Shown: positions 1-64,000 of the stretch, piece by piece
Layout: every line of letters starts with the position of its first letter
Numbering within the stretch: the first letter of the stretch is position 1
Assembly (NCBI RefSeq): GCF_000166335.1
Contig: NC_014657.1
Coordinates: 1,780,501 to 1,844,500, forward strand
Length of the DNA: 64,000 bases
Reading direction: 5' to 3'
Source: Caldicellulosiruptor owensensis OL
GTDB lineage: Bacteria; Bacillota; Thermoanaerobacteria; Caldicellulosiruptorales; Caldicellulosiruptoraceae
Made by a program: the position numbers and the translations under genes
The notes under the pieces: generated by a model
What the model was told of the DNA's origin: nothing
Seen by the model: only the letters and a program-made list of their open reading frames with translations
Database searches by the model: none

Positions 1-70
1 AAACAACATAACAAAATCACCCTTTACGCTTGAAAGTTTTTTCTTAACAACTCTTATTATACCACACAAA

Positions 71-98
71 AAACAAAAACCACAGCTTTTGCTGTGGT
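71..98 (-). terminator. Rho-independent terminator after the S-layer-type operon
   Basis: A 7-8 bp perfect stem (ACCACAGC/GCTGTGGT, 79-98) with a four-base loop is followed on the minus strand by TTTTTGTTTTTTG. It lies downstream of the minus-strand genes that end near 463 or 159, so it probably ends that transcript. Confidence 0.75.
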
Positions 99-158
99 AG
101 ATTTTATTTTTACATTTCTGTAAACACATTGCGAACACATTTTCTCTATCTGTTTTTA

Positions 159-462
159 TTATACACTCAATTTTGAGATTTCGCAACACTGTTTGAAGTT
201 AAAATTCTCAAAGGTTTTAGCTACTGGCACAAGCCCTGTTTGAGCTTTTGAGACAGCTGTTTTGTAGCTGTCATGATTTTCTCTGCCGCACCTTATATAA
301 CCGTTTACAATCGTCTCTCCCACCCTGTTGATTGCTATGGTACTCAAAGCCCGGCTTAAAAGCACTTCTCAGGCTTGGCTACTGCCTATAAAAACAGTAG
401 AATCCTGTGTTTTCGCCATATACATAAAGCCGCTGGGAGTTTGGAAATAACAACGAGCAGCA
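159..462 (-). pseudogene. Probable degraded 3' coding tail of the upstream secreted-protein gene
   Basis: Directly after the stop of the 463-2001 gene, the other minus frame reads sensibly (DAARCYFQTPSGFMYMAKTQ onward) to a TGA at 369-371. The same frame then runs on to a TAA at 159-161 with codon use like the neighbours (AGA/AGG, AAA). No ribosome site precedes any start inside this stretch. My reading is that the gene once ran further and was cut by a one-base slip near 463 and a nonsense change at 369. This is inference from reading-frame quality only. The stretch could also be chance open frame or a small unrelated ORF. Confidence 0.35.
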
Positions 463-2001
463 TCAGTTTGTTTTTATAATTGTTGTTGCGTTCGATACCC
501 TACTGTTGTCTTTATCGATCACAAACTCTAACTTTTTGACTTTGAACCCTGCCGGGACAGTTATGTTTGATACCCTTGCAGGTTTTACTGTATGCGTGAT
601 ACTGTCTGGCGTGTAGACGAGGTTACCTTTGTCGTCTGTTCTGACCGTGACAGTGCTCTGTGCCGGCACAACCGATAACTGCAGGCTTGGCTGTTGCAGG
701 CTGGGCTTTACCCTGATCGTGAACGAAATTGATTTTGAGTTGCCCGCGTCGATCCCTTTCTGCCCCTCCCCTGTATTAAACACTACTCTTGCTTTGCCTG
801 AAATTGTAACTGTATTGTCCCCTGGTTTTAACATTGAGGGAGGCAGAGCAACAGTAACCCCCGGCTCTGGAGTTTTGAAGATTACCTCGTCACGTTCCTT
901 TTTTGTCGGTGTTGCTTGTACGTATTTCCCGATAACTGAGCCTGTAACGTTCTGTCCGTTAATTTTCACGTAGTTGATCACTGTCTGGTACTGGATAACA
1001 TCGTTTCGTGTGAGTGTGAGTTTGTCGTAGTAAGGGTCTGTGCCGTTAGAGCCAAGCTTGTCCTCCAAAGAACCAATAATGTGTACATTAATATTTGGTG
1101 GTTGATTGGTTGCAGGATCATACCTTAACACTGCATTGTTTATGTCTGAGCTACTGCCACTGACAACTGTAAGATAGCTGTATGAATCAATTGAACCGGT
1201 AACTGAGTCTGTCTTAACTTTTGGATTACCTTTTTGAAGTATCATTCCCACATAAGTTCTGTATCTCAATCTTCCCTTGCTGTCTTTCCAGATAATTTTG
1301 ACTGCGCCGCTACCTTTTTCATCCACACCGAGGAACACGCCATAAGTTTTTAGGTCGCTAATACTGTGTAGTAGCTGGCTCAAAGGTTGATTTTCATATT
1401 CTTCTCGAAGATTGGCAAGGTTTTCACTAATTGTTTCCCAGCTTTTGTTGGAATAAACGGAAGGGTTGTAACCACTAACACCAAGGTCATGTTTCTGTTC
1501 AGAGGTCAGGCTTGCCCACGGTACAAGCCTATCACGAGTTATGTGTTCTGGTGTGAAGTCCCATGGAAATTTAGAATCGGAAAACGGTGCACCGCTGATA
1601 GAATACCCAAGGTACCTGAACCAGCCTCGTGTTCCGCTTGTTTTGTCCTTCAAAAAATACCCGTTCGGGTCTGCCTTGAAATTTCCATACTCCTGGTTTT
1701 CAGGCACATCCCACGGCTCGCCGTATACTATCTGCCTGCGTTCTGCATAGATTTCGCAGTTGAAGTATAGGTCTTTGCCTTTAATGTTTTTGCTTGGTAG
1801 TATATTACCACTTTTGTCTGCTTGTTGTAGCCAATAACTTCTATTCTGCCCGTTGTAACTATTGTATCCACCGTTATACAAAGTAGTATCATTTGCCTTA
1901 ACGCTCTGCCATATTCCTACTGGTGGGATGATACTAAGTATCAAAGATAATACACACAAAAAAGAAAGAGCTTTCACAAAGCTCCTGTGTCTTTTGAACA
2001 C
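463..2001 (-). CDS. Secreted protein of unknown function, second gene of an S-layer-type operon (possibly DUF5704-like)
   Basis: 512 aa with a GTG start chosen because AGGAGTGAG lies just upstream. It has a basic N-terminus and hydrophobic core (about residues 8-30) ending near VKA-ND, consistent with a signal peptide and export. The body is rich in Tyr, Asn and Gly (NGGYNSYNGQNRSYW near residue 43), and the C-terminal third looks like beta-sandwich repeats (VTISGKARVVFNTGEGQKG, then a TVTVRTDDKGNLVYT segment). It starts 13 bp after the SLH-domain gene, so they are very likely co-transcribed and work at the cell surface. The layout reminds me of DUF5704 proteins of Firmicutes, but I am not sure. 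The C-terminus may be frameshifted near 463. Confidence 0.75.
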   Translation of the reverse strand: MFKRHRSFVKALSFLCVLSLILSIIPPVGIWQSVKANDTTLYNGGYNSYNGQNRSYWLQQADKSGNILPSKNIKGKDLYFNCEIYAERRQIVYGEPWDVPENQEYGNFKADPNGYFLKDKTSGTRGWFRYLGYSISGAPFSDSKFPWDFTPEHITRDRLVPWASLTSEQKHDLGVSGYNPSVYSNKSWETISENLANLREEYENQPLSQLLHSISDLKTYGVFLGVDEKGSGAVKIIWKDSKGRLRYRTYVGMILQKGNPKVKTDSVTGSIDSYSYLTVVSGSSSDINNAVLRYDPATNQPPNINVHIIGSLEDKLGSNGTDPYYDKLTLTRNDVIQYQTVINYVKINGQNVTGSVIGKYVQATPTKKERDEVIFKTPEPGVTVALPPSMLKPGDNTVTISGKARVVFNTGEGQKGIDAGNSKSISFTIRVKPSLQQPSLQLSVVPAQSTVTVRTDDKGNLVYTPDSITHTVKPARVSNITVPAGFKVKKLEFVIDKDNSRVSNATTIIKTN

Positions 2002-2014
2002 TTCAATCTCACTC

Positions 2015-3745
2015 CTATTGCTTATATTTTGGATTTGGTTTTGCTATCTGTAAAGTCATCCCATTTATTTGTGGCTTTGAGGGGTAAATTACAAAGTCAA
2101 CATATTCATCACTGAGCCAGCAGTTATAGTATATATAAACGTCACCATATTGCTTTACAAACCACATTTGCTTTGACCTTAAATACTTTGCTGTATAAGT
2201 GCTTACATCTTTTTTGAACTCATCTCTGTATGCTACTGGAATGTAGTTGATAGCTTTGTTTTTGTCCCACTCTACAATTCCTGTCTTCCCAGCTTCATCA
2301 TACATTAGAGTTTCCGTAATAACGTTGCCACACCTTAATGAAGAAGAATAACAAAAACCAGCCTGAGTTTGTTGGCAAAGCAAGAGCCATATATAATATT
2401 CGTTTGGATAATTTTTAAACATAGTTTTTGCTAATCCCAGAGAAACTGGTTCTTCTATTCTAATCGTTATCTGTTTCTGTGTTGTTGTAACTCCAGCGCT
2501 CAACTGATCTGCATTAAAAATTGATTCAAACTTTTTTGTTTGCGAATCATAACTTACGAATCTGCCAGTTCCTACTTCGTTTTGTGGAATCCAGTATCTA
2601 TACATTTTTACCCTAACCTCATCCAACACATCTCTCTTGTTTTTATCAAACACTCTTGCAATCATCTGGACAGCATCAGCTCTTGTGAGCATTTTTGCTG
2701 GGTTGAAGTAGTAAACGCTAATGTACAGCGCCGACTGCTCAGGAGTTATAATACCCAAATCTGCTAAACGCAACATCGCCTCTCTGTAAAGCTGGGGTAT
2801 CTTACTATAATCCTTGCAGTAGTATGCAAACCTTGTATGGTCTGTCGGGTATTTTCTCGGATAGTTAACAAGATAGTCTTCAAGATACATGTTAAAGTAC
2901 GGGTGTTCTTTGATGTTGTATTTGCCAAAGTAACCTTTGAAAGTCTCTTGATGGTTGAGGTGATATCTAAATGCTATTAACGCAAAGTCTCTCCTGGAAA
3001 GCGGATAACCTTTTTGTGCCCTTATCTCGTCAATTTTACTTACACAGTCTTTATACGTTGTCAGACAAAGTGTATAGTGTAAGTCTCCATCTCTCATAGG
3101 ATCTATCGTAAACATCCAACCCTTTTGCCATGGTCGTGGTGCGTATACTATCTTGTCAGGATACTTTTTCTTGAACTCATCAAGTATTCTCCGGAACGGG
3201 TCGTCGATATACTTGTAAGTTCCCGGAGCTAAACTTACTCCTTTGTACCTGTCCCACACATACTTGATTTGAGTTGTACCATCTGCATACTTGTATTCCA
3301 TCACCAGTAGCTGGTAACCCTGTATAAAATCCAGAAGGTCATAACCTCTAATATCAATTTCCTGGCTCGACAGTGGCCCACCGAAAAAACAAATCCCTCT
3401 CATGAACGCCTCTGTCGGTGGTACTCTCCTGACCTCTATCGGTATGTTCTTGTCCTTGAGTTCTGGCACTGCGTTTATAAGCTTCCACACAATATAGCTT
3501 GCCTGCGCTCTGGTAAGCGGTTTGTCTTTTTTGACCTCTGCTGGTATCAAACCCAGCTTAGCTGCCTTCCCCCAGTAATCCAAAGGCTTGTCTGGCTTTA
3601 CTTTTGCTCCCATCAAAAGCGATGTTACAAACTCGCCTGCTGTGATGTAGTCTATCTTGGCTATGGTTGTCCCAGCCTGTGCTGCCGGGGAGGCAAAACT
3701 CAAAAACAAGCTCAGGATAACTACAAAACTCAAAAGTTTTTTCAT
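2015..3745 (-). CDS. Secreted S-layer homology (SLH) domain protein
   Basis: 576 aa. I place the start at the ATG at 3745, preceded by GGAGTG, rather than the in-frame TTG six bases upstream. A signal peptide is clear (MKKLLSFVVILSLFLSF, cleavage near AQA-GT). Residues about 30-105 resemble an SLH repeat (AGEFVTSLL, WGKAAKLGLIPAE, LTRAQASYIVWKLI). A second SLH-like piece lies near residues 345-395 (ALYISVYYFNPAKMLTRADAV). SLH domains bind pyruvylated secondary cell-wall polymer, so this protein is probably wall-anchored. A CsaB pyruvyl-transferase that would make that ligand is encoded at 44552-46390. The middle and C-terminal parts are aromatic-rich and I do not recognise them. It is the first gene of the pair with the 463-2001 gene. 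Confidence 0.8.
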   Translation of the reverse strand: MKKLLSFVVILSLFLSFASPAAQAGTTIAKIDYITAGEFVTSLLMGAKVKPDKPLDYWGKAAKLGLIPAEVKKDKPLTRAQASYIVWKLINAVPELKDKNIPIEVRRVPPTEAFMRGICFFGGPLSSQEIDIRGYDLLDFIQGYQLLVMEYKYADGTTQIKYVWDRYKGVSLAPGTYKYIDDPFRRILDEFKKKYPDKIVYAPRPWQKGWMFTIDPMRDGDLHYTLCLTTYKDCVSKIDEIRAQKGYPLSRRDFALIAFRYHLNHQETFKGYFGKYNIKEHPYFNMYLEDYLVNYPRKYPTDHTRFAYYCKDYSKIPQLYREAMLRLADLGIITPEQSALYISVYYFNPAKMLTRADAVQMIARVFDKNKRDVLDEVRVKMYRYWIPQNEVGTGRFVSYDSQTKKFESIFNADQLSAGVTTTQKQITIRIEEPVSLGLAKTMFKNYPNEYYIWLLLCQQTQAGFCYSSSLRCGNVITETLMYDEAGKTGIVEWDKNKAINYIPVAYRDEFKKDVSTYTAKYLRSKQMWFVKQYGDVYIYYNCWLSDEYVDFVIYPSKPQINGMTLQIAKPNPKYKQ

Positions 3746-3840
3746 GTCCAATCACTCCTTCTTCTAAAGTTTTGCTTTCATTATTGTTATACCATGTTTT
3801 TAAAATTTTCTACACAAAATTTTGCTTGCTAAAAAAACAA

Positions 3841-3879
3841 AACCACGGCAAGGTTTTGACTGCAGCCTTTTCCGTGGTT
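3841..3879 (-). terminator. Rho-independent terminator
   Basis: AACCACGG and CCGTGGTT form an 8 bp stem around a 23 nt loop. On the minus strand it is followed by TTTGTTTTTTTAG. It lies between the 87-aa gene (ending 4046) and the SLH gene (starting 3745), so it ends transcription of the former. Confidence 0.7.
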
Positions 3880-4045
3880 AATTCCCCTTTGATTTATTTC
3901 ATTCGTGTTTTACTCACCTAAAAACTTTGACACTCTATATAAACACCTAAAAGATACACTACTGGGAAGAAGTATAACTTGATTTTAGCACATTAATTTT
4001 GAATGTGTAACTCCTAAATTTAACTTATACTACCCTTTTTAGTGG

Positions 4046-4309
4046 CTAACTTTTTGAACATTCTTTGCATATAGGGTATTCACCAGCAACATCGTCTTTT
4101 TTCTGAAGACACCCATAGCAGATTTTTAATTTCTCGCCCAAACCATATAGTATCTCATGCGGATTTGTATCATACCTATTTTCGGTGAAAGTACAGAGCC
4201 TCCTAACAAACTCTAAAGTTTTGTCCTCTCCCAGTAGTTCAAACGCTCCAAGTTCATCAAGCTTGTGCAAAACATAGTTGAGCATATAACTGCCACTGTG
4301 ATTTGACAT
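4046..4309 (-). CDS. Small CxxC-CxxC protein of unknown function
   Basis: 87 aa starting at ATG 4309 with a good AAAGGAGTGAT site. The C-terminal third carries two CxxC pairs (ICYGC near residue 70, CKEC near 83) separated by about 15 residues, which suggests a small zinc ribbon. The N-terminal part is helical (MLNYVLHKLDELGAFELL). I do not recognise a family. The end of the IS1182 element (4349) lies only 40 bp upstream of the start, so the original promoter has probably been displaced. The transposase frame overlaps the first 97 bp of this gene in another frame. A terminator follows at 3841-3879. Confidence 0.6.
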   Translation of the reverse strand: MSNHSGSYMLNYVLHKLDELGAFELLGEDKTLEFVRRLCTFTENRYDTNPHEILYGLGEKLKICYGCLQKKDDVAGEYPICKECSKS

Positions 4310-6039
4310 AACCTATCACTCCTTTGTTCTATTATTTTAAAAAATAAAGGGGCTGTCCAAAAACAATAATTTTTAATAACCAGAATCAACCATTTGATGG
4401 CATTAAATGTTAATATTGAACTATGCAGTAAAAAGCAAGAGGGTTGGCTGGCAATTTTGCCCCAACCCTCTATTATTATCTTTGCTAACCTTTCTATGTT
4501 ATAGGCAATACAAACCAAACCCCACTCAAGCTTCACACCCTTCAAGCCCCTGAGCAGGAACCTCCTAAATCCCTTATTATTCTTTATTAACCCAAATACC
4601 GTCTCAACCTCTATCTTCCTTCTGCTGTAAATCTCTTTGCCCTCTTCGCTCAAAAGCCTTTCTCTTACTTCATTCTTTAACTTCTCCAATCTTGGCCTTA
4701 TCCTAAATCTCTTCTTCCATCTCTTGCCTCTGTAACACTTATCTCTGTACTCACATCCATTACATACTTCCTCACATTGATATATCTTCTCCCAACTTAC
4801 AAATCCCCTCTCATTTACATCTATCCTCGGATATAAGTATTTTACCTTCTTACCAGCAGGACAAATATATACATCTTCAGAGGCAATATACTCCCAATTC
4901 CTGCTATTGAACTTGTCCTTCTTAAATTTCCTTGTCTGTTCCAAATCAAATGTGTTATACTTAATGTAGCTATTGATGCCACATTTTTTCAGATGAAGGT
5001 AGTTTTCTTCAGACCCATAGCCACTGTCTGCTATGACATTCTTAGGCATGTGGCCTGTTATCTTCTCCACAAGCTCAAGATGTTCTTTTAAACAGACAGT
5101 GTCTGTGGGACTCTGATGGATGCTAAAACCTATGACAAATCGATTCTGTGTGCCGATTTGTACATTATACCCGGGTTTTAGCATCCCGTTTTTCATATGG
5201 TCATCCTTCATCCTCATAAATGTGGCATCATGGTCTGTTTTTGAAAAGCTATTTCTACCACTTAAGATCTGCTCATAAGACTCATATTTCTTGAGTCTTA
5301 ATATGCAGTCATTTTGGAGAGTTTTTACAAGTTTTTTCACTCTCCTTTCTTTTCTTTTGCTCCCAAAGCTAGCTTCTGCTAGCTTTTGGGAGAGTTCTTC
5401 AACTTTTTGTTCAAGCTCTTGGCTATCATAATCAGCTTCTAAATTGACATCCAACTCGCCAAGAGTTCTGTCTTCTTCCTCGTTTATCCTTTCTATTTCA
5501 TCAAGGATGTTTTTTACTTTTTCTCTTAATTTCCTTTTGTATGTTCTTGTGCTTTTTGCCCATACAAACGTATACTTGTTCGCGTTTGCCTCAATCTTTG
5601 TTCCGTCAAGATAGTAATACTCAAAGTTTACATACCCCAGTTTTACAAGAAGTTCAATAACTTCTGCAAAAATTTCTTCAATGCAATCACCTATTATTTC
5701 TTTTCTGAATCTATTGATAGTTCTGAAATCAGGGGTTTGAAGTTTTGAAAGCCACATAAAGGTTATATTCTCTTGAAGCGCCTTTGCTATCTTTCTTGAA
5801 GAGTATATACCCTGTATGTAAGCATAGATAAGAACTTTCAAAAGCATCAAAGGATGGTAGCTGGAAGTCCCACCACCTTTGTATTTTTCTATTATGGTTG
5901 AGATATCTATTTTATCAACGATTTTATCGATTGCTCTTACCAGATGAGTTTGAGGGATAAAGGCTTCAGGGTCGATTGGCATTATTAATTGGTTGGGGTT
6001 GTATTCTTTAAAGACGATTTTATCATGTTTGCGGGGCAT
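4213..6039 (-). CDS. IS1182-family transposase
   Basis: 608-aa DDE transposase. The N-terminal DUF772-type domain (LVRAIDKIVDKID, YHPLMLLKVLIYAY) is followed by YYLDGTKIEANANKYTFVW, TDHDATFMRM, VIADSGYGSEENY and the C-terminal EVETVFGLIKNNKGFRRFLLR. These supply the catalytic D-D-E: Asp of LDGT, Asp of ADSGY, Glu of VETVFG. A cysteine cluster (CEEVCNGCEYRDKC) is typical of this family. The frame does not stop inside the element. It reads through the terminal repeat and runs about 45 codons into the host flank, overlapping the small CxxC gene. The real family length is probably about 560 residues. The gene is otherwise undamaged. Confidence 0.9.
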   Translation of the reverse strand: MPRKHDKIVFKEYNPNQLIMPIDPEAFIPQTHLVRAIDKIVDKIDISTIIEKYKGGGTSSYHPLMLLKVLIYAYIQGIYSSRKIAKALQENITFMWLSKLQTPDFRTINRFRKEIIGDCIEEIFAEVIELLVKLGYVNFEYYYLDGTKIEANANKYTFVWAKSTRTYKRKLREKVKNILDEIERINEEEDRTLGELDVNLEADYDSQELEQKVEELSQKLAEASFGSKRKERRVKKLVKTLQNDCILRLKKYESYEQILSGRNSFSKTDHDATFMRMKDDHMKNGMLKPGYNVQIGTQNRFVIGFSIHQSPTDTVCLKEHLELVEKITGHMPKNVIADSGYGSEENYLHLKKCGINSYIKYNTFDLEQTRKFKKDKFNSRNWEYIASEDVYICPAGKKVKYLYPRIDVNERGFVSWEKIYQCEEVCNGCEYRDKCYRGKRWKKRFRIRPRLEKLKNEVRERLLSEEGKEIYSRRKIEVETVFGLIKNNKGFRRFLLRGLKGVKLEWGLVCIAYNIERLAKIIIEGWGKIASQPSCFLLHSSILTFNAIKWLILVIKNYCFWTAPLFFKIIEQRSDRLCQITVAVICSTMFCTSLMNLERLNYWERTKL

Positions 6040-6148
6040 ATTGATCCTCCTTATGTAATCATTTTTGAGATATTATATCATAAATATATCATAGTGTAAA
6101 TACAGTAAAAATAAAGAGGCTGTCATCTCATCTTTTTGGACAGCCTCT
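4349..6148 (-). mobile_element. IS1182-family insertion sequence
   Basis: About 1.8 kb. The outer ends carry a 13 bp inverted repeat GGCTGTCCAAAAA (left 4351-4363, right as its complement at 6134-6146) enclosing the transposase gene. The right end also forms a terminator-like hairpin (6115-6148). I see no convincing target duplication, so the exact outer bases are uncertain by a few nucleotides. A near-direct repeat AAAAATAAAG-R-GGCTGTC occurs at both ends (about 4341 and 6107). The element sits between an Rpn-type nuclease pseudogene and the CxxC gene. Confidence 0.75.
6115..6148 (-). terminator. Hairpin terminator at the IS1182 right end
   Basis: A perfect 10 bp stem AGAGGCTGTC/GACAGCCTCT with a 14 nt loop is followed on the minus strand by TTATTTTTAC. 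It lies 10 bp past the stop of the Rpn-type gene. It can serve both as that gene's terminator and as the subterminal hairpin that shields the IS from outside transcription. Confidence 0.65.
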
Positions 6149-6158
6149 TATATAAACC

Positions 6159-7137
6159 TTAGTTAGACAACTCTTTTCTCAGTTCCTTTACCTTTTCCAA
6201 ATCTAATTCTGTAAGTTCTGCAATATCTTCATCGCTAAAACCTCTTTGAATTAGCTTCTTGGCTACCTCGATTTTTGCTTCAATTTTTCCTTCAATTTTT
6301 CCTTCAATTTTCCCTTTCTGTATTCCTTGTATAACTCCTTCGTTGAATTTTTTCATCTGTGCTTCATCCAAAAGTCTTGCAACATTGGATACAAACTCAC
6401 CCATTTTTCTACTCCCCCCTTGCCAAACTCTTTGTGCAAGCTTGTCATACTTTTCTTTGTCTTCCTTTGCAAGCCTTGGTCGAATTACATTCCCTGCCCA
6501 TATCAAAAACCTCTCTAAATTAGCTTGACTAAAACTTTCAAGCTTCGGTTCAATCTCTTTCAGTCTTTTTACAAGCTCTTCTGTGTCGTCTCTTACCTGT
6601 TCAAGGTAGAACACTACTGGACTCAAGATATCCTCTTCCTCTTTGAGCAGAGTGTTCATATCCAATTTTGATATGTTTACAAGAGCGTATTTAAAAATAT
6701 CGTCTTTGAAAATATCAAATTCGCCGATTATTTCTTGTGGTATATCCCACTCTTTCTCAAGCCCGTTGTATGTTACTATAGGGATTATTGCAGGTAGTTT
6801 TTCTGCACCTTCTCTTATTTTTCTTGCCCACAGCAGTATCATGTACTTCAAAAGTCTTTCTGGCATGTCCTCGTCCACTTTTGATTGGTTTTTCAATGAT
6901 AATGTAGAAATATACTTCCCTGTCCTTTAGTTTTGCCTTTGCTATGATGTCTGCCCGCTTTTGCTTAAAAGTTTCATCTACAAACTCTTTATCGGCAAGC
7001 TCAATTGAATCCTCTTTAATCTCTTTTGCCCAGCTGTAGCCTATTACATTTCTAACGAGGAAGAGAATATCTTTTGGATGTTCAAACAAAAACTTAAAGG
7101 TTGAATCATGCTCTTGCGGTGGTAGACTGTTGTTCAT
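6159..7137 (-). pseudogene. Frameshifted Rpn/YhgA-type PD-(D/E)XK nuclease (putative transposase) gene
   Basis: Two minus-strand frames together make one Rpn-family protein of about 325 aa. The first part (from 7137) starts MNNSLPPQEHDSTFKFLF and carries the nuclease core (KRADIIAKAKLKDREVYFY). The second (to 6159) resumes as NQSKVDEDMPERLLKYMILL. The expected family join IEHQSKVD is restored if the T-run at 6889-6893 (A-run on the coding strand) loses one base. The C-terminus has the usual low-complexity GKIEGKIEGKIEAKIE stretch and a helical tail. This family acts as a recombination-promoting nuclease or transposase-like factor. As read, the gene is broken, unless the slip is a sequencing error. 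Confidence 0.85.
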
Positions 7138-7225
7138 ATGTTAACTCCCCCTTTTTTATGTTTACTCCGAAAACAAGGGGGAAGCTTTTTGCTTTTCTAA
7201 TCTTATTCTACCACAGAAAGTTGCA

Positions 7226-7848
7226 ATATTAAAAAAGTTATTCCTCCTTCACCTGAGAAAAAGTTATTTGATGTTTGGAATGTTGAAACTGCCAAAAGAT
7301 TTTTAGAAGCTATCAGAAACGAAACTATTTACTATCCAGTACTACTTGCACTACATACTGGCATGAGTGCTGGAGAAATAGTATCGCTCAAATGGTGCGA
7401 TGTTAATTTTGAAACACGAATAATTAGTGTTGTTAAGACAGAGCATAAAAATAAAGGTTTAAAAATGGTGAATCTAAAAACTAAAACTTCAAAACGTGCC
7501 GTGTATATGAATGATGTTCTATACGATGAACTTAAAAATCTATGTGAAATCACCAAGCCAAAGCCTGATGATTTTGTCTGCCCAAGACTTCCTACTGGCA
7601 ACCTGACAGTTGAATACTTGTCAAAAAGATTTAAAAAATTAGTAAAAAGATATAACTTTTCGGTTATTAGATTTCACGATTTGCGTCATACTTTCGCAAC
7701 ATTAATGTTGTCATTGGGGGTAAATACTAAAATTGTTGCTGAGATTTTAGGTCACAGCGACATCAAACTCACAGCTGATACTTACTCTCATCTCCTACCA
7801 ACTATGCAGGAAAGTGCAATGAAAGAATTTGTTAAGCTATGGAAATAA
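7226..7848 (+). pseudogene. Truncated tyrosine recombinase (phage-type integrase), catalytic domain only
   Basis: The open reading begins without a start at about 7226 (VIPPSPEKKLFDVW) and runs to the TAA at 7846-7848. It covers only the C-terminal catalytic domain, about 205 aa. The N-terminal arm-binding and core-binding domains, usually about 150-170 aa, are missing. Boxes are visible: HDLRHTFATLM (His and Arg), LGHSDIKLTADTYSHLL (His and the nucleophile Tyr). Box I reads TGMSAGEIVSL where the family has TG-x-R, so the first catalytic arginine is replaced. An ATG-start version from 7363 is possible but lacks a ribosome site. The gene ends 36 bp before a tRNA-Trp 3' fragment, the expected position of an element integrase. 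Confidence 0.85.
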
Positions 7849-7884
7849 AGATTTGAGTTTTGAGGTGTAACTCCAGACTTGAAA

Positions 7885-7929
7885 CTCCAAAACCGTCGGC
7901 TGGGGGTTCGAGTCCCTCCGCCCCTGCCA
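7885..7929 (+). other. 3' fragment of a tRNA-Trp gene: attR-type attachment site
   Basis: The 45 nt run from the anticodon loop (CTCCAAA, anticodon CCA = Trp) through the variable region, a complete T-arm (GGGGGTTCGAGTCCCTC) and the acceptor strand CGCCCCT-G-CCA. The 5' half (acceptor 5' strand, D-arm, 5' anticodon stem) is absent, so this is not a functional tRNA. An integrase gene ends 36 bp upstream. Integration into a tRNA 3' end leaves an intact tRNA at one end of the element and such a fragment at the other. With the fragment on the plus strand, the element should extend to the left. Confidence 0.85.
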
Positions 7930-8256
7930 TGTGTTGAGGCAACTAACTTTGCAGTGTAGAAAAAAGTAACAGTAAAAATACAACCAACGGTCTCCCCTAA
8001 TTAGCAAAAAGTGAAAGGGGAAACTTTTTAAATGTTCAGAAAAGGAAAAATAAGAATAGTAACATGTTGTTGTTAAAAGATTTTATTGATCTTTTATACA
8101 AGCTAATGAGTTGTGTGAAAGACCGGTTCAGGATTATTTTTGCATTTCTAGAATTCTACAACCCTATAAATTTTCACAACTACATAAATAGATATCCTTT
8201 AAAGTTATCTGAAAGATGAAAAATTAATTAAGCTTTATCAAGGCCGTGAGAAGATA
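7930..8256. other. Intergenic stretch, presumed host flank, no convincing gene
   Basis: Sequence right of the att fragment. The only open frame of note is 8064-8219 (+), 51 codons, encoding a hydrophobic/aromatic peptide (VKDRFRIIFAFLEFYNPINF). It has no well-placed ribosome site, since the AAAAGG before it is about 18 nt away. It may be a decayed gene fragment, but I cannot name it. I see no RNA gene or repeat here. Confidence 0.4.
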
Positions 8257-8290
8257 AGGGGTTGTCCAATTATCTTTTTGGACAACCCCT
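8257..8290 (-). terminator. Hairpin terminator after the sugar-transport operon
   Basis: A perfect 11 bp stem AGGGGTTGTCC/GGACAACCCCT with a 12 nt loop lies about 80 bp beyond the stop of the last transporter gene. The T-run after it is weak (TTATCTTC on the minus strand). Its loop and stem resemble the hairpin at 6115-6148. Confidence 0.55.
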
Positions 8291-8369
8291 ACTATTTTAT
8301 TTAATAGAAATATATTCTTGATTTTCATGAGATTTCATTTATAGTATTTCATTTTAATTTTTGTACTTC

Positions 8370-9950
8370 TTATTTCTTAGCCCTGTTGTATGCATTTATT
8401 CTAATTGTTATTAAACGCTGTAGCCCAATTTTGTTTAAAACATTCAAATATTGCTGCCAATCTTTGTTATTGCTCGGATCTAACTGACCTGTTACAAATT
8501 TCATGCAATACTCATCCACAACTGCCATAATATTTGATTCTAGCTCAGCCCTTTCTGCCATTTCTTCTTTTGTAAACATCATGGGTTCTTCTCTTATATA
8601 ATAATATTTTGGTCTATTCATAAACGTTTTCGCAAGTTCTGCATATATAGGAGCATATGTTTCTACAGCTTGAGGATATGCTACCATAAAGCCGTTTGGC
8701 GCTGCAAATGGAAAACCATAATCTTGTAAACTATACTTTCCTGAAGGATTGGTTGGAGTTTGAATATGGTTTAGATATACATATTTATCCCCTTCTTTTT
8801 TATAAGTAACACCATATTCACCATAAGTGTGGAATATCTGTCCTTCTTCACTCAGTGCCCAATTTAAATATTGAAGAAGCCTTTCCAATTTTTCTTTGCT
8901 TATACTTGAATTAAATCCGTTGCCATCTGCAAAATGCAAAGGATTTCTTTTGAAAAAGTAAGCTTTTCCAGGATATGCTGTTGGTACATCCTTGGACCAT
9001 ACCCAGTTTGTATCTTTATCTGTATTTCTATATAGATTATTGTAAGTTCCTATATTTGCAGGATATGCCCACATAATTATTCCTTGCCCTTGGGTTCTAA
9101 ACTTATCTAACTGATCACGAGTTGCTGTAGCATATTCTTTCCAAATGCAACCTGCTTTATAAAGTTTGTTTATCAAAATTAGAGCTTGGCGATAGTTGCT
9201 CTGATTAAATGCAAAAGGCACAAACTTTTTGGTAAGCGGGTCTACATAAGAAATCTGTCGTGGTGCAAGTTCAGGTAAACCATACATCAAAAATATTCCT
9301 GTAAATGCCCAAAGACTTAAGTTACCAGAGACAGCATTCGCGTGTAAATATACAACCTTTCCAGTTTTCTGGCGCAATAATATACATGTTTTGTAAAATT
9401 CATCAACTGTAGTTGGGAACTTCAAATTGTATTTATCGAATATTTCTTTCCTATATAAGAAAGCCATATCAACTGGTGCAATTCTTCTTCCATGAAATGA
9501 ATATACCTTACCATCACTATAACGTACTATTTTGTAAAGGTAATCCCATTCTTCTTTTGTCCATATCTTTAAGTAGTTCGGCCATCTCTTTTTTATTTCC
9601 TCCGGTGTAAAGCCAATTAAATATCCTGCAGCTATCCATTCGTTTAAATTATATTCTGGTCTAAGCGCCCGTATCCAATCTGGTGCCATATTACTTGCAA
9701 AAAGTAAAGACATTTTAGTAACATAATCACTTTGAGGAATATAAATGGTTTTTAAATCTATTCCAAATTTTTCTCTCAACTTCTTTTTGTATAAATCTGC
9801 CACTGCAGGCGGTTGATTAGAGGTGGTATGAGTAGTGATCGTGATTAATTTTTTCGAAGTAGCTGCTTTCCCAAATGAGAATCCTAAGGTTAAAACAGAA
9901 ACCATAAAAGTAATTGTCAGTAAAATCACAAACATTTTTTTGCATTTCAT
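8370..9950 (-). CDS. Extracellular sugar-binding protein of an ABC importer (LplA/YtcQ-like)
   Basis: 526 aa from ATG 9950, preceded by GGGAGG at 9 nt. The in-frame ATG nine bases upstream has no room for a ribosome site. A signal peptide (FVILLTITFMVSVLTL) ends near GKA-AT. There is no lipobox cysteine, unusual for a Gram-positive binding protein. The mature part has the pattern of large family-1 solute-binding proteins (ASNMAPDWIRALRPEYNLNE, LNWALSEEGQIFHTYGE, EEPMMFTKEEMAERAELE). It is the last gene of the operon and would deliver an oligosaccharide to the two permeases. A second binding protein opens the same operon. The substrate cannot be read from the sequence. Confidence 0.85.
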   Translation of the reverse strand: MKCKKMFVILLTITFMVSVLTLGFSFGKAATSKKLITITTHTTSNQPPAVADLYKKKLREKFGIDLKTIYIPQSDYVTKMSLLFASNMAPDWIRALRPEYNLNEWIAAGYLIGFTPEEIKKRWPNYLKIWTKEEWDYLYKIVRYSDGKVYSFHGRRIAPVDMAFLYRKEIFDKYNLKFPTTVDEFYKTCILLRQKTGKVVYLHANAVSGNLSLWAFTGIFLMYGLPELAPRQISYVDPLTKKFVPFAFNQSNYRQALILINKLYKAGCIWKEYATATRDQLDKFRTQGQGIIMWAYPANIGTYNNLYRNTDKDTNWVWSKDVPTAYPGKAYFFKRNPLHFADGNGFNSSISKEKLERLLQYLNWALSEEGQIFHTYGEYGVTYKKEGDKYVYLNHIQTPTNPSGKYSLQDYGFPFAAPNGFMVAYPQAVETYAPIYAELAKTFMNRPKYYYIREEPMMFTKEEMAERAELESNIMAVVDEYCMKFVTGQLDPSNNKDWQQYLNVLNKIGLQRLITIRINAYNRAKK

Positions 9951-9984
9951 TTCTTGCATCCTCCCACTTTTGCATATTCTTTTT

Positions 9985-10878
9985 TTAATCTTTTAATGAA
10001 CCAATCATGACACCTTTAACAAAATACTTTTGTACAAATGGATATATAGCTAACATTGGTACCATCGAGACAAAGAGTGTTGCATATTTCACCCCCTTTG
10101 CGTTGATTAAACCTAATTCTTGTCTTGCACTCAAATCACCTGCTTCAGCAGCCTGCTGAAGCGTCTGGGCAAGCATTATAATATCACGCAGGACAAGCTG
10201 CAGAGGAAATTTTTTCTGGTCACTTAAGAATATCATGGCATTAAACCATGAATTCCAATGCCCAACAGCATAATAAAGTCCTACAGTTGCAAGAGCTGCT
10301 TTTGAAAGTGGTAAAACTATTCTTGTAAATATAACAAATTCATTTGCACCATCAAGATATGCTGATTCTTCTAATTCATGAGGTATGTTTTGGAAGAATG
10401 TTCGCATAATTATCAAGTTAGTAGTACTAATTGCACCTGGTAAAATCAAAGCCCACATAGTATCATATAGTCCTAAGTTTTTGACTAATATAAAAAGTGG
10501 AATCAAGCCCCCTGAAAAATACATAGTTATTATAACAAGCCAAGTATAGAAAGATTTTAATGGTAAATTTTTTCTTGACAGTGGATAAGCAAAAGAAGTT
10601 GTCAAAATAAGGTTAATCAATGTTCCTACAATGGTATAAATAACCGAATTCTTAAAAGCTCTGGGAACTGTCCCTGCTGTAAATATCATTTTGTATGAAT
10701 CCAATGTAAAACCAATCGGAAAAATTGTAACTATACCTTTATTATTTGCATCCGCACTACTTAAAGATGAAGCAAAAACATTTAGCACAGGATATAAAGT
10801 AACTATTAATACAAATATCATAGTAGTGTGTACAATTATTGTTAGAATTTTTGTTGACAACGAATTATCTTTCACCAT
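9985..10878 (-). CDS. ABC sugar transporter permease (CUT1, LplC/YtcP type)
   Basis: 297 aa integral membrane protein with six predicted helices (first about residues 15-35, IVHTTMIFVLIVTLYPVLNV). The cytoplasmic EAA loop is EESAYLDGANEFVIFTRIVL near residues 175-195, the contact for the ATPase. The C-terminus FVQKYFVKGVMIGSLKD is the usual ending of this subfamily. It lies 16 bp after the other permease and 34 bp before the downstream binding protein. No ATPase gene is present, so a shared MsmK-like ATPase encoded elsewhere probably powers the importer. Confidence 0.92.
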   Translation of the reverse strand: MVKDNSLSTKILTIIVHTTMIFVLIVTLYPVLNVFASSLSSADANNKGIVTIFPIGFTLDSYKMIFTAGTVPRAFKNSVIYTIVGTLINLILTTSFAYPLSRKNLPLKSFYTWLVIITMYFSGGLIPLFILVKNLGLYDTMWALILPGAISTTNLIIMRTFFQNIPHELEESAYLDGANEFVIFTRIVLPLSKAALATVGLYYAVGHWNSWFNAMIFLSDQKKFPLQLVLRDIIMLAQTLQQAAEAGDLSARQELGLINAKGVKYATLFVSMVPMLAIYPFVQKYFVKGVMIGSLKD

Positions 10879-10894
10879 ATAAATTTCGCCTCCA

Positions 10895-11851
10895 CTAAAA
10901 GAGTGCTGTTTCTGTAACTTTTTTTGTAATCTTGTTTGCTATAATTAGTATTGTAAGATTAATTAAAGAGTTAAATAAACCTATTGCAGTTGTATAACTA
11001 TATTCACCATATACAAGTCCTCTTCTATAAACATAAGTACTTATAACGTCTGATGTTTCATAATTAAGCGGACTTTGCATAAGTAAAACTTTTTCTGCAC
11101 CCAGTGACATAATATGTCCAATTCGCAAAAGCAGCATTATAACAATAGTGGGCATTATTGATGGTATCGAAATATACCTCATCATCTGCACTCTTGTTGC
11201 ACCATCTATTACAGCACCTTCATAAAGTTCAGGATTTACATTGCTAAGTGCTGCTATATAAATTATTGCTCCCCAACCCATATGTTGCCATATGTCACTT
11301 ATTATATATAATGGTCGAAACCATTTAGGATCAGCCATAAAATATATAGTTGGCAACCCCATTTTTTGAAGTATCATATTTATAATACCATCTGTTGGAG
11401 ATAAAAACATTACCATCATTCCAATTATTGCTGGAAGAGAAATAAAGTGTGGTAAATAACTAACCGTTTGTACAAACCTTTTATAAAAACCGTCTCGAAG
11501 CTCATTTAGGAAAAGAGCAAATAATATTGGCAAAGGAAATACAAATATTATCTGGTAAATATTTAGAAGAACTGTATTTCTAATCAACCGCCAAAAGAAC
11601 GGATTTTCAAAAAATCTTATAAAGTGTTTAAATCCTACCCACTCACTTCCCAATATGCCTTTTCTAAAATTATAATCTTTAAACGCAATAATAACTCCAT
11701 ACATAGGAATATAATGAAATATTATGTAATAAAGAACGCCTGGTAATGCTAATAGATGAAGATATTTTGTCTTTTTTATGGATTTCCAAAATTCTTTAAA
11801 ACGATTACGAAACCTTTCTTTTTGTGACAACGTAACTTCCACTTTTATCAC
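10895..11851 (-). CDS. ABC sugar transporter permease (CUT1, LplB/YteP type)
   Basis: 318 aa with a basic cytoplasmic N-terminus (SQKERFRNRFKEFWKSIKK) and six helices. It has the subfamily signature YIPMYGVIIAFKDYNFRKGI (residues about 48-67), an EAA loop ELYEGAVIDGATRVQMMRYI near 210-229, and the typical late segment YETSDVISTYVYRRGL. It pairs with the next permease to form the membrane channel of an importer for plant-type oligosaccharides. It is separated from the upstream binding-protein gene by a 90 bp gap holding a hairpin, which probably sets permease levels below those of the binding protein. Confidence 0.92.
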   Translation of the reverse strand: MIKVEVTLSQKERFRNRFKEFWKSIKKTKYLHLLALPGVLYYIIFHYIPMYGVIIAFKDYNFRKGILGSEWVGFKHFIRFFENPFFWRLIRNTVLLNIYQIIFVFPLPILFALFLNELRDGFYKRFVQTVSYLPHFISLPAIIGMMVMFLSPTDGIINMILQKMGLPTIYFMADPKWFRPLYIISDIWQHMGWGAIIYIAALSNVNPELYEGAVIDGATRVQMMRYISIPSIMPTIVIMLLLRIGHIMSLGAEKVLLMQSPLNYETSDVISTYVYRRGLVYGEYSYTTAIGLFNSLINLTILIIANKITKKVTETALF

Positions 11852-11894
11852 CTCATAAAAGATTGTAATTTGTCATTTATAAGAGTTCTTTAAA

Positions 11895-11935
11895 GAGGAC
11901 TGCTCTTTTTTTGAAACTTTCAAGAGCAGCCCCTC
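11895..11935 (-). terminator. Intra-operon hairpin between binding-protein and permease genes
   Basis: GAGGGGCTGCTCTT pairs with AAGAGCAGTCCTC (one mismatch) around a loop of about 14 nt, followed by TTTAAAG on the minus strand. It lies 7 bp after the stop of the first binding-protein gene and about 45 bp before the permease start. Such partial terminators or 3' stabilising hairpins commonly raise binding-protein mRNA over permease mRNA. That role is inferred here. Confidence 0.6.
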
Positions 11936-11941
11936 AAATAG

Positions 11942-13537
11942 TTATTTTCTATTTATATAACGATTATAAGCTTGTTGATATATCTTTATTGCTTCGTCTA
12001 TTCTCATTCTTTTTAATCCCTTTCTCAGCTGTTCAACATCGTTGATTTTTCCTGTCATAAGCCTTACAAACATCTCGTCATAATATGTGTTTACAACATT
12101 CATAATATCTGCCAGCTTTTTTGCTTCATCTGAAGTAAACGAAAGAATAGGCAAAAGTTTTGTATTAGATGCATATCTCCAATTTTCGCTTGCTTCTTTT
12201 TGTTGTGGAAGTCCTAACCCTATTTGAAGAGCATTTTCTTTAGCCTGAATAAACGGACCACCAAATGAAGCACAAGCATATTTTGCAAGTGCAGAAGGTC
12301 TATCAAGCTGTGGATTGTTCATAACTTCATCTGTATATACAGGACGTCCATCTTTTATAACATAACTTTTTCCCAACACACCAAAATTGAGTGCCATGAA
12401 TCCTTCTTTACTCCATCCCCAGTCGAGAACTTTTATGGCAAGAGGAATATTTTTGCAAGATGTTGTAATAGCAGCACCACTTTTAGCAAATTGAGGTTCA
12501 CGGTGACCAAATTCTGGTTTTTGCCCCTTTTTAAGAACTGGATATTTAACTCCCATTAGATCCTTTTTTAAGTTTACAAAGAAAGCTAAGTCGCCACCTA
12601 TTAATCCCAAAAAAGAACCTATTAAATCATTCTGAATATTTGCCCTGATTATATCTCTGTTCATAGTAAGTACATCTGGATCAATCAATCCTTCCTTCCA
12701 CCATTTTTGAAGTGTCTTTATAAAATCTGAATACTGAGGCTTTAAAGGTCCATATTGAATTTTATTGTTTTCAACAAAGAAATCTGTCTTTATACCCCAT
12801 GCTCCCACTAAAAAGCTGCAATAATCAAATGCTCTTCTTGGGCTTGTTGCTCCACCTAAGCTTATGGAAAATGGTCTTTCATCGTTTTTCCCATTTCCAT
12901 TAAGGTCATTATTCTTGAAAGCTTTTAACATTTTATACCATTCATCAACAGTTTCGGGTGGATTTATTTTTAATTTGCTTAGCCAATCTTTTCTTACAAT
13001 TGGTCCATAGAAAGTACCTTGAATTTCAGGATCTTCTCTCAAATAAGGGAAACAATAAAGATCTCCAGTATCAGTTACTATCATTTTTTTCACATCAGGA
13101 TGTTTTGATAAATATGACTTAAAATTTGGAGCATATTTGTCTACATATTCATTAAGCCTTATAATCACTTTGTCTTGTAAAGCTTTCATCGGACCACCCG
13201 GATAACTGTCTATCCAATTCCAGTAAATAATATCAGGGAGCTTTTTAGATGCAATCATCAAGTTCAGTTGGTCTTGAGCTGCAGTACCTCCCATTGGAGG
13301 ATGAATGAATTGAATATTTACATTTAACTTTTTCATAAGAAGTTGATATGCTGCAATCTTGCTAAAGTTATCATACGAAACAGCAACTTTAGAATCCATC
13401 TGAACAAAATAAGTAATAGTAGGTTTTGTAGCTGCAAAATTCATTTTAGGATTTATTGCTAATAAGCCAATCACAAAAACAAATACCACAAGAATACTAC
13501 AAAATCTCCATACTTTTAATTTCTTTTTGCCGAACAT
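11942..13537 (-). CDS. Extracellular sugar-binding protein of an ABC importer (LplA/YtcQ-like)
   Basis: 531 aa, ATG 13537 with AAGGAGGC 8-9 nt upstream. The signal peptide (WRFCSILVVFVFVIGLL) ends near FAA-TK. Like the other binding protein of this operon it has no lipobox cysteine. Family features include LPDIIYWNWIDSYPGG near residue 96, the Ca-binding-like stretch NNDLNGNGKNDERPF near 208 and DWGWSKEGFMALNFG near 365. Homologs bind oligosaccharides released from plant polysaccharides. It is the first gene of the operon, after an independent terminator (13699-13718), so its promoter should lie in 13538-13690. Two distinct binding proteins sharing one permease pair suggests widened substrate range. 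Confidence 0.88.
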   Translation of the reverse strand: MFGKKKLKVWRFCSILVVFVFVIGLLAINPKMNFAATKPTITYFVQMDSKVAVSYDNFSKIAAYQLLMKKLNVNIQFIHPPMGGTAAQDQLNLMIASKKLPDIIYWNWIDSYPGGPMKALQDKVIIRLNEYVDKYAPNFKSYLSKHPDVKKMIVTDTGDLYCFPYLREDPEIQGTFYGPIVRKDWLSKLKINPPETVDEWYKMLKAFKNNDLNGNGKNDERPFSISLGGATSPRRAFDYCSFLVGAWGIKTDFFVENNKIQYGPLKPQYSDFIKTLQKWWKEGLIDPDVLTMNRDIIRANIQNDLIGSFLGLIGGDLAFFVNLKKDLMGVKYPVLKKGQKPEFGHREPQFAKSGAAITTSCKNIPLAIKVLDWGWSKEGFMALNFGVLGKSYVIKDGRPVYTDEVMNNPQLDRPSALAKYACASFGGPFIQAKENALQIGLGLPQQKEASENWRYASNTKLLPILSFTSDEAKKLADIMNVVNTYYDEMFVRLMTGKINDVEQLRKGLKRMRIDEAIKIYQQAYNRYINRK

Positions 13538-13698
13538 TGAATTTAGCCTCCTTATTCTTCGTTAATTTTTTCTAGTTTCAAATCTATAGCAAGGAGCATA
13601 TTTTATCAACTTTCAACTATTTAGAAAGAGCAACAATTTCTTAGGCTGGTACACATTCACTTTTTAAAATCAAGGTACATTTTTATAGAAAAAACAAA

Positions 13699-13718
13699 CC
13701 CCCTGCTATAACAGGGGG
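13699..13718 (-). terminator. Rho-independent terminator of the AraC-type regulator gene
   Basis: A CCCCCTG/CAGGGGG stem with a short loop is followed on the minus strand by TTTGTTTTTTC. It separates the regulator gene from the transporter operon, so the two are transcribed independently. Confidence 0.85.
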
Positions 13719-13742
13719 TAGCTTCTAAATAAATTTTTTCGT

Positions 13743-16070
13743 TCAAACTTCTCTTAGTCTTTCACAAAACTCACTTGGCAAGATTCCAATTACCTTTTTA
13801 AAAGCTCTTCTAAACGTATGAGCATTTGTGTATCCTACCATTTTAGCAACCTCATCAATGTTGTATTTTTCCTCTCTTAAAAGTTCACATGCCTTTTCAA
13901 TTCGCAGTTTTTCAATATAATCGCTAAACTTCATACCTGTCTGTTCTTTGAAAAAGAAAGAAAAATAAGAATTTGAAAGGTCAAAATGCGACGCAACAAA
14001 AGAAATACTCATTTGAGAGTTATACAAATTAGAATTAATAAAATCCAATATTTTTTCTATTAATTTTTCATTATGACTCTTTTTATTTTTATCCATTATT
14101 TTGGAAGTATCAATAAATTTTTGAACAATCTGGTTGAATGCTGCTTCTAAATCCTGTCTTTCTCTAAAAACAAACAATTCTTTCAATTCAACATTAGAGA
14201 ATACCGTATCATCGCATTTGTTGATTACTTTTATAAATGTTGCTAATAACTCATTTAGGAATATAATTTTTAGATTTTTACTCAGGGTACTTTCTTTAAA
14301 ATTTTTCTCAAAAAGCATGTCGAATAAAGATCTTAAGTCATTAAATCGTCCTGCTAATGTAAGCGAAATAATCTTCTCTTCTATTTCTAATGGATAATAA
14401 ATTACATTTGACCTTTGCCATTCATCGGCATTAATTATACTGTTTCCAATATCTTCATATCTCAAAGAGATGTTTTCCAATACTTCTTTAGCATCCAAAA
14501 ATGCAAACTGAACATCAAATAAATTTTGACATACTCTACCCAAAACTATCAAAGGAGTTATTGAAAATTTTTCATTTATTTCTCTCTGAACTGTCTCAAA
14601 CAAATATTCTGCACGTTTTTTTACTTCATAAACATCATCTATGTTAAATCCAACTAAAACAGCAATATCATTTTCAGATATTGGATGTAAATAAACTGTC
14701 CCCTCATAATTCTTTTTTAATATTTCCTCAACAGAAATTCTATACAAATCCAATTCATTAAGTATCCTCTTAGTAGCTTTTTGATACTCTCTTAATATCC
14801 TCATAATTGCAATTACAAAGTTTTTTGAATCTATATTAAAATTCAAATATTTTATAAGTTTTTCAATTTTACTCTTATCATCGTATTGACCATACAAAAG
14901 CCTTTCAAAAAAGATTTCACGTAATACAAATTGCTGGTTTTCAAGTCTTCTTGAAAGCTCTATTTCACTCTGTATTAGATTTGAAATTTCCTTTTTAATG
15001 ATATCAAATTCTTTTTCTTCATTACTTAAAACTGGTCTTGTCAGCTTCAAAATCCCCAAAATTTCAGATATAGGTTTTTCATTTTTATATGCAAAAATAG
15101 TAGAAATTAATAATCCTAAAATCAAGGCAGTGAGCAACACAGCAGTTGCAACATTTCTTAAAAAATATACTTCCTTCATAACCACTTCAATAGGAAATTC
15201 TACTATGTACATCCAATTATTTATTTGAGATTTTACATATGTTCTTATTATCCTGCCTCTGCTTCCTCTTACAATAATAAATCCTTTAGTTCTATCAAAA
15301 TCAGATAAATTTATATGTTGCGATAGTTTGGGACTTACTAAATAAGAAGAAATTATAGAACCATTTTCTGAAATAATGTAAGCATTTCCTTTTAAATTTT
15401 CTACTATTTTACTAAGTAAACTTCGAATTTTCACCTCATTAATAAAGACTGCAATAACTCCATCAGGATTACGCTTTTTCCAAAATGGAAATGAATAAGT
15501 GTATGTTATCACTTCCTTATTCTCTCCATTAATCACAACCTTTTCTTTAGGTAAAAAATCTTTAAAATGAAATGTATTAAACAGATAATCATACCACTGT
15601 TTAAATGACATTTTACTATATCTAAAGTTATTTTTGTAGAATTCATCCATTCCAAAATAAAGAACAGAATTATAATAGACAGTATCACTATGTCTCATAG
15701 CAACCAAAAGTGATATATCAAGTTCATCCTTTAAATTAGAAACAATTTTACAAAAATTATTATAATACTCCCAAAACCAGTAAACATCTGGTGAACCTTC
15801 TTTGGGCGTATCCAATGTTGAAATCCATTGAAGTTTTGAATCATAAGCCATCTTTATTGCTATTTCATCTATTTTTTCCATTTTACTGTCAATAAGGTTT
15901 TTCAATTGATTTAAGAGAAACAAGGTTGAATTCACCGAATTTTTTTGAACAACGGTGAAAGAAGTATTAAATACAATCAACGACAATAATAAAGGAATCA
16001 AAAGTATAGAGATATATGAAATCAAAAACCTTTTGAATACAAACGATTTCTTAAATTTCTCCAATAACAT
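13743..16070 (-). CDS. Membrane-anchored AraC-family transcriptional regulator (YesS-like)
   Basis: 775 aa. I place the start at ATG 16070; an in-frame TTG lies 24 bases upstream. Layout: a transmembrane helix near residues 13-35 (FLISYISILLIPLLLSLIVF), an extracytoplasmic sensing region to about 285, a second helix about 300-325 (TAVLLTALILGLLISTIFAY), a cytoplasmic linker, and a C-terminal pair of AraC helix-turn-helices (ISFVASHFDLSNSYFSFFFK and IDEVAKMVGYTNAHTFRRAF) in the last 100 residues. Such proteins sense an extracellular sugar and activate the adjacent uptake operon. It lies immediately upstream of, and parallel to, the transporter genes and has its own terminator. Confidence 0.9.
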   Translation of the reverse strand: MLLEKFKKSFVFKRFLISYISILLIPLLLSLIVFNTSFTVVQKNSVNSTLFLLNQLKNLIDSKMEKIDEIAIKMAYDSKLQWISTLDTPKEGSPDVYWFWEYYNNFCKIVSNLKDELDISLLVAMRHSDTVYYNSVLYFGMDEFYKNNFRYSKMSFKQWYDYLFNTFHFKDFLPKEKVVINGENKEVITYTYSFPFWKKRNPDGVIAVFINEVKIRSLLSKIVENLKGNAYIISENGSIISSYLVSPKLSQHINLSDFDRTKGFIIVRGSRGRIIRTYVKSQINNWMYIVEFPIEVVMKEVYFLRNVATAVLLTALILGLLISTIFAYKNEKPISEILGILKLTRPVLSNEEKEFDIIKKEISNLIQSEIELSRRLENQQFVLREIFFERLLYGQYDDKSKIEKLIKYLNFNIDSKNFVIAIMRILREYQKATKRILNELDLYRISVEEILKKNYEGTVYLHPISENDIAVLVGFNIDDVYEVKKRAEYLFETVQREINEKFSITPLIVLGRVCQNLFDVQFAFLDAKEVLENISLRYEDIGNSIINADEWQRSNVIYYPLEIEEKIISLTLAGRFNDLRSLFDMLFEKNFKESTLSKNLKIIFLNELLATFIKVINKCDDTVFSNVELKELFVFRERQDLEAAFNQIVQKFIDTSKIMDKNKKSHNEKLIEKILDFINSNLYNSQMSISFVASHFDLSNSYFSFFFKEQTGMKFSDYIEKLRIEKACELLREEKYNIDEVAKMVGYTNAHTFRRAFKKVIGILPSEFCERLREV

Positions 16071-16274
16071 AAGTGAAACTAAGCCCCCTGTCAATTAACT
16101 CTTTCTTTACAAATAATATATTAAATTATGGCAATATATAAGTCAACCTCAATAAATATTATTTAAAGATTAACTTTATTTTTGTTTAATATGACTATTT
16201 TGTTTCTCTTGAGGGTACAAATTAAAAAAATACTTTTTACTGTTATGTTTATTGGTAATTCTTGTAACAAAAAA

Positions 16275-16299
16275 CCACAGAGGACATCATCCCCTGTGG
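16275..16299 (-). terminator. Rho-independent terminator after the glutamate synthase gene
   Basis: CCACAG/CTGTGG, extended by imperfect pairing around a GATGATGT loop, is followed on the minus strand by TTTTTTGTTAC. It lies 25 bp past the stop of the C-terminal glutamate synthase fragment. Confidence 0.75.
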
Positions 16300-16323
16300 C
16301 TTTAAATTTATTTATCAAAAATT

Positions 16324-17346
16324 TTACTCCTCTAAGATTCTTTCTGCTTCCTCTCTATATGCATCCATTACATATGGAATACCAGAAACCTTAGCAGCAT
16401 CTTCTGTTAGAGCAATTAAATCTTTTCTTGAAATTGTAGAAATTCTGAAGTTTCTCGAACCAGCCATCAGCTGTTGTAAACCTGTTTTGAACTTTTGAAC
16501 AAATGTATAAATTCCAACTGCACCAAGAGGAATGTTCTTAATTTCATCGCCATATTTTTCACGGAGTTCTTCATATGTTATGAATATTTCCTCAGGTGTT
16601 GTTCCATATTTCGAAACTGTTTTCGGCAGGGTTCCTTCTTTAAGCCATTTCTCTATGTTCTTACCAACCATACCAGGAATCATTAACGCTCTGCCCATAC
16701 AAACAGCTTTTACATATGGCGCTCCCATTGCAATTGCCTTGAACACACCATCTTCTGTTGAAAAACCACCTGCAATTGCAAGATCAGGAACTCTAAAGCC
16801 CTTCTTCGTAAGTTTTTCTGCAAACTGATATGCCAGAGCTTCCAAGTAAAATGTTGGAATCCCCCACTCGTTCATCATTGGCCATGGACTCATACCTGTG
16901 CCACCCGGTGCACCATCAATTGTTATCAAATCAAGCTCTGCTTCAGCGCCAAATCTAAGTGCCATAGCAAGCTCTACAGCTGAGTATGCACCTGTTTTAA
17001 GTGTTATTCTCTTAAATCCAAGCTTTCTTAGTCTTTCTATTTCTTTTAGGAAGCTTTCTTTTTCTACAAATCCAAGCCTGGAATGTCTTTCAAATTCTCT
17101 TATCGCACCTCTTTTAAACGCTTCTTGAACATCTTTTTGTGTGGGGTCTGGTAGTACAACATATCCTCTCTTTTTGAGCTCTAAAGCTCTTTCCAAACTT
17201 TTTACCTTTATCTCACCACCAATACATTTTGCACCCTGTCCCCATTTAAGTTCTATTGTATCAAGTCCATGTTTTTCAATAACATACTCTGCAACTGATA
17301 GTGTCAAGAGTTTGTAGGGAAATTTTTTATTAAAATACGACTGCAT
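16324..17346 (-). pseudogene. C-terminal part of an FMN-dependent glutamate synthase-type protein, split by ISLre2
   Basis: From 17296 down to 16324 this encodes 320 residues of the FMN-binding glutamate synthase domain (PF01645 type): TIELKWGQGAKCIGG, LDLITIDGAPGGTGMSPWPM, DLAIAGGFSTEDGVFKAIAM. The first 20 residues of the open frame (17346 to about 17287) come from the insertion element. The element happens to offer GGAG and an ATG at 17346 in frame, so a separate C-terminal polypeptide could still be made. Removing the element and one 10 bp duplicate joins EDTRLGVAE to YVIEKHGLDTIE, giving one 529-aa protein with the N-terminal part at 18891-19538. The intact enzyme would transfer amide nitrogen or act as a related flavin oxidoreductase. 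Confidence 0.93.
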
Positions 17347-18911
17347 TTAAGAAATCTCCAGTACTTAGGCCTTTCAGTACTCTAAACGTCAAATCAACTT
17401 TTCCTCTTGCTAAAATTGGCACATTATTCCTCGTCTCCTCAATCTGTTTCCTTATCTTCTTAACATTTTTTCTCACAATTTCTTTCAATATTTTTTCTTC
17501 TTTCTCTTCCTTGCCACAAATCTCTTTTAAATATGCTTCTTTCAAGTTTACACCATTATACTTCAAGCTCAATAACTTTACCATCACTTCTGCTCCTTGT
17601 TCGCTCCATCCTCTTGGTCTTGAACTCATCCTATCTGCTAATACGTGGCTTACATGCCCTTCTGCACTACATCCTTTTATAATCCTATTATCTAACTCTA
17701 ATACTATATTATCCCAATGATTGGCTATATATCTCCTACTTTCATTTATCCTCTTCAACGCTCTTTTGTCCTCTCCAGCCTTTTCCATCGCTTTAGCTAC
17801 CAATCCCTCAAACTTCTCTCTATCCTTATCCCTCAATGCTTCTACTATCCCAGCAAAAATATTCTTATCTCCACCGCTTATTTTGATTACCTCTCTCATT
17901 AGATGAAACCTGTCTAATACAAATTCTGCACCCACTATCCATTCAAGCCCTTCCTTTATCCATGCCGCTCCATCCCCTAACAAATATATCTTCTCTATCT
18001 TCTCCGTTTCATAGTGCTCCTCTATATATTCACTTACTTTTGACCAAAAATCTTCTGGTCTCTCTTTAATACTGCTAAAATAATGCACCCCTTTTAATTC
18101 CTTTCTTTTTGACAATCCCTTTCTCTTCTTTATATCCCTCATTTATGTACGCAAGCTTCGCTATCTTCCCTTCTCCGTTTTTGTAACGAAATATGATCTT
18201 CATCTGCCTCTATATAAAGTTCTTTTACCACTTTTTTACTGCCTGCAACTCCTTTTTTATTATGCTCGATTCTATCTAACTGAGCTGCCTCTATCCTCCT
18301 CAAAATATTCATTACACTTTGTCTTGTCATTTTCTCTTCTCCTAATACTTCTTTGGCTGCTTTTTCATATGATATTTCCACTACTTTCTCAACTATTGCT
18401 GCTTTGACTGCTTTGTCTATTCTTTGGTATTTCTCTATCCCCAAAATTTCATCTGCTAAATACACATACCCTCCCTCTTCTTTATTCTTGTAGTACGTCC
18501 TTATATATTCCACATCTCCAAATATTGTCTTTATGCTCCTCTTATCTTTCCTTACAACCTCATACCTTGCCTTCCTCTTCTTTTCATTCCTTACAATCTC
18601 ATCTACAAGCCCGCATGCCTCTTTTATCATCTCCTTCCCTATCTCATCCATCTTCTCCTTCAATTCCATTGAATACATCGCTATATCTTTCTCACCTCTT
18701 AATATCTCCACTATCCCTTCTCCAAATCTATTTAAAAGTTCCTCTATTTTTGTTATAATATTATCAAACATTTTGCTCCCTCCTTTGGTTTGTTTTTCCT
18801 TTCAGTTTTCTTCTTCTTTTTTTTGCTCATTATTTTATATCATTCTCTCATTTTTCCCAAGAGGAGGGAGCATTTTTTCCATCTCAAGTCCTATAAATAT
18901 TTTACACTAAG
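17297..18911 (-). mobile_element. ISLre2-family (UPF0236) insertion element, copy A, inside the glutamate synthase gene
   Basis: 1615 bp. Ends GATAGTGTCAAG and CTTAGTGTAAAA (read inward) share a short imperfect inverted repeat. It is flanked by the 10 bp direct repeat CTCTGCAACT (17287-17296 and 18912-18921); 9 bp duplications are usual for this family. It matches copy B (27642-29254) along its whole length apart from two extra T's. Both elements have the same orientation. Confidence 0.93.
17330..18771 (-). pseudogene. ISLre2 transposase (UPF0236), inactivated by two +1 slips
   Basis: Same protein as the intact 479-aa transposase at 27675-29114, but read in two pieces. The first frame runs from MFDNIITKIEELLNRF at 18771 to a stop at 18139 and leaves the true frame at a T-run of five at 18178-18182 (four in copy B). 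The true frame is regained after a second five-T run at 18106-18110 (four in copy B). The intervening residues around NGEGKIAKLAYINEGYK are lost. Catalytic-looking segments survive on both sides (YIEADEDHISL; YLLGDGAAWIKEG, FVLDRFHLMREV), but no single functional protein is expected unless both slips are sequencing errors. Confidence 0.92.
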
Positions 18912-19538
18912 CTCTGCAACTCCAAGGCGAGTATCTTCAACATTCATTTGAACTAAAATTTCGCCCCAGCCTTCATGAAATCTTTTATAAGTATTTATTC
19001 TTCTGTCCATCTCAGGAGATTTCTTAACTTTACCATCCGATGTAAGTTCAAGCTCTGGATCAACACCACAGACATTTTCTCCACAAACAAGAGTAATGCC
19101 AGAAATCGCTGCTCCCACAGCAAAATGCTCCCAGTTTTTGCGTGCAATTTCTGTTGAACCAAGGGCACCAGTGAAAATGGGAACTTTCATCTTTACTTTC
19201 TTTTCCCAGCCATACTCAGTTGTAGTATCAACATTTGGAAATATAGCTGTGTCTGGATTTGGTTCAACTCCTTCAGGAAGTCCTTTAGCTCCGACCGCAT
19301 ACCCCTGAATGTTGAGATGAGAATAATCAACAGGATAATTCTTATCAGCACCTGCAGTAACCTCTCCAAAAGGACCTGGATATAAAACCTCTCTTCCTCT
19401 GAAAGAAGCTAAAAATATCTCACAGTTGCCCTGACATCCATCAACACACCTTGTACAAAGTCCTGACATAGGAACAACATCTTTTGAACGGTTAAATGTA
19501 CCTGTTGCTTCATTTGCATTTGGTCTTCTTAAATTCAT
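18891..19538 (-). pseudogene. N-terminal part of an FMN-dependent glutamate synthase-type protein, split by ISLre2
   Basis: Starts at ATG 19538 (AAGGATGG upstream). 209 native residues end at GVAE, where the insertion element takes over and adds LSVKYL before a stop at 18891. The N-terminus has a cysteine cluster (CTRCVDGCQGNC near residue 27) that could hold an iron-sulfur site. GALGSTEIARKNWEHFAVG and the sequence around GENVCGVDPELEL are typical of the archaeal-type, stand-alone glutamate synthase large domain. The active-site and FMN-binding C-terminal part is at 16324-17296. Alone this fragment is very unlikely to be active. Confidence 0.92.
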
Positions 19539-19714
19539 CCATTTTCACCATCCTTCATTTTTTTGTATACAATATTTTGAATACTTAATACCCGATGCTT
19601 AGTAATGATTAATATAACATATTATTTTAAAAATATCCATACTTCTTTTTTGCACAAAATTACATTTCTTTTTTGTTGATATATAATAAATCACAAACAA
19701 TATCATATCACTTT

Positions 19715-21067
19715 TTACTTTGAAAAGTTAAATTCCCTTATAACGTATCTCGTCTTTCCAGAAGGTCCTGTTTCAATACTATTGACATATTCAACATCTA
19801 CTTTTGCACCGTCCATTTTTTCACTTATCAACTTGAGTATTTTATGAATCTCATTCTCATTAAATTTATCACTTTTTATTATTTTCAAAGTAAGATTGTC
19901 TAAACTGTGCTGAATCAGCTGATATTGCAAAATACTCTCTACCTCCATCTCTCTCATGATTGTTGTTAAAAAATGACTGTCATAACACTTACCACTGCGG
20001 GTTATTAAAACCTCATCCTCTCTGCCATCAATTTCTTTTATTACAGGAAAGGCTATATTACAGTCACACCCTTCTTCGTCCACTGAAACTATGTCCCCAA
20101 GTTTATATCTTAATCTTGGCATAACAAAGTTATGAAGGTCAGTTGCCAGCAGTATCCTTCTTTTTTCATCAAGCGATTCTGTCTTAACAAACTCAAGATA
20201 AATGTTTGGTGACATTACATGAATTTTTCCATGCGGACATTGATATGCTATTATTCCCGCGTCCCTAGCACCATATTCATTAATTACAGGACATTTAAAT
20301 ACTTTTTGAATCAATTCTCTTTGATATTCATATAAATTTTCAGCTGTTGTGACAACACCTTTAAGCTTTAAATCAAAAACTACACCATTTTCATTTAAAA
20401 GATATGCAAGTTTATATACCGCAGAAGGATATGCATAAATATATAGCGGCTTGAACCTTTTAATTTTTCTTATAATTTCTTTTAAATTCTTTTCATTTAT
20501 ATCCCAAGAAGAAATTATAATTCTATTTTTCAAAAACCGTTCTTTTATTTTCTCCTTTAGATTATTACTATTTCTTATATCATTTCTTGAAGCCCATAAC
20601 ATCAAACATCTGTCACCAATATTTATCCCCCACCAGGAAAGTCCAAGGTATCTTGCTGCTTCATACCATTCAACAGTTTCTCTGTCCATATAAAACTTTA
20701 CAGGTTCACCAGTAGACCCACCAGTCCTGTTTAAAATACATTTTGAAATGTCCACTCTCTCGGACAAGTAGTAATCAAAATTTTTTATAAAGTTTTTCTT
20801 CTCAAGCACTGGAAATTCACCAATTGCTTCTGAAGGGTCCTTTTCAATCTTTTCTTTTAAATACTTAAACCCTTTATAAGCTGGAACATTCTCAATACAA
20901 TAAAGTAAGAGATTTTTAAGTTCTTCTTTTTGAAAACTCTCAATCTCTTGCTTAGATGAGTAACAAAGTTCCTGAAGAAATTTAAATTTTTTTCTAATAG
21001 TATTACCTTTGAATTTTTCCATTAATGGAAAAATTATGTTTCTTATAAAAAATGCATTCATATCCAC
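19715..21067 (-). CDS. Phenylacetate-CoA ligase-like adenylate-forming enzyme (PaaK/CapK family)
   Basis: 450 aa, start ATG 21067 or the ATG two codons later. Family signs in order: KNLLLYCIENVPAYKG (about 47-62), the ATP-binding P-loop NRTGGSTGEPVKFYMDRETV (about 113-132), VVTTAENLYEYQRELI (about 235), NEYGARDAGIIAYQCPHG (about 261), LRYKLGDIV (about 317). The CapK-like branch is found in capsule and surface-polysaccharide loci and its substrate is usually unknown. It stands alone, between the glutamate synthase fragments and argS, with 176 bp of gene-free sequence after it. The adenylating chemistry is established for the family; the acyl substrate cannot be inferred. Confidence 0.85.
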   Translation of the reverse strand: MDMNAFFIRNIIFPLMEKFKGNTIRKKFKFLQELCYSSKQEIESFQKEELKNLLLYCIENVPAYKGFKYLKEKIEKDPSEAIGEFPVLEKKNFIKNFDYYLSERVDISKCILNRTGGSTGEPVKFYMDRETVEWYEAARYLGLSWWGINIGDRCLMLWASRNDIRNSNNLKEKIKERFLKNRIIISSWDINEKNLKEIIRKIKRFKPLYIYAYPSAVYKLAYLLNENGVVFDLKLKGVVTTAENLYEYQRELIQKVFKCPVINEYGARDAGIIAYQCPHGKIHVMSPNIYLEFVKTESLDEKRRILLATDLHNFVMPRLRYKLGDIVSVDEEGCDCNIAFPVIKEIDGREDEVLITRSGKCYDSHFLTTIMREMEVESILQYQLIQHSLDNLTLKIIKSDKFNENEIHKILKLISEKMDGAKVDVEYVNSIETGPSGKTRYVIREFNFSK

Positions 21068-21184
21068 TCTTCCTCACGCTCTTTTATATTTCTATAATTC
21101 TTATAGAAGAGATTTTATCAAAATATTTTAATATACACAATATATTAAGATTCTTTAATATTAATTTTGTGCTTATTAAATAAA

Positions 21185-21223
21185 AAGTCTTCTGCCACTT
21201 TATACAAAAATGGCAGAAGACTT
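21185..21223 (-). terminator. Rho-independent terminator of the argS operon
   Basis: A perfect 13 bp stem AAGTCTTCTGCCA/TGGCAGAAGACTT with a 13 nt loop, then TTTATTT on the minus strand, begins 4 bp past the argS stop. Confidence 0.9.
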
Positions 21224-21226
21224 TCG

Positions 21227-22912
21227 TTACATTCTCTCAGGTGCTTCAACTCCAAGCAAATCCAACATGTTTTTAATCACAATTCTCACACACTCAACAA
21301 GAGCAAGTCTTGTAAACATCAGATCTTCATTTTCATTTTTAACTTTGCAAGCATTGTAAAATGAATGAAATATAGCTGATAAATCTAACAAATACTTTGT
21401 TACTCGGCTTACATCAAAATTTCTTGCTGCAATCTCTATCTCTTCGGGAAGTTCCAGCAACTTTTTTAAAAGTTCAAATTCCTCTTCCTGCTGTAAAAGA
21501 TTTAACTTTATCCTGCCTCTGTCAAGCACAATTCCTTCTTCAGAAAGAGCTCTTATAATACCGCATGTTCTTGCGTGAGCGTACTGAACATAAAATACGG
21601 GATTATCCAAAGTCTGTTGAGTAACAAGGTCTAAATCTATTTCAATATGGGTGTCTGCTGACTTTGTATTGAACATAAACCTCGCAGCATCTTTGCCTAT
21701 CTCGTCAATAAGGTCAATCAGTGTTATTGCCTTGCCAGTTCTCTTTGACATTCTGACAACTTCTTTTCCCCTTACCAACCTTACAAGCTGCATCAAAATA
21801 ACGATAAGTCTTTCAGGGTCGATTCCAAGTGCTTTCATTGCAGCTTTCATTCTTGCAACATGTCCGTGATGGTCAGCACCCCAGATATCTATTACAATGT
21901 CAAAACCCCTTTTTTCAAACTTGTTTCTGTGATAAGCAATATCAGCTGCAAAATAGGTTGGAATTCCATTAGCTCTTATCAAAACCTCATCTTTTAAATT
22001 CCCATCTATCTTTGATGCTGCAAACCACAGCGCTCCATCTTTTTCGTATGTGTATCCTCTTGACTTCAAATCCTCAATTGTCTCAAAAACCTCTCCACTT
22101 TCATAAAGACTGCTTTCATGAAACCACACATCGTATTCGATGCCATACTTTTTTAAATGTTCTTTCATAAGAGAAATATTTCTCTTCAGAGCAAACTCAA
22201 CAAGCTTTTTTCTCCTCTCATCAGAGGATAAATTCTCTAAATCATCCCCATACTCATTCAAATACTCTCTTACTCTTTCAATTATGTCCTCACCGTGATA
22301 ACAATCTTCTGGAAGTTCTATATTCTCACCCTTGAGCTGTCTGTACCTGATCTCAAGACTCTGTCCAAACTTTTCGATCTGGTTTCCAGCATCATTGACA
22401 TAAAACTCTTTTGTAACATTGTATCCTGCCCACTTTAAAAGGTTTGCAAGACAGTCACCAAGCGCACCTCCGCGGGCATTACCCATGTGCATAGGACCTG
22501 TTGGATTTGCCGAGACAAACTCAACCATTACCTTTTTACCATTTCCAACATTTACTTTTCCATAGTTATTACCCTCAGATAAGATAACTTCCACAACTTT
22601 GTAAAGCCAGTCATTTCTGAAAAAGAAATTTATAAATCCTGGACCTGCAACTTCAACCTTCTCAATGAAAGTTCCTGAGAGGTCAATACAGTCCAAAATG
22701 TTTTGAGCTATTTCACGCGGGTTTTTCTTGAACTTTCTTGTAAGCTCCATTGCTATATTTGTTGCAAAATCGCCATGAGATTTCTCTTTCGGCTTTTCAA
22801 TCATTATTTCTGGAATGCTGTCAAGCTCAAATATTCCTTTATCAATACAGTTTTTTATGGCATTTTGAACCACATCTTGAATCTGCTGTTTCGCAAGTTT
22901 TACCAAATTCAA
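21227..22912 (-). CDS. argS: Arginyl-tRNA synthetase
   Basis: 561-aa class I synthetase that charges tRNA-Arg. The N-terminal Add-1 domain (to about residue 110) is followed by FVSANPTGPMHMGNARGG, whose HMGN is the HIGH signature, and VRMSKRTGKAI, the KMSKS equivalent. The C-terminal helical anticodon-binding domain ends VECVRIVIKNMLDLLGVEAP. The start is a TTG that overlaps the stop of the DUF1934 gene (TTGA), with AGAGGCAGG upstream; this suggests translational coupling. Length is normal for the family. It is the last gene of murI-DUF1934-argS and has a strong terminator. No T-box leader is visible. Confidence 0.97.
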   Translation of the reverse strand: MNLVKLAKQQIQDVVQNAIKNCIDKGIFELDSIPEIMIEKPKEKSHGDFATNIAMELTRKFKKNPREIAQNILDCIDLSGTFIEKVEVAGPGFINFFFRNDWLYKVVEVILSEGNNYGKVNVGNGKKVMVEFVSANPTGPMHMGNARGGALGDCLANLLKWAGYNVTKEFYVNDAGNQIEKFGQSLEIRYRQLKGENIELPEDCYHGEDIIERVREYLNEYGDDLENLSSDERRKKLVEFALKRNISLMKEHLKKYGIEYDVWFHESSLYESGEVFETIEDLKSRGYTYEKDGALWFAASKIDGNLKDEVLIRANGIPTYFAADIAYHRNKFEKRGFDIVIDIWGADHHGHVARMKAAMKALGIDPERLIVILMQLVRLVRGKEVVRMSKRTGKAITLIDLIDEIGKDAARFMFNTKSADTHIEIDLDLVTQQTLDNPVFYVQYAHARTCGIIRALSEEGIVLDRGRIKLNLLQQEEEFELLKKLLELPEEIEIAARNFDVSRVTKYLLDLSAIFHSFYNACKVKNENEDLMFTRLALVECVRIVIKNMLDLLGVEAPERM

Positions 22913-23346
22913 TTTTTTACACCTGCCTCTTTGATTTTAAGTAAAAAGTCATTTTCAGACATCATATGCGAATCCAAATCTATGGCATACTCTACTAAAA
23001 CCTCTCCACCACTATCATCCAGGTCAACTTTCATTCTTTTTGTATAAACACCAATCATTATAACTCCTTGGTCAGTTATATATGTTGAGATGTGTCTTTT
23101 TCCTTGTTCGAATACAAAGGTTGATGTAACATCACCCCAGCGAATTAAAGTTATAAGGTCAGGCTGAATCTTAAAAGTTGTCGTAGTGCCTGCAAGCCCG
23201 GTCAGTTCACTTTCCTTATATGTCACAAAATAACTTTCTCCTTTTTTATAGAACTTGCCTTCTGTAAAAAATTCTATGCTATTTTCAAAGTTGCTTACGG
23301 GGTATTCCTGCGTGCCTTTCACGTAAATCAGGACGTCTTTTTTCAT
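22909..23346 (-). CDS. DUF1934 (YwiB-like) beta-barrel protein
   Basis: 145 aa from ATG 23346 with GGGGTG about 7 nt upstream; a GTG three codons earlier is possible. The sequence alternates short beta strands (SIEFFTEGKFYKKGESYFVTY, FVFEQGKRHISTYI, LVEYAIDLDSHMMSEND) and ends with the typical FLLKIKE. DUF1934 proteins adopt a calycin-like barrel, have no proven function, and are very often encoded directly before argS, as here with a 4 bp overlap. It follows murI by 30 bp, which suggests one transcript. Confidence 0.88.
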   Translation of the reverse strand: MKKDVLIYVKGTQEYPVSNFENSIEFFTEGKFYKKGESYFVTYKESELTGLAGTTTTFKIQPDLITLIRWGDVTSTFVFEQGKRHISTYITDQGVIMIGVYTKRMKVDLDDSGGEVLVEYAIDLDSHMMSENDFLLKIKEAGVKN

Positions 23347-23376
23347 AACTTTCACACCCCAAAAAATGCCTATTTG

Positions 23377-24180
23377 TCAGTATTTCTCAATGTCTATTTT
23401 TTCTTCACACTTTATCTTCTCATTTAAAAATATTGAAGCTACAGACTCAAACTTTTTGAGATTATCGCTTGCATAAAAATAATATGTCGGTTCTTCACAG
23501 GAACTATTTAGTATATCATTCTCTTTTAATACTTCAAATACCCTCTTTGCCGTCTCACGTGCAGGATTTATCAGGATAACATCTGGCAATACCTTTTTTA
23601 TCACATCTTGTAGAAAAGGATAATGAGTACACCCTAAAACAAGAGTATCTATTTCTTTCTCTATAAACTCTTCTAAGTACTCCTTAGCAACAAGATAAGT
23701 TACCTCTTTATCAGTCCAGCCTTCCTCTACAAGAGGAACAAAAAGAGGACAAGGCTTTGAAAAAACCTTTATGCTACTATCAAGCTCTAATATCTTTTTT
23801 TCAAAAGACCCGCTTGCAATTGTCCCTTCTGTTCCTATAACTCCTATTTTTTTATTTTTAGTAGCCCTTACTGCTGCTTCAGCTCCAGGTTCAATTACTG
23901 CAACAATGGGAATGTCAAATTTTGCTTTCAAAGCTTCATATGCATACGCAGAGGCAGTGTTACATGCCACAACCACAATCTTAACATTTTTTGATAACAA
24001 AAACCTTGTGTTTTGCATTGCAAACTTTGTAACAGTCTCTTTAGATTTAGAACCATATGGAATTCTTGCCGTGTCACCAAAATATACAATGCTCTCATTT
24101 GGCATAAGACTTACAATCTCTTTGAAGACAGTAAGTCCACCCAAACCAGAATCAAATATACCGATCGGTCGCAAATCCAT
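23377..24180 (-). CDS. murI: Glutamate racemase
   Basis: 267-aa cytosolic enzyme that makes D-glutamate for peptidoglycan. The N-terminal GIFDSGLGGLTVFKE, the first catalytic cysteine in VVACNTASAYAYEAL (about residue 72) and the second in TLVLGCTHYPFLQ (about residue 182) are all present, as is YFGDTARIPYGSKS. Start ATG 24180 has AAGAGGG nearby. It lies 7 bp after ddl, another peptidoglycan precursor gene, so the two are co-transcribed. Confidence 0.97.
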   Translation of the reverse strand: MDLRPIGIFDSGLGGLTVFKEIVSLMPNESIVYFGDTARIPYGSKSKETVTKFAMQNTRFLLSKNVKIVVVACNTASAYAYEALKAKFDIPIVAVIEPGAEAAVRATKNKKIGVIGTEGTIASGSFEKKILELDSSIKVFSKPCPLFVPLVEEGWTDKEVTYLVAKEYLEEFIEKEIDTLVLGCTHYPFLQDVIKKVLPDVILINPARETAKRVFEVLKENDILNSSCEEPTYYFYASDNLKKFESVASIFLNEKIKCEEKIDIEKY

Positions 24181-24187
24181 AGCTATT

Positions 24188-25282
24188 TCAGCCCTCTTTG
24201 CTGTATTTTATGCTTTTTTTCTGCTCATTCTTCTCAATGGCAAGAGAAATTAGTTTATCAATGAGCTGAGAATATGAAATACCACTGAACTCCATAAGTT
24301 TTGGATACATAGAAATATTTGTAAAACCAGGTATTGTGTTTACCTCGTTGAAATACACTTTATTTGTATCTTTATCAACAAAAAAGTCTACTCTTGCCAT
24401 TCCACAACACTCAAAAATTTTGTAAATTCTTACTGCCAAATCTTTTATCTCTTCAGTAACTTCCTTTGGAAGTCTTGCCGGGATGATGAGCTCTGATGAA
24501 TTATCAATATACTTTGCCTCATATGAATAAAACTCTCTTGACGGAATTATTTCACCCGGTTCAGATACAAATACCTCATCATTTCCCAAAACTGCACATT
24601 CTATCTCCCGAGCGTTTATAGCCTGTTCAATCAAAATCTTTGTATCATACAAAAAAGCCTCATGTATTGCCAAAACAAGGTCTTCTCTATCTTTCGCTTT
24701 TGATATACCCACAGATGAGCCTGAGTTTGCAGGCTTTACAAAAACAGGATACGAAAACTCACTCTCTATTCTTCTTATGAAATAATCTTTTTTAGCTGAA
24801 TATTCGTTTTTGTATACAACCAAAAAATGCCCCTGTGGTATTCCTTCTAAAAGCGCAAGCTTTTTAGCAAACGCTTTGTCCATGCATATAGCCGACGAAA
24901 GAACACCGCAGCCCACATACGGTATGTCAGATAACTCTAAAAGTCCCTGAACTGTTCCGTCCTCACCATTCAGTCCATGCAAAACTGGAAAAATCACGTC
25001 AATGTCGATAAAAGTAGCTTCATTATCTTTTATTTTTACAAGTGCCTTTTTGGTTCTATCAGGAGAAATAAAACATTCTATAGAAAACTGAGTCCACTTG
25101 CTATCCAAATCTTCAATTTTGCCTGTGTACAAGAGCCATTTTCCTTCTTTTGTTATACCTATTGGAATTATTTCGTATTTTTCCTTGTCCATATTTTGCA
25201 TAATTGATTTTGCCGAAACTAAGGATATTTCGTGTTCTGTTGAAACTCCTCCAAACAAAACAGCAACTTTTAACTTGGTCAT
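24188..25282 (-). CDS. ddl: D-alanine--D-alanine ligase
   Basis: 364 aa from ATG 25282 (GGAGGT 10-11 nt upstream; the longer frame from 25306 has no site). It is an ATP-grasp enzyme making D-Ala-D-Ala for cell wall. Motifs: [20 protein letters not shown] (about residues 7-26), [18 protein letters not shown] (about 94), [16 protein letters not shown] (about 175), the metal-binding [20 protein letters not shown] and [15 protein letters not shown] (about 305-330). It heads the ddl-murI-DUF1934-argS transcript. Confidence 0.97.
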
Positions 25283-25370
25283 TATCAGAATTACCTCCAA
25301 AAACATGCTTTTTGTATTTTTATATATTCACTGAGCATATAATTTTATTACATTTAAAGAGTTATATTTT

Positions 25371-26774
25371 TCACAAGCCAAGATAACCTTTCACATCAAG
25401 CAAAATTTCCTCTAATTTCTTCTTATCTGGGCTTTCACCATAGATTCTTATAAGGTCCTCTGTTCCGGATGGTCTTACCAGAAACCACGACCCATTTTCA
25501 AGAATAACCTTCAGCCCATCTCTTGTTCTATATTCCACACATTTAAGTCCAGCTATCTCACTTTTGCTAAAATTCTTTATCCTTGTCAAAGCTTCTTCTT
25601 TTTTCTGAGAAGTAGTCCTCACATCAATTCTCTTATTATAAAGTTTTCCATATTCAGATTCGATGTCACTTAGAATTTCTCTTGGAGGCTTTTGAAGTTT
25701 AGCAACCGCTTCTGCAATCAGAAGATCTGCCAAAATCCCATCTTTTTCAGGTACATGCCCTTTTATTGAAAGTCCTCCAGATTCCTCTCCTCCGATTAAG
25801 CTATCTTCTTTCATCAAACATTCTGCAATATACTTAAAACCAACAGGCGTTTCAATACATCTCATATTGTGCTTTTCTGCAATTCTGTCAAGCATAGATG
25901 TTGTTGCAACTGTTCTTGCAATCGAAGATGCTTTTCCGCGTGTTTTTATCAAATAGTCTGCAAGCATAAAGATTACTTCATTTGCCGAAATATATTCTCC
26001 GTCCGGGTTCACAACTCCAAACCTGTCTGCATCGCCATCTGTTGCAAGTCCTAAATCAAACTTTTCACTCTTTATAACTTCTAAAAGGTCTTTCATATTC
26101 TCCAAATTAGGCTCTGGCAAATGTCCTCCAAAAAGAGGGTCACGCCAATTATTAATCACCTTTACTTCACATCCAAGCTTCTTCAGCGCTTCATCAACAT
26201 ATCCTATCCCACAGCCATACATAGGATTTACAAGAATTTTTAAAGTTTTCCCTTCAAATGCCTTTTTGTCTATCAAGTTCAAAACATCATTTATATACTC
26301 TTCCTTATGGTCAAAATACTCAATGAGCTTCTCATCAGGATTTAAACTGCCAAGCCCTTCTTTCTGGATTCTTTCAACGTTTTTCACTATCTTATCTGTA
26401 ATCTGTGTGTTGGCAGGACCTCCATAATGTGGAATAAACTTTATTCCATTGTAGTAATACGGATTGTGACTTGCTGTTATCATTATCGCTCCGCTTACAC
26501 CTTTTTTTACAACTGCGTGAGCAACTGCAGGAGTTGGAATTGGATTTTTTGAAATAAAAACTTGTATTGCATTTGAACTTAATACATCAGCACACAGCTT
26601 AGCAAAATTTTCTGAATGAAATCTATAATCATAGCCAATAATTATTGTCGGATTCTCATATACTTCTGATACATATTCAGCTATTGCCTGAGCAACAATT
26701 TTTACGTTATCGAAAGTAAAATCATCTGCTATAATTCCTCTCCAGCCATCTGTTCCAAATGTGATTTTTTTCAT
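25371..26774 (-). CDS. Phosphohexomutase (phosphoglucomutase/phosphomannomutase family)
   Basis: 467 aa from ATG 26774 with AAGGAGGG upstream. It is an alpha-D-phosphohexomutase with four domains: FGTDGWRGIIAD at the N-terminus, the phosphoserine loop TASHNPYYYNGIKFIP (about residues 97-112), the metal loop ATDGDADRFGVV (about 237), the sugar loop GGEESGGLSIKGHVPEKDG (about 320) and the phosphate-binding RPSGTEDLIRIYGES (about 430). It interconverts hexose 1- and 6-phosphates for sugar-nucleotide or glycolytic supply. It has a 65 bp gap before ddl. GlmM is less likely because of the sequence around the sugar loop. Confidence 0.92.
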   Translation of the reverse strand: MKKITFGTDGWRGIIADDFTFDNVKIVAQAIAEYVSEVYENPTIIIGYDYRFHSENFAKLCADVLSSNAIQVFISKNPIPTPAVAHAVVKKGVSGAIMITASHNPYYYNGIKFIPHYGGPANTQITDKIVKNVERIQKEGLGSLNPDEKLIEYFDHKEEYINDVLNLIDKKAFEGKTLKILVNPMYGCGIGYVDEALKKLGCEVKVINNWRDPLFGGHLPEPNLENMKDLLEVIKSEKFDLGLATDGDADRFGVVNPDGEYISANEVIFMLADYLIKTRGKASSIARTVATTSMLDRIAEKHNMRCIETPVGFKYIAECLMKEDSLIGGEESGGLSIKGHVPEKDGILADLLIAEAVAKLQKPPREILSDIESEYGKLYNKRIDVRTTSQKKEEALTRIKNFSKSEIAGLKCVEYRTRDGLKVILENGSWFLVRPSGTEDLIRIYGESPDKKKLEEILLDVKGYLGL

Positions 26775-26851
26775 TCTTTTGCCCTCCTTCAAAAAAAAGA
26801 TTTGGACAAATATATTATAATATAGTTTGAATTTTTTACAACAAACAAAAA

Positions 26852-26884
26852 ATGACCGGGCACAAAAATTATTTTGCCGGTCAT
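26852..26884 (-). terminator. Rho-independent terminator after sigH
   Basis: ATGACCGG/CCGGTCAT stem, then TTTTTTGTTTG on the minus strand, 11 bp past the sigH stop. Confidence 0.85.
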
Positions 26885-26894
26885 CCTTCTTTGC

Positions 26895-27530
26895 TCATTT
26901 ATCAGCAGGAGTCAGGTATTTTTCAATCTTCTTTTTAACTCTCTGAAGAGCATTATCAATTGATTTTACATCCTTGTGAATCATGTCAGCAATCTCTTGA
27001 TAACTTCTTCCTTCAAGGTAAAGACTTAAAACCTTAAACTCAAACGGAGAAAGACATTCAGTAATAACATTTATAGCGTTTTCAAGTTCCTCCCGTGTAA
27101 TCATAACCTCCTCAGGGTCAGAAATGAATTTGTTTGCCAACGTATCAATAAGTGTTCTTTCGTCATTTTCTTCATACACAGGCTTGTTAAGTGATATGTA
27201 AGTATTAAGTGGAATATGTTTTTGTCTGCTCGCAGTTTTGATTGCAGTTATCATCTGACGTGTAATGCACATCTCAGCAAATAACCTAAACGAAGGATAT
27301 TTTGTTTCATCAAAATCGCGCACAGCCTTAAACAAACCTATCATACCCTCTTGATAAATATCCTCCTTGTCGGCTCCAATCAAAAAGTACATCCTGCATT
27401 TTGCTTTTACAAAATTCTGATACCTGGAAAGAAGTTCTTCAGTTGCCTCCTTTATTCCTTCTCTCGAATATTTCACTAATTCCTCATCTGAACATTCCTT
27501 ATAGTTCAAAACCCATTTTTGTAATGTCAA
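26895..27530 (-). CDS. sigH: RNA polymerase sigma factor SigH (stationary-phase/sporulation)
   Basis: 211-aa sigma-70 family protein. Region 2 reads ADKEDIYQEGMIGLFKAVRDFDE (shown in part: DIYQEGMIGLFKAVRDFD, about residues 56-73) and LFAEMCITRQMITAIKTASR (about 83-102). Region 4 holds the helix-turn-helix LEGRSYQEIADMIHKDVKSI (about 172-191). I accept the TTG start at 27530 because AAGGAGG lies 9 nt upstream. Family members direct early sporulation and transition-state genes. Its conserved neighbour yacP lies upstream but is now separated by ISLre2 copy B. That may make the element, rather than the old operon promoter, the source of upstream transcription. Confidence 0.95.
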   Translation of the reverse strand: MTLQKWVLNYKECSDEELVKYSREGIKEATEELLSRYQNFVKAKCRMYFLIGADKEDIYQEGMIGLFKAVRDFDETKYPSFRLFAEMCITRQMITAIKTASRQKHIPLNTYISLNKPVYEENDERTLIDTLANKFISDPEEVMITREELENAINVITECLSPFEFKVLSLYLEGRSYQEIADMIHKDVKSIDNALQRVKKKIEKYLTPADK

Positions 27531-27641
27531 GGCAATATGCCTCCTTAAGTTATTAACCTCATTTAGAATTCAAAGAAGAAAAACATACCACAATAATTAT
27601 ATATTATTGCTAAAACTTCTTTCAAGCTCATTCCAGGTTTT

Positions 27642-29254
27642 GATAGTGTCAAGAGTTTGTAGGGAAATTTTTTATTAAAATACGACTGCATTTAAGAAAT
27701 CTCCAGTACTTAGGCCTTTCAGTACTCTAAACGTCAAATCAACTTTTCCTCTTGCTAAAATTGGCACATTATTCCTCGTCTCCTCAATCTGTTTCCTTAT
27801 CTTCTTAACATTTTTTCTCACAATTTCTTTCAATATTTTTTCTTCTTTCTCTTCCTTGCCACAAATCTCTTTTAAATATGCTTCTTTCAAGTTTACACCA
27901 TTATACTTCAAGCTCAATAACTTTACCATCACTTCTGCTCCTTGTTCGCTCCATCCTCTTGGTCTTGAACTCATCCTATCTGCTAATACGTGGCTTACAT
28001 GCCCTTCTGCACTACATCCTTTTATAATCCTATTATCTAACTCTAATACTATATTATCCCAATGATTGGCTATATATCTCCTACTTTCATTTATCCTCTT
28101 CAACGCTCTTTTGTCCTCTCCAGCCTTTTCCATCGCTTTAGCTACCAATCCCTCAAACTTCTCTCTATCCTTATCCCTCAATGCTTCTACTATCCCAGCA
28201 AAAATATTCTTATCTCCACCGCTTATTTTGATTACCTCTCTCATTAGATGAAACCTGTCTAATACAAATTCTGCACCCACTATCCATTCAAGCCCTTCCT
28301 TTATCCATGCCGCTCCATCCCCTAACAAATATATCTTCTCTATCTTCTCCGTTTCATAGTGCTCCTCTATATATTCACTTACTTTTGACCAAAAATCTTC
28401 TGGTCTCTCTTTAATACTGCTAAAATAATGCACCCCTTTTAATTCCTTTCTTTTGACAATCCCTTTCTCTTCTTTATATCCCTCATTTATGTACGCAAGC
28501 TTCGCTATCTTCCCTTCTCCGTTTTGTAACGAAATATGATCTTCATCTGCCTCTATATAAAGTTCTTTTACCACTTTTTTACTGCCTGCAACTCCTTTTT
28601 TATTATGCTCGATTCTATCTAACTGAGCTGCCTCTATCCTCCTCAAAATATTCATTACACTTTGTCTTGTCATTTTCTCTTCTCCTAATACTTCTTTGGC
28701 TGCTTTTTCATATGATATTTCCACTACTTTCTCAACTATTGCTGCTTTGACTGCTTTGTCTATTCTTTGGTATTTCTCTATCCCCAAAATTTCATCTGCT
28801 AAATACACATACCCTCCCTCTTCTTTATTCTTGTAGTACGTCCTTATATATTCCACATCTCCAAATATTGTCTTTATGCTCCTCTTATCTTTCCTTACAA
28901 CCTCATACCTTGCCTTCCTCTTCTTTTCATTCCTTACAATCTCATCTACAAGCCCGCATGCCTCTTTTATCATCTCCTTCCCTATCTCATCCATCTTCTC
29001 CTTCAATTCCATTGAATACATCGCTATATCTTTCTCACCTCTTAATATCTCCACTATCCCTTCTCCAAATCTATTTAAAAGTTCCTCTATTTTTGTTATA
29101 ATATTATCAAACATTTTGCTCCCTCCTTTGGTTTGTTTTTCCTTTCAGTTTTCTTCTTCTTTTTTTTGCTCATTATTTTATATCATTCTCTCATTTTTCC
29201 CAAGAGGAGGGAGCATTTTTTCCATCTCAAGTCCTATAAATATTTTACACTAAG
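27642..29254 (-). mobile_element. ISLre2-family (UPF0236) insertion element, copy B, between yacP and sigH
   Basis: 1613 bp, same ends and orientation as copy A. It is flanked by the 9 bp direct repeat CCAGGTTTT (27633-27641 and 29255-29263). The right end supplies the new stop codon of yacP (TAG at 29250-29252). Its transposase frame is intact, so this copy could mobilise both. Confidence 0.94.
27675..29114 (-). CDS. ISLre2-family transposase (UPF0236 protein)
   Basis: 479 aa, ATG 29114 after GGAGGGAGC. It has a coiled N-terminal region (IITKIEELLNRFGEGIVEIL), a zinc-free DNA-binding section with RQSVMNILRRIE (about residue 150), and acidic residues arranged as in DDE enzymes: YIEADEDHISLQ (about 187), IYLLGDGAAWIKEG (about 263), FVLDRFHLMREVIK (about 285). 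The C-terminal part has EGHVSHVLADRMSSRPRGWS (about 382). UPF0236 proteins are now recognised as ISLre2 transposases. Length is usual for the family. It is the undamaged reference for copy A. Confidence 0.93.
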   Translation of the reverse strand: MFDNIITKIEELLNRFGEGIVEILRGEKDIAMYSMELKEKMDEIGKEMIKEACGLVDEIVRNEKKRKARYEVVRKDKRSIKTIFGDVEYIRTYYKNKEEGGYVYLADEILGIEKYQRIDKAVKAAIVEKVVEISYEKAAKEVLGEEKMTRQSVMNILRRIEAAQLDRIEHNKKGVAGSKKVVKELYIEADEDHISLQNGEGKIAKLAYINEGYKEEKGIVKRKELKGVHYFSSIKERPEDFWSKVSEYIEEHYETEKIEKIYLLGDGAAWIKEGLEWIVGAEFVLDRFHLMREVIKISGGDKNIFAGIVEALRDKDREKFEGLVAKAMEKAGEDKRALKRINESRRYIANHWDNIVLELDNRIIKGCSAEGHVSHVLADRMSSRPRGWSEQGAEVMVKLLSLKYNGVNLKEAYLKEICGKEEKEEKILKEIVRKNVKKIRKQIEETRNNVPILARGKVDLTFRVLKGLSTGDFLNAVVF

Positions 29255-29756
29255 CCAGGTTTTTTTTGAACTTTTCAAGTTTGCGAATAACATCATCTTC
29301 TAAAGCATCTTCTAATTTGCTATTTTTATGCATCTTTTCTTTTTCTTTCTTCTCAATTTCTTTTCTGTAATGTTCAATCTCGTATATAAGTTCTCTTGGA
29401 GGTATTCTCAAAGCCCCATCTCCAAGGATTATGAGTTGTTCTAAATAATCTGAGGTTACAACCCCAATCTTTTCGTTTTTGCTATTCTTGTAAACATATT
29501 GTTCTATGTAGCTATCAGCTGTCTCACCCTCTTTTGTAAATACTACCTCTACATTACTGATTATCTCCTTCCTGCGCATAGCTCCTTTAACCAAGTGCGA
29601 ATCAAACACAACTGTGATTTTGTATCCTCTGTAGCCAGAAAAATCTGCTAAAATGTCAATTAACTTTTTTCGTGCACTGTCTAAATCCTCTTCAGCAATT
29701 TTCTTCAAGATATCCCATGCGTTTATAAAGTTGTACCCATCAACCATCAAGTGCAC
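29250..29756 (-). CDS. yacP: YacP-like NYN-domain ribonuclease
   Basis: 168 aa. The PIN-like NYN fold starts [12 protein letters not shown] (acidic residue of the active site), continues with KITVVFDSH (about residue 48), VEVVFTKEGETADSYIEQYV (about 69) and IGVVTSDYLEQLIIL (about 96). YacP/Rae1-type proteins cut mRNA on or near the ribosome. It overlaps rlmB by 17 bp, the conserved rlmB-yacP-sigH order. ISLre2 copy B has landed in the last codon. The old ending ...NLE-TGA is now ...NLA-TAG, the stop coming from the element, so the protein is essentially unchanged. Confidence 0.93.
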   Translation of the reverse strand: MHLMVDGYNFINAWDILKKIAEEDLDSARKKLIDILADFSGYRGYKITVVFDSHLVKGAMRRKEIISNVEVVFTKEGETADSYIEQYVYKNSKNEKIGVVTSDYLEQLIILGDGALRIPPRELIYEIEHYRKEIEKKEKEKMHKNSKLEDALEDDVIRKLEKFKKNLA

Positions 29757-30501
29757 TTTTGATTTCTCCTTCTTTAAGTCTTTGTTTCAAAACCTCAAAA
29801 AATATAATACCTGCTGCAACAGACGCATTAAACGAATTGATATATCCTTTCTGTGGAATTTTTATTAAAAAGTCAGCGCCTTCTTTCACAAGCCTGGAGA
29901 TACCTTTTCCTTCAGAACCTATTACAATACATGCTGGAATAGTAAAATCACACTCATAAACAGGTTTTGGACTACTTGCATCTGCAGCAAACACCCATAT
30001 GCCCTTCTCTTTTAGCTCTTCAATAGTTCTTCTTAAATTAACAACCCGTGCAATTTTCATATACTCAACAGCACCTGCAGAAGCCTTTTCAACAGCTGGC
30101 GTAACAGGACATGAATTTCTTGCTTCAATCACAATTCCATGCGCTCCACACAAATGTGCAGACCTTATGATAGACCCAAAGTTCTGTGGGTCAGTTATGC
30201 CATCAAGCAAAACTAAAAAAGCAGCTTCACCCTTCTTTCTTGCTTCGAGCAAAATGTCATCTGTATCGCAATATTCAAACTCCCGTGCTATGGCAATGAC
30301 ACCTTGCGGGTTTTTGGTCTGCGCCATTTTATCTATCTTGTTCCTGTCAACAAATTTTACCACAACCCCTCTTTGTCTGCAAAGGTCTATTATCTGGGCA
30401 GTCTCTTTATCTTTTGCTGAATTTGAGATATACACCTCTGTTATCATAGCTCCGCTTTTGAGTGCTTCTTTCACCGGATTTTTGCCTTCAATAGTTCTCA
30501 T
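29740..30501 (-). CDS. rlmB: 23S rRNA 2'-O-ribose methyltransferase, TrmH/SpoU family (RlmB)
   Basis: 253 aa from ATG 30501 with GGGAGG 4-5 nt upstream; the longer frame from 30522 is not needed. The N-terminal substrate-binding domain (about 1-75, [14 protein letters not shown]) is followed by a SPOUT domain with [20 protein letters not shown] (about 106), [15 protein letters not shown] (about 190) and the knot motif [19 protein letters not shown] (about 215). It methylates a ribose in 23S rRNA. Its start overlaps the thyX stop by 14 bp. Confidence 0.95.
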
Positions 30502-31279
30502 GTTCCTCCCTCTTTTTCCCAAGATATTTTTCTCTCACCTTTTGAATCTCTCCACAAGAGAACTTCCCTTCCGAGCAATAGCCAAGTCTTATGCATTTAG
30601 GTCCTGCAAATTTGAATATGTTTGGCGCAACGTTTTTGACAAGCTCTAAAATCTTGTCAGCAACAGTCCTTATCTCCCACTGAGCTCTGTTACAGCACCT
30701 TTCGCTAAAAAAATGTAAAAGCTCTCTTGCGTTCATTGTCATGATAATTTTAGTTTCACAAGCATTTGGAAGAACATATCTTGCGTCCTCTATCGCCATT
30801 TTCTCTGCTTTTTTTAAAGCCTCTTTTTCTGAAATTCCTTGCATTTTAAATCTTTCAATGTGCTTTTTTTGAAGCTTTTCAGACAAAATAGCATAACTTT
30901 TAGCAATCTGATTCATAATGTCCATAAAAATACTTTTAAGTTCTTCATCTTCTTCTATACTTGGTGGAATGATATAGTCAAACCCCTCCATTTTGACATA
31001 CCGCTGAGATTGCTGCGAATACGAAGCAATCCTGTGACGGACAAGCTGGTGTGTAAAGCTTCTTGAAACTCCTTCTATCCCAAATGTAAAACTCACATGT
31101 TCTAAAGGTGACTGGTGCCCTACTTCTAAAAGGAAATTTAAAAAATTCTTAATAGTCTCATCATCAAGTTTTTCAAATATATTTTCAACTGTTGCATTGG
31201 AATAACAAAGTTTTGCAGCAGTTGCAACAACCTTTTCAGGCTCCGGTGTGTGGGATAACAGAACAACCTTGAACTTCAT
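30488..31279 (-). CDS. thyX: Flavin-dependent thymidylate synthase
   Basis: 263 aa. I put the start at ATG 31279 (GGAGG 8 nt upstream, then [17 protein letters not shown]). The open frame continues upstream to 31402, but that part reads like leader DNA. ThyX makes dTMP from dUMP with FAD and folate. The signature [15 protein letters not shown] (about residues 77-91) and [17 protein letters not shown] before it are present; [20 protein letters not shown] supplies the later substrate contacts. It is the first gene of the thyX-rlmB-yacP-sigH run. Confidence 0.96.
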
Positions 31280-31337
31280 AGCTAATTCCTCCATATACAA
31301 TAATTGCATTTTGCTGGTATAAAAATAAATGAAGTTT

Positions 31338-31360
31338 TGTGATAAAATTATTGTATCACA
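31338..31360. promoter_or_regulatory. Inverted repeat between thyX and dnaD, possible operator
   Basis: TGTGATA (31338-31344) and TATCACA (31354-31360) form a perfect 7 bp inverted repeat with a 9 nt spacer, directly before the dnaD ribosome site (AAAAGGGGG, 31361-31369). TAAAAT in the spacer could be a -10 element. Binding protein unknown. Confidence 0.4.
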
Positions 31361-31380
31361 AAAAGGGGGCAATTTTATAC

Positions 31381-32400
31381 ATGGGAAAGCTATTTCTTGC
31401 ACCTAAACAGCAAAACTTTGTTTTAATAGGCTATGATTTTATTAAAAACCATATGCCTTTTTCTGACGGGGAGTTTGTTAAGGTGTACATATACCTTAAA
31501 TATCTTTTTCAAAACAAAATTGAAGCAATTGAAATAGATAGGATTTCAAAGGAACTAAATCTTCTTGAAAGTGATGTTGTGAAAGCACTTGAATTTTGGG
31601 CACAGAGAAATCTCATAAGGCTTTCCAAAGACGCTGATGGCAATTTTTCAATTGAATTTCTGGATGAGATGTTTTCATCTGAAAAGGTTGAAAATATGCC
31701 AACCCCACCGGTCTATACAACAGAGGATTTGTCCAGATTTTTTGAGACAGATGAAAAGTTTAGAAATCTACTTGAATTTGCCCAACAACATTACTGCAGA
31801 ACATTTAACAAAAGTGATATTGATGTTTTACTTGAGATTTATGATTGGCTAAAACTGCCTATTGAGGTTATATACCTTTTGATAAGATATGTTACAACAA
31901 TCAAGAACAATAAGAACATAAAATTTCTTGAACAAATGGCAATTAAATGGAAAGAGCTCAATATTGATAGTATTGAAAAAGCTGAGGAGTATATAAGGTC
32001 GCAGGAAGACACAAGTAGAATAAAAAGGCTTGTTCTTCAGTATCTTGGAATATACAACAGGGCTCCGACCAAGGTGGAAGATGAAATTATGAATGTATGG
32101 ATAAATGACTGGAAAGTGCCAGAAGATGTAATTATGTATGCTTTGAGCCTTGTGAAAAATGTGAACAATCCCACAGTAAGCTATGTAAATGGTATAATAA
32201 AAAGGTGGTATGAGGCAGGCCTTAAGGATTTAGAATCAATTAAAAAGTTTGAACTTGAAAATGCTCAAAAGAAAGAAAAGAGCAAAAAACAGTCCTCAAA
32301 TAAAAAGAGCCTCCGTGAAGAAAGAGACCCATCTACATACACTGCGTTAGAAGAACTTTACAAAAAAGCCTTGAGAGGTAATGCATATGATGACGAATAA
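31381..32400 (+). CDS. DnaD-domain replication protein
   Basis: 339 aa from ATG 31381, which has AAAAGGGGG about 11 nt upstream; an in-frame upstream ATG at 31339 lacks a site. The N-terminal winged-helix part ([40 protein letters not shown]) is followed by two DnaD/DnaB2 domains (about 130-200 and 205-285), the second holding [20 protein letters not shown], matching the YxxxIxxxW motif. The tail is Lys/Glu rich. Such proteins remodel DNA at origins and help load the helicase. Its end overlaps the helicase-loader-like gene that follows, so the two are coupled. Confidence 0.92.
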
Positions 32401-33415
32401 GAAAGAAATATTAGAGACGATAGATAGAATATACAAGCAAAGACGCTACAATGCAGAGCTTTCAAAAGAAAGAAAAATGAGCGAGCTTTATGCAAAATCA
32501 AAAGAGTTTGCCGACATATGTGACAAAATAAAATTAGCTGGCTTGAGGCTGTCAAAAGCGTCACTGATGCAAAATAAAGAACAAATAGCTAAATATTCCA
32601 AAATTTTAGATACGCTTATCTCAAAAAGGACAAAACTTTTAATTGAGATGGGATATCCGAGCGACTATTTAGAACCAGACTATGTGTGCAAGGCATGCCA
32701 AGATACAGGTTTTGTTGTGTCAGAAGACAAAGTTGAGGTTTGCAAATGCAGGACCCAGCTTTTCATTGAACTTTTATATGAACAAAGTAGATTAAAAGAA
32801 ATTTTGAAAGAACACAACTTTAGCAGCTTTAATCTTGATTTCTATTCCAAAGAAATTGATTTGAAAGAAGGGCTATCACCCTATAAAAATATGGTCAAGA
32901 TAATTGAAGAAGTGAAGAAGTTCGTTGAAAATTTTGATATGCCAAATCAAAAAAATCTATTATTTTATGGTCCAACCGGACTTGGTAAGACTTTTCTTGC
33001 TCACTGCATAGCAAAAGAAATAATTGACAAGGGTAAAACGGTAATATTTTTAGACAGTATTTCTTTTTTTGAGATATTAAAAGATAAATATTCCAAAATG
33101 ATTCGACTCTACGATGAGGTCAGCGATGAAGAATATAAAAGCCTTGAAGAGGTCGATCTTTTGATTATTGATGACCTTGGTAATGAAGGGAAAAATACCG
33201 AATTTTGCCATGGAGTCTTTCAAAGTTTATTAGACAAAAGGTTTTTAAGCGGTAAAAAAATGGTTATAACAACAAACTATAGCCTTGATGGACTTGTTAC
33301 TGTTTATTCCGGTTTTATAATGGGAAGGCTTCAGGAATATTTCATGTTTTTGCACCTTTTTGGAGAAGATGTAAGAGTTATAAAAGCAAAACTCCAACTT
33401 GAAAAAAGAACATAA
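32387..33415 (+). CDS. DnaC/DnaI-like AAA+ helicase loader
   Basis: 342 aa; of several clustered ATGs I favour 32387, about 8 nt after GAGAGG. A helical N-terminal part (to about 95) is followed by a zinc-binding stretch CKACQDTGFVVSED...CKC (about residues 101-122), then an AAA+ domain: Walker A FYGPTGLGKTFLAHCIAKE (about 187), Walker B VDLLIIDDLGNE (about 256), sensor KMVITTNYSLDGL (about 289) and the arginine finger region GRLQEYF. It loads replicative helicase together with DnaD/DnaB-type factors. It overlaps dnaD by 14 bp. Confidence 0.92.
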   Translation: MMTNKKEILETIDRIYKQRRYNAELSKERKMSELYAKSKEFADICDKIKLAGLRLSKASLMQNKEQIAKYSKILDTLISKRTKLLIEMGYPSDYLEPDYVCKACQDTGFVVSEDKVEVCKCRTQLFIELLYEQSRLKEILKEHNFSSFNLDFYSKEIDLKEGLSPYKNMVKIIEEVKKFVENFDMPNQKNLLFYGPTGLGKTFLAHCIAKEIIDKGKTVIFLDSISFFEILKDKYSKMIRLYDEVSDEEYKSLEEVDLLIIDDLGNEGKNTEFCHGVFQSLLDKRFLSGKKMVITTNYSLDGLVTVYSGFIMGRLQEYFMFLHLFGEDVRVIKAKLQLEKRT

Positions 33416-33432
33416 GATATTATAATAAAGAA

Positions 33433-33468
33433 AAAGGTAACCAGCTTGAAATCTTGCCGGTTACCTTT
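33433..33468. terminator. Bidirectional terminator between the helicase-loader gene and fabZ
   Basis: AAAGGTAACC/GGTTACCTTT, a 10 bp perfect stem with T-rich tails on both strands, lies between two convergent genes. Confidence 0.85.
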
Positions 33469-33469
33469 A

Positions 33470-33892
33470 TTATTTCATAGCAAAAAGCAGCTCACCCTCG
33501 CATACAACTTCACCATCAACATATGCAGATGCTTTTGCCTTGCCAATTGAACCTTTGAGAGAAATTAGCTCTGTCTCAATCACAAGAACATCGCCAGGTT
33601 TTACAACTCTTTTGAATCTTACCTTATCAATACCTGCAAAAAATGGAGTTTTGCCTTTAAATTCTTCTTTAAAAAGCATTGCAACAGCTCCAACCTGTGC
33701 CATTGCCTCAACAATCAACACACCTGGCATCACAGGATTTCCCGGAAAATGTCCCTGAAAAAATGGTTCATTGATTGTCACGTTTTTGATCCCCTTTGCT
33801 CTCTTTCCTTCTTCTACTTCTACAATCTTATCAACAAGTAAAAAAGGGTATCTGTGAGGAAGAACCTCTAAAATTTTTTCAATTGTATACAT
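33470..33892 (-). CDS. fabZ: 3-hydroxyacyl-ACP dehydratase FabZ
   Basis: 140 aa from ATG 33892; GGAAG lies 8 nt upstream, while the longer frame would need a TTG inside that site. Hot-dog fold dehydratase of fatty-acid elongation. [20 protein letters not shown] (about residues 8-27), the catalytic His in [20 protein letters not shown] (about 42-61) and the Glu of the latter are present. It is a single gene followed by a shared terminator; the DUF1646 gene precedes it by 40 bp on the same strand. Confidence 0.96.
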
Positions 33893-33931
33893 AGCAATTC
33901 TTCCTTTCAAATTTAAATTTGTTAAATTCGG

Positions 33932-34957
33932 TTATATCTTAAGTACAAAAACTAAAATAAAGTAAGCAATCATAAGGATTAAACCTATGGGAATTCCAAT
34001 TTTAGCCCATTCCTTACTCTTTATTTTAAACTTTCCTGCTGATATTATGTTGGGGATATTTCCAGGTATTAACATCCCTCCGCTTATAATCATTCCAAGA
34101 ATAATAGCTCTTACCTGTTCGTTTGTCATTTCTTTAGAAATTTCAGCTGCTGCCAAGGTTGCATTGTCTACTATAGCAGATATCATATTTACCCAGTAAA
34201 GAATCTTTGCATCCAATTTAATAACGTACAAATCTATCAATGGTTTGAAAGCTGTTCCTAAAAGTTCAAGTGCAAACACAAATATAAAAACCTTGAAAGC
34301 CCTCAAAAAAACATCTTTAATTCCCTCTTTGTTTTCTATATATTCATCTTTATCTACTTTATTTGCTTTTTTAACAATTAAAGCTGACAAACATGCCATC
34401 AATAATATTGTAATAATAATTTCTAATCCAATAGCCCTTGCTAAATAAAAAAAATCTGCTTTTAGTTTTGAAATAGTAATAGTTGCCAATGGTTCACCCA
34501 CTGGCGTTAATGCTGCTCCAAATCCTATTGCAAAACATGCTAAAACAATAACTTTTAATTTCGTATTTCTCTCAAGCGGTGTATGATGCATAATTTCGGT
34601 TAATAACAACGATGCAATTATCGCGGTAATAAAACTGGAACTCAACCCTAAGATAAGAACTAAAATAAAAACAAAAAATTGTATTGAAATCTTATTGGTC
34701 AATAATTCAATCATTTTGTTTATTCTACTTCTAAAGAAGAAAAATAGCATACCAGCTATCAAAACTGCAAAAGTTATGTAGTAAATTAATCTATTTTGAA
34801 TTATGTGCTCAAATAACTTTAAATTCATCTGTTTAGAAATAATAACACCAATAATACCCATTACAAACAAGAAATATTCCAAATTGTGTTCAATTACCTT
34901 TACAAAAAAGGGTAAAAATAAAATAACCAATAGCAGAATTATCAATCCTGCAATCAT
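33932..34957 (-). CDS. DUF1646 family membrane protein, putative ion transporter
   Basis: 341 aa, ATG 34957 after AAAGGAG. About ten hydrophobic helices. Characteristic half-helix regions FGAALTPVGEPLATI (about residue 148) and ISGGMLIPGNIPNIISAGKF (about 295) place it in the DUF1646 branch of the ion-transporter (NhaD/CitM-like) superfamily. A charged loop (KVDKDEYIENKEG) separates the halves. Substrate unproven; a cation is the usual guess. It lies 15 bp after the mini-RNase III gene on the same strand. Confidence 0.85.
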   Translation of the reverse strand: MIAGLIILLLVILFLPFFVKVIEHNLEYFLFVMGIIGVIISKQMNLKLFEHIIQNRLIYYITFAVLIAGMLFFFFRSRINKMIELLTNKISIQFFVFILVLILGLSSSFITAIIASLLLTEIMHHTPLERNTKLKVIVLACFAIGFGAALTPVGEPLATITISKLKADFFYLARAIGLEIIITILLMACLSALIVKKANKVDKDEYIENKEGIKDVFLRAFKVFIFVFALELLGTAFKPLIDLYVIKLDAKILYWVNMISAIVDNATLAAAEISKEMTNEQVRAIILGMIISGGMLIPGNIPNIISAGKFKIKSKEWAKIGIPIGLILMIAYFILVFVLKI

Positions 34958-34972
34958 TTTCGAAACTCCTTT

Positions 34973-35428
34973 CTAATATTGTTGACAACTATTCTTGGCA
35001 TTGGTGTATTCTTCAGTTATTATATCATACGTTTGCGAAAGAATATAATTCAATCTCTCAATGTTATTTTCTAGATAAAGATAACCAATTAATGTTTCAA
35101 GGGCTGTAGCGTATTTATAATCACTCAACCTGGCATTTCTAGGAATGGTTTTTGGTTTTGCATTTCTGCCTCTCTTTACAATCCTTTTTTCATCTTCATC
35201 AAGTTCTTCATATAATTTCTTTATAGCTATTGCTTGACTCGAAGCTTTTACATACATAGTAGTTCTAAGATAGTACAGGTATGGGGTTAAATTTGGATTT
35301 TCAGTTATTATTTTGTTTCTCACAAACAACTCATATACTGCATCTCCAATATAAGCATATACTAAAGGACTGAGCAACCTCTCCTCACTCTCTTTCAAAT
35401 ACGTTTTTAAAATATCCAAAAAGCACAT
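34973..35428 (-). CDS. mrnC: Mini-ribonuclease III
   Basis: 151 aa. RNase III catalytic domain without a dsRNA-binding domain: LVYAYIGDAVYELFVRNKI (about residues 22-40), VKASSQAIAIKKLYEEL (about 56), RGRNAKPKTIPRNARLSDYK (about 84-103) and ALETLIGYLYLENN (about 108), which gives the acidic metal-binding residues. It matures 23S rRNA ends in Firmicutes. It is usually next to rlmB, but here it lies 4.5 kb away, just after the PLP decarboxylase. The start follows that stop by 6 bp, with no strong ribosome site. Confidence 0.93.
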   Translation of the reverse strand: MCFLDILKTYLKESEERLLSPLVYAYIGDAVYELFVRNKIITENPNLTPYLYYLRTTMYVKASSQAIAIKKLYEELDEDEKRIVKRGRNAKPKTIPRNARLSDYKYATALETLIGYLYLENNIERLNYILSQTYDIITEEYTNAKNSCQQY

Positions 35429-35434
35429 TCATTA

Positions 35435-36916
35435 TTAATCAGCTGTTCCAAGTACCCTTATTGTATTTACATAAGGGTCAGCTGTACCCTGAAGCTGACA
35501 GTCTTCTTCTTTTAAAAGTTTTATATAATCAACAAGGTCCTTTGTAATTCTTTCACCCGGCAAAATAAGTGGTATTCCAGGTGGATATGCCATAACCATC
35601 TCACCTGAAATCTCTCCCACAGCATTTTCAAGGTCAACAACCTTCTTAGAACTGTAAAACGCATCTCTTGGTGATACAATTACCTGCGGTGAATGCAGTA
35701 CTATGGTTGGCGTTTTCACATCTTTGACACCAAGCTTCTTTGCCATATCGCGAAGAGCTTCAATTAGCTTTTCTACACTCTCCTGTGTATCTCCCAAAGA
35801 GATTATAGCCAGTATATTGTAAAGGTCAGACATCTCAACCTGTATATTATACTCATCTCTTAAAATTCTTTCAGCTTCATACCCGGTTATACCAAGTCTT
35901 CTTACATTTATACCAAGCTTTGTCTCATCAAAATCATAAACACCTGGCGTCCCAATTAGTTCTTTTCCAAAAGCATAAAGTCCTTCTATTTTGTTTATCT
36001 CTTCTCTTGCCATTCTGGCAAGTCGCAAAGTTTCTTCCAACATCTCTTCGCCATACATTGCAAGTTGTTTTCTTGCAACGTCAATTGAACACATAAGGAT
36101 GTATGAAGAACTTGTTGTCATTGTCAGGTTTAAAACCTGTTTTACTGTCTCTGGTTGAATCCTGTGCCCTCGTAAAAGAAGTACAGAACTTTGAGTAAGT
36201 GACCCACCTGTCTTGTGTGTTGACACAGCGCTCATATCGGCGCCAACTTCCATGGCGGTTAATGGAAAATCATTGTGAAAACCCATATGAGCACCATGCG
36301 CCTCATCAACCAACACTGCCATGCCAAATTTGTGTGCTGTTCTTGTTATAGATTTTAAATCACTTGCAATTCCGTAGTATGTGGGGTTTATTACAAAAAC
36401 TGCCTTGGCATGAGGATGTTTCAATATTGCCTTTTTTACATTCTCAATTGTAACACCCATCGTAATTCCAAGTTCCTCATTGACCTCAGGTTGAACATAT
36501 ACAGGGATTGCCCCGCTCAGGATTATTCCACCAAACGCACTTTTGTGTGCATTTCGAGGCAGTATTATCTCATCTCCAGGTTCGCATGCCGACATTATCA
36601 TTGTCTGAACACCGGATGTCGTGCCATTTACCAAAAAATATGCATACTGAGCACCAAACGCGCTTGCAAATAGTTTTTCAGCTTCATAAATCACACCAAT
36701 TGGATTGTTTGCATTGTCTAAATCTTCCATGCCGTTTAAGTCCATGAGCATGACGTTTTGCCCGACAAAATCGGTAAACTCTTTAAGACCTCTTCCATAT
36801 TTGTGCCCTGGGACATGGAATGGTATTATGTTCTTTTCAATGTGTCTTTTTACTGCATCAAATAAGGGTGTTTTGCTCTGATCCTCCTTTGTCACCTTAT
36901 TCTGCCCTGCCTCCAT
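35435..36916 (-). CDS. Orn/Lys/Arg decarboxylase (PLP, fold type I), probable arginine decarboxylase
   Basis: 493 aa if started at ATG 36916. The open frame reaches 36967, but a TATAAT -10 box (36951-36956) lies inside that extension, so the longer start would precede the transcript. The N-terminal HVPGHKYGRGL is conserved. The PLP lysine sits in VSTHKTGGSLTQSSVLL (about residues 228-244), with LVDEAHGAHMGFH before it. The C-terminal domain includes AYPPGIPLILPGERIT. It is the short YaaO/SpeA-type form of polyamine synthesis. Which amino acid it decarboxylates cannot be settled by reading, and no speB or speE lies nearby. Confidence 0.9.
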   Translation of the reverse strand: MEAGQNKVTKEDQSKTPLFDAVKRHIEKNIIPFHVPGHKYGRGLKEFTDFVGQNVMLMDLNGMEDLDNANNPIGVIYEAEKLFASAFGAQYAYFLVNGTTSGVQTMIMSACEPGDEIILPRNAHKSAFGGIILSGAIPVYVQPEVNEELGITMGVTIENVKKAILKHPHAKAVFVINPTYYGIASDLKSITRTAHKFGMAVLVDEAHGAHMGFHNDFPLTAMEVGADMSAVSTHKTGGSLTQSSVLLLRGHRIQPETVKQVLNLTMTTSSSYILMCSIDVARKQLAMYGEEMLEETLRLARMAREEINKIEGLYAFGKELIGTPGVYDFDETKLGINVRRLGITGYEAERILRDEYNIQVEMSDLYNILAIISLGDTQESVEKLIEALRDMAKKLGVKDVKTPTIVLHSPQVIVSPRDAFYSSKKVVDLENAVGEISGEMVMAYPPGIPLILPGERITKDLVDYIKLLKEEDCQLQGTADPYVNTIRVLGTAD

Positions 36917-36950
36917 TTCTTTCTTTGTATTTATAATTTTCTGATTGATA

Positions 36951-36956
36951 ATTATA
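36951..36956 (-). promoter_or_regulatory. -10 box for the decarboxylase gene
   Basis: TATAAT on the minus strand, about 35 nt upstream of ATG 36916. The -35 region 17 nt further up is poor (ACTTTT). It supports the shorter start of the decarboxylase. Confidence 0.45.
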
Positions 36957-36984
36957 CCACACTGCATTTTTTTAAAAGTATTTT

Positions 36985-37635
36985 TTATTCAAAAGTTACG
37001 CGTATTACACCTTCAATCAGATATAAATCTGTTATAAGTTGATTAAGGGTAGCATCTGGTAATACCAGCGCTTTGTAAATAACTTTTTCATTTTCTTCAT
37101 GCACGAATTTAATATCCTTTATTGTCACTGAATGAGCAGTCAAGATGGAATCAATCTTTTGAATAGAACTCCTTAAATTCTGACCTTCAACAGAAATAGT
37201 TCTCAAAATCCCTTTCGAAACAAATCTCACTTCAAATTTTTTGAGAAAAATCAAGGTCAGATACACTGCTGCTGTTGCTAAAAAGGCCCCTTTATAATAC
37301 CCAATTCCAATTGCAAGACCAATACATGCCACAGCCCACAAAGTTGCAGCAGTGGTTAAACCTTTGACTGTAGCACCGTCTTTTATAATTGTTCCTGCAC
37401 CAAGAAAACCAATCCCTGAGATGACCTGAGCACCGAGCCTTGCAACGTCAATATTAGCATGCCCTTTATAATACATAGTGAAAATATATTCCGAGGTCAT
37501 CATAACAAGTGTAGAGCCCACACAGACCAAAATGTGAGTTCTGAAACCTGCTGGTCTGTGGACATTTTCACGTTCAATACCTATAAGCCCACCTGCTAAT
37601 ATTGCAAATATGATTTTTATAATATCCTCTAACAT
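36985..37635 (-). CDS. MgtC/SapB family membrane protein
   Basis: 216 aa, ATG 37635 after GGGAG. Five helices in the first 140 residues with the family core LAGGLIGIERENVHRPAGFR (about residues 14-33), QVISGIGFLGAGTIIKDG (about 90) and TTAATLWAVACIGLAIGIGY (about 115). A soluble ACT-like C-terminal domain follows (FVSKGILRTISVEG to the end). Members of this family have been linked to Mg2+ limitation and to modulation of membrane ATPases; the exact role here is not visible. It is probably a single-gene unit. Confidence 0.92.
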   Translation of the reverse strand: MLEDIIKIIFAILAGGLIGIERENVHRPAGFRTHILVCVGSTLVMMTSEYIFTMYYKGHANIDVARLGAQVISGIGFLGAGTIIKDGATVKGLTTAATLWAVACIGLAIGIGYYKGAFLATAAVYLTLIFLKKFEVRFVSKGILRTISVEGQNLRSSIQKIDSILTAHSVTIKDIKFVHEENEKVIYKALVLPDATLNQLITDLYLIEGVIRVTFE

Positions 37636-37701
37636 TTAAACTCCCTCAAATTTTAAAAAAGAGTATATTAAATTATATACTACATATCCTATCAAAATAA
37701 A

Positions 37702-37737
37702 AGAGGCTGCTATCCTTTTTAGTATAAAGCAGCCCCT
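37702..37737 (-). terminator. Hairpin terminator overlapping the end of the truncated sensor gene
   Basis: AGAGGCTGCT/AGCAGCCCCT (one mismatch) around a 16 nt loop, followed by TTTTATTTTG on the minus strand. The stop of the truncated sensor gene (37719) falls inside the hairpin loop, so the coding sequence was joined to a pre-existing terminator. Confidence 0.7.
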
Positions 37738-38201
37738 TTTAAAGAGTGGATAAACCATCTTTGCTTTTTGATATAGTTATCTACCTTTACAAACTCTCCA
37801 GTGTCAAGTAATGTTGGATTGAAAGTATAGACTTTTATGAGATGAATATTCTTATTATAAATGGAAAGCAAGTTCGAAAACTCTTTATACGATGTATAAT
37901 CTTCATATAACTTTGAAACATCACTGTACTCAGTAGAAAGTATGTCTGAAAGCTTTTTGTCAAGATAAAGCTTATTTGAAATATATACAGCATTTTGCAA
38001 AACATCTGAAAGACTTTTCTTCACGTCCTGAACATTTCTTTTTGTATTATTTATAGCATTTTCAAGTGTTATAGCATGAAGATTTAAAAAAAGAATAATC
38101 CCCAAAACAATCTGGGGAATAAAAGCTGATATGAGAAATGCTAATATGAACTTCTTCCGCATTTCAAGGTTTGTCAGCAACATTTTCATATTTTTCACCA
38201 C
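37719..38201 (-). pseudogene. Truncated membrane sensor (N-terminal part of a YesM-type kinase or AraC sensor)
   Basis: 160 aa. A basic start and one clear helix (about residues 16-42, FILAFLISAFIPQIVLGIIL) are followed by a predicted extracytoplasmic helical segment (AINNTKRNVQDVKKSLSDVL) like the sensing region of YesM-type histidine kinases. The family continues with a second helix, HAMP and kinase domains, all missing. The frame simply runs into a terminator hairpin after SLKGAALY. I read it as the remains of a sensor gene fused by deletion to a downstream terminator. It lies after the GH31 gene, where a sugar-sensing kinase would make sense. Confidence 0.7.
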
Positions 38202-38259
38202 ATGGCAGTTAACTATATTTTTATTTTAACTTAAAAATTTTTACATAAGCAGTAAAAAA

Positions 38260-40578
38260 TCAAATCACTTTCAATACAGTTGTGTCAGCATATACATTTA
38301 CCCTGCTGCCTTTCCTATCGGCCTCTACACTTGCCCCTGATAAAGCTTCTATCTTTAGAGAATCAAAATACAAACTCCATGGTTTTTTCGTATCCTTTAT
38401 CTTTGTCACATAAATAACATCTTTATCCCTTCTCACTTCAATTTCAACTTCTGCCTTACCTTCTGTATTTCTTACCTGAGATTTCACAGTTTCCCCACTA
38501 TCAATATGATAAACATTGAACACCACATTATCAGCATAATCATAATCTGGCCTTGTATCTACACTTCCCATAGGGATTATAGTATTTGGCCTTGCTAAAA
38601 GTGGAAGGCTAAAATAGCCATGTTTTTCTTTTCTCCACTTGCCACCTTCAATTTTCTCACCTGTCAGAATATTTGTCCAAATCCCTTCTGGCACATAATA
38701 CTCAACATATCCATCTTCTGAAAATACAGGTGCAACCAAAAGACTTTCTCCAAGCATATATTGCCTGTCAAGATAAAGACAAGCAGGATCGTTCGGAAAC
38801 TCTAAGACCATTGGTCTTAAAACTGGAATTCCTCTTTCTGTTGCCTGTACAGCAGTTGAAAAAATGTATGGCATAAGCCTGCATTTTAACTTTGTAAAAA
38901 ACCTAAGTACATCAACTGCCTCTTCGTCATAAAGCCAGGGAACTTTATAGGCAGAATTCCCATGAAGTCTGCTATGGGAAGACAAAAGCCCAAATGCAAC
39001 CCATCTTTTATAAAGGTCTGGAGTTGCTGTACTCTCAAAACCTGCTATATCATGACTCCAAAAACCAAATCCGCAAAGTGAAAGCGAAAGACCACCTCTT
39101 AGTGTCTCTGCCATTGACTCATATGAAGCCAAACAATCTCCGCCCCAGTGTACAGGGAATTTTTGACTTCCAGCTGTTGCAGACCTCGCAAAGACAACTG
39201 CATTTCCTTTGCCAAGCGCTTCTTCCAATGTTTCATATACCGTCTTGTTGTAAAGATAAGTGTAATAATTGTGCATCTTTTCAGGGTCTGAGCCATCAAA
39301 ATATACAACATCTGTCGGAATTCGTTCGCCAAAATCTGTTTTAAAACAGTCAATTCCCATTTTAATTAGCTCCTTGAGCTTTTCTGCATACCACTTACAA
39401 GCCTCAGGATTTGTAAAATCAACAATTGCCATACCAGGTTGCCAATCATCTGTCTGCCAGATATCGCCATTAGGCTTTTTTAAAAAATATCCTTTTTCCT
39501 TTCCCTCATCAAAGAGTTTCGAAAGCTGAGACACATAAGGATTTATCCAAACACAAATTTTAATTCCTTTTTCTTTTAAACCATTTAGCATCTTGAAAGG
39601 TTCTGGAAAGACCTTTTTATCCCATTCAAAGTCAACCCAGTGCATTTCTTCCATCCAGAAACAGTCAAAATGAAATACATGAAGAGGAATATCTCTTTCA
39701 ATCATTCCATCTATAAAGCTTGTAACTGTCTTTTCATCATAATTCGTGATAAAAGAGGTTGTAAGCCACAGTCCGAAAGACCATGCGGGTGGAAGTTGCG
39801 GTCGACCTGTGAGTTTTGTATAATTTTCTAAAACATTTTTCATGTTACTACCACCAATTATGAAATATTCTAAATATTCACCTTCCACAGAAAACTGAAC
39901 CCTCTCGACATTCTCAGATGCAATCTCAAATGACACCCGCCCGGGGTCATTTACAAAAACTCCATAACCACGGTTTGTGATGTAAAAAGGAATGTTCTTG
40001 TAAGCCTTCTCAGAAATGGTTCCACCATCTTCATTCCAAATATCAACCGTCTGCCCATTCTTAACAAAAGAGGTAAACCTCTCACCCAGCCCATAAACAC
40101 ACTCGCCAACACTCAAAGAAAGCTGTTCCCTCATGTAAGTAGTATTATCAGGCATGATTGCATAACCAAGATACTTATAACTATTTTTTGTTAGATATTT
40201 ATCTCCGTAGTAATATGTTACCCCCCATTCACCTTTTTTGTTAATGGTAGCTTTGAGCTTTCCGCTTGTTATTACTATATTATCTGAAAAATCTTCTATC
40301 AAAGGACAATATCCTTCTTCTTTATAAAATTCAAAATATGGCTTTTTATCTTTTTGACCCTTGTAGTGCCAAATTTGAACTCTTATAACATTATCAAAAG
40401 GAGAAGAAAAACGTAGAGTAAAAACAGGACCTTGTAAGGTTTGTCCTCTGCTGGTGATAAGTTGAGCTGGCGCGTACACTGTAATAAATTCTTTTGTAAT
40501 TTCATAATCATATACGTGAGCTGGATGATACAATTTTATCCCTTCTTTAACACGCCAAAAACCTTCTGTAAATTTCAT
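38260..40578 (-). CDS. yicI: Alpha-xylosidase (GH31)
   Basis: 772 aa. GH31 enzyme of the YicI type that removes terminal alpha-xylose, as in xyloglucan oligosaccharides. MKFTEGFWRVKEGIKLYHPA is the typical beginning of this branch. The catalytic nucleophile Asp is in CFKTDFGERIPTDVVYFDG (about residues 415-433) and the acid/base region is FARSATAGSQKFPVHWGGD (about 466-484). N- and C-terminal beta-sandwich domains flank the barrel. There is no signal peptide, so it acts inside the cell on imported oligosaccharides. It is preceded on the same strand by an AraC regulator (40800-41660), which probably controls it. Confidence 0.93.
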   Translation of the reverse strand: MKFTEGFWRVKEGIKLYHPAHVYDYEITKEFITVYAPAQLITSRGQTLQGPVFTLRFSSPFDNVIRVQIWHYKGQKDKKPYFEFYKEEGYCPLIEDFSDNIVITSGKLKATINKKGEWGVTYYYGDKYLTKNSYKYLGYAIMPDNTTYMREQLSLSVGECVYGLGERFTSFVKNGQTVDIWNEDGGTISEKAYKNIPFYITNRGYGVFVNDPGRVSFEIASENVERVQFSVEGEYLEYFIIGGSNMKNVLENYTKLTGRPQLPPAWSFGLWLTTSFITNYDEKTVTSFIDGMIERDIPLHVFHFDCFWMEEMHWVDFEWDKKVFPEPFKMLNGLKEKGIKICVWINPYVSQLSKLFDEGKEKGYFLKKPNGDIWQTDDWQPGMAIVDFTNPEACKWYAEKLKELIKMGIDCFKTDFGERIPTDVVYFDGSDPEKMHNYYTYLYNKTVYETLEEALGKGNAVVFARSATAGSQKFPVHWGGDCLASYESMAETLRGGLSLSLCGFGFWSHDIAGFESTATPDLYKRWVAFGLLSSHSRLHGNSAYKVPWLYDEEAVDVLRFFTKLKCRLMPYIFSTAVQATERGIPVLRPMVLEFPNDPACLYLDRQYMLGESLLVAPVFSEDGYVEYYVPEGIWTNILTGEKIEGGKWRKEKHGYFSLPLLARPNTIIPMGSVDTRPDYDYADNVVFNVYHIDSGETVKSQVRNTEGKAEVEIEVRRDKDVIYVTKIKDTKKPWSLYFDSLKIEALSGASVEADRKGSRVNVYADTTVLKVI

Positions 40579-40799
40579 TTAAACAGTCCACCTTCCTCAG
40601 TGTTATTTTAAAAAGGAGTGGAAACAATCAAGTAATTATTATACATGTCCTTATCTATTATTTCTCATACTCTTTTGCAAAAAAGTATAAATACCTTGCT
40701 TTGAGCAATCGAGAAAGTTAGACTTCAATTTTCAAAAAGTTATTTTGTTAAAAATGGGGATTGTGGCTATTTATGATAAGCGAAAAAGAAAACAGAATA

Positions 40800-41660
40800 T
40801 CAATTCAATATATTTTTTTTGTATTTGAATGGAGTAACACCCACATACTCTTTAAACACTTTTATAAAGTAACTCACACTGTTAAAACCCACTTCAAAAG
40901 CAATTTCAGAAATACTCATGTTTGTGTTTTTGATAAGCTCTATTGCTTTTTCAACCCTGAATTTGTTTATGTAATCAACTGGTGTGAGATGAGTAATCTC
41001 CTTAAAAAGACGACAAAAATAGAATTTGCTCAGGTTTGCAACTTTTGCAAGCAAATCAATATCAAGTTCAGATGAATAGTTAGAATTGATATAATCAAGT
41101 GCGGATTTTATTTTTTCAAGTTTCAAATCAAGCTCTCTGTCTGTACTATCGACTGTTATATATCCCTTATTAAAAAGTTGATAAAATATAACAAATAAAT
41201 AGCCCTTAACCAAAAGCTCATAACCTTTCGGCTTTTCTTTCCACACTGTTATTATTCTCGAAATTAGCTCTTCAACACAACCATCCTCAAAATTATTTCG
41301 AACAAGCACTTTTCTTTCTAAAATAGACTGCAAGTATTTGCTTTTACACATATCCGGACCTTCAGAAAAGAGCATATTTAAACTGAACACAATAGCATAA
41401 GGTTCAGGATTACTTTCTGCTTTTCCACCGTGAATTGAACCACAGTTTACAAATAAAAACTGTTTTGGTCCTAAAAAATATTCTTTACCATCAATTCTAA
41501 AACTTGCTGTACCATTTTCAAGATAGATTATCTCAAATTCTTCATGCCAGTGAGGAAGAAGAGTATTGTTCTCATGAACAAATATTTTATCATACACATT
41601 TATAGGAAAGACCACACTGCCATGCTGAACCTTTTCTTTGAGTCTCAGCCTTTCATCCAT
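40800..41660 (-). CDS. AraC-family transcriptional regulator (cupin plus two HTH)
   Basis: 286 aa. The N-terminal cupin sugar-sensing domain has HWHEEFEIIYLENGTASFRI (about residues 37-56) and FVNCGSIHGGKAESNP (about 72). The C-terminal 100 residues hold two helix-turn-helix motifs (IDLLAKVANLSKFYFCRLFK; ISEIAFEVGFNSVSYFIKVF) and the conserved YVGVTPFKYKK ending. It is probably an activator that responds to a sugar. It lies 220 bp upstream of the GH31 gene in the same direction; the gap holds the likely target promoter. Confidence 0.92.
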   Translation of the reverse strand: MDERLRLKEKVQHGSVVFPINVYDKIFVHENNTLLPHWHEEFEIIYLENGTASFRIDGKEYFLGPKQFLFVNCGSIHGGKAESNPEPYAIVFSLNMLFSEGPDMCKSKYLQSILERKVLVRNNFEDGCVEELISRIITVWKEKPKGYELLVKGYLFVIFYQLFNKGYITVDSTDRELDLKLEKIKSALDYINSNYSSELDIDLLAKVANLSKFYFCRLFKEITHLTPVDYINKFRVEKAIELIKNTNMSISEIAFEVGFNSVSYFIKVFKEYVGVTPFKYKKNILN

Positions 41661-41743
41661 TGCAATTTCACCACTTTAATTGTATGTTCTTAACAAAAAA
41701 TAATACACAATTATAAATAAATTTTACCATAACCTAAAAAAAT

Positions 41744-41782
41744 AAAAAGCTGCCGCATATTTTAGATTGCAGCAGCTTTTTA
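41744..41782 (-). terminator. Rho-independent terminator after the transketolase genes
   Basis: AAAAGCTGC/GCAGCTTTT-type stem (minus strand AAAAGCTGCTGC...GCGGCAGCTTTTT) followed by ATTTTTTT. It lies about 20 bp past the transketolase C-terminal subunit stop. Confidence 0.85.
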
Positions 41783-41800
41783 TCTATATATGAAAATACT

Positions 41801-42742
41801 TTATTTTTTCATCTTCATAACCTCTTTAGCTTTATTTACAATCTCTTCTGCTGTGAGCTTGTAGTATTTGAGAACATCTTCAGGCTTTCCTGATCTTCCA
41901 AACTCATCATTTACACCAACCATTTTTACCGGTACAGGATAGTTTTGAATCAAAACCTCAGAAACAGCACTTCCAAAACCGCCCAAGATATTGTGTTCTT
42001 CAGCTGTGACAATGCAACCAGTCTCTTTTGCTACATCTAAAATCAAATCAACATCAATTGGTTTTATACACGGCATGTCAACAAGATATACCGAAACACC
42101 TTCATCCTGAAGCATTTTTGCTGCCTTTATAGCTTCATGCACCATTAGCCCTGTTGCTAAAATCCCAACATCCGTTCCTTTTTGAAGAACAATGCCTTTG
42201 CCAAGAGTGAGCTTTAGCTCTCCTTTTTTGTAAATCTCCTCAACACCAAGTCTACCCAAACGAATATAAACAGGTCCTTCATGCTCAATCGCAAGTCTTA
42301 CACACTCATAAGTTGATGTCGCATCAGCAGGAGAGAGCACTACCATGCCAGGGATTACCCTCATCAATGCTATATCTTCAAGCATCTGATGGGATGCACC
42401 GTCTTCGCCGATTGACACACCTGCATGTGAGGCTCCAATCTTTACATTTAAATGTGGATAACCTATTGAATTTCTCACCTGGTCATAAGCTCTTCCAGCA
42501 GCAAAGACCGCAAATGTACTTGCAAAAGGAATTTTGCCACATGTTGCAAATCCTGCTGCTGTTGCCATGAGGTCCTGTTCTGCAATTCCTATATTGAAAA
42601 ACCTTTCAGGAAACTTTTTCTTGAAAATCTCTGTCCTTGTCGATTTTGAAAGGTCAGCATCAAGGACAACAATGTCTTTGTATACTTCACCAAACTCAGC
42701 CAATGCCTGACCATATGCTTCTCTCGTTGCTATTTTTGCCAT
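41801..42742 (-). CDS. Transketolase, C-terminal subunit
   Basis: 313 aa containing the pyrimidine-binding domain and C-terminal domain of transketolase: REAYGQALAEFGEVYKDIVV at the start, FFNIGIAEQDLMATAAGFAT (about residues 47-66, with the Glu that activates thiamine diphosphate), GVSIGEDGASHQMLEDIALM (about 108), VTAEEHNILGGFGSAVSEVL (about 245). It is the partner of the N-terminal subunit just upstream, 1 bp apart, so the two are co-translated as a split transketolase of the non-oxidative pentose phosphate pathway. Confidence 0.95.
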   Translation of the reverse strand: MAKIATREAYGQALAEFGEVYKDIVVLDADLSKSTRTEIFKKKFPERFFNIGIAEQDLMATAAGFATCGKIPFASTFAVFAAGRAYDQVRNSIGYPHLNVKIGASHAGVSIGEDGASHQMLEDIALMRVIPGMVVLSPADATSTYECVRLAIEHEGPVYIRLGRLGVEEIYKKGELKLTLGKGIVLQKGTDVGILATGLMVHEAIKAAKMLQDEGVSVYLVDMPCIKPIDVDLILDVAKETGCIVTAEEHNILGGFGSAVSEVLIQNYPVPVKMVGVNDEFGRSGKPEDVLKYYKLTAEEIVNKAKEVMKMKK

Positions 42743-42743
42743 C

Positions 42744-43592
42744 TTATCCTTGCACCTCCAAACTTTCTAACTGCTTTTGCAACTCTTCAAGAGCTTTTTG
42801 CGCCTGCTCTTTATTTGGTGCTGTTCCATGCCAGCCAGCCTCGTTTTCCATAAAAGATACACCTTTGCCTTTTACAGTCTCAGCAATTATGATTGTTGGC
42901 TTTCCTTTTATTGTTTTTGCTTCAGCAACTGCTTTCTCAATCTGGTTAAAATCATGACCATCAATTTTTATCACATGCCAGCCAAATGCTTTGAACTTTT
43001 CATCAACGGGTTCAGGTGACATAACCTCTGTAATTTTACCATCTATTTGAAGTCCGTTGTGATCTAAAAAGGCTGTAAGATTATCAAGTTTGTAATGTGC
43101 AGCTGTCATAGCAGCTTCCCAAATTTGACCTTCCTGAATCTCACCATCACCAAGTAAAACATAAACTCTATAACTTTTTCCATCTAATTTTCCAGCTAAT
43201 GCCATACCATTTGCAACAGACAAACCTTGCCCAAGCGACCCTGTTGACATCTCAACTCCAGGTACTTTTTTCATATCAGGATGACCCTGTAAATTTGAAT
43301 GAATTTGCCTGAAGCCTGTAAGCTCATCTTTGCTGATGAAACCCTTTTCAGCCAAAACTGCATACAAAAGAGGCGATGCATGTCCTTTGGAAAGAACAAA
43401 TCTGTCTCTGTCTGGGTCTTTTGGATTTTTAGGATCGATATTCATTTCAACAAAGTAAAGATAGGTCAAAATTTCAACGCCAGAGAGTGACCCGCCAGGA
43501 TGCCCAGAACCAGCTGATGCAGTTTGAATAATTATGCTCTTTCTTATTTCAGTTGCTATTTTTTTTAGTTCGAGCTCTTTAGTTTTATCCAT
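42744..43592 (-). CDS. Transketolase, N-terminal subunit
   Basis: 282 aa thiamine-diphosphate-binding domain: [20 protein letters not shown] (about residues 24-43), [20 protein letters not shown] (about 61), [18 protein letters not shown] (about 116), the ThDP motif [20 protein letters not shown] (about 144-163) and [12 protein letters not shown]. Length fits the split form. Together with the 41801-42742 subunit it forms the complete enzyme, moving two-carbon units between sugar phosphates. A pentose-fed metabolism is consistent with the neighbouring xylosidase. Confidence 0.95.
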
Positions 43593-43699
43593 TTTGTACT
43601 TCTAACCTCCTTTATAAAATACAATTTTTGGATTGTCGCCTACCAGTTAACTCATGGCTGATTTCTTTTTTTATATTATACCATTAAACTATTTTTTGC

Positions 43700-44551
43700 T
43701 CAAACAGAAAAACCTTCACCTAAAACTTCACGAACATCTGTTAAAATAACAAAAGCTCTTTGGTCAATACTTTTGACAAGGTTTTTGACACGGCTGACCT
43801 CATGCCTCTTTACCACACACAGCAAAACATTTTTTTCTGTTTTTGTCCACATACCAACACCGTGAAGACCTGTAACTCCTCTGTCAAGCTCTTTTAAAAT
43901 CTTTTCAGCAATTATGTCAGATTTATCAGAGATTATTATGAGTGCCTTTGCAAAATTGACACCTTCCAGTATTGCATCAATAAGTTTTGAACATGCAAAG
44001 AGGGTCAAAACTGCCCAAAGTCCAAGTTCGTAATTTTTAAACACAACTGATGCAAGCACAATGACCGCAACATCAAGTCCTAAAAGGATTTGACCCACAG
44101 AGATAAATGAAATATATTTATGTATAATCTTTGCAAGCATCTCTGTTCCGCCGGTTGTTGCACCAAAAAGAAGAACTATAGCAAGACCAATCCCCATCAA
44201 AGCACCGCCAAATAACGATGCTAAAAGTTTATCATATGTTACACATTGAACAAATGTTGTAATATCTGTTAGTACTGAAAGTATAACAGTTCCATAAACG
44301 CTTTTTACACCAAAATCTACACCAATAGTTCTAACCCCAAGAATAAATGCAGGAATGTTTAATGCAAGCATTGTCATACCAACAGGAAGCTTGTAGTGTG
44401 AAACATAATATACAACTGTTGCAATACCCGAAAAACCACCAGCTGCAATCTTATTTGGAACAAGAAAAAGATTCAGCGACAGTGCAACCAAAAGCGAACC
44501 AAAAGTTATTGCAGCATATTCGTATGTTACCCTGAAAATTTTTTTTAGCAT
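43700..44551 (-). CDS. YitT family membrane protein (DUF161 plus DUF2179)
   Basis: 283 aa. Six helices in the first 200 residues with the repeated core LFLVPNKIAAGGFSGIATVV (about 28-47) and LLFGATTGGTEMLAKIIHKY (about 126). The C-terminal DUF2179 domain begins FAKALIIISDKSDIIAEKIL (about 197) and includes RGVTGLHGVGMWTKTEKNVL. Function of the family is unknown, with transport suggested. Its ATG follows the stop of the CsaB-WecG gene directly (TAG-ATG), with AGGAAG inside that gene, so translation is coupled. Confidence 0.9.
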   Translation of the reverse strand: MLKKIFRVTYEYAAITFGSLLVALSLNLFLVPNKIAAGGFSGIATVVYYVSHYKLPVGMTMLALNIPAFILGVRTIGVDFGVKSVYGTVILSVLTDITTFVQCVTYDKLLASLFGGALMGIGLAIVLLFGATTGGTEMLAKIIHKYISFISVGQILLGLDVAVIVLASVVFKNYELGLWAVLTLFACSKLIDAILEGVNFAKALIIISDKSDIIAEKILKELDRGVTGLHGVGMWTKTEKNVLLCVVKRHEVSRVKNLVKSIDQRAFVILTDVREVLGEGFSV

Positions 44552-46390
44552 CTATCTTCCTCCAAATATCCTTGTTTTTAGAACAATAAATACAAATTTA
44601 GGGAGTGCAAGCATTCTTTTAAATCTCCAGGGCTGGGTAATTAACCTATAAAACCATTCAAGCCCAAGTTTTTGGAATGCAACAGGTGCTCTTTTTACCT
44701 CACCTGACAAAACATCAAAACTGCCACCAACACCCATAATAAGCTTACATTTGAGTTTTTTCTTGTTTTTGTATATCCATTCTTCCTGTTTTTTCATACC
44801 CATTGCAACAAATAAAACGTCTGCTTTTGAGGAATTTATAATCTCCACAACCGTATCATTCTCCTCTTCACTAAAATATCCATGATGAACTCCACAAATT
44901 TTTAAATTTTTAAATTGTTTCAACAAATTCTCTTTTGCTTTTTCAGCAACTCCTGGTTTTGCACCAAGCAAGAATACTTTTGTCTTCTTTTCCTCAAGCT
45001 CTGGCATAAGAGACATCATTAGATCAAAACCTGTAACCCTCTCATACAGCTTTTCACCAAAATATTTTGATGCCCAAACAACACCAATACCATCAGGCAC
45101 ATTTAAATCCCCCGAATTTAAAATTTTCCTAAACTTTTCATCCTTTTGGGATAGCATTATCATCTCTACATTGGGCGTAAATACCGCTTTGGGTGAAGAT
45201 GTAGATAAAAAGTCAATGCATTTTTTCTTTGCCTTGTCAAAATTGATACAATCAATCCGTACACCCAAAACATTGATGCTCTTTTTTTTCTTGATTGAAG
45301 CTAAGGCTCCTTTTAAAATCTCAAATGATTTTTCGGCCTTTTGAATCATATTGAGGGTTATCTGTTCGATTTTCTTCTGAATTTTTGTTTCATTAAGCAT
45401 ATACTGAATATTTAAAAGCACATTATTAATATCAAAGCTATCAACATATCCCACTGGTTTTAAACCATATATTTTTAGAAAACTATCAATTTTGGGATCA
45501 TAAGATATCCCAACAAATTTCTTGTTCATTTTGGCTGCGAATATTAGACTGTGAAGACGCATCCCAAGTATTAAATCAAAATAACTAAAAATACCTAAAA
45601 GTTCATGAGGTTGGAAATTTTCTGAAAGAACATATGGTTTATTATTCATTTTTGAAACAATTTCATTTATCTTTATTATGTCCCACTTGCCTTGAAAAGG
45701 AATAAAAACTACATTATATCCTTCATTTTCTATAAGAATGTCTGCAATCTGGGCAATTTTGTCGGTCATATTCTTTTCTTTTTTCCACTTTCTTACTACT
45801 ATTCCTATTGTCTTTTTCCTATAATCTATATCATATATTTGAAGCAGTTTTTCTACTTTCTTTTCGCAGCAAGGATTCAGTAAAAATGCAGGATCTGCTG
45901 ACAAGTCTATTTTGTTTTTAAGCTTCAATCTATGCAAAAGGTCAAAAGAATCATAATCTCTCACTGTAATATAATCTGCAAGTTTGATTATATGCTTGAA
46001 AATCAAGACATTATACCACTTTTTAATCGGTCCTATCCCCTGAGAAAAAATAAAGACCTTCTTCCCAAATAGTTTTGCAACAAAAATCTGAAAGAGGTAG
46101 TAATAAAGACTCCTGTTGCTAGTCTCATTTTGAAAAAGACTTCCTCCTCCAGAAATAAAAATATCACACCTTTTTATTGCTTTTATAACTTTCCAAATCT
46201 TTTTTCTGTTTATAGATTCTACATTGTAAATCTTACTTGTAAGGTGCGGTCTTGATGAAAGAACTACAATATTTAAATCTTCATTTTCTTGCCTCTCATA
46301 TTCTCTCAGCCTATCTATTAAAACCCTTAGTATGGCCTCATCACCAGTATTTAATTGTCCATAGTAGCCTGATACAACAATATTTTTCAT
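44552..46390 (-). CDS. csaB: Fusion of polysaccharide pyruvyl transferase (CsaB) and WecG/TagA glycosyltransferase
   Basis: 612 aa in one undamaged frame. Residues 1 to about 365 are a CsaB-type pyruvyl transferase (VSGYYGQLNTGDEAILRVLI at the start, CDIFISGGGSLFQNETSNRS near 93, LILGMRLHSLIFAAKMNKKF near 285). Residues about 370-610 are a GT26 WecG/TagA/CpsF enzyme (INVLGVRIDCINFDKAKKKC, VFTPNVEMIML, NVPDGIGVVWASKYFG, LFVAMGMKKQEEW, MGVGGSFDVLSGEVKRAP). CsaB adds pyruvate ketals to the secondary wall polymer bound by SLH domains; TagA-type enzymes add an early sugar to a lipid carrier. Usually these are two genes; here the fusion couples both to one protein. Cytosolic, probably membrane-associated. 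Confidence 0.92.
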   Translation of the reverse strand: MKNIVVSGYYGQLNTGDEAILRVLIDRLREYERQENEDLNIVVLSSRPHLTSKIYNVESINRKKIWKVIKAIKRCDIFISGGGSLFQNETSNRSLYYYLFQIFVAKLFGKKVFIFSQGIGPIKKWYNVLIFKHIIKLADYITVRDYDSFDLLHRLKLKNKIDLSADPAFLLNPCCEKKVEKLLQIYDIDYRKKTIGIVVRKWKKEKNMTDKIAQIADILIENEGYNVVFIPFQGKWDIIKINEIVSKMNNKPYVLSENFQPHELLGIFSYFDLILGMRLHSLIFAAKMNKKFVGISYDPKIDSFLKIYGLKPVGYVDSFDINNVLLNIQYMLNETKIQKKIEQITLNMIQKAEKSFEILKGALASIKKKKSINVLGVRIDCINFDKAKKKCIDFLSTSSPKAVFTPNVEMIMLSQKDEKFRKILNSGDLNVPDGIGVVWASKYFGEKLYERVTGFDLMMSLMPELEEKKTKVFLLGAKPGVAEKAKENLLKQFKNLKICGVHHGYFSEEENDTVVEIINSSKADVLFVAMGMKKQEEWIYKNKKKLKCKLIMGVGGSFDVLSGEVKRAPVAFQKLGLEWFYRLITQPWRFKRMLALPKFVFIVLKTRIFGGR

Positions 46391-46493
46391 TCTCTTTTCT
46401 CACCCAAATTTATTATTTTGAATAAACTTAAGTTTCGCTGCAAAAAATAAACCTTGAAACCTGCAAATTCAAACTAAAACGGAGGTATTTAAA

Positions 46494-46652
46494 ATGCCAG
46501 ACAGAATCACATGCAATGTTTCAGACTGCATGTACTGGGACAACAAAAGATGCACCGCCCCATCTATTGAAGTTTCTGTAGATGGTGGTGGGTCCTCTGC
46601 TCAGGGAACAAAAGAAAAAACAAACTGCCACACATATCAGCTCAAAAGATAA
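46494..46652 (+). CDS. DUF1540 small cysteine-rich protein
   Basis: 52 aa: ATG 46494 with GGAGG 8 nt upstream, stop TAA 46650. It reads MPDRITCNVSDCMYWDNKRC and ends KTNCHTYQLKR, with four cysteines in the DUF1540 pattern (C-x4-C-x(2)W...C...C). It probably binds a metal ion. The family is common and abundant in clostridial genomes but its role is unknown. It is convergent with the iron-sulfur protein gene, whose stop lies 4 bp away, and divergent from the CsaB-WecG gene. Confidence 0.88.
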   Translation: MPDRITCNVSDCMYWDNKRCTAPSIEVSVDGGGSSAQGTKEKTNCHTYQLKR

Positions 46653-46655
46653 TAT

Positions 46656-47345
46656 CTATCTTTTTACCTCACTTCCATAAGGACAGACCCTCATGCATAT
46701 GCCACATACCTGACCCCGTCCAATGAACTTAAACTTTTCTTTCATATAACTGCTACACGCATGGGGGTCTATCATCTCGTTTCTATCTATACCCAAGTAC
46801 CATGTGTTTCCATGGATTGCCTGTGCAGGACAACTTACAATACAAAGATTGCAATCGCCACATTTTGGCTCAATAACATTATTGCTTATCCCGTTTTCTG
46901 GTTCATATGTTGTGAGAATTGTTCCAAGGCGTACACGTGGTCCAAACCTTTCATGAATAAAAAGATTGCTCTTCCCAATAAAACCCATGCCAGACAGGAC
47001 CGCTCCTATCTTGTGTGACAGCACACCCGAAAACCCATTGTCCTTGCCGTGGACGCTCTGTGATGCAGCAATACTATAAGCATAATATCCTTTTGACTCT
47101 AAAAACAGCACACCTTTCAATGTCAAAAGGTCAATAAGGTTGTTTATGGCTTTGTAGTGATGGTAGTATGTAAACGTCGGCGAATCTATTATTTGATTAA
47201 CAATAGCATCTGAAAGCCTTACAACCACTGTTACGCACGTCTTAAATATTTTTAGTTCATCAGGTAAATATTTGTTTATGGAAGAAAATCCTACATCACT
47301 TGCCCCTTCAGAAATTAACATTTTTTTGAGTTCATCTAAAAGCAC
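46656..47345 (-). CDS. 4Fe-4S double-cluster protein, related to epoxyqueuosine reductase
   Basis: 229 aa, GTG start at 47345 with AGAGAGATGATG upstream. The C-terminal part carries two ferredoxin-like clusters: CGDCNLCIVSCPAQAI (about residues 166-181) and CGICMRVCPYGSEVKR (about 214-229). The centre (SGVLSHKIGAVLSGMGFIGK, RFGPRVRLGTILTTYEPENG) matches QueG-like proteins, but the N-terminal cobalamin domain and HEAT tail of true QueG are absent and the protein is shorter. It may be an orphan reductase of the same superfamily. A redox role is inferred. Confidence 0.85.
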   Translation of the reverse strand: MLLDELKKMLISEGASDVGFSSINKYLPDELKIFKTCVTVVVRLSDAIVNQIIDSPTFTYYHHYKAINNLIDLLTLKGVLFLESKGYYAYSIAASQSVHGKDNGFSGVLSHKIGAVLSGMGFIGKSNLFIHERFGPRVRLGTILTTYEPENGISNNVIEPKCGDCNLCIVSCPAQAIHGNTWYLGIDRNEMIDPHACSSYMKEKFKFIGRGQVCGICMRVCPYGSEVKR

Positions 47346-47368
47346 TCTTCATCATCTCTCTTTGAATT

Positions 47369-48709
47369 TTAAAATATAAAATTTAAAACTTCTTCTATAT
47401 TTGACATTCCAAAGACCTCTATAACACTGTCGCTTTGTATTACTTCCAGATTTCTCTTTGGAATAATAGCTCTTTTAAATCCAAGTTTCTTTGCTTCGTT
47501 CAATCTTTTTTCTATATATGATACACCTCTAATTTCACCTGTTAAACCTACTTCACCTATTAATACAGTATCCCCAATAGGAACTCCTTTATAACTTGAA
47601 GCTATCGCACATACAATGGCAAGGTCTGCTGCCGGCTCTGAAACCTTAAACCCACCTGCCACATTTACATATATATCCTGAACATTTAACGCAAACCCCA
47701 TCTTCTTTTCAAGCACAGCACAGAGCATCACGCATCTGTTATAATCAATTCCAGTCACTGTCCTTCTTGGCGTGCCAAAAGATGTTGGAGTAGTAAGCGC
47801 CTGTATCTCTAAAAGAATAGACCTTGTTCCTTCTATTGCAGAATAAATAGCAACACCCTCAACATTGTAGCTGCTTTCCAAAAAAATGCTTGAAGGATTT
47901 TTTACCTCAACAAGTCCACTGTCTGTCATCTCAAAAATCCCAAGCTGGTTTGTAGGACCAAATCTATTTTTGTAAGCTCTGATTACCCTATAGGTGTTAA
48001 ATCTCTCTCCTTCAAAATACAATACACAGTCAACCATGTGTTCTAAAACTCTCGGTCCTGCAATAAGCCCATCCTTTGTTACATGCCCCACAATTACAGC
48101 TGTGATGTTATAAGTCTTTGAGATTTTTAAAAGCTGCATTGTCACGTCTCTGACCTGGGTTACACTTCCAGGTGCTGACTGATTTTCTGGTACATACATA
48201 GTTTGTATAGAATCAATTATAACAAACTCTGGCTTTATTCCCAAGATAATATTTTTTATTAAATCAAAATTGGTTTCACACACAACATCAAAGTTCCCTT
48301 CAATACCAAGCCTTTGTGCTCTAAGTTTTAGCTGGTTTGAACCTTCCTCACCTGATACATACAATACTTTTATTTTCCTACTTAATATATTTGCAACCTG
48401 CAAAAGCAAAGTTGATTTTCCAATTCCCGGCTCACCGCCAAGCAAAATGAGTTCTCCCTTTACAAATCCGCCACCAAGGACACTATCCAGCTCTTCTATG
48501 CCAGACAAAAATCTTTCTTCTTTTGTGCTGACATTAGAAAGTTTTAAGACTGCTAAGTTCTCTTTTGAAGCAGAAATAGTTTCTGTTTTATTTTGGTCTA
48601 CTCTTTCAAGCACAAAGGTGTCCCAGCTTGAACAGTTTGGACACCTTCCAAGCCATTTTGAAGTTCTAAAACCGCACTCCTGACAAACATAAATGTTTTT
48701 TATTTTCAT
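47369..48709 (-). CDS. radA: DNA repair protein RadA
   Basis: 446 aa, ATG 48709 after GAGGAG. An N-terminal zinc finger (CQECGFRTSKWLGRCPNCSS, residues 9-28) is followed by a RecA-like ATPase with Walker A LLGGEPGIGKSTLLLQVAN (about 88) and the RadA signature AYKNRFGPTNQLGIFEMTDS (about 245). The C-terminal Lon-like domain has GGFKVSEPAADLAIVCAIAS (about 350). It promotes branch migration in recombination. It is divergent from the GT4 gene, with 132 bp between. Confidence 0.96.
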   Translation of the reverse strand: MKIKNIYVCQECGFRTSKWLGRCPNCSSWDTFVLERVDQNKTETISASKENLAVLKLSNVSTKEERFLSGIEELDSVLGGGFVKGELILLGGEPGIGKSTLLLQVANILSRKIKVLYVSGEEGSNQLKLRAQRLGIEGNFDVVCETNFDLIKNIILGIKPEFVIIDSIQTMYVPENQSAPGSVTQVRDVTMQLLKISKTYNITAVIVGHVTKDGLIAGPRVLEHMVDCVLYFEGERFNTYRVIRAYKNRFGPTNQLGIFEMTDSGLVEVKNPSSIFLESSYNVEGVAIYSAIEGTRSILLEIQALTTPTSFGTPRRTVTGIDYNRCVMLCAVLEKKMGFALNVQDIYVNVAGGFKVSEPAADLAIVCAIASSYKGVPIGDTVLIGEVGLTGEIRGVSYIEKRLNEAKKLGFKRAIIPKRNLEVIQSDSVIEVFGMSNIEEVLNFIF

Positions 48710-48841
48710 TTTTTTATTTTCTCCTCAAAATCTTTTCAAATCCACACGATATATTTTTATCATATTTTCACTCTTTTATAAAGAGTTATGATATAATCTA
48801 ATCGATAAGGTATTTAAGTTGAGGAGGTTTGTTTTTCTAAA

Positions 48842-49969
48842 ATGAAAGTTTTGCACCTTATAAGCGGTGGTGATACAGGAGGAGCAAAGACTCATATAAT
48901 AAATCTGTGTTCGAAGTTAAAAAATCTTGTTGCCCTTAAAATTATATGCTTTATGTACGGACAATTCTATGAAGAAGTAAAAGACGCTGGAATTGATATA
49001 GATGTTATTCAGCAATCTTCTCGATTTGATCTGAGTGTAGTTGATAAAATTGCAAAAATTATTGAAAATGAAAATTATGATATTATTCACTGTCATGGTG
49101 CAAGAGCAAATTTTATCGGAATGTTTTTAAAACTAAAAATTAAAAATAAGCCATTTATCACAACAGTACATAGTGATTTTGATTTAGATTTCCAGGACTC
49201 TTTTTATAAAAGAGTGGTCTTTTCTTTTCTAAATAAACTTGCTCTTAAAAGATTTGATTACTTTGTATCGGTTGGTTCTGCCCTGATAGATAAGATAAAA
49301 GGGCTTGGAGTAAGTGAAGATAGAATCTTTCTTCTGTATAATGGCTTTGATTTTTCAAAAGAGATAAGTTATGTTCATAAAGATGAGTTTTTGTCGAAAT
49401 TTTTTGACAAAAGAATATATGAAAATAAAATAGTGATAGGGAATTTGAGCAGACTCTATAAAGTAAAAGGTCTTGATGTATTTATAAAAGCTGCAAATAT
49501 TATAGTAAAAAAATATTCCAATGTCCTTTTTTTAATAGGCGGAAGCGGTCCTCAAAGGGAATCTTTAAATCTAATGATAAGTGAATATAATCTAAATGAT
49601 AAAGTATTTCTGCTTGGCAGTATAAAAAATCCGTATGACTTTTTCAACAGCATAGATATAAACGTTATCAGTTCCTATTCTGAGACTTTCCCATATTCGA
49701 TTTTGGAAGCAACAGCACTTGAAAAGTGTTGCATATCCAGCAAGGTTGGTTCTGTACCAGATTTGATTGATGATGGTAAAAATGGCTTTTTGTTTGATGC
49801 AGGAGATTACAGAGGTCTTGCTCAAAAAATAGAAATTCTTCTACAAAATGAAAATCTTATAAAAGAGTTCGGGCATCTTCTTTCTAAAAAAGCAAAAGAA
49901 AAGTTTTCTGCAGAAAATATGGCAAGAATGCAATTTGAAATCTATAAAAGTATACTTTCGAAAAAATAA
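48842..49969 (+). CDS. Glycosyltransferase family 4
   Basis: 375 aa, GT-B fold. The N-terminal half has LHLISGGDTGGAKTHIINLC (residues 3-22) and IIHCHGARANFIGMFLKL (about 80). The C-terminal half has IVIGNLSRLYKVKGLDVFIK (about 197), VLFLIGGSGPQRESLNLMI (about 230) and VISSYSETFPYSILEATALE (about 277), with the EX7E nucleotide-sugar site. It is likely to add a sugar to a surface polysaccharide. GAGGAGG lies about 14 nt before the ATG. A TATAAT (about 48792) upstream may be its -10 box. It ends at a bidirectional terminator shared with glnK. Confidence 0.9.
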   Translation: MKVLHLISGGDTGGAKTHIINLCSKLKNLVALKIICFMYGQFYEEVKDAGIDIDVIQQSSRFDLSVVDKIAKIIENENYDIIHCHGARANFIGMFLKLKIKNKPFITTVHSDFDLDFQDSFYKRVVFSFLNKLALKRFDYFVSVGSALIDKIKGLGVSEDRIFLLYNGFDFSKEISYVHKDEFLSKFFDKRIYENKIVIGNLSRLYKVKGLDVFIKAANIIVKKYSNVLFLIGGSGPQRESLNLMISEYNLNDKVFLLGSIKNPYDFFNSIDINVISSYSETFPYSILEATALEKCCISSKVGSVPDLIDDGKNGFLFDAGDYRGLAQKIEILLQNENLIKEFGHLLSKKAKEKFSAENMARMQFEIYKSILSKK

Positions 49970-49970
49970 A

Positions 49971-50022
49971 GGGCTACCTGTTTCAAAAAGTCTTATTTTC
50001 AAACCTCTTAGCAAGGTAGCCC
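49971..50022. terminator. Bidirectional terminator between the GT4 gene and glnK
   Basis: GGGCTACC (49971-49978) and GGTAGCCC (50015-50022) with T-rich tails on both sides, between two convergent genes. Confidence 0.8.
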
Positions 50023-50039
50023 TTTTGATTTTAAAAATT

Positions 50040-50375
50040 TTACAACTTTACGTTTCTTTCCTTGCTACTAATCCTTATAACTTCACTTACTTCTGATACA
50101 AAAATCTTACCATCACCTGGATTCCCTGTTGAACAGCACTTCAGAATAATATCAATAACTCTTTCAAACTTTTCGTCACTCACAACAATCATAACAAGAA
50201 CTTTCGGAAGAAGATCCACAGTATAGCTACCGGCTCTCCATTGCAAGGTTATCCCACGCTGTATACCTCTTCCTTTAACTCTCATAACTGTCATTCCGTA
50301 TATACCCTCTTTTGCAAGGCACTCCTTGAGGTCGTTGAGCTTTTCTTCTCTTATTATAGCTTCTACTTTTTTCAT
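50040..50375 (-). CDS. glnK: PII-family nitrogen regulator (GlnK/GlnB-like)
   Basis: 111-aa PII protein; MKKVEAIIREEKLNDLKECL is the typical start and NPGDGKIFVSEVSEVIRIS the C-terminal signature. The T-loop reads GRGIQRGITLQWRAGSYTVD. The position of Tyr51, uridylylated in many bacteria, is a tryptophan, so control by GlnD-type modification is not expected; ATP/ADP and 2-oxoglutarate binding residues (KGRG, GDGKIFV) remain. It lies 18 bp after amt and should block or open that channel. Confidence 0.95.
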   Translation of the reverse strand: MKKVEAIIREEKLNDLKECLAKEGIYGMTVMRVKGRGIQRGITLQWRAGSYTVDLLPKVLVMIVVSDEKFERVIDIILKCCSTGNPGDGKIFVSEVSEVIRISSKERNVKL

Positions 50376-50393
50376 CTCAAAACACCCCCAAAA

Positions 50394-51614
50394 TTAAATT
50401 CCACCATAAGCCTCTTCACCATGCTGAGATATGTCAAGCCCAACAGTCTCCTCTTCATATGTCACAGCCAAACCAACTGTTCTGTCAAGCACTTTTGAAA
50501 TTATTATGGTCATAATAAACGAAAACGCCCAAACAACTAACACCGAGATAAGCTGAACAAAAAACAGCTTGTAGTTTCCAAATAAGAGCCCATCATTTCC
50601 TGCTGGATTTACAGCCTTGCTTGCAAATATTCCTGTTGCAAGCGCGCCCCAAGTTCCACCCATTCCGTGGCAAGCCCAAACATCTAATGTCTCGTCAAGT
50701 TGTAATCTTTCTCTGAGTCTAATACAGTAGAAGGATATTATAGAAGCAACTGCACCTATTGCTATCGCTGAAAGAGCATTTACATAACCTGATGCAGGTG
50801 TTATTGCAACAAGCCCAACAATTGCACCTGTTGCAATTCCAATTGCACTTGGTTTTCTATAAAGCCAGCTAATAATCATCCATGAAACCGCTGCAGCTGC
50901 AGCAGCTACATTTGTCACAACAAAGGCGTTTACTCCTATCTCGTTTGCAGCCAAACTACTTCCTCCGTTGAATCCGAACCAGCCAAACCAAAGTAAAAAT
51001 GCACCAAGCAATGTAAGCGGAATGTTGTTTGGTTCCATCTGAACTTTACCAAAGTCTTTTCTCTTCCTCAGCACAAGCGAGAGCGCCAGAGCTGAGCTAC
51101 CTGCAGTGATATGGACAACAGTACCTCCTGCAAAGTCAAGTGCTCCTAAGTTTTTAAGCCATCCACCTTTTGCCCACACCCAGTGCGCAACTGGATTGTA
51201 GACAAATATTGACCACAGTAATGTAAAAAGTATATAACTGCTAAATCTTATTCTCTCAACATAAGCACCTACAATAAGTGCAGGAGTAATTGCTGCAAAC
51301 ATCATCTGAAATGCCATGAACAAAAGGTGTGGGATTGTAGCTGCATAGTCAGGGTTGGAGTTATATCCAACATTTTTTAACCCTGCCCACTCAAAGCTCC
51401 CAATCAATCCAAACCTGTCAGGGCCAAACGCCAGGCTGTAGCCAACCAACACCCATTCAATACTGATTATCCCCAAAGTTAACGCCGACATGGTAATTGT
51501 GGAAAGAAGGTTTTTTCTTCTGACCATGCCACCATAAAAAAGACCTACTGCTGGTGTCATCAACATAACCAAAGCAGTTGAAATTAAAACCCATACAATG
51601 TCTGCATAGTTCAT
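50394..51614 (-). CDS. amt: Ammonium transporter
   Basis: 406 aa from ATG 51614 with GGGGGTG 8-9 nt upstream; the longer frame starts at a TTG inside that site. Amt channel with 11 helices: TPAVGLFYGGMVRRKNLLST (about residues 20-39), YVERIRFSSYILFTLLWSIF (about 120), AGGTVVHITAGSSALALSLV (about 162, conserved His region), GWFGFNGGSSLAANE (about 210), ACHGMGGTWGALATGIFASK (about 309, second conserved His). It supplies ammonium, with GlnK as regulatory partner. Confidence 0.96.
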   Translation of the reverse strand: MNYADIVWVLISTALVMLMTPAVGLFYGGMVRRKNLLSTITMSALTLGIISIEWVLVGYSLAFGPDRFGLIGSFEWAGLKNVGYNSNPDYAATIPHLLFMAFQMMFAAITPALIVGAYVERIRFSSYILFTLLWSIFVYNPVAHWVWAKGGWLKNLGALDFAGGTVVHITAGSSALALSLVLRKRKDFGKVQMEPNNIPLTLLGAFLLWFGWFGFNGGSSLAANEIGVNAFVVTNVAAAAAAVSWMIISWLYRKPSAIGIATGAIVGLVAITPASGYVNALSAIAIGAVASIISFYCIRLRERLQLDETLDVWACHGMGGTWGALATGIFASKAVNPAGNDGLLFGNYKLFFVQLISVLVVWAFSFIMTIIISKVLDRTVGLAVTYEEETVGLDISQHGEEAYGGI

Positions 51615-51667
51615 CCAAAACACCCCCAAATTTTATTTTGAAAGTCTATATCCACCAAAATGCAAAA

Positions 51668-51696
51668 TGGGGACATACCTTTTTGGTATGCCCCCA
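51668..51696 (-). promoter_or_regulatory. Leader hairpin of the amt-glnK transcript, possible attenuator
   Basis: On the minus strand TGGGGGCATACC pairs with GGTATGTCCCCA (one mismatch) around AAAAA, about 12 nt after the expected transcription start. A T-rich tail TTTTGCATTTTGG follows. The CCCCA arm could also pair with the amt ribosome site (TGGGGG), so it may act as an attenuator or as a translation switch. Function inferred. Confidence 0.5.
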
Positions 51697-51713
51697 TTGG
51701 CAATTACAGTTTT

Positions 51714-51742
51714 ATTATATTCTTTTGAGTGTAAATTGTCAA
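51714..51742 (-). promoter_or_regulatory. Sigma-A promoter of amt-glnK
   Basis: Consensus TTGACA (51737-51742) and TATAAT (51714-51719) on the minus strand with a 17 nt spacer. The predicted start is near 51707, about 93 nt upstream of the amt ATG. Confidence 0.85.
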
Positions 51743-51781
51743 TAGGTGAAAGAGAAAAACTTCTAAATTGCAAAAATAAAA

Positions 51782-51802
51782 GCTCCTTTTTGAAAAAGGA
51801 GC
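51782..51802 (-). terminator. Rho-independent terminator of rplM-rpsI
   Basis: GCTCCTTTTT/AAAAAGGAGC with a one-base loop core, followed by TTTTATTTTTGC on the minus strand, 13 bp past rpsI. Confidence 0.85.
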
Positions 51803-51814
51803 CGCCAAAACTTT

Positions 51815-52213
51815 TTATCTTTTCGAGAACTGGGGTGCTCTTCTTGCTTTCTTGAGACCGTATTTCTTTCTCTCCACCATACGCGGATCTCTTGTAAGAA
51901 ATCCTGCCTTCTTCAAAGCTGGTCTTAAAGTTGGATCAGCAAGCACAAGTGCTCTTGCAATACCATGTCTTACTGCACCTGCTTGCCCAGAAAGACCGCC
52001 ACCCTGAACCTTTGCTATCACATCATACTTACCAAGAGTCTCGGTAAGTGTCAATGGCTGCTTCACAATAATTCTCAATGTCTCAAGAGGAAAATACTCT
52101 TCCATATTTTTATCATTCACAATAATCTTACCACTTCCAGGTGAAAGCCAAACCTTTGCAACAGAAGTTTTTCTTCTACCAGTTGCATAGTATTTTACCT
52201 GTGCCACTTTCAT
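51815..52213 (-). CDS. rpsI: 30S ribosomal protein S9
   Basis: 132 aa. [20 protein letters not shown] near the N-terminus and the highly basic tail ([17 protein letters not shown], ending SKR) that reaches the P-site tRNA are diagnostic. It follows rplM by 18 bp, the conserved L13-S9 operon, and ends at a strong terminator. Confidence 0.98.
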
Positions 52214-52231
52214 ATCCTCCCTTAACTAAAA

Positions 52232-52660
52232 CTATATTTCCAGCACTTCCGGCTTCTGTGCTGCATGTGGATGATTTGGTCCTCTGTAAACTTTGAGTTT
52301 TCGCATGAACCTATCTCTGAGCTTATTTTTGGGAAGCATTCCACGTACTGCAATCTCAATTGCTTTTTCTGGATGCTTTTCAAGAAGTCTGCGATATGGT
52401 ATGAACTTGAGTCCACCTGGATACTTTGTATGATATCTGTATCCATCCCTGTCAAGCTTTTTGCCCGTCAACACAACCTTTTCAGCATTGATTACAATAA
52501 CATAGTCGCCAGTGTCAACATTCGGAGTAAACTGCGGTTTGTGCTTACCTCTCAAAATCACAGCAATTTTAGCTGCAAGTCTTCCAAGCGGCTTTCCTGT
52601 TGCATCAATAACATACCACTTCTTTGGAACCTCGTTTGGTTTTGCAAGGTATGTCTTCAT
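52232..52660 (-). CDS. rplM: 50S ribosomal protein L13
   Basis: 142 aa. [20 protein letters not shown] (residues 16-35), [20 protein letters not shown] (about 44) and [20 protein letters not shown] (about 105) are characteristic. It is the first gene of the L13-S9 operon, with AAGGAGTG/GGGAG upstream. The leader between the promoter (52752-52780) and the ATG is about 85 nt and could hold an L13-type autoregulatory RNA, but I cannot confirm its fold. Confidence 0.98.
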
Positions 52661-52751
52661 CGCTTCTCCCTACACTCCTTCTGAAATTTTGTTTTCTGAA
52701 AAAATCTATATTATCAACTCATACTCGGGGCCTCATTTTAAAACATTAAAT

Positions 52752-52780
52752 ATTCTAATACATTATATTGTCAATGTCAA
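52752..52780 (-). promoter_or_regulatory. Sigma-A promoter of rplM-rpsI
   Basis: TTGACA (52775-52780), a 17 nt spacer and TAGAAT (52752-52757) on the minus strand, about 90 nt upstream of the rplM start. Confidence 0.75.
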
Positions 52781-52907
52781 TTGCTTGGACAAGTATTTTT
52801 AAAATAGACTCAAGAGTATCTTCAATCTAAAAATACAAAGTATCTGACAAAAATTTTGGTAAAATATAAATGTAAACTCTACATTGATAAGAAAGGGGGA
52901 AATCTTA

Positions 52908-54041
52908 TTGAAATATTTGGTTGCACCGGATAAATATAAGGGGTCGTTTGACGCTTTAGTCGCATCTGAAATAATAAAAGAAGCTATTGTTGAGGTTGAC
53001 AAAGGTGCAGAAGTTTTTCAGCTTCCGCTTGCCGACGGTGGAGAAGGAACCTTAACAGCTCTATCTAAAATTTTTGGTGCCAAAATAGAAGAGGTTGAGG
53101 TAAATGACCCTCTTTTTAGGAAGATAAAAAGCAGAATAGGATTTTTTGAAGACAAAGCAATCATTGAAATGGCAGAATGTTCAGGTCTTCTTCTTTTAAA
53201 AGATGAAGAAAGAAATCCTCTTTACACAACAACATATGGTGTTGGCGAGCTCATCAAATACGCAATTTCAAATGGAGTTAAAGAAATCATCATTGGTATT
53301 GGCGGCTCTGCAACAAATGATGCAGGTACAGGAATGCTGAGCGCGCTTGGAATGAAATTTTTGAATGAAAATGGAGAGGAATTAAAACCAATCGGAGAAA
53401 ACTTGATAAAAATAAAAAAGATAGATGATTCAGAATTCTTGAATGATGTTCGCAAAGTAAAATTTACAGTTTTGTGTGATGTTACAAATTCATTATACGG
53501 AGAAAACGGTGCAGCATATGTGTTTGCACCTCAAAAAGGGGCAGATGAAAATGCTGTAAAGCTTCTTGATATGGGACTTAGAAATTTTGCAAATGTTGCC
53601 AAAGAGTATCTTGGAAAAGACTTATCGCTATCCAGTGGTGCAGGTGCTGCAGGGGGGTTGGGATTTGCACTTTTGGCTTTTTTGAACGCTCAGTATGTAT
53701 CGGGAATAGATTATATACTAAGCGCTTCGAACGCTGAAGAACATGTCAAATGGACAGATATTATCATCACTGGTGAAGGAAGATTTGACAGGCAAAGCTT
53801 ATCTGGAAAATCTACAATTGGAATTGCAAGACTTGGTGCAAAATTTGGCAAAATGGTAATTGTTATTTCAGGTTCAATTGATTGCCCTTTTGAAGAGTAC
53901 ACAAAAGAAGGTATAACCTCAATTTTCTCTATTGTTGACATGGCATCATCGCTTGACAGATGCCTAAAGGAGGCACCACGTCTGCTTAAAGAAACTACAA
54001 AGAGTATCGTAAATTTGATTTTAAGATCTAAAAAGCTTTAA
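52908..54041 (+). CDS. glxK: Glycerate kinase (type I)
   Basis: 377 aa from the TTG at 52908, which has AAAGGGGG 9 nt upstream; the in-frame TTG at 52884 precedes that site. GlxK/GarK family: VAPDKYKGSFDALVASEIIK (residues 4-23), PLADGGEGTLTAL (about 42), IIGIGGSATNDAGTGMLSAL (about 128), SGAGAAGGLGFALLAFLNAQ (about 245), ITGEGRFDRQSLSGKSTIGI (about 287). It phosphorylates glycerate to a phosphoglycerate for glycolysis. Single gene, ending at a terminator shared with the convergent fucosidase gene. Confidence 0.95.
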   Translation: MKYLVAPDKYKGSFDALVASEIIKEAIVEVDKGAEVFQLPLADGGEGTLTALSKIFGAKIEEVEVNDPLFRKIKSRIGFFEDKAIIEMAECSGLLLLKDEERNPLYTTTYGVGELIKYAISNGVKEIIIGIGGSATNDAGTGMLSALGMKFLNENGEELKPIGENLIKIKKIDDSEFLNDVRKVKFTVLCDVTNSLYGENGAAYVFAPQKGADENAVKLLDMGLRNFANVAKEYLGKDLSLSSGAGAAGGLGFALLAFLNAQYVSGIDYILSASNAEEHVKWTDIIITGEGRFDRQSLSGKSTIGIARLGAKFGKMVIVISGSIDCPFEEYTKEGITSIFSIVDMASSLDRCLKEAPRLLKETTKSIVNLILRSKKL

Positions 54042-54059
54042 AAAAGCAGATAAAATCAT

Positions 54060-54094
54060 CAGGGCTATTCCTCTTTCTTTATGGAATAGCCCTG
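54060..54094. terminator. Bidirectional hairpin between glycerate kinase and fucosidase genes
   Basis: A perfect 12 bp stem CAGGGCTATTCC/GGAATAGCCCTG with an 11 nt loop, between convergent genes. T-runs are short, so termination strength is uncertain. Confidence 0.65.
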
Positions 54095-54105
54095 AACAGG
54101 AAGTT

Positions 54106-55566
54106 TCACTCTATGCAAAAACAATATGGATATCCTGTGCTATAGCACTTTTCTGGCAATTTGATAACCAAAGCATTTTCCAACTGTTCAAATTCAAGCT
54201 CATCTTCAAATCCTAAAAGTTTTATCTTTTTTACAAAAATACCACTTGATAGTCCCAAACTTTTGATGATTGCCTTGTGTTCATCTGGATACTTCATTTG
54301 AAAAGCAAAAATTTTCCCATCTTTTTGTGTAAATCTAAAATCCTCTTGCGTCCACTCAAGTTTTTTCTCCTGAAAAGCTCCACCTTGGCCTTTTGTCGGA
54401 CCTTCTTTATATCTTATCCATGGACGTGTTGCATATATACCTTCTCCGTTTACTTTTATCCATTTTGCAATCTCATCAAGAATATAAAGACATTCATCAT
54501 CCAAGGTGCCATCTGGTTTTTGCGGAATATTCAAAAGAAGGTTTCCACCTTTGCTGACAATATCAATAAGCATTTCAATTACCTGTTGCGGGGTTTTGTA
54601 AATCGCTCTAACATCATAAAACCAGCCACCCAAACATGTATCTGTCTGCCATGGATGAGGTAGAATTTCTTCTGCTGCTCCGCGTTCAATGTCCAAAACA
54701 CCAATTTCATAGACTTCTGGATTTGTGTCTTTTTGAGTGTACACTGCTTGATTTATACCACCGTGATTTTTGGCACTGGTATTGTAAAGATGCGCGACAA
54801 TATTGAGTCCAACTTCTCCAAAAGGAACACCGCCGTCTGAATATAAAAAGTCTGGCTCATACTGGTCAATCAAATCTTTGATTCTTAAAAACCATTTCAT
54901 ATGCCACTGTGGATTGGGTGAATACCAATTGACAATCTTTCCATGCTGTTTTTCCAATTCGTATTCATCCCAATTAGGATGATAAAAATCCTCATAGGCC
55001 GGATCATTTCCATCGTATGGGATACCTTTATATGGTCCTTTTGTGTCATGTCCTTTACTTGGTGCAAACCACGAAAAGCTTGCCGCTAAATGTTCTGATA
55101 CACCAAACGGAAGTCCTCTTTCTCTTGCAGCTTTGCACCACATTCCAACAATATCTTTCTTCGGCCCCATATTTACTGCATTCCACCTATGGTATCGAGA
55201 ATTCCAGTTATCAAAGTTATCGTGGTGAACAGCCTGAGCAACAAAATATTTTGCACCTGCTTTGATATACAGATCAATTAGTTCCTCCGGGTCAAACCTT
55301 TCGGCTTTCCACATCTGAACTATGTCTTTGTAACCAACCTTTGAAGGATGCCCATACTTTCGCCAGTGATAGTAATACTGTGGCTCTCCTTCTCTGTAGA
55401 TATTTCTTGCATACCAGTCCCCATACATTGGAACACTCTGAGGTCCCCAGTGTGCCCAAATTCCAAACTTTGCATCTAAAAACCATTGTGGACATTTAAA
55501 TTGTCTTAAAGATTCCCTTGTTGGCGAGAATGGACCTTTTTGGATGGTTTTAAAATACTCCTCCAT
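54106..55566 (-). CDS. Alpha-L-fucosidase (GH29)
   Basis: 486 aa, ATG 55566 with AAGGAGGTC upstream. GH29 barrel: WFLDAKFGIWAHWGPQSVPM (about residues 28-47), YFVAQAVHHDNFDNWNSRYH (about 109), FGVSEHLAASFSWF (about 155) and the nucleophile Asp in DFLYSDGGVPFGE (about 242). A C-terminal beta-sandwich follows. No signal peptide, so it is cytosolic and would cleave fucose from imported glycans. It sits directly after the fucose isomerase pseudogene, 27 bp apart, as in a fucose-use operon. The gene itself is intact. Confidence 0.93.
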   Translation of the reverse strand: MEEYFKTIQKGPFSPTRESLRQFKCPQWFLDAKFGIWAHWGPQSVPMYGDWYARNIYREGEPQYYYHWRKYGHPSKVGYKDIVQMWKAERFDPEELIDLYIKAGAKYFVAQAVHHDNFDNWNSRYHRWNAVNMGPKKDIVGMWCKAARERGLPFGVSEHLAASFSWFAPSKGHDTKGPYKGIPYDGNDPAYEDFYHPNWDEYELEKQHGKIVNWYSPNPQWHMKWFLRIKDLIDQYEPDFLYSDGGVPFGEVGLNIVAHLYNTSAKNHGGINQAVYTQKDTNPEVYEIGVLDIERGAAEEILPHPWQTDTCLGGWFYDVRAIYKTPQQVIEMLIDIVSKGGNLLLNIPQKPDGTLDDECLYILDEIAKWIKVNGEGIYATRPWIRYKEGPTKGQGGAFQEKKLEWTQEDFRFTQKDGKIFAFQMKYPDEHKAIIKSLGLSSGIFVKKIKLLGFEDELEFEQLENALVIKLPEKCYSTGYPYCFCIE

Positions 55567-55592
55567 ATAAGAGAGACCTCCTTGTACACAAA

Positions 55593-57413
55593 TTATTTTT
55601 TATACAATGGTCCAAAATTCTTGCACGCCCTAAAATCTGCACCTTCCAAATCCTCTGTTTAAAATAAACTCCGCGCACTCGGTCTGAATATTCTTTCTTC
55701 TTCTACATTATGCATACACACTGGAATCCTCAACACAGAGGCCAATGTGATAAACAAATCACCCACATGCCCATACGTTATTTTGCGCAGTGATTTGCTC
55801 CCCAGTTTTCCATCACAGAGTATACACTCTTAAATGCTTCCATACCAGTTAGTTTTGGTACAAACCATGTGGTTGGCCATGTTGGGTCTGTCCTTCTGTC
55901 AAGTATTTCATGAACATTTGCAGGAAGTTCTACTGTCCAGCCTTCTGCAATTTGAAGGACTGGTCTTAAACCTTTAACAATATTTAATCTTGAGATTGTA
56001 ACAGGTATACCGCCTCTTGTCACAAACTTAGTCGAAAATCCACTGCCTCTAAAATATCCCAAATTGGCATAACAAAACCTTGTTGCATCTAAGCATCTTT
56101 TAACTTCTTGCTCGGTAATTTCCCAGAAAGGCTTTATAGCAGGCTTGCCGTCAATCTCTTGCTGACCTGTTCCATCCAATGCTGCAGAACCAGAATTTAT
56201 AAGATGAATAACCCCATTTTGAGCAAGTCCTTCTGGTTTCCATCCGGTTACTCTGTAAATAGCATCCGGACTCCAATATGTTCTAACATCTGCAAAAATC
56301 TGAGCTGTATTTGTAAGTAAATGCCCAAATAACATACATACACCGTTTAAGCTGTCATTTTCAGTTGCAAGTATGTAAGGCTGTCTAAGTCCATTCCAGT
56401 CAAATGAGGAGTTTAGAATTGTTTCCATAAAGTCACCGTTCGGGAAGTGATCTGTCCATTGACGCTGCCCTTGAAATCCTGCCAAAATTGCATTGTGACC
56501 AAGGCTTTCTTCTGGATATCCTAATGCTTCAAGTTTTTTATTTCCAATCATCAAATCTCTTGTTATTATAGCCATTTTGACCACAAATTTCCACACTTCA
56601 TCCTTCTTTTTTCTGTCAACCCTTTTCGCCGGCGGATTAGGGTCTTCTCCTTCCCTACAATTATTTTTTACCCACTGTATTGCCCTTTCAAATTCTTCTT
56701 GGTCGTATATCTTTTCTTCTATCCGCCTAATTATTTCGGACATGTCAACATACTCAACTCTCATCCCAAGATAGTCCTCAAAAAAGTCAGGACCAACAAT
56801 AGAACCTGCAATTCCCATCGATACACTTCCAATTGAAAGATAAGACTTATTTTTTTATTATAGAAACTGCCAAAGCACTTTTTACAAACTTTAAAATCCT
56901 TTCTTGAACATCTTGAGAAATTGAAAAATCATCTTTGTCTTGAACATCATTCCCATATATCTTAAAGACAGGTAACCCTTTTTGATTGTGAGCGGTCGAC
57001 ACTGCAGCAAGATATACAGCACCCGGTCTTTCCGTACCATTAAATCCCCATCATACAGCTTTTGTAATATCCAGTGTCATATCCATTGTTTCAGAACCAT
57101 AACACCAGCAAGGCGTGACTGTTATAGAAAGGCCAACTCCCTCTTTTTTGAAAAGTTCATCTGCCATTCTTGCCTCAACAACACCACCAATACACCGAGG
57201 AGGGAGTACACACTTTACCTTCTCGCCATTTGGTAAATAAACGTTCTTTTCTATAAACTCTGCCACTGATTTTGCTAATCTCCATGTCTGCTCTTCTAAA
57301 GACTCTCTTACTCCACCATATCTTACATCTATAGTTGGTCTTATACCCACCCTGGGGTAATCTTCAACAAATCTTTTTTCGCCTACAAAAACATTTAATC
57401 TTTCATTTGCCAT
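55593..57413 (-). pseudogene. fucI: L-fucose isomerase, inactivated by at least four lesions
   Basis: Native start at ATG 57413 (AAAGGAG upstream; RVGIRPTIDVRYGGVRESLE). In coding order: (1) an in-frame TGA at 57051-57053 between KAV and [10 protein letters not shown], probably a 3-base ATG duplication; (2) an extra base in the T-run 56850-56856, after which [18 protein letters not shown] resumes in another frame; (3) a slip at about 55783, where NWGANHCA leaves the frame that continues ITYGHVG; (4) a TAA at 55659-55661 before EDLEGADFRACKNFGPLYKK, the true C-terminus at 55593. Between lesions the protein is well conserved ([52 protein letters not shown]). The intact enzyme would turn L-fucose into L-fuculose. 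Decay looks recent. Confidence 0.92.
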
Positions 57414-57759
57414 TTTTAATATTACTCCTTTTTTGTAATTCTGAAGATAAAAGACTACTATATACAAGTAAGAAATAATATTATGAAACGTTTAGTTTTT
57501 GTTTTGCAAAAAAGTATACATTTACACTATTTTTAAGGTTAATATATACTATTTTTCACAATTTGTCAATATAGTTAATTGAATTTCCCTCGAATAGGTG
57601 TAGAGATATTTACCACAGCGAAAAAATGTGCGAAAATAGTGAGAAGAAACTCATAAAAAGAATTGAGGCTGCCTCCATCCTAACATGAATATAATTAAAA
57701 AATGTAGTCTCCTATTCAAAAAAATCAAAAAACTACAAGGAGTGGCATGAGATATTTTC

Positions 57760-58218
57760 CATTTTGGTGTAGAACTAAATCCTATCCCACCAAAAGCTAA
57801 ACATCTTATGGGGGTAATTGAAAATTCACATAGGGCAGATGATGAATATTTTTTAATGATTCATTCTCAGAGTTGCAAAAACAAAGAAGAATTTATTCAG
57901 AAAGCTCAAAGGTGGCAGGATACATGATACTTTTTTAGACCTCATTGTGGTAAGGGAATGAATGGGAGGACACCATTTGAAAAATTCATAGATTCAAAAT
58001 CTCTGGTCTCCTCCCATGTATTTCAGTTTCCTACTTTACTCCTTGAAGACTTATTAAAGAAAATGGGGACTTTTTATTCTCTGTTCTGTAATAAATTAGG
58101 TGGTAAATATGTCTTCACCACGTGCCAGAGTTTATTGGTATTAACAAATGATGTAGTGACAAAAATACACCCCTCTATTGTCAGTTCCAGTCCTCACAAA
58201 ATTCTTAATTTAAATTGA
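57760..58218 (+). pseudogene. Relic of a DDE (rve-type) transposase, C-terminal part
   Basis: One plus-strand frame reads PPKAKHLMGVIENSHRADDE, then AQRWQDT, a TGA, YFFRPHCGKGMNGRTPFEKF and FPTLLLEDLLKKMGTFYSLF. The VENSHRxDDE block and the NGRTPFEK ending are typical of integrase-core transposases. The N-terminal half and the first Asp residues are missing, and there is at least one stop. I see no surrounding terminal repeats. The rest of 57414-58232 is AT-rich with nothing else I can support; it separates the fucose genes from the dehydrogenase. Confidence 0.75.
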
Positions 58219-58232
58219 CAAAGTCAAGGAAA

Positions 58233-59273
58233 TTATATGACAATCACCGCTTTTATACATTTATCTTTATTTTCTCTTACAAATTCAAAAGCTTGTGCAG
58301 CCTCATCCAATTTAAACCTATGAGTTACTAGTTTTTTAGCTTTTTCTAAATTGCTTGATAAAACCTCAATAGCTTTGTTATAAGTATTTGCATATCTAAA
58401 AACACCATAAACGTTATACTCGTTATCTACAACAGAATTTATATTTACTGGAACCTCACTTTCTGCCAATAAACCAATAAGGACTATTCTACCGCCGCGC
58501 TTTGTTATTTCAAAGGCTATTTTATTTGTATCTTTAGACCCTGCAGTTTCAAAAGTTATATCTGGACCAGTATTCCCAGTTGCTTCAAGTATTAATTGCT
58601 TATAATTGCTCTCTTTTGCATTTATGACATGAGTTGCTCCTAATTCCTTTGCTGCCTCTAACCTCAAAGGCTGAACATCTACTGCTATTACTTGACTTGC
58701 TCCAAACGCTTTTACTGCCAAAATGGTCAACAAACCCACCGGTCCCAATCCTAAAATCAATACTTTGTCCCCAACTTTTACGTTTCCCCGCATAGCGCCA
58801 TGAATACCTACTGACAGTGGTTCAACCAAAGTTGCTATGTCATAATCAACATCATTGGGAACCTTAAACAAATAATCCTCTCTTACAGCTAAATACTCAC
58901 ACAGTGCTCCATCAACAGGTGGTGTAGCCAAAAACTTTACATCTGGACATAGATTATATCGTCCATTTTTGCAATATTCACATTTTCCGCATGTTCTTCC
59001 GGGTTCTATAACCACTCTATCTCCAATATTAAATTTTTTTACATTTTTCCCTACACTGACAACTTCTCCGCTTGCCTCATGACCTAAAATCAATGGTTTT
59101 TCTACAACATATCTACCTATTCTACCATGTTCATAATAATGAACATCAGAACCACAAATCCCTACACATTTGACAGCAACTAATACTTCGTCATCCGCAA
59201 TTACAGGTCTATCCCTTATTTCCATTTTTAAAACTTTTGGTTTTTCTAATACAATAGCCTTCATCGTTCCCAT
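58233..59273 (-). CDS. Zinc-dependent sorbitol/polyol dehydrogenase (medium-chain family)
   Basis: 346 aa from ATG 59273 (GGGAGG 8-9 nt upstream). Catalytic zinc site: VGICGSDVHYYEHGRIG (about residues 36-52) and LGHEASGEVVSVG (about 62). The structural zinc loop is CGKCEYCKNGRYNLCPD (about 94-110). The NAD-binding fold has VLILGLGPVGLLTILAVKAF (about 169). It resembles sorbitol or xylitol dehydrogenases; the precise polyol is unknown. It is the last gene of the esterase-hydrolase-dehydrogenase group, 50 bp after the hydrolase gene. Confidence 0.92.
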   Translation of the reverse strand: MGTMKAIVLEKPKVLKMEIRDRPVIADDEVLVAVKCVGICGSDVHYYEHGRIGRYVVEKPLILGHEASGEVVSVGKNVKKFNIGDRVVIEPGRTCGKCEYCKNGRYNLCPDVKFLATPPVDGALCEYLAVREDYLFKVPNDVDYDIATLVEPLSVGIHGAMRGNVKVGDKVLILGLGPVGLLTILAVKAFGASQVIAVDVQPLRLEAAKELGATHVINAKESNYKQLILEATGNTGPDITFETAGSKDTNKIAFEITKRGGRIVLIGLLAESEVPVNINSVVDNEYNVYGVFRYANTYNKAIEVLSSNLEKAKKLVTHRFKLDEAAQAFEFVRENKDKCIKAVIVI

Positions 59274-59325
59274 AAAAGACACCTCCCTTCTATTATTTTT
59301 ACTCTCAAGATCTTTTAAAAATTAT

Positions 59326-60492
59326 TTACAAACAACCATAAGCAACTGACCTTACTCTTAAATGATAGTATTCCTCCATATTCGGTATCATTTGATGCAT
59401 ATATACCAAGGAAAAACCTTCACTCGGGTCAATTGAAACATAAGTTCCCAAAGCACCAGTCCATCCAAATTCTCCAATTGAACTGTTGAAATTGCTCTCG
59501 TTAATACTCATAAGCGTCCTCACACCTAATCCATATCCGTATCCAGACAAATAGATGTTATTTTTATTAAAATCTAACAACTGAGTACTATTTAATTGAT
59601 TAGTTCTCATTAAATCTATGGTTTTTCTTCCAATTATTTTCTTACCTTTATAAACTCCTCCATTAGCTAACATTTGTGAAAATTTGATATAATCTCTGAC
59701 GGTTGAAAAAAGCCCCCCGCCTCCTGACTCATATACTGCATCTTTTTCGTGATATTCATCTAATAATCCTTTTGTTCTTTCAAATGTTCCATCCTCTTTT
59801 TTTCTGTAACATGCAACCATTCTTTCTTCTATATCGCCAAAATAGCGGTATGCAGTATCATTCATACCTAACGGTTCAAAAATCTCTTCTTTTAGAAATT
59901 CGCTCACCTTTTTCCCAGATATAACTTGGATAAGAGCTGCAACTATATCATGTCCATATCCATATAACCATCTAGTGCCCGGTTCAAACTCCTGCGGTAC
60001 TGATGCCATAGCTTTTGCCTCAGTAACTATGTCATATTTGCCATATTTCTTGGTCAACTCTTCTCTCACTTTTCTCATTTCAATAGCTGTGGGAGATTCT
60101 CTGAAAGGATACGGTAAACCTACTGTCATAGTAAAAGCATGTTTTACAAGCACTGGATTTTTGGCTTTTTCTATTTTATATTCTCCATTACTATCTTTAA
60201 TATATACATATGTTTCTTTGTATTCAGGAATATATTCATAAACTGGGTCACTTAACAAAAACTTACCCCTTTCATAAAGTATTAAAGCAGCTGTACAAAC
60301 TATGAGTTTAGTCATTGATGCCAATCTGAAAACACTGCCTTCGTTCATCGGTATTTTTCTTTCCATATCTGCATAGCCAAAATATCCTTCCCATAATATC
60401 TCTCCATCTTTTGCTACAGCACATGCACACCCCGGTAAACCACTTTCAACAAAACTGTTTAACAATCTCGACAAATCATCAAATTTCGCCAT
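59326..60492 (-). CDS. Serine beta-lactamase-like hydrolase (class C/esterase type)
   Basis: 388 aa, ATG 60492 after AAAGGGGTG. The catalytic SxxK is in FRLASMTKLIVCTAALILYE (about residues 53-72), the YxN-like position in WLYGYGHDIVAALIQVISG (about 175) and the third motif region in GEFGWTGALGTYVSIDP (about 342). There is no signal peptide, so it is probably an intracellular esterase or peptidase rather than a resistance enzyme. The neighbouring carboxylesterase suggests removal of acyl groups from imported sugars. Confidence 0.88.
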   Translation of the reverse strand: MAKFDDLSRLLNSFVESGLPGCACAVAKDGEILWEGYFGYADMERKIPMNEGSVFRLASMTKLIVCTAALILYERGKFLLSDPVYEYIPEYKETYVYIKDSNGEYKIEKAKNPVLVKHAFTMTVGLPYPFRESPTAIEMRKVREELTKKYGKYDIVTEAKAMASVPQEFEPGTRWLYGYGHDIVAALIQVISGKKVSEFLKEEIFEPLGMNDTAYRYFGDIEERMVACYRKKEDGTFERTKGLLDEYHEKDAVYESGGGGLFSTVRDYIKFSQMLANGGVYKGKKIIGRKTIDLMRTNQLNSTQLLDFNKNNIYLSGYGYGLGVRTLMSINESNFNSSIGEFGWTGALGTYVSIDPSEGFSLVYMHQMIPNMEEYYHLRVRSVAYGCL

Positions 60493-60551
60493 ATTGCTAA
60501 CACCCCTTTACATTTATATATATATAAAATTTTTATGGTTTGGTTTACAAA

Positions 60552-62066
60552 TTACTCTAAATTCAATTTTTTAAAAAGATGATTTACCATGAACCTCATA
60601 AGCTCAGTAGGTCTATTAGGATCTTTACAAGGTTTGTCACCAAATAACATTATAAACGGTTCTTCTCCAGTGTAAGGTCGCCATTCTGGCATGGGAGTAC
60701 CATCTGCATCTAATCCATTGGGATTTCCCTTTTTAGCAAAATTTGTCCAATAATTGCACATCTGCCTTGCTAAATCATAATGTTTTCCAACAAATGGCCT
60801 CCAACATTTTGCCAATGTCTCAAAAACAAACCATAGTTCAGATGAATGAAACGCTCCTGCGTCATCACCTGGAATCTCTGGCTCAAAACAGTAACAATAA
60901 ATTGTTGTATCCTTAGTTTTTGCATTATGTTCACACCACATTAAATTCCCAATCTCAAACATATTTATTCTTCCTTTTTCCTTTATCTGAGCAATATCAT
61001 TCGTTCTTTCAGTACACAGTTTAATATATTCTTCGGCATCTTCACCAAATTTTTTATATGCATACTCTCTGAATTCTTCTAATGTCTCAACATCTGGTTT
61101 CTCTATAAACTCATTTGCAGTATGGCCCATTATCAAAGGTATCTTATGCCAATTACCTTTTATTATGAGCTTTACAGGATCATCAACTATATACACTCCA
61201 TCTTTTACAAATCCCCATCTATAACTAAATTCTTCGGATTTCTCAAAAATTACCCTTGCATCTAAATTTCTTGCTTCATCTAAGTTCTTAACCCCTAAAA
61301 ACTTGAAGAATTCTTCTCCTATCTTCTCAGCTTCACTTAATGAAGGATATCCTTGATTGAAACGCGGTGCAAAACCACCTCCACTTTGTATAATAGCTCT
61401 TTGGAATAACCCTTCGCTAATAGGCGATGTAACATGTGCAGTTACACAGCCTCCTCCTGCAGATTGCCCAAATATAGTAATATTGTTTGGATCACCTCCA
61501 AAAGCCGCAATATTTCGTCTTACCCATTCAATTCCTGCAAGTTGATCTAATAATCCAAAATTAGCTTTGGGACCATCCTTGTTCTCTTCTGAAATCTCAG
61601 GATGTGCAAAAAAACCAAATACATTTAATCGATAATTTACACTTACAAACACAATTCCTCTTCTAGCTATGCGTTCACCATCAAATTCCATCTCTGAAGT
61701 ATAACCAACTTGCAATCCTCCACCGAAAAACCAAATCATTACTGGTAATTTTTCCTCAGGATGTCTTGCTGGAGTCCATACATTTAAATACAAACAATCT
61801 TCACTCATGGGCACATTAGGATCAACATGCCATTCTTTTGTGTAAATATTATCTGGGTCTAATCCTGGGGTAGCTTGAATTGAAATGGGGGCAAAAGTAT
61901 AAGCTTTGTAGACACCTTCCCAATTCTTGCATGGCTGAGGTGGCTTCCATCTCAAGTTGCCAACAGGAGGCGCTGCAAAAGGAATTCCTTTGAACACCGT
62001 TATCCTTGGGTCAGAAGCTGGAAGCCCTTCTACTATTCCATTTTCTGTAGTTACTCGTCTTAGCAT
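60552..62066 (-). CDS. Carboxylesterase, type B
   Basis: 504 aa, ATG 62066 with GGGAGG upstream. Alpha/beta hydrolase: FKGIPFAAPPVGNLRWKPPQ (about residues 25-44), SEDCLYLNVWTPA (about 88), the oxyanion-hole stretch WFFGGGLQVGYTSEMEFDGE (about 112), the nucleophile Ser in ITIFGQSAGGGCVTAHVTSP (about 197-216; here GQSAG replaces the more usual GESAG) and the catalytic His in GAFHSSELWFVFETL (about 410). No signal peptide. It is first in an operon of three driven by the 62209-62237 promoter. Confidence 0.93.
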   Translation of the reverse strand: MLRRVTTENGIVEGLPASDPRITVFKGIPFAAPPVGNLRWKPPQPCKNWEGVYKAYTFAPISIQATPGLDPDNIYTKEWHVDPNVPMSEDCLYLNVWTPARHPEEKLPVMIWFFGGGLQVGYTSEMEFDGERIARRGIVFVSVNYRLNVFGFFAHPEISEENKDGPKANFGLLDQLAGIEWVRRNIAAFGGDPNNITIFGQSAGGGCVTAHVTSPISEGLFQRAIIQSGGGFAPRFNQGYPSLSEAEKIGEEFFKFLGVKNLDEARNLDARVIFEKSEEFSYRWGFVKDGVYIVDDPVKLIIKGNWHKIPLIMGHTANEFIEKPDVETLEEFREYAYKKFGEDAEEYIKLCTERTNDIAQIKEKGRINMFEIGNLMWCEHNAKTKDTTIYCYCFEPEIPGDDAGAFHSSELWFVFETLAKCWRPFVGKHYDLARQMCNYWTNFAKKGNPNGLDADGTPMPEWRPYTGEEPFIMLFGDKPCKDPNRPTELMRFMVNHLFKKLNLE

Positions 62067-62208
62067 ATAATTCCTCCCATTAAAATATTATTTGTTGCTT
62101 ATTTTTTATAACACTATGCCCAAAAACATATATCTATGGTGAGTGATGGTACAAAAGTACTTGCAGAACTTTTTTATATTCATATAGATAAAACTTTACC
62201 CTGTTTTT

Positions 62209-62237
62209 ATTGTAACGTTGTAGCAATTGGGTGTCAA
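62209..62237 (-). promoter_or_regulatory. Sigma-A promoter of the carboxylesterase operon
   Basis: TTGACA (62232-62237) and TACAAT (62209-62214) on the minus strand, 17 nt apart. The spacer contains GTAACGTTGTA, a near-palindrome with central AACGTT that could be an operator for the divergent LacI-type regulator. The predicted start is about 135 nt before the ATG. Confidence 0.75.
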
Positions 62238-62303
62238 CTTTTTTGATTCTTGTTTAACTTTCTTTAAAAATAGTTTTTTACAAGTATATAATGTTAAATA
62301 AGT

Positions 62304-62332
62304 TTGACATAATTGAAAAATACCGTTATAAT
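62304..62332 (+). promoter_or_regulatory. Sigma-A promoter of the LacI-family regulator gene
   Basis: Perfect consensus TTGACA (62304-62309), 17 nt spacer, TATAAT (62327-62332). The predicted start is near 62339, inside the palindrome at 62338-62349. Confidence 0.85.
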
Positions 62333-62337
62333 TTTGG

Positions 62338-62349
62338 TATATCGATATA
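62338..62349. promoter_or_regulatory. Palindromic operator at the LacI-family gene start site
   Basis: TATATCGATATA is a perfect 12 bp palindrome with the central CG typical of LacI-type operators. It overlaps the predicted transcription start of the regulator gene, which suggests self-repression. Confidence 0.55.
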
Positions 62350-62434
62350 GCTAAGATAATATATACATCTTATCATGCTTATTTCCAAACAATATGCACA
62401 ATACATAAAGACTTGTCAATGGAGGATACATTTT

Positions 62435-63481
62435 ATGGGTAGCAAGAAAAAAGGTACAATAAAACTAATAGCTGAAAAAACAAATGTTTCACCAATAACA
62501 GTATCAATTGTCCTAAATGGCCGTGGAGATGAAATGCGAATTTCTAAAGAGACACAAGAAAAAATAATAGAAGAAGCAAAAAAATTGGGTTATCAACCTA
62601 ATGTCTTTGCAAGAAGGCTAAAAAAATCTAACCAAAACTCATCTCCTCTGCTAATAGGAATTTTATGGCCAGCTACTTATTTATCTGATTTATTAGTACG
62701 CTTTTTCAATGGTCTTCAAAACTGTATTTTAAACAAAAAAATGAATATAGAAATTGTCTTCAAACCTTATTATCCATCAAATTTGGTACAATTAAAAGAA
62801 CTTTTTGTTGAAAACCTATTCAATGGAGTAATAGTAGTCGGAACTACTGACAGTGACATTGAATTTTTGGAAAATCTAAATACCGTTATGCCAATTGTAA
62901 TGTTCAACAGACAGAGCTCTAAATACAGTTGTATTTATGTTGACGAATATAGTTTGGGTGAAAAAGTGGCTAAACTGTTTGCTGCAAGAGGTCATAAAAG
63001 TGTTGGATTAATTGGACCTTCTTATCTTAACAGGAATTTTAGTATGAGAAGAATAGGATTCCTTGATTCATGCAGAAAACTCAATTTATCAATCTCAGAT
63101 AACCACATAATAACTGATGATGAAGTCGACATAAAAGCAGGTAGAAACTGTATGAAAAAATTGTTAAGCAGTGGTAATTTGCCAACTGCCATTTTCATTC
63201 TTTCTTCTACTATGGCCTATGGAGTTTATTCTGTTTTGCAAGAAAATGGATATTCTATTCCGAATGATGTTGAAATTGTAGGATGCAGTGATCTTTTAAC
63301 ATGTGAACTGTTGAACCCCAGATTAACAGTTATTGATTATTCGATTGAAAAAATGGTATACAAATCTTTGAATTTAATTACTGAAATGGTAACAGGGATT
63401 CACCGTGAACCTGTTTGTCTTATTGAAGATTCATATTTTATATTTCGTGAAAGTTGTGGAAGCTTTCCAGAATTAGATTAA
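62435..63481 (+). CDS. LacI-family transcriptional regulator
   Basis: 348 aa from ATG 62435 (GGAGGA 9 nt upstream; an in-frame ATG at 62375 has no site). The DNA-binding domain has IKLIAEKTNVSPITVSIVLN (residues about 9-28) and hinge region GYQPNVFARRLKKS (about 53). A periplasmic-binding-type effector domain follows, with LIGILWPATYLSDLLVRFFN (about 74), VAKLFAARGHKSVGLIGPSY (about 183) and VEIVGCSDLLTCELLNPRLT (about 290). It probably binds a sugar and controls the divergent esterase operon, itself and perhaps the downstream lectin gene. Confidence 0.93.
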   Translation: MGSKKKGTIKLIAEKTNVSPITVSIVLNGRGDEMRISKETQEKIIEEAKKLGYQPNVFARRLKKSNQNSSPLLIGILWPATYLSDLLVRFFNGLQNCILNKKMNIEIVFKPYYPSNLVQLKELFVENLFNGVIVVGTTDSDIEFLENLNTVMPIVMFNRQSSKYSCIYVDEYSLGEKVAKLFAARGHKSVGLIGPSYLNRNFSMRRIGFLDSCRKLNLSISDNHIITDDEVDIKAGRNCMKKLLSSGNLPTAIFILSSTMAYGVYSVLQENGYSIPNDVEIVGCSDLLTCELLNPRLTVIDYSIEKMVYKSLNLITEMVTGIHREPVCLIEDSYFIFRESCGSFPELD

Positions 63482-63547
63482 TAAATTTCATAGAAATATT
63501 TTTACTTACGAAAATTAATAAAGTAATTAGCGAGGAGGTAAATAGGA

Positions 63548-64000
63548 ATGGTTAAAAAATTTTTTAGGGTAATCCTTATCTTAACTGTATTTAGCTTATT
63601 AATATCTCACAATTTTATTTTAGCCACCACAAATACAAAAACATCTTCAAAGGTCTTACCAGCCCAAAATAATATCTTAACCGCATATGTCATCTATTCA
63701 TTTAACACTAATAAATGCCTTCAGCCTACAAGTTCAAAAGAAGGTGCACCTGTAATTCAAAATGATTATATAGGTAATAACAATCAAAAATGGAGATTTT
63801 CGGCTGTTGAAAAAGGATATTATAAAATACAAAACGTTCTAAATGAAATGGTACTCGATGTCTATAAAAACTCTAAAAACGGTGATATAGAAATTTGCAT
63901 CAGAAAATTTAATGGCTCAGATACACAAAAGTGGATAATTGAAGAAGTCAAAGAAAATTATTTCATTATAAAGAATAAGTACAGTGGATTAGTTTTGGAA
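63548..64000 (+). CDS. Secreted protein with ricin-B-type (CBM13-like) lectin repeats, partial
   Basis: 151 codons to the window edge; ATG 63548 after GAGGAGG about 12 nt upstream, with AGG closer. A signal peptide (VILILTVFSLLISHNFILA-TT) is clear. The mature part contains two beta-trefoil style repeats with QxW motifs: IGNNNQKWRFSAVEKGYYKI (about residues 80-99) and NGSDTQKWIIEEVKENYFII (about 124-143). Such domains bind sugars and are often joined to a glycoside hydrolase or esterase. The C-terminal part lies outside the window. It follows the LacI-type gene by 66 bp on the same strand. Confidence 0.85.
   Translation, partial: MVKKFFRVILILTVFSLLISHNFILATTNTKTSSKVLPAQNNILTAYVIYSFNTNKCLQPTSSKEGAPVIQNDYIGNNNQKWRFSAVEKGYYKIQNVLNEMVLDVYKNSKNGDIEICIRKFNGSDTQKWIIEEVKENYFIIKNKYSGLVLE

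Follow-up and report, generated by a model that had tools for sequence, protein, structure and literature searches.

A tRNA-Trp island in Caldicellulosiruptor owensensis OL: an 11.3-kb tyrosine-integrase insertion that is very probably the remains of a genus ICE family

The window analysed here is a stretch of 64,000 nucleotides of the Caldicellulosiruptor owensensis OL genome (G000; contig NC_014657.1, positions 1,780,501 to 1,844,500), and plain coordinates below refer to it. From left to right, it begins with a 512-aa N-terminal remnant of a giant surface-type protein (463..2001, minus strand), a gene for a 578-aa protein with a signal-peptide-like start that is the first of a surface-protein operon (2015..3751, minus strand), a copy of a 73-bp repeat (3919..3992, plus strand), an IS element with a DDE transposase (4352..6142, minus strand; ORF 4213-6039; Pfam PF13751/PF05598) and a frameshifted Transposase_31 gene for a YhgA-like, Rpn-type nuclease (6159..7137, minus strand; Pfam PF04754 on both pieces). 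These are followed by a tyrosine integrase relic (7231..7848, plus strand), a displaced 3' part of tRNA-Trp running from the anticodon loop to CCA, which represents the attR core (7885..7929, plus strand), the scar of an older tRNA-Trp element (7930..8210, plus strand), and the conserved chromosomal right flank (8358..9959, minus strand).

The tRNA fragment is identical at 45 of 45 nucleotides to the intact tRNA-Trp (anticodon CCA), starting from its first anticodon-loop base, or at 46 if T7930 is included, and a shared 45-mer is far beyond chance. The intact gene, recognised as such by ARAGORN, lies on the plus strand at G000:C1:1777042-1777117, 3.4 kb to the left of the window. In the whole 2.43-Mb genome (one contig of 2,428,903 bp) the 45 nucleotides are found only in these two places and, thus, tRNA-Trp is single-copy; within the window ARAGORN made no tRNA calls, as expected for a mere fragment. 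An initial annotation of this DNA had claimed the match and a spacing of 36 bp after a tyrosine recombinase gene, and had predicted an intact plus-strand tRNA-Trp to the left. The identity holds base for base, the spacing is exactly 36 bp (7849-7884), with the gene being a relic that ends at 7848, and the upstream search located the predicted tRNA gene with the same 45 nucleotides.

The comparison of this site among relatives shows both empty and filled states. At the empty sites, seen in G002, G004 and G005, about 65 bp separate the end of tRNA-Trp from the right flank, which corresponds to window 8358 onward with 86-88% identity. This flank, with a gene at 8370-9959 whose product we read as solute-binding-protein-like, is 86-96% identical beside tRNA-Trp in G002, G004, G005 and G010, and the left flank (L003:4415-5949), which we read as a GH4-type glycosidase gene, is also kept beside tRNA-Trp in relatives, with 81-97% identity. 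The closest relative of C. owensensis, G010, was ruled out as a clean empty site by the scar of a second integrase. In the filled sites, the distance from the intact tRNA-Trp to the second 45-nt copy is 10 kb in G003, 39 kb in G006, 71 kb in G007 and 59 kb in G008; the second copy begins at the anticodon loop in every one of them, and an integrase adjoins the far-end fragment in G006, G007 and G008. The island that enters the window measures 11,312 bp (11.3 kb) from core start to core start. The empty sites and the 10-71 kb filled sites bear out the proposal that the DNA between tRNA-Trp and its fragment was acquired by tRNA-targeted insertion, and there is no conserved synteny across 7929 in the island-free strains G002, G004 and G005, which join tRNA-Trp to the right flank instead. 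Islander, a catalogue of tRNA-targeted genomic islands, includes an anticodon-centred attachment-site class (PMC4383910). As in Islander islands, an intact tRNA is followed downstream, on the same replicon and in the same orientation, by its displaced cognate 3' fragment, which starts at the anticodon loop; an integrase (the relic at 7231-7848) lies between them, the length falls within 2-200 kb, and the empty site joins the tRNA to the right flank (G002, G004 and G005; scarred in G010). The differences are that the integrase of the window is a pseudogene and that the scar of a second element directly follows.

The integrase relic retains the catalytic-domain half only (Pfam Phage_integrase, PF00589; 96.9 bits): in the alignment with four intact relatives, homology starts at about 7231 and the N-terminal half is gone. 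In tyrosine recombinases, the Arg of the motif HTGM-R-AGEI serves as the first catalytic Arg; the relic carries Ser in its place (AGT, 7366-7368), whereas the four intact relatives (AGG or CGA) and the solved Int structure 6EN0 have Arg in this column. With its N-terminal half missing and this Arg replaced by Ser, the window copy has probably lost integrase activity and, in this respect, would not be a functional ICE. The relic is 88% identical in amino acids to the intact integrase of G007, which likewise lies beside the tRNA-Trp fragment, and further close relatives occupy this position in G008 and in two G011 elements. A scan of named genomes outside the genus gave only distant relatives, with at most 42% identity in the best segment, and the best match among plasmid records reaches about 34%.

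The elements of these relatives indicate what kind of island the relic belonged to. The G007 element encodes a CD1115-family VirD4, which scores 446 bits against a cut-off of 250 bits, together with a CD1110-like, VirB4-like ATPase that scores below its family cut-off, a wall hydrolase that combines SLT and M23 domains, a protein weakly matching a T4SS pilin, a Tad/VirB11-type ATPase, a T2SSF-like protein, a prepilin peptidase, RecT/Bet, a Cas4-like nuclease, a primase-like protein and a 2557-aa surface-type protein. Since integrase, VirD4 and VirB4 lie between its att sites, the G007 element would be an ICE by gene content. The G008 island also contains a VirD4 gene and a close relative of the integrase, and a gene of one VirD4 family lies about 15-19 kb from each of the four intact integrases of the clade. 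Conjugation genes were looked for in the window copy and none was recognised, and the G007 VirD4 has no match anywhere in the C. owensensis genome, where the lack of a VirD4 of this type suggests that the window copy is without the coupling protein of a functional ICE. Nevertheless, because the G007 and G008 islands at the same site, with a close integrase, hold VirD4 (and, in G007, VirB4 too), a degraded ICE is the best reading of the window copy, which takes this label from the elements of its relatives. Among the proteins scanned in the intact elements, which for G007 were a part of the set, no relaxase was recognised, and neither these G007 proteins nor the window island showed phage structural genes. 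A search of one literature library found no paper describing conjugative elements of Caldicellulosiruptor and nothing specific on its mobile elements.

Two further observations concern ICEs of the genus. A second ICE-like group, with a VirD4 about 52-54% identical to that of G007, is present elsewhere in the chromosomes of G001, G002, G004 and G006. In G011, an integrase relative at L064:4187-5290 (G011:C1:2837187-2838290), 80% identical to that of G007 and nearer to that of G008, is followed by a 3' fragment of tRNA-Arg(CCT) and not of tRNA-Trp (also L192; L065), while the intact tRNA-Arg is at the left end of the other ICE of this genome, the right end of which carries a tRNA-Trp fragment. 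Thus, the two G011 ICEs seem to have exchanged halves.

The ends of the window island also match those of its relatives. Between the relic and the tRNA fragment, GGTGTAACTCC (7864..7874, plus strand) repeats, in inverted orientation, the GGAGTTACACC located near the island's left end (G000:C1:1777181-1777191), and inverted pairs are found at corresponding places in G007 (16 bp) and G008 (14 bp), each of them matching within its own element; the GGTGTAACTCC/GGAGTTACACC pair is a plausible candidate for integrase arm-type sites. Moreover, past the tRNA, the first 310 bp or so of the island can be aligned to the left ends of the elements in G007, G008 and G011, and the inverted repeats and this alignment tie both ends of the window island to one element family. 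The 73-bp repeat, with consensus AAAAAATTTGACATTCT-TATAAACACCTAAAA..., has 18 copies in the window island and the relatives' elements, including L003:7331-7402 and 9754-9825 and copies in the G007, G008 and G011 elements. It is often paired and mostly intergenic, occurring also upstream of the surface-protein operon, and it is perhaps a shared regulatory site.

The island contains the surface-protein operon, the nuclease gene and the IS. The 578-aa protein has homologues in the G007 element (73% in amino acids) and at G000:662740 (89%), and open frames of 2174-2562 aa for the giant surface-type protein are present in G004, G006, G007 and G011. An intact 327-aa copy of the nuclease is found at G000:661126-662109; in the window, the frameshifted gene and its upstream DNA abut the broken 5' end of the integrase. 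The initial annotation had placed an S-layer-type operon, the nuclease and the IS on the acquired side, and all of them do lie inside the island, but the operon and the nuclease need not have entered with the element. In addition, the S-layer label finds no support in Pfam, which gave no SLH or S-layer family; the homologues encoded by intact elements are proteins of a giant surface type. Across the genus, there are several loci per genome with a module formed by the Transposase_31 nuclease, a small ORF, the 578-aa protein and the giant surface protein, including window 463-7219, G000:C1:661126-665425 and 176754-179479; N-terminal parts of its copies are conserved, later parts are divergent, and many copies are truncated (e.g., the G005 cluster, 2460-2478 kb). 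A HicA toxin gene and an adjacent HicB-like gene are also located inside the island, at L003:10114-10689, to the left of the window.

Immediately to the right of the tRNA fragment, the scar at 7930-8210 comprises the left end of an older element and a relic of its unrelated integrase gene, intB. Window 7885-8095 is 88.7% identical to the start of the G003 element after the intact tRNA, window 7885-8120 is 80% identical to the G010 DNA after the intact tRNA, and tblastn of G003 IntB identifies the intB relic at 8037-8210 (38.7%, E 4e-5). A longer broken relic of intB is present in G010 and its first bases in G008. In G003, IntB is the first gene of a 10-kb element and is about 25% identical to the ICE integrase; this element, located at tRNA-Trp (L049:3707-13673), also carries ORFs reading as a primase-helicase and a sigma-factor-like protein. 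The arrangement suggests that an older element at tRNA-Trp decayed and that the ICE then inserted between its scar and the tRNA, which would represent tandem accretion. Because 7930-8210 is the scar of an older element, acquired DNA extends beyond 7929, so that the right end proposed at this position stands for the 11.3-kb insertion, but not for the acquired DNA as a whole, which continues for about 280 bp.

Window 1-7929, together with the 3.4 kb to its left, is very probably an 11.3-kb tyrosine-integrase insertion at the 3' half of tRNA-Trp and the remains of the ICE family of the genus. The incoming element would have brought a tRNA copy spanning the anticodon loop to CCA, and a crossover in the anticodon loop would have fused this copy to the 5' half of the host gene. 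The left end would thereby have regained a complete tRNA, and the 3' half originally present in the host would have been moved to the right end, where it now forms 7885-7929. The incoming element would belong to the Caldicellulosiruptor ICEs that are still large and equipped with conjugation genes in relatives, and the window copy may itself have arrived by past conjugative transfer. In C. owensensis, decay has removed the N-terminal half of the integrase and its first catalytic Arg as well as the coupling protein gene, IS elements and the nuclease/surface-protein block now occupy the island space, and the scar directly to the right is that of an older element on the same tRNA with a different integrase. 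One base counts against this account. The variable-loop base is C in the intact tRNA-Trp, in the fragment and in G010, and T in the other genomes compared; since the 3' half of the intact gene should be derived from the element, a donor of the T lineage would have left T there. Thus, either the donor was a near relative of the C. owensensis lineage or the two copies have been homogenised.

A phage source, in which the insertion would be a prophage or phage satellite and the integrase relic phage-derived, is improbable. Tyrosine integrases of this superfamily, which is covered by PHROG family 1, are common in phages, and the unrelated element that G003 has at this site is small, with the gene reading as a primase-helicase; however, the four intact integrases nearest to the relic are all in elements with one VirD4 family, the best match among phage records is only 34% identical, and the closest match among solved structures is the Int protein 6EN0/6EMY, which we take to be the integrase of the conjugative transposon Tn1549. 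These three lines of evidence disfavour a prophage origin. A chance or segmental duplication of tRNA sequence, unrelated to integration, can be practically dismissed as the source of the 45-nt fragment: tRNA gene fragments do occur, and nothing further speaks for such a duplication, but four further genomes have the fragment at the far end of their islands, next to an integrase in G006, G007 and G008, and the comparison of empty and filled sites refutes this explanation.

The origin of the cargo is more evenly balanced. There is about an even chance that the surface-protein operon and the nuclease are not ICE cargo and result from later intragenomic copying, which also removed the 5' half of the integrase. 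If one IS is left out, window 1603-7128 shares 96-97% identity with G000:661126-665425, a copy of the block with no tRNA near it that lies, by our reading, upstream of the trigger factor, clpP and clpX genes, whereas the copy in the G007 ICE is only 73-77% similar. The IS that sits within the block is missing from the 661-665 kb copy (96% identical), and the similarity to other copies of the nuclease upstream region reaches 7219, 12 bp short of the first integrase base. Thus, in view of the 96-97% identical copy elsewhere in the genome, the block may have arrived later than the ICE. Nevertheless, the G007 element has the operon in the same relative orientation beside the same 73-bp repeat, and the operon could be original cargo that afterwards either became homogenised with the 661 kb locus or was copied there.

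The ICE remnant at tRNA-Trp resembles ICEs with a CD1115-family VirD4 and a CD1110-like VirB4, which are relatives of Tn1549-type elements, in that its integrase is nearest to 6EN0/6EMY among solved structures and the G007 VirD4 scores above the CD1115 cut-off. It differs from them in that the VirB4 of its relatives falls below the family cut-off, their elements, which are inserted in tRNA-Trp or tRNA-Arg, encode a giant surface-type protein and carry Tad-like pilus genes, and the window copy keeps no recognised conjugation gene. CGI48 is a composite island in tRNA-Trp of Shewanella putrefaciens with 50-bp attachment repeats, and its excision has been shown (PMC8978831). It shares with the window island the use of tRNA-Trp as a recurrent landing site, the attachment repeats and a composite history; however, its host is unrelated, it excises whereas the window copy is dead, and it is nested whereas accretion here is in tandem.

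The window island is, thus, a known kind of system, and the main points of the initial reading hold, now in exact form: what had been drawn from 45 bases becomes a demonstrated insertion with exact ends and a most likely element kind. The tandem scar, the shift to a tRNA-Arg target in G011 and the large intact relatives add interest to it. In broader terms, one proposal, to which we give equal weight for and against, is that tRNA-Trp is a serial landing site at which genus-restricted ICEs with a Tad-like pilus and a giant surface protein compete with elements of unrelated integrases, that tRNA-Arg(CCT) is a further target to which the ICE integrase clade can shift, and that two G011 ICEs swapped halves, each having one tRNA-Trp and one tRNA-Arg end. 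Members of Caldicellulosiruptor are extreme thermophiles used for biomass conversion; the intact elements of the relatives are candidates for natural gene transfer in this genus, and their integrase/tRNA pairs could serve as site-specific integration tools at about 70 °C.
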